This document shows positions 1 to 15,279 of a stretch of DNA of 15,279 nucleotides, in pieces. Origin of the DNA: Planctomycetota bacterium. GTDB taxonomy: Bacteria; Planctomycetota; Planctomycetia; Pirellulales; Thermoguttaceae. Below the pieces are notes generated by a model. It was not told where the DNA came from. It saw only the letters and a program-made list of their open reading frames with translations, and searched no databases. The DNA lies in the NCBI GenBank assembly GCA_023397045.1, contig JAEWUR010000158.1, positions 1 to 15,279 on the forward strand, in the 5' to 3' direction. Position 1 is the stretch's first letter. Each line of letters begins with the position of its first letter. A program made the translations under genes and the position numbers.

Positions 1-138
1 GGCATCACGGCATAATCAGAATGCGACTGTTTATTCGTCTTGTTCAAGGGAAAGCACGGGGATTATTATAGACATTTCGGCTTTGCTGAATCTAGCCGAA
101 TTGTATCAGACTTTACTTCGATCTCAAGGAGGAAATCG

Positions 139-311
139 ATGTCTCAACGAGCAGCGGCCCCCCCCCGCGCGACCAGAACGGCCAACCGATCCTGAAGCTG
201 GATCAGCTCTGGAGCCGCCTGCCGCAGACGGTTCGGCAGACGGTAATCGAGGCGTTGACCAGGGTGATTCTCGAAGCGTCAAAGGCCGAAAGCGAGGTGG
301 CCGATGATTGA
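139..311 (+). CDS. Small ORF upstream of recombinase, apparent frameshift at poly-C tract
   Basis: An ATG at 139 has an excellent Shine-Dalgarno site (AAGGAGG at 126..132, six-base spacer), but its frame stops after 18 codons (TGA at 193..195). The protein-like reading lies in another frame and runs from about 159 to the TGA at 309..311. It contains LKLDQLWSRLPQTVRQ and then VIEALTRVILEASKAES, an amphipathic helical pattern. The two frames would join if the nine-C run at 158..166 had one more C or two fewer, giving about 57 residues. The end of the ORF overlaps the ATG of the recombinase at 304, which suggests translational coupling. From memory, serine recombinases of this kind are often preceded by a short ORF with an LWxRL-like motif; this is recall, not a search. 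The function is unknown. The frameshift could be a real mutation, a programmed slip, or a homopolymer error in the assembly. Confidence 0.5.
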
Positions 312-2427
312 ATCACCTGCACGGGCACTGTCCATCGCTGCGCCGATCACGTTCCTCAGCAACAAGATACGCAATGCCCATTCGGAGCGGTTGGCGATCG
401 TTTATGTGCGGCAATCGAGCACCAAACAAGTCGAAGAGAACATCGAGTCGACGCAGATGCAGTATCAACTCGTCGACCGCGCCGCGGCCTTGGGATGGCC
501 ACGGCAACGGATCGAAGTGATCGACGATGACTTGGGAATCAGCGGGCGATCGATTGAAGGGCGGCTTGGCTTTCAGCGGTTGCTGGCGGAGGTATCGTTG
601 GAACACGTCGGCATGGTATTGGGGATCGAAATGAGCCGCTTCGCGAGATCTTGTCGGGACTGGCATCAACTGCTGGAGCTATGCGCGGTGTTCGGCACGT
701 TGCTTGGCGACGCCGACGGCGTCTACGATCCCCGCGATCACAACGACCGTCTGTTATTGGGACTGAAGGGAACGATGAGCGAAGCCGAGTTGCACGTATT
801 GCAGGGGCGGTTGCGGTGTGGCCAACTGAACAAGGCCCGCCGCGGTGAATACTTCTCGCACTCGCCGATCGGTTACGTCCGCAACGCGGACTCGCTGGAG
901 TTGGAGCCGGACGAGCAAGCACGCCGCGTGGTCCAATTGATCTTCGACAAGTTCTCCGAGTTGGGCAGCATGTCCGCCGTGCGTCACTACCTGCGCGAGA
1001 ACAAGATTCTCATTGGTGTCCGCGACCACCGCGGACCGCAGCGAGGCAAGCTACAGTGGCGGCCGGTCAACCAAGCGACTTTGCTGGGCATTCTTCATCA
1101 TCCCGTCTACACCGGGGCGTACGTCTATGGGCGGCGCGAAACGAATCCGAAGAAAGTCGTGCCGGGCAAGCCGGGCCGAGGCCGTCGCTGGGCTAGCAGT
1201 GCCGACTGGGACGTGCTGATCAAGGACAGGCTACCCGCCTATATCACTTGGGAGCAATGGGAGAAAAACCAGCAAAGGCTCTGGGAAAACAGCGCCAAGT
1301 ACCGCGCCGGCGGCGTCCCGCGAGGAACGTCGTTGTTGGCCGGCCGGGTCATCTGCGGACGTTGCGGCAAGCGGATGAGCGTTTGCTATTCGGGTCAGTC
1401 CAAAGCGCGCTTCACCTGCGACATGTCGCGCAACCAATGGGGCGATCGACAGTGCCAATCCTTCAACGCGCGCCCGCTGCACGAACTGCTGGAACGCGTA
1501 TTGCTCATCGCGCTTTCACCGGCATCGATCGAACTGAGTCTCGATGCCACACGGCAGATCGAAGCGGAGCGCGAACGGCTTGCGAGCCATCATCGCCAGA
1601 CGGTCGAGCGTGCTCGATACCAAAGCGAACTCGCACGCGGTCGATACGAATCGGTCGATCATAGGAACCGCTTGGTGGCGGCCGAATTGGAACGCCGTTG
1701 GGAAGCCGCCTTGCTGGAGCAGCGAGCCGCGGAAGAATCGCTTGACCGCTTTCTGCAACAAGAGCCGTTGCGACTGAGCCCCCATGAAACCGCGCGGATT
1801 CAATCTCTGGCCGCTGACATCCCCGCCCTGTGGCGGACACATTCGACTTCAGGGATCGAACGCCAAAAGATACTCCGCGCCCTGGTGGAGCGGGTGGTGG
1901 TGGAAGTCATCGGCCAAAGCGAGCGCGTTGCAGTTTCGATTCGCTGGGCCGGCGGCTTCCAAAGCGAACATGAGATTCGTCGCGCGGTGGGCAAATTCGA
2001 GCAACTCGAATCCGCAGGTGAGATTCGGTCGCGGATCATCGCCCTCAAGCAACAAGGGCACACGCACGAAGCGGTGGCCCGGCAATTAAACGCAGAACAA
2101 TTCCACTCGACGAGTGGCGGCGAGTTTACGTCCCCGATCGTCAGCCAACTCTGTCGCACGTTTCGCGAGGAGGGCTACTTCAAGGACGAGACTGCCGTGC
2201 CGTCCGGTCATTGGAGACTCTCTGCGCTTGCCCAGAAGCTGGGCATCCCTTCGGCGACTCTGAGCACATGGCGTCGTCGTGGCTGGATTCACGCGGAGCG
2301 ACGAAGCGGGCGCTGGATTCTTTGGGCCGATAACGAAGAGTTGCAGCGTCTCCACCAATTAGCCGACCATAGTCGTATCGGACTCCAGCCGACCCCTTCC
2401 CACCTCACCAAACTAAAGGTATGCTAG
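304..2427 (+). CDS. Large serine recombinase (resolvase/invertase family)
   Basis: A 707-residue site-specific DNA recombinase that cuts and rejoins DNA through a serine nucleophile. The N-terminal resolvase domain spans about residues 28-175. YVRQSS places Arg36 and Ser38 at the positions of Arg8 and Ser10 of gamma-delta resolvase, and SRFARSCRDW supplies the second arginine cluster. A Recombinase domain follows from about 187 to 330, beginning near GYVRN. A zinc ribbon comes next with Cys351, Cys354, Cys372 and Cys384. Residues about 410-510 are rich in Glu, Arg and Ala and probably form a coiled coil. The C-terminal 130 residues hold two helix-turn-helix-like stretches, one around GHTHEAVARQLN and one around LSALAQKLGIPSATLSTWRR. 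The ATG at 304 overlaps the end of the small ORF before it. All catalytic landmarks are present, so it looks intact. It probably belongs to an integrating element, but I cannot define attachment sites. Confidence 0.93.
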   Translation: MIESPARALSIAAPITFLSNKIRNAHSERLAIVYVRQSSTKQVEENIESTQMQYQLVDRAAALGWPRQRIEVIDDDLGISGRSIEGRLGFQRLLAEVSLEHVGMVLGIEMSRFARSCRDWHQLLELCAVFGTLLGDADGVYDPRDHNDRLLLGLKGTMSEAELHVLQGRLRCGQLNKARRGEYFSHSPIGYVRNADSLELEPDEQARRVVQLIFDKFSELGSMSAVRHYLRENKILIGVRDHRGPQRGKLQWRPVNQATLLGILHHPVYTGAYVYGRRETNPKKVVPGKPGRGRRWASSADWDVLIKDRLPAYITWEQWEKNQQRLWENSAKYRAGGVPRGTSLLAGRVICGRCGKRMSVCYSGQSKARFTCDMSRNQWGDRQCQSFNARPLHELLERVLLIALSPASIELSLDATRQIEAERERLASHHRQTVERARYQSELARGRYESVDHRNRLVAAELERRWEAALLEQRAAEESLDRFLQQEPLRLSPHETARIQSLAADIPALWRTHSTSGIERQKILRALVERVVVEVIGQSERVAVSIRWAGGFQSEHEIRRAVGKFEQLESAGEIRSRIIALKQQGHTHEAVARQLNAEQFHSTSGGEFTSPIVSQLCRTFREEGYFKDETAVPSGHWRLSALAQKLGIPSATLSTWRRRGWIHAERRSGRWILWADNEELQRLHQLADHSRIGLQPTPSHLTKLKVC

Positions 2428-2467
2428 CCATCACCACTCCTTGAACAGATACAAACAAGGAATAGCA

Positions 2468-2653
2468 TTATGAATGGTTCACCATCAAGCAGTAGGTCAG
2501 CAGTTCCACCTCATACCGCTGCAAGCCTTCGCCCAACACCCGCTCAAACGCCTCGAAGTCTCCCGCCTTATGAAAAATCCGCATCCGGCCGTTGCCACGG
2601 TTCAACACATGGTAAATCATTCCGCCTTCGGTCGATCGTGCGGTTCGTGGCAT
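2468..2653 (-). pseudogene. Truncated REP-associated tyrosine transposase (RAYT, Y1/IS200-like)
   Basis: The 61 residues match the N-terminus of RAYT transposases: MPRTAR, YHVLNRGNGRMRIFH, then DFEAFERVLGE and LLTYCLMVNH. Members are usually roughly 200 residues or more. Here the frame ends just after NH, at the point where the HUH-type histidine motif would continue (NHWH in the family; here NHS and then TAA). The HUH motif and the catalytic tyrosine region are therefore missing and the fragment cannot be active. It is cut off about 40 bases beyond the end of the recombinase gene. This suggests that arrival of the recombinase element, or a deletion, removed its 3' part, but I do not find the missing half at the left edge of the window. 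Confidence 0.85.
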
Positions 2654-2662
2654 CGCAGCATC

Positions 2663-2725
2663 TTATTCTCTCTTGCCTATTTCATCAATATCAGTGATGT
2701 CCCCTTTTTGTGCCCTTTCGTCCAT
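2663..2725 (-). CDS. 20-codon mini-ORF with strong ribosome site, probably a broken gene start
   Basis: On the minus strand AAGGAGG lies six bases before an ATG at 2725. The frame begins MDERAQKGD and stops 20 codons later at 2663, shortly before the RAYT relic. The reading runs straight into the GGGGAC-type repeat that precedes the RAYT. The simplest view is that it is the first few codons of a gene interrupted by the RAYT and its repeat. It may also be an upstream leader. No known product is recognised. Confidence 0.2.
   Translation of the reverse strand: MDERAQKGDITDIDEIGKRE
2675..2707 (-). repeat. REP-like sequence upstream of RAYT relic
   Basis: Read on the minus strand, GGGGACATCACTGATATTG starts about 50 bases before the RAYT start codon. 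It contains a small inverted repeat (CATCA at 2683..2687 against TGATG at 2695..2699 on the plus strand) immediately next to the GGGGAC run. RAYT genes are commonly flanked by short hairpins with a fixed foot sequence that the transposase recognises, and this fits that arrangement. Only one copy is visible here, so its status as a repeat is inferred. Confidence 0.35.
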
Positions 2726-2844
2726 GCCGCACCTCCTTGGGTTTCGTTGCCAGACGAATCCAAGGTATCACGCCCAGGAAGACGTGTTCCGCGAGACGCT
2801 TACAACTGTCCGACGTTTTTGCCCTCGCTATCTGCTCGGCGGTA

Positions 2845-3030
2845 ATGGTTGCAGATGAACGAACAATGAAAATCGAAACCCTCGTAGAACTGCTGGCAAT
2901 CCACCTGGCAAACCAACGGTAGGGCTTCAACATGCCGTTCGTATCGAGCGACCTGAAGATCAGACAATTAGTTGCTGTTCTCGCCGAGGCTCGAATCAAA
3001 CTAGAGCAATGTTTGGAGGTCAGCGGCTGA
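2845..3030 (+). pseudogene. Possible small gene interrupted by an in-frame TAG
   Basis: One plus-strand frame reads as plausible protein on both sides of a stop: MVADERTMKIETLVELL up to ANQR, then TAG at about 2920, then GFNMPFVSSDLKIRQLVAVL ending at TGA (3028..3030). Both parts are rich in Leu, Ala, Glu and Lys with a helical rhythm. The overlapping minus-strand frame (127 codons, 2691..3074) is rich in Ser and Arg in the manner of an antisense shadow. No family is recognised. It may be a decayed gene, two tiny genes (starts at 2845 or 2866, and at 2932), or chance. The following stretch 3031..3276 shows nothing convincing on either strand. Confidence 0.25.
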
Positions 3031-3276
3031 TAACCGACTTCATAGAATGTTGCGATTGCGTTCGCACCATTCACGCAGCGATTTTTGTGGTCGGCACTGG
3101 TGTATGCGGCCGAGAGTGTTACCTACCGCTTACCAATCTATTGGCTCATGGCCATACTTATGAAGTGCATATCAATGTAGCCCTCGCTGATCTCTTCCCA
3201 TTCACCGCTTTGTAAGAACGCCGCTGCCAGAGCATCCAAAACCAGCGTGGGCGATTCAGTGGCTGGTCCTCGTCTT

Positions 3277-3714
3277 CTAGGGGCGTGGAATGGTCGGCCG
3301 GAGTTTCTCTGTTAAAAAACCTTCGAGGGCCGGAGCAAGCCACCAATGGGCATCCGGCACAGCAATCGCCCACACCGCTATGTCCGGTTGATTGTCCTTC
3401 ACGAATTTCTCGGCGTCGGGATAGGCTTCTGTTTCACCTGATTTAGGTCTTCTTCCAATGTGCGACCAGATGCGATTTCCCAGATAACGTGATGCCTTCC
3501 CGACGTATAGCGGTGTGCCGTTGCCGCTGGTGAAGACATAGCACCCCGGTTCATTGGGATCCGGATAACTCAGCCTGCCCTCTAGATCATCATACGGACA
3601 GTAGGGCAAAGAAACTACGAGCGGATGGTAATCGGGTGCCTGACTGTAACCGATTGTTGCAACAAATTGGTCCACCAGCCCCTGTAATTTCGCACGTGTG
3701 TCGGTTTGTGGCAT
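3277..3714 (-). CDS. GIY-YIG nuclease-domain protein
   Basis: A 145-residue protein with a GIY-YIG endonuclease fold, a family that cuts DNA using a metal ion. The domain spans about residues 55-140. The GIY element reads GCY (Tyr59), the YIG element reads LYVGKAS (Tyr70, Gly72), the catalytic-type arginine is Arg81 in LGNRIWSH, and the metal-binding glutamate is probably Glu131 in LEGFLTEKLRP. The conserved late asparagine seen in many members is not obvious. The first 55 residues are an uncharacterised extension. The start has a GGAGGA ribosome site on the minus strand. It is the last of three minus-strand genes, 90 bases after the small membrane protein. It could act in DNA repair, mobile-element activity or defence; the sequence does not decide which. 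Confidence 0.8.
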   Translation of the reverse strand: MPQTDTRAKLQGLVDQFVATIGYSQAPDYHPLVVSLPYCPYDDLEGRLSYPDPNEPGCYVFTSGNGTPLYVGKASRYLGNRIWSHIGRRPKSGETEAYPDAEKFVKDNQPDIAVWAIAVPDAHWWLAPALEGFLTEKLRPTIPRP

Positions 3715-3804
3715 ATTTCATCCTCCGAAACTATGTGAAAGGTCATAGGTTTGTGTTCGCCGAAGCAAGAGTCGGTAGTGGCCGTCCCAACTCCATTTCA
3801 TCCC

Positions 3805-4113
3805 TTAAACGCCAAGTGTTCTCGTACATACCGAGTCGCCAACGATAACAATATCCTTGGTGGATTCGACTACTACCGGCGTAGCGGTACGTATTGATTT
3901 CGCTGTGTTTGGCTGTTTCGTCTTGCTCATACCGCCGATTATTGCAGCAATCAGCAATATTAGCAAGAGCACGGGCAAAGTCACGTACCAGTACGTAAAT
4001 GGTATCGCCAAAAGGCCCAAGAGGATGACCAGGCCGCAACCCTGCCCAATTCCTACAACACATGAAGAGAGGCAGTCGCCAACGTATTTATCTGCTTCCC
4101 TGTTTATGGCCAT
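3805..4113 (-). CDS. Small membrane protein, two predicted transmembrane helices
   Basis: I chose the ATG at 4113 (102 residues) because an AGGAAGG ribosome site lies just before it; an in-frame ATG at 4167 lies deep inside the upstream gene. Residues about 25-43 and 45-62 form a nearly continuous hydrophobic stretch (GLVILLGLLAIPF, then LPVLLLILLIAAIIGG), fitting a helical hairpin or one long segment. A cysteine-containing N-terminus (Cys14, Cys18, Cys26) comes before it. A polar C-terminal tail of about 40 residues follows. No family is recognised. The start lies 26 bases inside the 3' end of the HEAT-repeat gene, so the two are probably translationally coupled. Confidence 0.6.
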   Translation of the reverse strand: MAINREADKYVGDCLSSCVVGIGQGCGLVILLGLLAIPFTYWYVTLPVLLLILLIAAIIGGMSKTKQPNTAKSIRTATPVVVESTKDIVIVGDSVCTRTLGV

Positions 4114-5191
4114 GATGAACACCTTCCTGGGGTCGAACAACCGCTGAACGTTCTTGAAGTATGTCAATTAGTGCCGACTGAACCTTCCGCCGAACCTGCC
4201 AACAGGGATCACGCAAGGCTTTGAACAGATGATGACTCGCTTCGGGGCGGACACGTTCCGCCGCCCTGATGGCATCCACGGCAATAAGTCGGATTGCGAT
4301 ATCGTTGCTGTTCAAACGTGCTCCCAGCCTCTCGAATGGCTCCTCAATGATTCGTTTAATCTCCTTCTCTTCTAATGCGGAATCTGTTTTAGATTGCAGG
4401 CTGTCCCATAGCGGACGTGAAGGCGGCGACGGGATATCATGGTTCCATCGTGCCACTTCAGTCTGCGTTAGCTCTTTTGTGAAGTGTCCCCTTCCATTGT
4501 ATTTCAACATCGCTGTGGCAATCTTGTGGACCCGTGGATCAGAGTCGCTAACGGCATGCCGCACAGCATCCGCTATGTCCGGGCGAAGATTTTCACCAGA
4601 GAACCAAGCCAATTCCCAGATCGCAGCAAATCGCACATCCGGGTCGTCGTCTTCAAGTCGGCTGACCAAACCAGCGAGAATTTCTACATTAGGAGATTTC
4701 TGCAAATCCACTTTCTTCCATTCAGCGTCGATTCTGTCAAACGCCTCAATCCATTCCTCTCTGGAAAACACCCGACTTTCGGATGCCTGGAGAATCTCCA
4801 CAATAATCTCTGGTGGATACAACAACCGATCAGAGGCTTCTCGCATCCACCAGCCCATCGCATAGCACGATGCTCTGCGAACTTCAGATGATGGATGCCT
4901 AACGAGGTCCACGAGAGCGGCAACCGCCGATGGCCCTGGGTCACACCATGCAACGCAATACACGAGATTGATTTGGTTGCAGAAGGGGACTGTCGAGATC
5001 AGCGAGGCCGCACGTTCAATCAATGCTTCGCCAAAATAACTGGGTGCCCAGAAAATCTGAACACGACGGTCAAAGAGTCCAGCGTGGGCCAAGTCGCTAA
5101 GACAATCGTCCAGGTTCCCTCCCATATAAAGGGGCTCGGAGGTCGTGTTCATTGCCGAATCCTTCCGCTTTTTGTCGGTCTTTTTTGCCAT
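4088..5191 (-). CDS. HEAT-repeat protein
   Basis: A 367-residue, probably cytoplasmic protein made largely of helical HEAT-like repeats, which usually serve as protein- or nucleic-acid-binding scaffolds. Recognisable repeats lie at about 86-118 (SSEVRRASCYAMGWW), 169-200 (DPDVRFAAIWELAWF), 201-231 (DPRVHKIATAMLKYN), 285-312 (DIAIRLIAVDAIRAA) and 318-347 (CWQVRRKVQSALIDIL). The first 15 residues are lysine-rich. Residues about 140-165 and 235-280 interrupt the array. The ATG at 5191 has an AGGAGG site in good position. It is the first of three same-strand genes and its 3' end overlaps the next start. HEAT-repeat (PBS-lyase-like) proteins are abundant in planctomycetes, so the fold alone gives no function. 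Confidence 0.75.
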   Translation of the reverse strand: MAKKTDKKRKDSAMNTTSEPLYMGGNLDDCLSDLAHAGLFDRRVQIFWAPSYFGEALIERAASLISTVPFCNQINLVYCVAWCDPGPSAVAALVDLVRHPSSEVRRASCYAMGWWMREASDRLLYPPEIIVEILQASESRVFSREEWIEAFDRIDAEWKKVDLQKSPNVEILAGLVSRLEDDDPDVRFAAIWELAWFSGENLRPDIADAVRHAVSDSDPRVHKIATAMLKYNGRGHFTKELTQTEVARWNHDIPSPPSRPLWDSLQSKTDSALEEKEIKRIIEEPFERLGARLNSNDIAIRLIAVDAIRAAERVRPEASHHLFKALRDPCWQVRRKVQSALIDILQERSAVVRPQEGVHHGHKQGSR

Positions 5192-5351
5192 GATGGCCCT
5201 CCTGTTATGCTCAGCCGGATCGCCACAAGCATACCGAACTGCGTGGTCAGATCACGACCAACCCGAACGAATGTTCAGCGGTTTGGGGCTTGGAGAGGGG
5301 GTTGGGGAGATCGTTACCTGTTTGCCTTTGTGGCCCGCGTGAAATCTTGTC

Positions 5352-5800
5352 CTATTTTTTTGATTTTAGTTGTGGAGAAATGGACCTCCGGGTGATGGTT
5401 AGTAGGCCGCAGTCGAGCAAGGCTCGACGGAGGGCCTGACGTTGTACTTGACGTTGATGATTCTCGTTCTGCGGATTCCATGATAGCGTTCGTTCCGTCA
5501 GAATCTGCGATCGATGCCGCTCGACCATCTCCAAAAACTTCTCTCGCTCCTCTTGCGTGATTGGAACGCGTACCGCCCATCGCTCACTCGGCGTCGGGCC
5601 AAGGTGGCCTTGGGGCCGAGTCAACTTGTTCGCCTGGCGGCGGGCGGCTTCGAGCGCGGCGGCGGTCCATCCGCCGGTGCGTTCGGCGAAGTGGTCGGTC
5701 CGCTTTCTCAAGCTGCCGTTGCCCGCCTCGCAACCGCCATTATACCGCGGCGTCCGGGGCGGAGAAGGCAGCCAAGCGGGAGTTTGAACGGGGCCGCAGC
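5352..5800 (-). pseudogene. C-terminal remnant of a DDE/integrase-core transposase
   Basis: The minus-strand frame reads WLPSPPRTPRYNGGCEAGNG, then LRKRTDHFAERTGGWTAAAL, EAARRQAN, GPTPSERWA, PITQEERE and finally RRALLDCGLLTITRRSISP before the stop. I associate this architecture with the C-terminal half of a family of planctomycete insertion-sequence integrases; the assignment is from memory. The RYNG..EAG segment is typical of the third catalytic region of integrase cores. No start codon fits: the frame is open leftward into the 143-bp element at 5801 with no recognisable N-terminal half beyond it. About 150 residues remain. The first two catalytic acidic residues must be missing, so it is inactive. 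Confidence 0.65.
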
Positions 5801-5943
5801 TAGTGGTCTGTCCAGATCGTCGTTACTAATGGAGGTTCGATGCGACAGAATCGTAACCCGAAGCGTGAGCGAGGGACAGCCTCGCTTACGCTTCGGGTTA
5901 CGATGTTCCGTCCATTCGTAAACTTGAATTGAACAGACCACTA
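5801..5943. mobile_element. 143-bp MITE-like element, copy 1
   Basis: The ends are an 11-base perfect inverted repeat, TAGTGGTCTGT at 5801 and ACAGACCACTA at 5933..5943. Each end begins or finishes with TA, as expected if TA is the duplicated target (IS630/Tc1-mariner style); CTAG on both sides is an alternative. It has no coding capacity and carries a long central hairpin. A second copy of the same length lies at 8849..8991, in inverted flank orientation. The left end sits exactly where the transposase remnant stops. It is probably a non-autonomous element moved by a transposase encoded elsewhere. Confidence 0.75.
5852..5902. repeat. 51-base hairpin core of MITE copy 1
   Basis: Two 23-base arms (CGTAACCCGAAGCGTGAGCG at the left, its near complement at the right) enclose the loop GACAG. 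The arms differ at one position, giving a G-T pair. The 51 bases are identical to 8890..8940 on the same strand. Such a stem could act as a transcription terminator or as an RNA structure in either direction. Confidence 0.85.
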
Positions 5944-5952
5944 GTTTTGTGG

Positions 5953-5971
5953 CATCTCGCGGAGCGAGATG
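5953..5971. repeat. Short hairpin CATCTCGC-GGA-GCGAGATG
   Basis: A perfect 8-base stem with a three-base loop lies 9 bases after MITE copy 1. I recall very similar hairpins scattered in planctomycete intergenic DNA, but only this copy is visible here. Confidence 0.5.
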
Positions 5972-5983
5972 AGTACGTTGATA

Positions 5984-6043
5984 GAACCGCGAAGGGACGC
6001 GAATGCCTGCCGATTCGCGTGCATTGGCGTTCATTCGCGGTTC
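5984..6043. repeat. Imperfect palindrome with GAACCGCGAA ends
   Basis: GAACCGCGAA at 5984..5993 is the exact complement of TTCGCGGTTC at 6034..6043. Between them are further CGCGAAT / ATTCGCG matches. It looks like a dispersed intergenic palindrome. Together with the two preceding repeats it fills most of the gap upstream of the HTH-EIIA gene. The rest of that gap (6044..6201) shows no gene. Confidence 0.5.
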
Positions 6044-6201
6044 CTTCACTGACATTGATGGTTTCGCAGGAAAGATGCCGCGAAGGGCGTTGAAGCAGGT
6101 CGGCAGGGGAGGAAGCGGACGTAGCTGGTATTGGAAAGGGAGTAAATAGAGTCTTTATTGGGTCGCAGATCAGTAATGCCGGGCTAGACAAATCGGCGTC
6201 G

Positions 6202-6927
6202 ATGGGCCAAGATAATGGCATGCCTTACAGCGAGTTCGATGTCGACAGCCTGGCTCGATACCTCCATTTGTCGCCCCAGCAAGTGGTGAAGCTGGCCGAG
6301 CGCGCTCAACTGCCCGGCCGCAAAGTCAGCGGACAGTGGCGATTCTCCAAGCCCGACATTCACCATTGGCTGGAACATCGCATCGGGCTTTCGGACGAAG
6401 TGCAGTTGATCGAAGTCGAGGCCGCGTTGGAGCGGTCGGGCGGTGGCGGCGACGATCAGGCCGAGATCTGCATCGCCGACTTGCTGCCGATGGAGGCGAT
6501 TGCCGTCCCGCTGTTCGCCCGAACGCGCAATTCGGTGATCGATTCGATGGTCGAACTGGCCGCGCAAACCGGCTGGCTTTGGGATACGAAAGAGATGGCC
6601 GCGGCCGTGAAAGCCCGTGAGGCCATGCACACCACGGCGTTGGAAAACGGGGTCGCGCTGCTGCACCCTCGCCGTCCAATGGCCAAAATACTCGGCCAAC
6701 CGTTTCTCGCATTGGGTTGCACCAGCACCGGCATCCCGTTCGGCAGCGACGTGCCGTTGACCGACGTTTTCTTCCTGATCTGCTCGACGGAAGATCGCGG
6801 CCACTTGCGGGTGTTGGCCCGCCTGAGCCGAATTCTCACCTCGCCGGGCTTCCTCAACGCCATGCATCAGGCAAACAACGCCGAGGAAGCGCGTCGGGCG
6901 ATCGTCGAGGCAGAGGAAAAACTATGA
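6202..6927 (+). CDS. DNA-binding HTH fused to PTS EIIA (PtsN-like) domain
   Basis: A 241-residue cytoplasmic regulator. Residues about 14-60 form a MerR/excisionase-type helix-turn-helix (DSLARYLHLSPQQVVKLAER, then GRKVSGQWRFSKPDIHHWLE). Residues about 88-240 match the EIIA domain of the nitrogen-related phosphotransferase system (AMHTTALENGVALLHPRRP). His155 in LLHP matches the phosphorylated histidine of PtsN (IPH in E. coli). The domain therefore probably receives phosphate from an HPr-like protein and controls the DNA-binding part or a partner; that link is inferred. The start could be ATG 6202 or ATG 6220; neither has a strong ribosome site. The stop overlaps the next gene's start as ATGA. 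Confidence 0.85.
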   Translation: MGQDNGMPYSEFDVDSLARYLHLSPQQVVKLAERAQLPGRKVSGQWRFSKPDIHHWLEHRIGLSDEVQLIEVEAALERSGGGGDDQAEICIADLLPMEAIAVPLFARTRNSVIDSMVELAAQTGWLWDTKEMAAAVKAREAMHTTALENGVALLHPRRPMAKILGQPFLALGCTSTGIPFGSDVPLTDVFFLICSTEDRGHLRVLARLSRILTSPGFLNAMHQANNAEEARRAIVEAEEKL

Positions 6928-7775
6928 CGGCCCCTGTCGCGCTGTCGATTCTGTTTGTCGGCGATTCCGATCGGACGGAGTTTCGCGAGGCTCGCGCCGA
7001 TCTGGATCAGTGGGGGACGGTGTCGGAGTTTGCGAAAGCGGAATCGGCCGCCGCGGCTTTGCGCGAGAATATCGTGACGCCCGACCTGATCGTCGTTGGG
7101 CAGACCTTTCCCGGCCAGTATTCGCACGCCGACATCGATCAATTGCGGCGTCTCGCGCCGCTGGCCCGAGTGATCGGCCTGATGGGAAGCTGGTGCGAAG
7201 GCGAAATGCGCACGGGCTCGCCCTGGCCGGCGGTCGTGCGGAACTACTGGCATCAATGGCCGGCCCGATCGCATCGCCAGCTTGGGCGGTTGGCTCGCGG
7301 CGAGAATTGCGCGTGGACGCTGCCGCCTACGGCCACCGAAGAGGAACGGCTGTTGTTGGATGCGGCCGACGAGACGGCCTCGCCGGACCATTCGCCGCCT
7401 CGCACGCCGGCCGGACGCGGTTTGATCGTGATTTTCAGCCGGTCTCGCGTCATGGCACAATGGATTTCAGCGGCCTTGCGCAGCCGGGGATACGCCACGG
7501 CGCGGCACGATTCGCCGGCCGTGACGCAGGTCGAGGGCGCGGTGGCCGCCGTTTTCGACGGCACCGATCTCGGCCCTCAGGAGCAGGACGAGTTGCGCCG
7601 GTTCGCGACGTTTGTACATCCCGCGCCGATCGTGGCACTGTCGGCGTTCCCGCGCACGACGGACCGTGAACGCGCATTGTCGGCCGGCGCTGCGGCGATC
7701 GTCTCGAAACCGATCGTCGTCGATGACCTGTTCGACGAAATCGAACGGGCCGTAACATCGAACAACGGCCGATAA
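6924..7775 (+). CDS. Protein with two degenerate receiver-like domains
   Basis: 283 residues, starting at the ATG that overlaps the previous stop (ATGA), so translation is probably coupled. Residues about 7-90 resemble a CheY-like receiver: LFVGDSDR supplies acidic Asp14 and Asp16, but the phosphorylation position in DLIVVGQTFPG is Gly59. Residues about 165-278 resemble a second receiver: VAAVFDG puts Asp212 at the acceptor position, Ser240 and SKP (Lys262) are present, but the N-terminal acidic pair is missing (VIFSRSR). No DNA-binding or enzymatic domain follows. It may be a phosphorylation-independent adaptor for the coupled EIIA regulator. The assignment rests on pattern and could be refined by structure prediction. 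Confidence 0.7.
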   Translation: MTAPVALSILFVGDSDRTEFREARADLDQWGTVSEFAKAESAAAALRENIVTPDLIVVGQTFPGQYSHADIDQLRRLAPLARVIGLMGSWCEGEMRTGSPWPAVVRNYWHQWPARSHRQLGRLARGENCAWTLPPTATEEERLLLDAADETASPDHSPPRTPAGRGLIVIFSRSRVMAQWISAALRSRGYATARHDSPAVTQVEGAVAAVFDGTDLGPQEQDELRRFATFVHPAPIVALSAFPRTTDRERALSAGAAAIVSKPIVVDDLFDEIERAVTSNNGR

Positions 7776-7785
7776 CCTCGCCCGC

Positions 7786-8799
7786 TCAACGGCCCTCTTC
7801 GAGCTTGCCGAAAACCATTCGACCGGCGCTGGTTTGCAGAACGCTGGTCACGGCCACCGAGACCGTCTGGTTGATTCGTTCGCGTCCTGACTCGATGACG
7901 ACCATCGTACCGTCTTCGAGATATCCGATGCCCTGGCCCGGTTCTTCGCCGGCCTTAATCACGCGAACGTCGATCCGTTCGCCCGGCAAGAAGACGGGCT
8001 TCAGCGCATTGGCCAGGTCGTTCAGATTGATGACCGTGACGCCTTGCAGCCGAGCGACCTTGTTCAGGTTGTAGTCGTTGGTGATTAGCTTGCCTTGCAG
8101 GTGCTTGGTCAGCGCTACGAGCTTCAAGTCGACCGTCAGGCCCGCAAACTCGGGCAGATCGCGGTCGTAGAGGACCAGTTCGATGTCGGTATTGCTGCGC
8201 AGCCGATTGAGGATATCGAGTCCCCGTCGACCTCGGCTGCGTCGCAGGCGGTCGGAGCTGTCAGCAATGCTCTGCAACTCGGCGATGACGAACTTCGGCA
8301 TCACGATCTGGCCGTCGAACACATGGGTTTCGACCACGTCGGCAATCCGGCCGTCGATCACGACGCTCGTGTCGAGGATGACGGGTCTCAGCCCTTTGAT
8401 CTCTTTGACGAACTCGACATAAGGAATAATGAACCGGAAATCATCCTTCGTCTGGATCAGCATACTGATGCAGACGTAGCATAGGATCAGGCCCAGCGTC
8501 AACTGGACCGGATTGCGGATCCGGTCGAGCGGAAGCGTCATCAAGGCCAGGCCGAAGATGTAGGTCAGCAGAAGGCCGACGAGCATGCCGAAGTAGACGG
8601 CCGAGATCGTTTCGAGCTGTTTACGTCGAAAACTGATATCGACCGTGATGACGGCCAAGGATAGGCCGACCAATCCGCCGAAAATGACGTAGACCACCCA
8701 GGACGGCGCGTCGTCGGGCACATAACCGGCCTTGATCACCGAGATGCCCAGGCCGGCCGAAACCAGGACAAACAGACATCGTAAAATTACCAGTGCCAT
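7786..8799 (-). CDS. Membrane-anchored PIN-TRAM domain protein (YacL-like)
   Basis: A 337-residue protein of the same build as Bacillus YacL. Four predicted membrane helices lie at about 2-24, 33-53, 66-86 and 97-116. A PIN nuclease domain follows at about 138-262, with acidic residues Asp143 and Asp149 (ILDTSVVIDGRI), Glu174 (VIAELQ), Asp224 and Asp242 (ITNDYNLNK). A TRAM RNA-binding domain occupies about 268-333 (GERIDVRVIKAGEEPGQGIG). PIN domains are metal-dependent RNases and the acidic set appears complete. The substrate is unknown. The gene converges on the receiver-domain gene with 10 bases between stops. Its upstream region contains MITE copy 2. Confidence 0.92.
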   Translation of the reverse strand: MALVILRCLFVLVSAGLGISVIKAGYVPDDAPSWVVYVIFGGLVGLSLAVITVDISFRRKQLETISAVYFGMLVGLLLTYIFGLALMTLPLDRIRNPVQLTLGLILCYVCISMLIQTKDDFRFIIPYVEFVKEIKGLRPVILDTSVVIDGRIADVVETHVFDGQIVMPKFVIAELQSIADSSDRLRRSRGRRGLDILNRLRSNTDIELVLYDRDLPEFAGLTVDLKLVALTKHLQGKLITNDYNLNKVARLQGVTVINLNDLANALKPVFLPGERIDVRVIKAGEEPGQGIGYLEDGTMVVIESGRERINQTVSVAVTSVLQTSAGRMVFGKLEEGR

Positions 8800-8848
8800 A
8801 AAGAAAGATTACCTTTGCGATAATGAATAATGAAATACGGGAGCATTC

Positions 8849-8991
8849 TACGGCTCTGTCCAATTCGAATTTATGAATGGACGGAACATCGTAACCCGAA
8901 GCGTGAGCGAGGGACAGCCTCGCTTACGCTTCGGGTTACGATTCTATCGCACCGAACCTCCAATAGTAACGACGGTCTAGACAGATCACTA
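8849..8991. mobile_element. 143-bp MITE-like element, copy 2
   Basis: Exactly the same length as copy 1. Its flanks match copy 1 read on the opposite strand (AATGGACGGAACATCG, then CGAACCTCCA and AGTAACGACG). The ends have drifted: TACGGCTCTGT on the left and ACAGATCACTA on the right, still starting and ending with TA. It lies 50 bases upstream of the PIN-TRAM start and 140 bases upstream of the sugar-mutase start, inside their shared divergent promoter region. It may therefore affect either transcript. Confidence 0.75.
8890..8940. repeat. 51-base hairpin core of MITE copy 2
   Basis: Base-for-base identical to 5852..5902 on the same strand, although the surrounding element is inverted. It has 23-base arms around the loop GACAG. 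Confidence 0.85.
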
Positions 8992-9131
8992 TGGCGGGCC
9001 GATCAATCCAGGCACCCCCCGCCAGGGTTGGTTTGCGTAGGTATGGACCATTCGCAGTTTAATTATGCAACGCGAAAGAAAGATCGGTCGCCCCCTTTCC
9101 TCTTTTCTCGCATTTCGGCAAAATATTGGGC

Positions 9132-10958
9132 ATGAATTTACCTCAGACTGCAATGAAACAACTGGAAACGGCCGCCGTGGCCCAAAAATTGTCACCCGCG
9201 GCTGTTGAAAATATCCGAACCTGGCTGGAACAGCCCTATTTGGAGGAGTACGCTCAGCAGATCGCCGAGCTTGTCGCCGCCGAAAAATGGGCCGAACTGG
9301 AAGACGCCTTCTGGACGACGATTCCGTTCGGCACCGGGGGACGGCGCGGCCGAATGTATCCGGTCGGCTGCAACGCGATTAACGACCGAACGATCGGCGA
9401 GAGCGCCCAGGGGTTGGCCGACTACGTCAAACAACAGGCGGCCGCCGACCCCCGGCAAGATCCCCATCGCCCGCTCTCCTGCGCGATCGCCTACGACACG
9501 CGGCATCGCTCGCGGCAGTTCGCCGAATTGTGCGCCGAGATTATGGTGGCCGCGGGCTTCAAAATCTACTTCCTCGATGGATATCGCAGCACGCCGGAAC
9601 TGTCGTTCACGGTCCGCCACAAGGATTGCGATTGCGGGATCATCATCACGGCCAGCCACAACCCGCCGAGCGATAACGCGGTGAAAGTCTATGGGCCGAG
9701 CGGCGGTCAATTCGTGCCGCCCCACGATTCGGCTTCCATCGAGGCGATGCAGAGCGTTACCTGGATCAAACGCACGCCGTTCGCCGAAGCCCTGGCGGCC
9801 GGTCGCGTCGTCTACTGTCAGGAAGAAGTCGATGCGGCGTTCATCAAGGCCGTATTGCGGCAGAACGTTCCCGGTCCGCGGAACCTCAAAATATTGTATT
9901 CTCCATTGCACGGCGTCGGGGCAACGGCCGTGATTCCCGTCCTGCACGAGGCCGGTTTCCGCGACGTCGAAGTCTTCGGACCGCACGCCGAGCCGAACGG
10001 CGATTTTCCGAACGTGCCCAAACACGTCGCCAACCCGGAAAACTCGGCCGTGTTCGATTCGATGATCGAGCATGCGAACCGTTCGGGGGCCGAACTGATT
10101 CTCGCCACCGATCCCGACTGCGACCGACTGGGCTGCGCCATCCGGAAAACGCTTGCCAAAGACGCTCCCTGGACCACGTTGACAGGCAATCAACTCGGGT
10201 CGCTCCTCGTCGATTTCCTGCTGGGATCGCGCAAGGCGGCCCGAACGCTCACGTCGAAAAACTACGTCGTCAAGACGCTGGTCACCACCGAATTGATCCG
10301 TTGCATCGCCAACGAGTACGGCATCGAGACGGCGGGCAATCTCCACGTCGGCTTCAAATGGATCGGCGCCGAGATGGACGCCCGAGGTCCCGCCGACTTC
10401 GTCCTCGGCGCCGAAGAATCGTACGGATTCCTGGTCGGCGATCACGTTCGCGACAAGGACGCGGCGGTGGCCTCGATGCTGACGGCCGAGATGGCCGCCA
10501 AGCTCAAGACGGAAGGTAAATCGCTCGACCAGCGCCTCGGCGAGTTGATGCTTCGCCACGGATGTTTCACCGAATCGCAGATCAACATCCAGATGCCCGG
10601 CGAAAAGGGCATGGAAGACATGCGCGCGATGTTGGCGAAACTGCGCACGGCACCGCCAACGGTGTTGGGCGGGATGAAGGTCTCGACGATCCGAGACTAC
10701 GCGAACAACACGCTCATAACGCCCTCGGGCGACGTTTCGCCATTGAACGCCCCGCTGGGCGACATGGTGATCCTCGATTTCGCCGAGAAAGGCAACTATA
10801 TCGCCATCCGACCGTCGGGGACGGAGCCGAAGGTGAAGATCTACCTGTTCTCCTACGACCCGCCCGAGACGATCGTCGATCTCGACGCAACCCGAGCCGC
10901 GCAGATCGAACGCCAGAAATCGATCGGCGTCGATTTCCGGGCGTATTCCGGCGCGTAG
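9132..10958 (+). CDS. Phosphoglucomutase/phosphomannomutase (alpha-D-phosphohexomutase)
   Basis: 608 residues from ATG 9132; a TTG two codons earlier is a less likely start. It interconverts the 1- and 6-phosphates of glucose or mannose in the cytoplasm and feeds sugar-nucleotide, glycogen and cell-envelope synthesis. All family landmarks are present. TASHNPP carries the phosphoserine (Ser175). ATDPDCDR carries the magnesium ligands Asp327, Asp329 and Asp331. GAEESYGFLVGD is the sugar-binding loop. RPSGTEPKVKIY near the C-terminus is the phosphate-binding loop. The length and build fit the long PGM2/PgcA-like group. The exact sugar preference cannot be read from sequence. No clear ribosome site precedes it. 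Confidence 0.93.
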   Translation: MNLPQTAMKQLETAAVAQKLSPAAVENIRTWLEQPYLEEYAQQIAELVAAEKWAELEDAFWTTIPFGTGGRRGRMYPVGCNAINDRTIGESAQGLADYVKQQAAADPRQDPHRPLSCAIAYDTRHRSRQFAELCAEIMVAAGFKIYFLDGYRSTPELSFTVRHKDCDCGIIITASHNPPSDNAVKVYGPSGGQFVPPHDSASIEAMQSVTWIKRTPFAEALAAGRVVYCQEEVDAAFIKAVLRQNVPGPRNLKILYSPLHGVGATAVIPVLHEAGFRDVEVFGPHAEPNGDFPNVPKHVANPENSAVFDSMIEHANRSGAELILATDPDCDRLGCAIRKTLAKDAPWTTLTGNQLGSLLVDFLLGSRKAARTLTSKNYVVKTLVTTELIRCIANEYGIETAGNLHVGFKWIGAEMDARGPADFVLGAEESYGFLVGDHVRDKDAAVASMLTAEMAAKLKTEGKSLDQRLGELMLRHGCFTESQINIQMPGEKGMEDMRAMLAKLRTAPPTVLGGMKVSTIRDYANNTLITPSGDVSPLNAPLGDMVILDFAEKGNYIAIRPSGTEPKVKIYLFSYDPPETIVDLDATRAAQIERQKSIGVDFRAYSGA

Positions 10959-10959
10959 G

Positions 10960-11018
10960 CGTCATCCTGAGCAACGCGAAGGATCTACCACAGTTCCTTC
11001 GCTTCGCCCAGAATGACG
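10960..11018. repeat. Near-palindromic dispersed repeat, possible bidirectional terminator
   Basis: CGTCATCCTGAGCAACGCGA at 10960 is nearly the complement of the right arm, which ends AGAATGACG at 11018. Both arms of about 24 bases can form one long imperfect stem. It lies between two convergent genes, so it may terminate both transcripts. The type (TCATCCTGAGC...CAGAATGACG) resembles repeats I recall from many bacterial genomes. Confidence 0.55.
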
Positions 11019-11051
11019 GGTGACCTGAAATGGCTTCCGAACAGATAGGTA

Positions 11052-11846
11052 TCAGGCCATCGCAACGCGTTCTTCCGGGCAACTGAAGTTGCTGTCGGCG
11101 AACAGTCGCACCAGTTCGACGACGCTGTCGACCTGTAGTTTTTCGAGCACGCTGGCGCGATGTTTGGCCACGGTTTTTTCGCCGATGCCAAGCTGCCGGG
11201 CGATCTGCTTGGAACGCTCGCCCGCCACCAACAGGTCGAGCACCTCGCGTTGGCGAGCCGAAAGCCGTTCGACCTGCCGGGCCAACTCCGACTGTTTGCT
11301 CGATTCGCGCTGTTGACGCACGCAACGGTCGATGGCCTCGCGGATCCGGGCGGACAGGGTTTGGCTGCTGACCGGTTTTTCGAGAAAATCCAACGCGCCG
11401 GCCCGCATGGCTTTGACCGCCATCGGGATGTCGGCGCACCCGGATATCATGATGATCGGCAGGTTGCTCCGTTCGGCGACCAGCATTTGCTGAAGCCCCA
11501 GACCACTGAGGCCCGGCATGCGGACGTCGAGAACCATGCACGCCGGCGAATCGGACGATTCGCGGTAGGCGTCGAGGAACGCTTCGGACGACGGAAAAGC
11601 TTCGACCTTCAGGCCCATGCTTCCGATCATCATGGTCAACGATTCCCGCAGCTCGGGGTCGTCGTCGACCACATAGACGACGGGGGGTTTGGCCGGCGAT
11701 CCTTGGTTCTCCGGCTCGTCGCCGTGGTTTGTTGCCACGTCTCCGGACGGCCAATGCCGAACCAGATGCGTCAATCGCGCCGTTGACGGCGCGAAGTCTC
11801 GAGTCATCGAGTGGGAAGCGATTCCCATGTATGCCCCAGTGCTCAC
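11052..11846 (-). CDS. FixJ/NarL-type response regulator
   Basis: A 264-residue two-component transcription regulator. The receiver domain spans about residues 54-170: acidic pocket Asp61-Asp63 (VVDDDP), phosphorylated Asp107 (VLDVRMPG), Ser135 (MISGCA) and Lys157 (LEKPVS). A LuxR/FixJ helix-turn-helix follows at about 198-255 (LSARQREVLDLLVAGERSKQ, then GIGEKTVAKHRASVL). The first 50 residues are low-complexity and not part of the fold. The listed start is a GTG; ATGs at codons 7 and 14 are alternatives with no decisive ribosome site. The histidine kinase upstream on the same strand is the likely partner. The 285 bases between them hold only a weak 75-codon frame (11942..12169). Confidence 0.9.
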   Translation of the reverse strand: MSTGAYMGIASHSMTRDFAPSTARLTHLVRHWPSGDVATNHGDEPENQGSPAKPPVVYVVDDDPELRESLTMMIGSMGLKVEAFPSSEAFLDAYRESSDSPACMVLDVRMPGLSGLGLQQMLVAERSNLPIIMISGCADIPMAVKAMRAGALDFLEKPVSSQTLSARIREAIDRCVRQQRESSKQSELARQVERLSARQREVLDLLVAGERSKQIARQLGIGEKTVAKHRASVLEKLQVDSVVELVRLFADSNFSCPEERVAMA

Positions 11847-12131
11847 CGCATTGCCCCTTTCGCAGTGTCGCTTCGCGAGCCGCTCGCCCGACGGTCAACA
11901 GACGACTCAGCCCTGAAGTCGACGGTTAAAAGATCGAAGGTTCACCGGTCGATGGAAAACTTCATGCGTTTTCGCCAACCAGCCAATATCAAGATTCGAC
12001 CAAGATAGCGGAACTTGGGCAGGAAATGCAAGCAAATGCGAAAAACTCGCACAGCTACGAAAGGTACATCCGGTGGGTGGACCAGCTTAATCGATGCGAG
12101 GGTTCGAAAAACACGCCCACAGAGGATACCT

Positions 12132-12974
12132 TTACCTACTATGGGTAGAAGATGGCGACATCGCGCCAAACGGCATGGCCATCGGTGGTGGAACGGGCGA
12201 ACGTTTCGGCGCGATCTTGTCGGCCGTCGGCAGCTTCAGCGTGAATGCCGTGCCTTTGCCGACCGTGCTGTCGACGCGAATCCGCCCGTGATGCGATTCG
12301 ATGATGTCACGGCACATCGACAGCCCGAGGCCGGTGCCGCCCTTGCCGCTCGCGTCAGGTCCCGATTTGGTCGTGTAGAACGACTCGAAGATGCGAGGCA
12401 GCTTTTCGGCCGGGATGCCGCTGCCGTTGTCGCGAACAACTAGGTCGATCATGTTGTTTTCGACGTCCGGCAGAAGCTTAATCCAAAGGCGTCCGCCGTT
12501 CGGCATGGCCTGGCGCGCATTGATCAGAAGATTTAAGAGCACCTGCTGGATCTGGTTACCGTTGACATAGGCCGGAGGAATCGGCTGGTAGCATTTTTCA
12601 ACCACCACGCGATACTTGTTCATTTCTCGCTCGAGCAGCAACAGCGTGTCGTCGACCAGCTTCGTCAGATCGATGGCGTCTTGACCGGCCGAGCGGTTCC
12701 TCGCCATGCCGAGCACCGTGTTCGTGATCGTCGCCGCCCGATTGGCCGAGGCCAAGATCTTCTCAAAACACTTGTCGCGCGTCGGAAGGTCTTTGTGACG
12801 CATGCCCATCTTGGCGTAGTTCAAGATCGTCATCAGCACGTTGTTGAACTCGTGCGTGGTCGTGCTGACCAACTCGCCCAGCGCCGTCAGACGCTGCGCC
12901 TGGGCAAGCTGCTGCTTCAGAATCTCGATGTGTTGTTGAAGCTCTTGAATGGTGCTGACGTCGTTGATCGCCAC
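12132..12974 (-). CDS. Soluble sensorless histidine kinase
   Basis: A 280-residue two-component kinase, starting at a GTG with AGGGAG eight bases before it. It has no membrane segment and no sensor domain. Residues 6-35 are probably coiled coil (IQELQQHIEILKQQLAQAQR). The HisKA-type dimerisation helix holds phosphorylated His41 in TTTHEFNN. The ATP-binding domain has Asn152 in NLLINARQAM (N box), Asp182 in RDNGSGIP (G1), FESFYTTK (F box) and GKGGTGLGLS (G2). All catalytic motifs are intact. Its signal must come through the coiled coil or an unseen partner. The response regulator downstream on the same strand is the probable target. Confidence 0.9.
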   Translation of the reverse strand: MAINDVSTIQELQQHIEILKQQLAQAQRLTALGELVSTTTHEFNNVLMTILNYAKMGMRHKDLPTRDKCFEKILASANRAATITNTVLGMARNRSAGQDAIDLTKLVDDTLLLLEREMNKYRVVVEKCYQPIPPAYVNGNQIQQVLLNLLINARQAMPNGGRLWIKLLPDVENNMIDLVVRDNGSGIPAEKLPRIFESFYTTKSGPDASGKGGTGLGLSMCRDIIESHHGRIRVDSTVGKGTAFTLKLPTADKIAPKRSPVPPPMAMPFGAMSPSSTHSR

Positions 12975-13148
12975 AGTGAACGCTCCCTGAGATGCTTTTG
13001 TCGCCGGGCTACTTTTTCCGTTTTACGCAAAGCTCCGCGATGACCCGGTCGCCCCAAGACTGGCCTCCTCGCAGGCTTCCCGGATCGGCGTGCTTTAACT
13101 TCAAGTCTGCAAAGCACTTACCTTACTGGCCGTATCGTCGAACTCGCC

Positions 13149-13177
13149 TCGCCAACTGTAGAACAAGTGTCTATAAT
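13149..13177 (+). promoter_or_regulatory. Candidate sigma-70-type promoter
   Basis: A perfect TATAAT at 13172..13177 is preceded, with a 17-base spacer, by TCGCCA at 13149..13154, matching four of six bases of TTGACA. It points toward the small gene that starts 42 bases later. Confidence 0.5.
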
Positions 13178-13218
13178 CCACGCATCGTTCACGGAAGACG
13201 GTGGTTTGGGGGTCTAGG

Positions 13219-13479
13219 ATGAACACGGTAGATTTATTGGACCAGGCACTCGACCTGGCCTCACGACTCGGCTATTCCGTCCGGCAAGAATGGTTGGCCG
13301 GCGCAGGTGGCGGCGGGTGCGAGTTGAAAGGCCGGAAACTCTTCTTCCTCGATCTCGATCTCCCGCCGAGCGATCAGCTCGAACAGGTGCTCGACACGCT
13401 TCGTCGCGAACCGGGAGCCGTCAACCTTCCAGCGTCTCAGCCGCTTCGAGAGCGATTGGCGTTGCGGAAGACTGCGTGA
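13219..13479 (+). CDS. Small hypothetical protein, 86 residues
   Basis: I start it at the ATG at 13219, which begins MNTVDLLDQALDLASRLGYS and lies after a purine-rich stretch and a candidate promoter. A start at 13201 is possible but adds an unlikely MVWGSR. The middle, GGCELKGRKLFFLDLDLPPS, reads like a compact beta hairpin. The end (QLEQVLDTLRRE) is helical. I think I have seen similar small proteins in planctomycetes, but I cannot name a function. It converges on the asparagine synthetase gene with only 3 bases between stops. Confidence 0.65.
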   Translation: MNTVDLLDQALDLASRLGYSVRQEWLAGAGGGGCELKGRKLFFLDLDLPPSDQLEQVLDTLRREPGAVNLPASQPLRERLALRKTA

Positions 13480-13482
13480 GAA

Positions 13483-15279
13483 TCAGCGACCAAGCCATTC
13501 GCGGTGCCATAGTTCGAGGATCAACAACGCCCAAAGACGATAGCCGTGATTGAAGCGGCCTTGTTGATGTTCGTTAAAAAGCTGGCCGATCGCTTCGGGC
13601 CGAAAGTAGCCGCGATCGAGCGTCTGCCGAGCCAGAAGCACATCCCGGGCAAAATCTTTCAGTTCGTGCCGGAACCAGTGGTCCAAGGGCACGCCGAACC
13701 CCATCTTCGGCCGTTTCTGGATCGATTCGGGCAGCAGGTCGCCAAAAACCTCCCGCAGAATTCGTTTTCCGCGTCCCCAGCGGAATTTCAATCGTCGGGG
13801 CATGCGTGCCGCCAGTTCGACCACCCGATGATCTAAAAACGGCTGCCGGCATTCCAAGCTGTGCGCCATCGAGGCGATGTCGACCTTGGTCATCAGATCG
13901 CATGGCAGGTAGGTCACCAGGTCGGCCAGCGAGAAGGCCGTGACCGGGTCGCGCCGATCGGCCCGCCGCAACGCATTCGACAAGAACTCCAATGAATCGC
14001 CCGGCGGCAACGCGTTCAAAAACTCTTCGCTGTACATGGCCGCACGCCGGGCCTGGCCGAAGATCGCGATCCATTCGAGATACCGCCGCTCCGGCGGCAG
14101 GTTCAGCATCTCGACGAATCGCTTCCACCGCCGGGCTAAGGATTTCTGCCGCGTGCCCGACGGCAAACGCTGCCAATAGCTGCCGGCGCACAGATGCCGA
14201 ACCAAACTCGGCAGGCGGTCGAAACCTTCGGCCAGCCAGGCGGCCATGTAGCGCGGATAGCCCACGAAAAGCTCGTCGCCGCCATCGCCGGTCAATGCGA
14301 CCGTGACCCTTTGCCGAGTCATCTGCGAGACATACCACGTCGGCGCCGCCGAACTGTCGGCGAACGGTTCGTCGTAGTGCCAGACCAATCGCGGCAGGAT
14401 CTCCATCGCATCGGGGCGAACCTGGAACTCTTCGTGGATCGTGCCGAAACGCTCGGCCGCCTCCCGCGCGTAGCTCGTCTCGTCGAACTCGGCGACCGGG
14501 AAGCCGATCGAAAAAGTCCGGACCGGCTCGGACGCCAACTGCGACATCAAACCGACGACGATCGTCGAGTCGATTCCGCCCGAGAGAAATGCCCCCAACG
14601 GCACGTCGCTCTGAAGTCGCATCTCGACCGACGAGACCATCAACTCCCGCAGTTCCCGGGCGTACTGCTCCGCAGGCCGATCATCTTCCTCATTGAAGTC
14701 GGGCTGCCAGAACGATTGGACGTCGAGCCGACCGTCGCGCCAGACGGCATAATGGCCGGGCGGCAGCTTGGCAATGCCCCGAAAAATCGTTCGCGGATGC
14801 GGAATGTATTGGTACGTCAGATAGTCGTCGACGGCCGCCGGATCGATGTCGCGCGGCACGCCCGGCGCCTGCAAAACCGACTTCAGCTCGCTTGCGAAGA
14901 GCAACCGCCCCGCCTCGTGGCGATAGACCAACGGTTTCTTGCCCAGCCGATCGCGTGCCAGCAGTAGTTGTCGCCGCCGGGCGTCCCAGATAGCCAGTGC
15001 GAACATGCCGTTGAGCCGCCGCAGAAAATCCGGCCCTTCATCCTCGTACAGATGTACCAGCACTTCCGTGTCGCTGTGCGTTTGGAAGCGATGTCCCGCG
15101 CCTTCGAGACGGCGGCGAAGCTCATGGAAGTTGTAGACCTCCCCGTTGAAAACGACCCAAACCGAGCCGTCCTCGTTCGACAGCGGCTGCCGACCGGCGG
15201 CCAGATCGATGATCGACAACCGCCGATGCCCCAGGGCGACGCCAACCCAATCCTCCCCTCTCCCGCAAGCGGGAGAGGG
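13483..15279 (-). CDS. asnB: Asparagine synthetase, glutamine-hydrolysing (5' end outside window)
   Basis: 598 codons are visible and the frame is open to the right edge, so the N-terminus with its catalytic Cys lies outside the window. A start at 15219 would fall inside the conserved GHRRLSIIDL and is wrong. The enzyme uses glutamine and ATP to amidate aspartate or, in envelope-related homologues, another acceptor. The glutaminase half shows GHRRLSIIDL, FNGEVYNF, SDTEVL and ARDRLGKKPL. The synthetase half shows the ATP-pyrophosphatase loop LSGGIDST (about residues 213-218 counted from 15219) and GDGGDELFVGYPRY. Just before GHRRL, the in-frame sequence PSPACGRGEDW is encoded by a palindromic repeat. 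The C-terminus ends in a tryptophan-containing helix typical of the family. Confidence 0.93.
   Translation of the reverse strand, partial: PSPACGRGEDWVGVALGHRRLSIIDLAAGRQPLSNEDGSVWVVFNGEVYNFHELRRRLEGAGHRFQTHSDTEVLVHLYEDEGPDFLRRLNGMFALAIWDARRRQLLLARDRLGKKPLVYRHEAGRLLFASELKSVLQAPGVPRDIDPAAVDDYLTYQYIPHPRTIFRGIAKLPPGHYAVWRDGRLDVQSFWQPDFNEEDDRPAEQYARELRELMVSSVEMRLQSDVPLGAFLSGGIDSTIVVGLMSQLASEPVRTFSIGFPVAEFDETSYAREAAERFGTIHEEFQVRPDAMEILPRLVWHYDEPFADSSAAPTWYVSQMTRQRVTVALTGDGGDELFVGYPRYMAAWLAEGFDRLPSLVRHLCAGSYWQRLPSGTRQKSLARRWKRFVEMLNLPPERRYLEWIAIFGQARRAAMYSEEFLNALPPGDSLEFLSNALRRADRRDPVTAFSLADLVTYLPCDLMTKVDIASMAHSLECRQPFLDHRVVELAARMPRRLKFRWGRGKRILREVFGDLLPESIQKRPKMGFGVPLDHWFRHELKDFARDVLLARQTLDRGYFRPEAIGQLFNEHQQGRFNHGYRLWALLILELWHREWLGR
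15256..15279. repeat. Palindromic repeat inside the asnB reading frame
   Basis: CCCTCTCCCGC at 15256..15266 and GCGGGAGAGGG at 15269..15279 form a perfect 11-base stem around AA. It may extend beyond the window. This unit is a common dispersed intergenic repeat in bacteria with high GC content, as I recall it. Here it is translated in frame. Confidence 0.7.

Follow-up and report, generated by a model that had tools for sequence, protein, structure and literature searches.

How can two copies of a short element lie in opposite orientations while the hairpin at their center reads the same on one strand? This question is raised by a pair of elements, each 143 bp long when counted from TA to TA, in the window (the whole 15,279-nucleotide stretch of DNA that was analysed). 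We consider it probable that the two copies are a MITE-like pair carrying a REP-like hairpin of the Pirellulales, and that one of the two hairpins was inverted in place after the copies separated, most likely by template switching. The features are listed below; the coordinates, lengths, and TA ends of the two copies are those given in an earlier sequence-only reading of this DNA.

5801-5943, + strand: copy 1, a TA-bounded MITE-like element (inverted pair with copy 2; TA at 5801-5802 and 5942-5943)
8849-8991, - strand: copy 2, the same MITE-like element, inverted (inverted pair with copy 1; TA at 8849-8850 and 8990-8991)
5801-5849, + strand: left flank of copy 1, with the terminal repeat starting at 5801 (end compared with that of the right flank, with copy 2, and with the element in G092)
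5905-5943, - strand: right flank of copy 1, including the terminal repeat (26 of 31 bases of the end match the G092 element)
5850-5904, + strand: hairpin core of copy 1, with 25-bp arms and the loop GACAG at 5875-5879 (repeat comparison, difference list, and DNA fold)
8888-8942, + strand: hairpin core of copy 2, same-strand sequence despite the inverted element (100% direct repeat of 5850-5904)
5867-5887, + strand: minimal inverted stretch of copy 1 relative to copy 2, spanning the mismatched stem pair from side to side (difference list)

As that reading had claimed, the flanks align only after one copy is reverse-complemented, and copy 1 and the reverse complement of copy 2 are identical at 124 of 144 alignment positions. 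The 20 differences comprise 13 in 89 flank positions and seven in the 55-bp core. The terminal inverted repeats that it had described exceed shuffled sequence in copy 1, where the left and right ends score 34 against a shuffle maximum of 24, but not in copy 2, whose score of 14 lies within the shuffles (mean 12.2). Both ends of copy 2 still match the corresponding ends of copy 1, with scores of 70 and 62. The element is A+T-rich relative to its host window: the GC content is 50.3% for the copies and 45.5% for the copies without the core, compared to 58.6% for the whole window. Both copies sit between divergent gene starts. TA flanks them on both sides, but an empty-site comparison of 80 loci gave no relative with sufficient synteny.

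The two copies lie in opposite orientations, yet their 55-bp cores read identically on one strand, so the core is turned round with respect to its flanks from one copy to the other. The same-strand identity had been noted before, and it holds, although the identical block is 55 bp long (5850-5904 and 8888-8942) rather than 51 bp. When the copies are aligned by their flanks, the seven core differences are the five loop bases plus positions 5867 and 5887, and turning one core abolishes all seven; substitution at the rate of the flanks would produce these seven specified changes with a probability of approximately 6e-10. The DNA fold of the + strand, which contains the asymmetric GACAG loop and the single G-T pair that had been described, has 25 pairs and a stability of -30.9 kcal/mol, and none of 200 shuffled sequences is as stable. 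On the - strand, an A-C mismatch takes the place of the G-T pair. A terminator role was considered and rejected: there are two terminator-like sites in 5600-9200, fewer than in shuffles, and neither is at a core.

The hairpin and the sequence around it are separate modules. An exact half-site of the core is present in 36 of 296 genomes, with up to 83 occurrences in one genome and none in the reversed control; the core arms are thus a dispersed hairpin of the order Pirellulales, and the flanks form a MITE-like frame of their own. The window itself is Pirellulales-like. In genome G092, an element whose ends match at 26 of 31 bases encloses a different dispersed hairpin; it was accepted only because the match covers both ends and the element is present at three places. 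One hairpin therefore occurs in several frames, and one frame, as the window and G092 illustrate, contains two hairpins. The end pattern TAGTGGTCTGTYCAA alone gave four matches in two of 396 genomes against six in its reversed control, a count that carries no information because it falls below that control. When the window flanks were joined without the core, weak matches of 24-25 bases were found in two of 296 genomes; these run across the artificial junction and were taken as chance. There was no match in plasmids by a distant-mode search, none in viral contigs to the exact core or flank patterns (0 each), and none within the window to Rfam at the gathering threshold. The six core arm strings were found in no paper among the searchable text.

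A count of core orientations across copies, as the sequence-only reading had proposed, shows that the flipped state is not confined to the window. We scored loop orientation against the flanks, keeping loops and flanks apart, in the five relatives that have the most half-sites. The two orientations occur 6:6 in the 13-nt-loop family of G010 (4 of 16 copies unassigned), 13:2 in the 14-nt-loop family of G159 (n = 15), and 4:1 among the scored copies of 18 in the 16-nt-loop family of G010, where the minority is the single copy L130. Four families, however, are fixed in orientation (18:0, 13:0, 8:0, and 6:0), and one further scored family was uninformative. For the two G010 families and the fixed families, the thresholds were chosen after the scores were seen. 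Without thresholds, the counts are 7:5 for the G010 13-nt family, 11:7 for the G010 16-nt family, 9:2 for the G159 14-nt family, and 13:10 for the G104 22-nt family, with many of the assignments weak in G010 16-nt and in G104; the four fixed families are unchanged. For ten copies the loop was shuffled, and between 0 and 0.98% of the shuffles favored the inverted reading as strongly as the real loop. One shuffle-tested copy, L118, was excluded from the counts for having too little flank support, and L237 was omitted from scoring as a repeat of L215. The inverted state is thus demonstrated in the window and in three families of relatives.

The scored hairpins are a subset of the half-sites (8 palindromes versus 72 half-sites in G255, and 13 versus 83 in G193), since exact arms and loops of 3-33 nt were required. 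In G010, a paired hairpin was found in 36 of 40 regions; 34 regions of G012, G018, G007, and G003 were viewed and left out of scoring. Each genus tried was represented by one genome, and hence the comparison is of copies within genomes and contains no orthologous pair; among the hits of these same-genus searches, scoring covered the loci that were retrieved. When grouped by loop length, flips number 6 of 31 copies with loops of up to 16 nt and 0 of 37 with longer loops (P = 0.007, for copies that are not independent). Loop length alone does not explain the pattern, since 14-nt loops in G255 show no flip in eight copies. None of the branches is supported in the flank tree of the G010 13-nt-loop copies, which therefore gives no count of events.

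Taken together, short hairpins of this kind seem to be turned round in place from time to time. We propose that the two copies are non-autonomous TA-bounded MITE-like elements that would have spread by transposition, and that the hairpin of one was inverted in place after they had separated. A polymerase on one arm would jump to the complementary arm, copy the loop backwards, and return to its first template within the outer 17 bp, where the stem is identical. The result would be a turned loop and a turned mismatched pair between unchanged arms and flanks. Such a step would presumably be spontaneous, neutral, and reversible. Template switching was the first mechanism suggested by the sequence-only reading and is still the best, with close precedents in the accessible portion of PMC8604942, which reports inversion of inverted-repeat spacers by template switching in yeast, including a 5-bp spacer, as well as reversals. 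Template switching favors short spacers according to that same portion, and flips restricted to loops of up to 16 nt are what this bias leads one to expect. Counting against a hairpin reading is the statement, in the part of PMC3123225 available to us, that microinversion hotspots in birds are not linked to stem-loops.

Ectopic gene conversion would also account for the flip, and we consider it unlikely. Palindromic arms would let another hairpin copy pair either way and overwrite the core backwards, so that one event would yield both the flip and the core identity, and donor copies are numerous in related genomes. If all core positions are taken as free, cores identical over 55 bp beside flanks that differ at 13 of 89 positions have a probability of only 1.7e-4. 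However, the arms recur throughout an order, which leaves only seven core positions informative, and the probability of identity at the flank divergence is 0.33; this weakens the earlier suggestion that the identical cores point to gene conversion between these two copies. Moreover, the turned loops L222 and L233 of G159 depart from the consensus of their family at 36% and 14% of positions. The other copies span 0 to 36% with a mean of 19%, so both loops fall inside that spread, which indicates that they were not freshly copied from a donor they share. That the hairpin entered the frame repeatedly at the same site in both orientations, with no inversion in place at all, would suit the separability of hairpin and frame, but we find it improbable: the flank/core junctions of the two window copies coincide exactly, their loop and mismatched pair have the same sequence, and junctions likewise coincide among G010 13-nt-loop copies in which both flanks are matched (L114, L121, L124, and L260 versus L116 and L257).

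We regard it as very improbable that a recombinase or transposase recognizes the palindrome and turns it round, perhaps to act as a switch. A large serine recombinase gene does lie at 304-2427, and RAYT-type genes are present in all five relatives searched; but nothing ties the serine recombinase gene to the cores, the families of 18, 13, 8, and 6 copies have the same arms without a flip, and no promoter- or terminator-like site was found at either core even though the copies lie between divergent gene starts. Thus, no support was found for a recombinase, which the sequence-only reading had entertained, or for a selected switch. It is just as hard to credit an assembler having traversed the palindrome the wrong way. 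To judge by their record titles, the relatives are mostly metagenome assemblies, but the outer arms in the window share 17 uninterrupted bases, which would be below usual k-mers, ordinary reads would span 55 bp, and the contig names of G010 (k141) suggest a k exceeding its 13-nt-loop core.

In-place inversion by template switching has a wider meaning that we put forward tentatively: the hairpin may be an order-wide REP-like module of the Pirellulales that came to occupy the center of several unrelated MITE frames, and its orientation may have drifted towards 1:1 in some short-loop families, which would serve as natural inversion counters. If so, the rate of inversion could be related to loop length and to arm identity inside one bacterial genome, where tens of hairpin copies are parallel trials from which rate, loop-length limits, and reversibility would be measurable. 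Clustered differences within a hairpin can reflect one event and not several substitutions. The sharing of one hairpin by several frames, and of one frame by two hairpins, is also relevant to the way in which REPs and MITEs become combined. Hairpin inversion was known before at single loci, in plastids and yeast; in a search of titles and the starts of abstracts, with subscription journals mostly outside coverage, we found no report of it within bacterial MITEs.

Among known systems, the frame resembles the TA-type MITEs RUP, Correia, and ERIC, which the excerpt of PMC2229807 describes as shorter than 200 bp, bounded by TA on each side, and possessing terminal inverted repeats (here in copy 1) and stem-loop potential. 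It differs from them as described there in that the central hairpin also occurs in other frames, the ends of copy 2 have drifted, and no transposase partner was found: the full-length transposase with the same terminal repeats envisaged earlier did not appear, with no insertion sequence sharing these ends in 13 DDE_3 loci of four genomes (G092, G249, G010, and G255) or through the end pattern in 396 genomes. When as many as 4 mismatches in 15 were allowed, the loosest setting, one of the DDE_3 loci (L313) showed an inverted pair, which by our estimate chance readily produces. Most bacterial MITEs lack an insertion sequence sharing their ends, according to the same excerpt, and such a partner is not a defining trait.

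The hairpin itself looks REP-like. Like the REPs of the REP/RAYT systems covered by the consulted part of PMC3733652, it is a short palindrome with tens of copies per genome, and that part reports REPs in Planctomycetes and within longer palindromes. Unlike REPs, the window hairpin sits in a TA-bounded frame, and neither the GTAG nor the CGTC motif, expected unpaired at one end of a REP stem, lies directly next to the 55-bp cores. A CGTC occurs five bases outside the copy 1 stem. In none of the 30 of 40 Y1_Tnp matches read does the core itself flank the gene; the hairpins bounding RAYT gene L350 of G104 share 12 of 15 bases with the core arms (shuffle P = 0.003), and the link to RAYTs is only suggestive.

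The closest likenesses concern the inversion. In the plastid cases of PMC6005162, as far as its available text goes, the loop of a noncoding hairpin is recurrently reverse-complemented, as here (the text cites Kelchner and Wendel 1996); those inversions lie in intergenic regions and introns with no mobile element, unlike here. The defining trait of spacer inversion in yeast, a loop that is reverse-complemented between identical arms with unchanged flanks, is seen in the window pair and in relatives. There too, in the portion of PMC8604942 cited above, a short spacer is turned recurrently between long identical arms, with or without arm differences. The yeast events, however, are described at single loci in coding genes of strains, whereas here they involve many copies of a dispersed bacterial hairpin.

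The window contains two TA-bounded, MITE-like elements of equal length in inverted orientation, and the sequence-only reading had placed both correctly. These elements and their neighboring genes are as follows.

5801-5943: copy 1, 143 bp, TA to TA, inverted relative to copy 2
8849-8991: copy 2, 143 bp, TA to TA, inverted relative to copy 1
4088-5191, minus: HEAT repeats, neighbor of copy 1
6202-6927, plus: PTS EIIA with HTH, neighbor of copy 1
7786-8799, minus: PIN-TRAM gene, neighbor of copy 2
9126-10958, plus: phosphoglucomutase, neighbor of copy 2

Each copy sits between the starts of its two neighbors. The PIN-TRAM gene lies between the copies, and its best relatives, mostly from uncultured Pirellulales and other Planctomycetota, are at most 70% identical. 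A second inverted repeat (5979-6048; 28-nt arms, 82% complementary, 14 nt apart) adjoins copy 1. At 304-2427 on the plus strand is a mobile-element gene for a large serine recombinase with Resolvase, Recombinase and zinc-ribbon domains.

In inverted alignment the copies are identical at 124 of 144 positions. Their flanks differ at 13 of 89 positions, and the 55-bp core, which folds into 25 pairs and a 5-base loop, shows seven differences: the loop and the single non-Watson-Crick stem pair. Turning either core abolishes all seven, and at the flank rate the chance of seven specified substitutions is negligible (p about 6e-10). Therefore, what separates the copies is an inversion spanning no fewer than 21 bp (5867-5887) and no more than 55 bp, and the earlier proposal that the core is turned relative to its flanks describes a real event. 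For the 5-base loop by itself, 3.3% of shuffles favor the inverted reading as strongly.

We then counted orientations in the five relatives' genomes (G numbers) richest in half-sites, the arm sequences of the core hairpin. Flank and loop orientation were scored separately, with signs from pairwise alignment scores and thresholds (4 or more for flank support, 2 or more for loop support) chosen after the scores were seen.

Copies by loop orientation relative to the flanks
G010, 13-nt loops: 5:4, 12 copies
G010, 16-nt loops: 4:1, 18 copies
G159, 14-nt loops: 8:1, 11 copies
G159, 17-nt loops: 18:0, 18 copies
G193, 22-nt loops: 13:0, 13 copies
G255, 14-nt loops: 8:0, 8 copies
G010, 33-nt loops: 6:0, 6 copies
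G104, 22-nt loops: 3:0, 23 copies; flanks not conserved, family uninformative

Both orientations occur in three of these families, and four are fixed. With extra copies, the G010 13-nt family gives 6:6 against reference locus L121, with 4 of 16 unassigned, and the G159 14-nt family gives 13:2 against L225 (n = 15). Where both flanks match in the former, L114, L121, L124 and L260 are opposite to L116 and L257; a flank tree of this family has no supported branch. For the ten copies from relatives that were compared with consensus loops picked by the analyst, shuffled loops equal the inverted-reading preference in 0 to 0.98% of trials. Scored flips number 6 of 31 for loops of at most 16 nt versus 0 of 37 for loops of at least 17 nt (P = 0.007), a trend, given that copies are related and families few. 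Our claim goes no further than at least one inversion per family in four cases (window, G010 13-nt, G010 16-nt and G159 14-nt).

The inversion is best explained as a known kind of event. A polymerase would switch from one arm to the other, copy the loop off the other strand and switch back, turning the loop in one step. Template switching of this kind, with spacer inversion, reversals and a short-spacer bias, is described in yeast (PMC8604942), and hairpin inversions are known from plastids (PMC6005162). Counting against a general rule, passages of PMC3123225 describe microinversion hotspots in birds that are not tied to stem-loops. No recombinase of the kind suggested by the sequence-only reading is required, and the four fixed families, whose arms are the same, argue against a dedicated enzyme that inverts the hairpin. 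The inversion is of interest for its recurrence in a bacterial setting with many copies.

The main rival to template switching is ectopic conversion via the palindromic arms. The identity of the two window cores, previously offered as a sign of gene conversion, is not proof of it (seven informative positions, P = 0.33). In the G159 14-nt family, 11 of whose 15 copies were recovered with the exact arm pattern, difference from consensus is 0.7% and 3.5% in the arms, 16% and 27% in the flanks and 19% in the loop; the other four copies give 1.3% and 9.2% for arms and 11% and 30% for flanks. Since the arms differ far less than flanks or loop, something holds them constant across copies. A single stem position, N, can vary freely. 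The two arms agree there in 69% of 111 copies versus 41% expected from pooled frequencies, but genome by genome only G010 shows a clear excess (23 versus 13.8 expected, n = 36), with none within G159 (22 versus 22.7) or G104 (15 versus 16.1). Homogenization at N is therefore not general.

The hairpin and its frame, the flanks and ends around it, recur separately. The whole element finds matches in 8 of 19 relatives; the matches listed all overlap the core, at query 50-104, without extending beyond query 38-113. Of 296 genomes in the order, 36 contain the exact half-site TAACCCGAAGCGTNAGCGAGG, one of them with as many as 83 matches, and its reversed control has no match in the same 296. Frames around it vary by genome: the ends are CTAGCAGGCTGCTGAAAA in G255 and CAGCCCGTTGAAA in G010, and G159 and G193 have yet other frames. 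In turn, the window element's ends are found at three places in another relative, G092 (26 of 31 bases; score 42 versus a shuffle maximum of 24), where they enclose a different hairpin. Taken by itself, the end pattern carries no weight, with 4 matches versus 6 in the reversed control. The internal part of the G092 element is itself dispersed, matching 30 of 101 genomes of that relative's family, and most of the matches listed fall within query 22-98. At L278:57-180, G092 carries this second hairpin family, of the CACTGCTGG...CCAGCAGTG type, within the same kind of ends. In G104, 23 hairpins (L201-L215, odd numbers, and L238-L252) have the shared arms, 22-23-nt loops and hardly conserved flanks, as if the hairpin had moved on its own or its frames had degenerated.

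We take the core hairpin to be REP-like. All five genomes searched contain Y1_Tnp (RAYT-type) genes, with 40 matches in total, and 30 of these loci were read. The core itself bounds none of these 30 loci, and L326 and L334 merely have a core copy within 1.5 kb of the gene. Hairpins of similar sequence lie on both sides of the gene at five loci (L330, L338, L339, L342 and L350). At L350 in G104 the bounding arms match the core at 12 of 15 bases, free position included, a likeness that the best of seven arms, hand-picked from hairpins bounding Y1_Tnp loci, reaches in 0.3% of shuffles. A RAYT link of the core hairpin is only suggestive. The RAYT-type genes at these five loci (in G159, G193 and G104) are bounded by different hairpins, so the order seems to have diverse REP-RAYT pairs. 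In the REP families described in passages of PMC3733652, GTAG or CGTC at the stem is the mark of the family, whereas the window core has neither motif at its stem; according to the same source, Planctomycetes have REPs, and some REPs lie within longer palindromes.
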